Assembly: GCA_023451915.1 (NCBI GenBank)
Contig: JAEXXS010000258.1
Location: forward strand, 1-6,202
Length of the DNA: 6,202 bases
Source of the DNA: Pseudomonadota bacterium
GTDB taxonomy: Bacteria > Pseudomonadota > Alphaproteobacteria > Rhizobiales > Rhizobiaceae
Direction of reading: 5' to 3'
The position numbers were made by a program, and so were the translations under genes. Positions 1-6,202 of the stretch are shown here, piece by piece. The notes below the pieces were generated by a model that was not told where the DNA came from, ran no database searches, and saw nothing but the letters and a program-made list of their open reading frames with translations. Each line of letters starts with the position of its first letter. Positions within the stretch are counted from its first letter, which is position 1.

Positions 1-218
1 GTCGCATCATACATGAGAAAACCGACCAGCTCACCGCCTGCAAAAACAGCGCGTGGCCGGGCATCCTCATCCTCGTCTGCCTCTTCCAGCGAGCTTGCAT
101 TATCCGCGACGAGATTTTCCTGTCCCGGCGCAAGCTCCAGCCTGGCAATGCGTGACCGCAGCTCGTCGGTCACGGGAACAAGCCGGACATCGCCAGAGCT
201 TGGGACAGGATCGGTCAA
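1..218 (-). CDS. GNAT family N-acetyltransferase, polyamine-acetyltransferase-like (partial, 3' end outside window)
   Basis: This gene runs off the left edge and shows 72 codons of its N-terminal part. The protein begins MTDPVPSSGDVRLVPV. It has the first-strand pattern of GNAT enzymes related to spermine/spermidine acetyltransferases: VRLVPVTDEL near residues 11-20, the helix segment LAPGQENLVADNASSLEEA near residues 30-48, and the strand-turn-strand AVFAGGELVGFLMYD near residues 57-71. In the known family, the enzyme transfers acetyl from acetyl-CoA to a primary amine. The CoA-binding Q/RxxGxG/A motif should lie beyond the edge and cannot be checked. The start is a TTG at 218-216 that overlaps the TGA of the upstream synthetase (TTGA). 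No ATG is available in this frame near the junction. A strong GGAGG lies 7 bases upstream of the TTG, and together with the overlap this implies translational coupling. The substrate is unknown; an amine or the product of the neighbouring synthetase is plausible. The GNAT call is fairly firm, the polyamine assignment weak. Confidence 0.8.
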   Translation of the reverse strand, partial: MTDPVPSSGDVRLVPVTDELRSRIARLELAPGQENLVADNASSLEEADEDEDARPRAVFAGGELVGFLMYDA

Positions 219-3200
219 CTGGCCGCCTCCATTGGACGAAGAGCAGCAGAGCCCGCCTGTTTGACATTGGCCAGCACCGTGCCGTCCTTCGTCACCGGTA
301 CGACGAACCGGTTGAGCTTGGCCGGATTGCCACGCCAGACGGAATAAGGCTCAAGCACCTCGCCCTTCATGACGAAGGAATCGACATCAACGATAGAGCC
401 GTCGCCCATCACCACACCGTAATGCACGAATGCCGATGGTCCGAGCGTGCAGCCATTGCCGATGCGGATGAAGTCCGACTTGAAAGCGCCCTCCTCCAGC
501 GAATGCGGCTGGATCACGCAACCTTCATTCAAAGTTGCATCGTCGCCGATTTCGACCAGCGAACGCTCGGTCAGATTGGCGCCGCCGTCATAGACGCGGC
601 GACCGACCTTCACACCAAGGCAGCGCAGGATCATCGGACGGAAGGGCGTTCCGGCGAAAAGCTGCGTGATCGGCGAATCCGACAGCTTCCAATGGCGCTC
701 ATGCCGCCAGAAGGCTTCATCATAAATCGTCGTCATGCGCGGCTTCAGCCTGCCGAAGCCCAGCGAAAGGCGTTCGATGAAGATATAGAACGGTATCGCA
801 ATGCCCGCCGTCAGCACCACGGCCACAAACAGCGCGTTGTACTTCCAGTCGTCGTAATAGTTCAGCGCGCGGTCCCAGATCGCCAGCGTTGCAAACAGCA
901 TCAGCCATTGTTCCGCCAGGAACATCAATCCCGTGCGGAAATTGTGGAAGTTCTTGCGGCGCAAACGGCGCAGGCGATCGCCTTCCTCGATATTGGCGAT
1001 CAGTTCCTTGTCGCGATTGACCATGCGCGGGATTTCAAAGCAGGGCGAACCCAGAAGCCCGACATTCTCACGCACTGGCCCTTCGATAGGCACCATAACC
1101 TTGGTGCCCAGCAGGCAGTTATCGCCGGTCCGCCCATCGGACGGATAGAAGATATTGTTGCCAAAATAGTTCCGCTCACCGACCTTCGTATGCTCCAGCC
1201 GGAACGTCGCCGCCGATTTGTGGGTGTTGATCATGAACAGACCATCCGAGACCATGGTCTGGCTGCCGATTTCGCATAGAAGCGGGTTTTCATGCTGCTG
1301 GTTGGTGCCGAAATTGGACCCCGTCTGAACAACCTTGTTCAGGTTCCAGCCAATGGCACGCATATAATGCACCACCGCCGAGCTATCGCCGAAAAGCAGA
1401 TTGAGAAGGCGTGAATTGCTGGCGAGCTCCACCATCGACTGGAGCCAATAGTGAAAACCATAAAGCGTATAGGTGCGGTTCGGTTTCAGGAACAGGCTGG
1501 CCAGACGCGGCACCGCAACCGCAGCGATGAATGAGGCCGCCAGCATGCCAAACAGTGTGACAGTCGTGCCGATGGCCACGATGCCGATGGTTTCCTGATA
1601 GTCGTCGCTGACATTCTGCCAGTAGCTGTGGAACAGGAGCGGAAAGGGCGTGACCAGCATGAACAGTCCCACCAGCTGCACGATCTCGAAGGCGATGCGG
1701 CGGGTTTTGGACAGGGTGATGCTGCGCACCTTGCAATAATCCGCCGTGGTCGGTGCGGCGGGCGAACCATGCCAATGTTCGCCATCGGGGATGCTTTGAC
1801 CGCGTTGCAACGAGGACGCATGGCCAAGCTGCGCGCCATTGCCGATACTGGTATCGATATCAATGGTCGAACCAACGCCCACAAAAGCGCCATCGCCAAT
1901 GGTGATACTGCCCGTGTGGATATAGCCGCTTTCCGCCTTGAAACCGAGAATATTGGATTCGCGGCGCAGAATGGAATTCTCGCCGATGGAAATCAGGTCG
2001 GTGCAAACCGGAATTGCCCGGCATTCAATGGCGGTGTTGCGGCCAAGCTTGGCGCCGAGCAGCCGCAGATAAAGGCTATAGAGCGGGTTGCCACGGAACA
2101 GGACCACGGGCGCGGTGCGGATCAGCGTCTTCACCACCCAGAAGCGGTAATAACGCAGGCCCCAGATCGGGAAGCTTTCCGTCTTCCAGCGGCCAATCAG
2201 CACCCATTTTGCAGCAATGGCAAAACCCGTCATCGCGAAGAAGCTGGCCGCCGCCAGCACGACGCATCGGAAATAAAGCAGAAGCGGGTTATCAAGGGCA
2301 TCGTAAACCCAATCGAGACCGCCATCGAAGAAAACCAGCGCGATGTAGGCATAGACCCCGTAGAAAGCGAGCTGCGCCAGCCCGCAGGTCCAGTAAGCGA
2401 AATTGGAGGCCTTGTGGGTGAGCTGACGCTCGACGGTCGCCGCCGTTTTCTGCTGCGGCGCATGCAGATGCGCCGCCAGACTTGCGATGGTCGGATGCAG
2501 GTAAATATCCCGCATCGACGCTGTTTCCCAGCCTTGCGCTGTGCGCACACGGGCGCAAAAGCGCGCCATGAGCAGGGAATTCGCGCCCAGATCGTCAAAG
2601 AAATGATCTTCGACCGAAACCTCGTCCAGATTGAGCACTGCCGCCAGCGCATCCGCCATGAAGCGTTGATCGTCATTGCTCGGCGGCACGATTTCACGTT
2701 CCGCCGAAAGACGCACATTGGTCGGCTTCGGCAGGCGCTTCAGATCGGCCTTGTTGGAGACCGTCATCGGAATGGCGTCCAGCTCTTCCAGATAAGCGGG
2801 CACCATATAGGACGGCAGGCGGCGCTTCAGCTCGCGCGCAATATCGGCACGTTGCAGCGGCGGCATGCCGGACTTCGGCGCATAATAAGCCACCAGTTCC
2901 ACGCGACCCGGCTCGATTTCCCAGGTCGTGACGGCAGCCTGTGCAACGCCCGGCTGATCAAGCAGAACGGCTTCAATCTCGCCAAGCTCGATGCGGTAGC
3001 CGCGAATTTTCACCTGCGTATCGATACGCCCATGATACTCGATCTCGCCCGCAGCATTGATGCGCCCCAGATCGCCGGTGCGATAGATACGGGCGGACGG
3101 GTTGTTGGGCAGGCCGATGAAATCGGGAATGAACTTCTGGTCGGTCAAATCCTGCCGGTTGAGATAACCCACCGCAAGGCCGATACCGGCAATACCGATT

Positions 3201-4393
3201 TCACCCAGTTCATCGGGGTTAGTCAGCTTTGGCTCGGTCGGCTCGATAATGACAATCGAATAGGTCGGCAGCGGCGCACCGATCGTCACCGGCTTGTCGG
3301 GTGTCAGAACGCCCATGGTGGCCGTGACGGTCGCTTCCGTTGGCCCATAGGTGTTGAGAAGCAGGCGGCACGGCTTCGTCCAGCGCGTTACCAGATTGAG
3401 CGGGCAGGCTTCGCCGCCCACCATCAGCAAGCGCAGCTTCGGCACATCGGTTTCGATAGAGGAGAGCAGCGTCGGGCTGCACGCCATGCAGTTGATGTCA
3501 TGCGCCCGCAGGAAATCCGCAAGTTCCTCGCCCACAAGCGTCATCGGTCCCGGCGCAGGCACCACGGTAGCACCTGCCGTAAACGGCACCCAATATTCTT
3601 CGGCAGAGAAGTCGAAGGCGATGGTCATGCCGTGATAAACACGGTCTCCCGGCTTATAGCCGTAGGACATCGCCGCGACACGCAGGAAGTTGCAGAAGCT
3701 CTGATGCAGGATCGCGACGCCCTTCGGCCGGCCGGTCGTTCCTGATGTGTAGAGAATATAGCAAATCTGGTCGGGGTTTGCGGCTCTGGCATCTTTGTCC
3801 AGCGGTGCGACCGACTGTCTGGAAATTTCGGTGCTCGCCCCATCGACCAGCACATGCGGCACGGGCATCTGTTCGACGCGCGCCTTATAGGCCTCCAGCG
3901 AAATGACGAGCTTTACATTGGCGTCCTCGATGATGAGGGCCATGCGATCTTCGGGAAAAGCGGTTGCCAGCGGCACATAGGCTGCGCCTGCCTTCATGAC
4001 CGCAAGCAGCGCAATATAGGTGTCGGCGGAACGGTCCAGCAGCAGGCCAATACGGTCGCCCGGGCGAACGCCGCGTTCGATCAGCAGCCGCGCAAATTGA
4101 TTGGCGCGGCTGTCGAGTTCCCGATAGGTCCAGTTGCGCCCGTCGGAAACGACGGCGACCGAATCTGAAAACTTGTCGGCCAGCTGCTCAAAAAACAGGT
4201 CCAGCCGCTCGCCCGGCTTTCCGGGCTCGGCAAAATCGGCGCCAGCCAGAATCTGCTTGTGAGCGGAGAGAGCATGCACCCCGCCCTGTGGCCTTTTTAC
4301 CTGCACATCATCGATGGGCAGACCATTATCGCTTGTCGTCGCTGCGGCTTCGCCGTGTCCAGCGCCACGATTTTCATAGTTCATATTCAACAC
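215..4393 (-). CDS. Pls/PosA-type membrane non-ribosomal peptide synthetase (poly-cationic amino acid synthetase-like)
   Basis: The 1392-residue protein is predicted to activate one amino acid as an adenylate, load it on its own carrier domain and polymerise or conjugate it at the inner membrane. Order of parts: a low-complexity leader (1-55); an adenylation domain (about 60-560) with A3 YTSGTTGRPKG at 215-225, A5 NTYGPTE at 347-353, A7 YRTGDL at 437-442, A8 from GRIDTQVKIRGYR at 455 and the A10 lysine K548; a carrier domain with LGANS and phosphopantetheine Ser606; then membrane segments near 665-689, 702-734, 902-922, 936-968, 1153-1173 and 1187-1208. These flank three soluble domains with hexapeptide-repeat character (about 785-880, 1020-1122, 1260-1360). 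This is the layout of Streptomyces epsilon-poly-L-lysine synthetase (about 1300 residues). No HHxxxDG condensation motif or thioesterase is seen, so a siderophore (EntF-like) label would mislead. The GTG start at 4393 follows a stop codon directly; ATG at 4384, with a weak GAG 8 bases upstream, is equally possible. Family call is strong; substrate and product are inferred. Confidence 0.93.
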   Translation of the reverse strand: MLNMNYENRGAGHGEAAATTSDNGLPIDDVQVKRPQGGVHALSAHKQILAGADFAEPGKPGERLDLFFEQLADKFSDSVAVVSDGRNWTYRELDSRANQFARLLIERGVRPGDRIGLLLDRSADTYIALLAVMKAGAAYVPLATAFPEDRMALIIEDANVKLVISLEAYKARVEQMPVPHVLVDGASTEISRQSVAPLDKDARAANPDQICYILYTSGTTGRPKGVAILHQSFCNFLRVAAMSYGYKPGDRVYHGMTIAFDFSAEEYWVPFTAGATVVPAPGPMTLVGEELADFLRAHDINCMACSPTLLSSIETDVPKLRLLMVGGEACPLNLVTRWTKPCRLLLNTYGPTEATVTATMGVLTPDKPVTIGAPLPTYSIVIIEPTEPKLTNPDELGEIGIAGIGLAVGYLNRQDLTDQKFIPDFIGLPNNPSARIYRTGDLGRINAAGEIEYHGRIDTQVKIRGYRIELGEIEAVLLDQPGVAQAAVTTWEIEPGRVELVAYYAPKSGMPPLQRADIARELKRRLPSYMVPAYLEELDAIPMTVSNKADLKRLPKPTNVRLSAEREIVPPSNDDQRFMADALAAVLNLDEVSVEDHFFDDLGANSLLMARFCARVRTAQGWETASMRDIYLHPTIASLAAHLHAPQQKTAATVERQLTHKASNFAYWTCGLAQLAFYGVYAYIALVFFDGGLDWVYDALDNPLLLYFRCVVLAAASFFAMTGFAIAAKWVLIGRWKTESFPIWGLRYYRFWVVKTLIRTAPVVLFRGNPLYSLYLRLLGAKLGRNTAIECRAIPVCTDLISIGENSILRRESNILGFKAESGYIHTGSITIGDGAFVGVGSTIDIDTSIGNGAQLGHASSLQRGQSIPDGEHWHGSPAAPTTADYCKVRSITLSKTRRIAFEIVQLVGLFMLVTPFPLLFHSYWQNVSDDYQETIGIVAIGTTVTLFGMLAASFIAAVAVPRLASLFLKPNRTYTLYGFHYWLQSMVELASNSRLLNLLFGDSSAVVHYMRAIGWNLNKVVQTGSNFGTNQQHENPLLCEIGSQTMVSDGLFMINTHKSAATFRLEHTKVGERNYFGNNIFYPSDGRTGDNCLLGTKVMVPIEGPVRENVGLLGSPCFEIPRMVNRDKELIANIEEGDRLRRLRRKNFHNFRTGLMFLAEQWLMLFATLAIWDRALNYYDDWKYNALFVAVVLTAGIAIPFYIFIERLSLGFGRLKPRMTTIYDEAFWRHERHWKLSDSPITQLFAGTPFRPMILRCLGVKVGRRVYDGGANLTERSLVEIGDDATLNEGCVIQPHSLEEGAFKSDFIRIGNGCTLGPSAFVHYGVVMGDGSIVDVDSFVMKGEVLEPYSVWRGNPAKLNRFVVPVTKDGTVLANVKQAGSAALRPMEAAS
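226..230 (-). promoter_or_regulatory. Shine-Dalgarno site setting a TTG start
   Basis: On the minus strand GGAGG sits 7 bases before the TTG at 218-216, inside the last codons of the synthetase gene. It is the best ribosome-binding site in the left half of the window. It is the main reason for choosing the non-ATG start of the acetyltransferase. Confidence 0.7.
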
Positions 4394-4424
4394 TCACTGA
4401 CCAAAGGTCGAGCATCAACAGGCA

Positions 4425-4453
4425 ATTATACGCGTTAGGCGGCACGCTTGCCT
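4425..4453 (-). promoter_or_regulatory. Candidate sigma-70-type promoter for the synthetase gene
   Basis: The minus strand has a perfect -10 hexamer TATAAT at 4430-4425. At a 17-base spacing the -35 position (4453-4448) reads AGGCAA, a poor match to TTGACA. Transcription would begin near 4418, giving a leader of about 25-35 bases before the GTG at 4393 or the ATG at 4384. A perfect -10 with a weak -35 is typical of activator-dependent promoters. Seen by eye only. Confidence 0.5.
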
Positions 4454-4482
4454 GCAATGAGGCATTATCTGTCGTCGAACCG

Positions 4483-4497
4483 TTCACTGCGGGTGAA
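4483..4497. promoter_or_regulatory. Candidate LysR-type operator, TTCAC-N5-GTGAA
   Basis: This is a perfect 5-5-5 inverted repeat whose inner T (4484) and A (4496) satisfy the T-N11-A rule of LysR-type boxes. Its centre at 4490 is about 72 bases upstream of the start point predicted for the synthetase promoter, close to the usual recognition-site position near -65. A divergent LysR gene begins 183 bases away. Short dyads occur by chance, so the assignment depends on position and context. Confidence 0.4.
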
Positions 4498-4594
4498 GAA
4501 GACCGCTATTGGCGCAGGCCACTACTCAAACTGGTGCAAATAAGAAAGTGAATTATTTTTATTTTAGCTGTTCATCCATCAGTGTTGCAAAACT

Positions 4595-4607
4595 AGCATA
4601 CAATGCT
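4595..4607. promoter_or_regulatory. Short palindrome AGCAT-ACA-ATGCT upstream of the LysR gene
   Basis: A perfect 5-3-5 inverted repeat lies 73 bases before the LysR start codon. It overlaps TACAAT at 4599-4604, which resembles a -10 hexamer but has no matching -35 at 16-18 bases. It could be an autoregulatory operator. It does not fit T-N11-A, so its binding protein is open. The palindromic hexamer TTGCAA occurs nearby twice, at 4585-4590 and 4645-4650. Confidence 0.25.
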
Positions 4608-4679
4608 GACCAGATCATCCGATTTTAGTTCCTATCCACCGCTCTTGCAATCTTTTGCTGGCCACGGTTAACTGCCGAA

Positions 4680-5588
4680 ATGGCGTTTACATTAAGGCAG
4701 TTACAGTATTTCGTTGCCGTTGCGGAGCAGGGGTCGGTGACCCGCGCGGCGCAAAAGCTGTCAATCTCGCAGTCTTCTGTCACGGAAGCGATCAAGGAGC
4801 TGGAAACCGACCTTAATGTCGAGCTTTTCGAGCGCCATCCCCGTGGCCTGACAGTGACGCATAACGGCCACCAGTTCCTGCGCCATGCCACCAAGATTCT
4901 GACCGGCGTTTCCGACGCCCGCCGTTCCTTCGCCGACCAGCGCATTCAGGAAAAGGGCAAGCTTAATCTGGGCGTGACATCGCTGGTCGCTGGCTACGTC
5001 CTGTCCGACCTGCTCGCCCGCTATCGACGCGCCTTTCCCGGCGTCGAAATCAGCGCCATCGAAGACAATGGTTCCTATCTGGAACATCTGCTGGTCGGCG
5101 GTGAGCTGGACGTGGCGGTGATGGTGATTTCCAACCTGCGCGACCGCATGGCGCTGCATGCGGAAATTCTCGAAACCTCGCCCTATCGGCTGTGGCTGCC
5201 GCTTGGCCATGAACTCGTTTCCATCGACTGCATATCAGTGAGCGATATCGCCAAAGAACCGCTGATCATGCTGACTGTGGATGAAATCGAGGAAAACACC
5301 GGCAAGCTTCTGGCCGCGCTCGGCGCGCGCCCGCATGTGGCCTTCCGCACCCGTTCGGTGGAAGCCGTGCGCAGCCTCGTCGCCACGGGGGCGGGCATAG
5401 CCCTCCTCCCCGATCTCGTCTATCGCCCCTGGTCGCTGGAAGGCGACCGGATCGAAAGCCGCGATGTATCGGGCTCGCTGCCCGTCGTGCAGATCGGCAT
5501 GGCCTGGCGCAAGGGATCGAGCCTGCCCCAATCCGCACGAGACTTTATCGGGATTGCAGAAGCCGCTCGTTCTGGCCGACTGCGTTAA
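4680..5588 (+). CDS. LysR-type transcriptional regulator
   Basis: The 302-residue length is normal for the family. The N-terminus has the classic winged helix-turn-helix: FTLRQLQYFVAVAEQGSVTR at 3-22, AAQKLSISQSSVTEAIKELE at 23-42 with the recognition helix near 31-41, and LNVELFERHPRGLTVTHNG at 45-63. A linker helix (about 65-90) is followed by a periplasmic-binding-protein-like effector domain (about 93-295), including GAGIALLPDLVY at 237-248. It should act as a cytoplasmic tetramer that binds DNA and responds to a small molecule. The ATG at 4680 gives the canonical distance to the HTH, although no good Shine-Dalgarno precedes it. It is divergent from the synthetase gene and co-directional with the YdcS-like gene 122 bases downstream. 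By family habit its targets are the divergent gene and possibly the downstream transporter. The effector is unknown; an amine or basic amino acid is a guess from context. Confidence 0.95.
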   Translation: MAFTLRQLQYFVAVAEQGSVTRAAQKLSISQSSVTEAIKELETDLNVELFERHPRGLTVTHNGHQFLRHATKILTGVSDARRSFADQRIQEKGKLNLGVTSLVAGYVLSDLLARYRRAFPGVEISAIEDNGSYLEHLLVGGELDVAVMVISNLRDRMALHAEILETSPYRLWLPLGHELVSIDCISVSDIAKEPLIMLTVDEIEENTGKLLAALGARPHVAFRTRSVEAVRSLVATGAGIALLPDLVYRPWSLEGDRIESRDVSGSLPVVQIGMAWRKGSSLPQSARDFIGIAEAARSGRLR

Positions 5589-5595
5589 ACTCCAA

Positions 5596-5626
5596 TATCG
5601 GAAAAACCGATACCAGCTTTCCGATA
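5596..5626. repeat. Nested inverted repeat between the LysR and YdcS-like genes
   Basis: TATCGG (5596-5601), CCGATA (5607-5612) and CCGATA (5621-5626) give two alternative pairings. One is a perfect 6-5-6 palindrome TATCGG-AAAAA-CCGATA. The other is a longer 9-13-9 pairing of TATCGGAAA (5596-5604) with TTTCCGATA (5618-5626). The first also meets T-N11-A (T5598 to A5610). It starts 8 bases after the LysR stop and ends 84 bases before the YdcS-like start. No T-run follows the stem, so an intrinsic terminator is unlikely. An operator for the downstream transporter gene is more probable. Half-sites differ from those at 4483-4497, so one protein need not bind both. Confidence 0.55.
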
Positions 5627-5710
5627 AATGAATTTGCGAAAGGCAGGGTTTCAGCACACCATCCGCTCCGGGAACAAAATCACTGAATATGAATAAAACG
5701 GGAGTGGTCG

Positions 5711-6202
5711 ATGAGAAAATTTCTGCAATCCTGTACCGCTTTGATGGCCGTCGCGAGCTTTGCCACGCAGGCCATTGCCGCCGAACCGCTGAAAGCAATT
5801 GGCGAAGGTGAAGGCGCGCTGAGCATCGTGGCCTGGGCGGGCTATATCGAACGCGGCGAAACCGACAAGAATTACGACTGGGTCACGGATTTCGAAAAGG
5901 AAACCGGCTGCAAGGTCAGCGTGAAAACCGCCGCCACCTCCGACGAAATGGTGGCGCTGATGAATGAAGGCGGCTTCGATCTCGTCACAGCGTCCGGCGA
6001 CGCCTCGCTGCGTCTCGTGGCTGGCAAGCGCGTACAGCCTATCAACACCGACCTCATCCCCAGCTGGAAAACCATAGACGAGCGGCTGCAAAATGCGCCG
6101 TGGTTCACCGTCAAGGACGTGCATTACGGTGTGCCCTATCTCTGGGGCCCGAATGTGCTGATGTACAACACCGATGTCTTCAAGGGCGAAGCGCCGAAGA
6201 GC
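5711..6202 (+). CDS. ydcS: YdcS-like periplasmic substrate-binding protein of a polyamine-type ABC transporter (partial, 3' end outside window)
   Basis: The first 164 codons are present and stay open to the right edge. The protein has a signal peptide: MRKF, a hydrophobic core around residues 9-18, and AIA at 21-23 as the likely signal peptidase I site. The mature part carries IVAWAGYIERGETDKNYDWV (39-58), FEKETGC (61-67), KTAATSDEMVALM (72-84), DLVTASGDASLRL (90-102), GKRVQPINTDLIPSWKT (105-121) and WGPNVLMYNT (145-154). These match my memory of E. coli YdcS very closely, the binding protein of the YdcSTUV putrescine/spermidine-type importer and a relative of PotD and PotF. It should bind its ligand in the periplasm and deliver it to membrane partners, expected just beyond the edge. 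The ATG at 5711 has a good GGGAGTGG Shine-Dalgarno 6-12 bases upstream. The family is clear; the ligand, probably a polyamine, is inferred. The symbol rests on similarity only. Confidence 0.88.
   Translation, partial: MRKFLQSCTALMAVASFATQAIAAEPLKAIGEGEGALSIVAWAGYIERGETDKNYDWVTDFEKETGCKVSVKTAATSDEMVALMNEGGFDLVTASGDASLRLVAGKRVQPINTDLIPSWKTIDERLQNAPWFTVKDVHYGVPYLWGPNVLMYNTDVFKGEAPKS

What the first reader, a model, noticed from the sequence alone, without database searches (positions are those of the whole stretch)
215..4393. Pls-type single-module membrane synthetase in a Gram-negative (probable alphaproteobacterial) context
The sequence shows A-domain, carrier domain, and three beta-helix-like soluble domains separated by six membrane segments, with no condensation or thioesterase domain. 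That is the layout of Streptomyces epsilon-poly-L-lysine synthetase, which makes its polymer by iterative, membrane-bound chemistry. The product of Gram-negative relatives is largely uncharacterised, and such genes are easily mislabelled as siderophore synthetases (EntF). If active, it would make a cationic homopolymer or amino-acid conjugate acting at the envelope.
Basis: partly seen in the sequence, partly recalled or inferred. Interest (0 to 1): 0.8.

Follow-up and report, generated by a model that had tools for sequence, protein, structure and literature searches.

The report
Polycation synthetase with acetyltransferase partner
The gene encodes a membrane-bound enzyme of the known poly-lysine/poly-ornithine synthetase family from an Ochrobactrum-like bacterium; what looks new is that its rhizobial subfamily usually travels with its own acetyltransferase gene, which suggests how the cell makes, and may protect itself from, a positively charged polymer.

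Summary
Window 215-4393 (-) encodes a 1392-aa A-PCP-Pls/PosA terminal-domain protein (TIGR02353 849.9 bits, cut-off 423.1), predicted to have six membrane helices and three beta-helix domains, without C or TE domain. The source is an Ochrobactrum-type alphaproteobacterium (97% protein identity). The family is known, and a Gram-negative member, PosA of Acinetobacter (delta-poly-L-ornithine), was characterised in 2023, so the "uncharacterised" premise is half right. The pocket (DFEAMGTVTK) is not the lysine type: it keeps PosA's amine contacts but has Phe at the chain-length position, pointing to Dab, Dap or Orn. The window gene overlaps by 4 nt a GNAT N-acetyltransferase gene (3-218, cut by the window edge); in most relatives a phosphopantetheinyl transferase follows. 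GNAT is adjacent in 49 of 61 same-pocket loci; a close GNAT occurs in 11 of 11 pls+ and 0 of 24 pls- genomes of the genus. GNAT and pocket mark one clade, near ectB-linked (probably Dab) enzymes. Best reading: iterative synthesis of a short isopeptide polycation with GNAT acetylation of amines (self-protection or tailoring; inferred). New variant of a known kind.

The parts
215..4393 (-). pls-like gene: A-PCP-Pls/PosA terminal domain synthetase, 1392 aa
2723..4192 (-). adenylation domain (residues about 68-557); pocket D261 F262 E265 A304 M324 G326 T348 V356 T357 K548
   Evidence: Pfam; pocket; position scheme recalled (GrsA numbering), register checked against the PosA residue numbers
2465..2656 (-). 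carrier (PCP) domain, residues 580-643, with LGANS at 602-606
320..2389 (-). Pls/PosA terminal domain (TIGR02353), residues 669-1358
2198..2404 (-). membrane helix pair 1 (about residues 664-697 and 703-732)
   Evidence: prediction
1724..2197 (-). beta-helix domain C1 (approximate limits)
   Evidence: prediction
1496..1708 (-). membrane helix pair 2
   Evidence: prediction
1004..1495 (-). beta-helix domain C2 (approximate limits)
   Evidence: prediction
764..985 (-). membrane helix pair 3
   Evidence: prediction
284..763 (-). beta-helix domain C3, the one with the Pfam hexapeptide match (approximate limits)
3..218 (-). start of a GNAT N-acetyltransferase gene, cut by the window edge (72 codons); its TTG start overlaps the pls TGA stop by 4 nt (TTGA, 218-215)
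   Evidence: complete copy in L001; 87.5% identical to the same 72 codons of L001. The 72-aa piece itself matched no family at E 0.001

Best explanation
It is a Pls/PosA-family iterative, membrane-bound NRPS-like synthetase. The A domain adenylates a small diamino acid and loads it on the PCP, which a neighbouring 4'-phosphopantetheinyl transferase (seen in relatives, beyond the window edge) turns into its holo form. The C-terminal unit, a single-chain pseudo-trimer of hexapeptide-type acyltransferase domains on six membrane helices, joins monomers through their side-chain amines into a short cationic isopeptide homopolymer at the inner membrane. The GNAT, probably translationally coupled, acetylates free amines of the polymer or its oligomers in the cytoplasm, most likely to neutralise the polycation (self-protection), or else to tailor or cap it. 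Shown here: domains, fold by prediction, pocket, gene order, overlap, co-occurrence, purifying selection. Inferred: every biochemical step, the monomer (my weights: Orn 0.4, Dab 0.35, Dap 0.1, other 0.15) and the GNAT's role (self-protection 0.5, tailoring or capping 0.3, monomer metabolism or other 0.2).
Against: No product or assay. Of 31 same-pocket genomes, 26 have neither EctB nor Dat over the family cut-offs and SbnB is over cut-off in 0 of 11, so the Dab or Dap supply that the Phe rule asks for is not seen; ornithine fits supply but not that rule. GNAT is not adjacent in 12 of 61 loci and has no copy over 200 bits in 4 of 23 genomes, so the synthetase can do without it. The co-occurrence is clustered by kinship: 3 changes of GNAT adjacency explain the Pls tree. 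Four of the 24 pls- genomes of the genus and 20 of the 371 in the family sample have a more distant GNAT of this kind (64-128 bits), so the wider GNAT group is not tied to pls. A GNAT also sits near an ornithine-type Pls in L089, so it is not tied to this pocket. GNAT substrate cannot be read from sequence.
Confidence: 0.6

Rival explanations
1. The same synthetase, but the GNAT is a tailoring enzyme: the secreted product is a partly or terminally N-acetylated polymer rather than a free polycation, and the GNAT is not for self-protection.
For: Close coupling (a start codon overlapping the pls stop by 4 nt in 40 of 50 GNAT-adjacent loci) and few changes on the Pls tree fit a biosynthetic step as well as a resistance step.
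Against: The 12 of 61 loci without adjacent GNAT keep the same pocket; A. baumannii posA is a single-gene operon and its enzyme makes polyornithine of 7-12 units in vitro without such a partner.
Confidence: 0.25
2. It is a gamma-poly-Dab synthetase, like the neighbouring ectB-linked enzymes, with Dab from an unrecognised transaminase or from uptake.
For: Phe at pocket position 2 as stated for PDAP/PDAB enzymes; neighbouring sequences on the tree have pockets DFECLS[VA]VTK, and ectB lies next to pls in 3 of the 5 such rows that could be scored (L081, L090, L117; not L083, L084).
Against: Three further pocket positions differ (C to A, S to G, V/A to T), and EctB or Dat is over cut-off in only 5 of 31 same-pocket genomes (genome completeness not told).
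Confidence: 0.3
3. It does not make a homopolymer: it transfers one or a few activated amino acids to an envelope acceptor (a lipid or sugar amine), as its acyltransferase-like domains might.
For: The C-terminal domains are predicted to have the fold of small-molecule acyltransferases.
Against: The same layout is described for PosA, whose polymer was shown in vitro.
Confidence: 0.1
4. EntF-like siderophore synthetase, as such genes may be labelled.
For: Shared A-PCP region (EntF model 275 bits).
Against: Far under the EntF cut-off of 2400; no C or TE domain; no siderophore gene name in three annotated same-pocket neighbourhoods.
Confidence: 0.01

Closest known systems
PosA, delta-poly-L-ornithine synthetase of Acinetobacter baumannii (PMC10522769)
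   Same: A-PCP-terminal domain, six TM helices, three beta-helices; pocket D, E, T, V, T/S in register (offset 44)
   Different: Met218 is Phe here; His260 and Asn280 are Ala and Met; posA is a single-gene operon, here a GNAT gene overlaps the stop and a PPTase follows in most relatives
epsilon-poly-L-lysine synthetase Pls of Streptomyces albulus
   Same: overall layout and family
   Different: lysine-type enzymes have Ala at the position that is Phe here (PMC10522769); its operon partner is the peptidase gene pldII (PMC8117764), not a GNAT
gamma-PDAB and beta-PDAP synthetases (Streptomyces, Streptoalloteichus)
   Same: Phe at pocket position 2, as stated in PMC10522769
   Different: supply genes are reported for them (dat/ask, pddB, NjxA/NjxB; PMC8117764, PMC8225329, PMC4668381, passages); no ectB next to pls in the 26 same-pocket loci. 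Their full pocket codes were not available to me (supplements not readable)
Skermanella ectB-pls clusters (L081, L090)
   Same: 48-49% identity, Phe pocket
   Different: ectB upstream, S41 peptidase and porin downstream; no GNAT or PPTase annotated in the 14 kb read
Spermine/spermidine N-acetyltransferase (PDB 9dsb, 2fl4) for the GNAT
   Same: best solved relatives of the GNAT, E 2.8e-15 and 5e-15
   Different: only about 60 bits; NCBI's PaiA spermidine/spermine family cut-off is not reached

Membership tests
Pls/PosA family (TIGR02353) | terminal domain over the curated cut-off | tested here: met
   849.9 vs 423.1 bits, full length
Pls/PosA family (TIGR02353) | single A domain and single PCP with attachment serine | tested here: met
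Pls/PosA family (TIGR02353) | no condensation or thioesterase domain | tested here: met
   none among the Pfam hits at E 0.001
Pls/PosA family (TIGR02353) | six TM helices in three pairs with three beta-helix domains | tested here: met
   by prediction only:
Pls/PosA family (TIGR02353) | Asp/Glu pocket pair for a diamino acid (PosA D217, E221) | tested here: met
   D261, E265; the pair is present in 67 of 69 rows, the other 2 (L066, L068) gave no code
Pls/PosA family (TIGR02353) | makes an isopeptide homopolymer iteratively | not testable with these tools
   needs enzyme and product
epsilon-poly-L-lysine synthetase | Ala at PosA position 218 (lysine type) | tested here: not met
   Phe262 (rule)
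delta-poly-L-ornithine synthetase (PosA) | ornithine pocket DMEHNGTVSK | tested here: inconclusive
   the contacting D, E, T and T/S are kept; Met to Phe
PDAP/PDAB synthetase | Phe at pocket position 2 | tested here: met
   rule
PDAP/PDAB synthetase | Dab or Dap supply gene in the genome | tested here: inconclusive
   EctB or Dat over cut-off in 5 of 31 same-pocket genomes; SbnB in 0 of 11; the window's own genome is not held
EntF | whole-protein EntF score and C/TE domains | tested here: not met
   275 vs 2400 bits; no C/TE
GNAT superfamily (partner gene, read in L001) | PF00583 over cut-off with the acetyl-CoA-binding glycine motif | tested here: met
   58.7 vs 20.7 bits; Q91, G92, G94, G96 invariant in 21 of 21 (meaning of the motif recalled)
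PaiA spermidine/spermine acetyltransferase (partner gene) | NF053587 cut-off | tested here: not met
   20.1 vs 250 bits

The most novel reading that the evidence does not exclude
A rhizobial clade of Pls/PosA enzymes has moved to its own pocket (DFEA[LM]GTVTK) and taken up a dedicated polyamine-type GNAT. It makes a so far undescribed, acetylation-controlled isopeptide polycation, with N-acetylation taking the place of the degrading peptidase postulated to protect Streptomyces producers.
Probability: 0.35. Interest if true: 0.65.

Novelty: new variant of a known kind. Interest (0 to 1): 0.45.

Why it matters
Cationic isopeptide polymers are used as preservatives and studied as antifungals, yet among Gram-negatives my literature searches turned up one characterised full-length enzyme (PosA) and one assayed A domain (Bdellovibrionales). 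A clade found in soil and nodule-associated bacteria (Mesorhizobium, Rhizobium, Phyllobacterium, Shinella, Aureimonas, Ochrobactrum) with a compact two- or three-gene cassette gives direct tests of which monomer a Phe pocket selects where no Dab pathway is seen, and of how a Gram-negative cell tolerates making a polycation at its own membrane.

Full report
What is there. The window holds one large gene on the minus strand, 215-4393, 1392 aa, with no internal stop. It has an AMP-binding domain, a carrier domain and the Pls/PosA terminal domain at twice its cut-off, and no condensation or thioesterase domain. The nearest fetched relative is from Ochrobactrum sp. Q0168 (best segment 97% identical); other Ochrobactrum-type records, Brucella haematophila among them, are at 95-96%. 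The gene is under purifying selection (dN 0.016, dS 0.359 against L001; dN 0.103, dS 2.061, saturated, against L003). No tRNA was found in the window.

Pocket. Aligned pocket residues are D261 F262 E265 A304 M324 G326 T348 V356 T357 K548. They fall at one constant offset, 44, from the PosA residues named in the paper, so the register is safe. The contacts to both amines in PosA (D217, E221, T304, S313) are kept or conservatively replaced. The authors' chain-length position is Phe, as they state for PDAP/PDAB enzymes, not Met (Orn) or Ala (Lys). Of 69 rows (68 loci and the window), 65 have DFEA[LM]GTVTK; L065 and L067 have DFEC pockets and L066 and L068 gave no code. Other groups fetched give DMEHNGTV[ST]K (PosA type), DLED[IL]G[TS]VVK (close to the unassigned rhizobial code of the paper), DSECYGGVTK (the Bdellovibrionales code with modest arginine activity) and, nearest the window's clade, DFECLS[VA]VTK.

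Partners. In the window the next gene starts at TTG 218-216, overlapping the TGA stop 217-215. In L001 it is a complete 155-aa GNAT, followed by a PPTase. Of 68 loci, 65 have at least 2 kb after pls: GNAT and PPTase in 48, PPTase only in 13, GNAT only in 1, neither in 3 (L066-L068) (GNAT counted if it starts within 400 nt of the stop, PPTase within 1500). Restricted to loci with the window's pocket that is GNAT in 49 of 61 and PPTase in 60 of 61. In 40 of 50 GNAT-adjacent loci an in-frame start overlaps the pls stop by 4 nt (22 TTGA, 18 GTGA; in one of the 40, L046, the frame from that start is only 42 codons); in 12 of 14 loci where the PPTase comes first it does so too. Annotated records show the same: Aureimonas pls-GNAT-PPTase, Shinella pls-PPTase, Phyllobacterium pls-GNAT. 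A PPTase partner is not peculiar to this clade.

Linkage. In a sample of 394 genomes of the family, 34 have pls; 23 of these have the window's pocket. In wider samples pls was found in 10 of 385 genomes of the class and 27 of 398 of the phylum (26 over cut-off). With a GNAT profile of 21 sequences, 39 of the 394 family genomes have a match at E 1e-15. Over 200 bits are 19, all among the 23 same-pocket genomes; the other 20 reach at most 124.6 bits (in most genomes only the best 9 candidates were scored). In one of the 19 (G214) the GNAT lies on another contig, away from pls. In the genus, 11 of 35 genomes have pls and the same 11 have the GNAT over 200 bits (lowest 214.8); of the other 24, 4 have a match, at 119-128 bits. 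The two samples share genomes. Fisher p values (8e-29 and 2e-9) ignore kinship; on the Pls tree GNAT adjacency needs only 3 changes (FastTree, 91 of 134 rows kept after removing near-identical ones, several long-branch warnings). This fits one gain with two losses in this clade, though a parsimony count cannot tell gain from loss; within the genus the pair is patchy and comes or goes together.

Monomer. Among the rows nearest the window's clade, ectB lies next to pls in L081, L090 and L117 and not in L083 or L084; L118 has too little flank and L065 and L067 were not scored. Their Phe pocket probably takes Dab. The window's clade differs at three more pocket positions (C to A, S to G, V/A to T) and had no ectB next to pls in the 26 loci scored; EctB is over its cut-off in 3 of 31 and Dat in 5 of 31 same-pocket genomes (L006's genome was not held; completeness of the genomes is not told). 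SbnB was over cut-off in 0 of 11. This tells against Dab or Dap by known routes and leaves ornithine, expected in any such cell, as the likeliest by supply, against the Phe rule. I leave the monomer open.

Role of the GNAT. Its best solved relatives are spermine/spermidine acetyltransferases, but it misses the cut-off of all 9 NCBI families it matched. Precedents for acetyltransferases protecting producers of cationic peptides are PamZ (paenilamicin) and OatA (odilorhabdin) (PMC9054821 and PMC8749412, abstracts and outlines only). In Streptomyces and Corynebacterium the Pls partner is a peptidase, shown to degrade the polymer in Streptomyces and postulated to protect (PMC8117764, Results read). 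Self-protection by acetylation is therefore my first choice, tailoring second.

Prior knowledge. The family, its layout and a Gram-negative member are known. I found no paper on this GNAT cassette in the ten full-text searches listed under Tried and rejected, which cover open-licence papers only. PMC4668381 and PMC8225329 were seen as passages; the remaining papers only as search listings.

Noticed in passing
window 4680-5588 (+) and 5711-6202 (+): A LysR regulator divergent from pls, then the start of a YdcS/PotD-type polyamine-binding protein (YdcS model 257.5 bits, cut-off 725, for the part present); the LysR family occurs in only 5 of 68 loci.
   Followed up: partly
L081 and L090 (Skermanella plasmids): ectB-pls-hypothetical-S41 peptidase-porin clusters: a probable Dab-type Pls with its own precursor gene and possibly an outer-membrane outlet.
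   Followed up: partly
L089 (Sphingomonas parapaucimobilis plasmid), 4108-9223: A distant, ornithine-type Pls (DMEHNGTVTK) also sits in a run pls-PPTase-GNAT; the association may have arisen more than once.
   Followed up: partly
L022, L024, L032, L036 downstream of pls: In four Rhizobium-type loci a more distant GNAT (34-35% identity) starts about 0.95-1.1 kb after the pls stop, beyond the PPTase start.
   Followed up: no
L088 (Rhizobium sp. CCGE532 plasmid): A second, distant Pls type (29% identity, code DLEDIGTVVK) with a PPTase next to it; close to the unassigned rhizobial code of PMC10522769.
   Followed up: no
L084 (Pseudonocardia alni plasmid): A Pls homologue with an odd pocket (DLERLSTVTV) and altered core motifs, perhaps a decaying or repurposed A domain.
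   Followed up: no
L087 (Phyllobacterium plasmid): pls-GNAT directly beside type IV secretion genes on a 450-kb plasmid, a possible route of spread.
   Followed up: no
window 53-1279 (+) and 1628-3745 (+): Long open frames of 408 and 705 aa antisense to pls, probably a by-product of codon use in a GC-rich gene.
   Followed up: no
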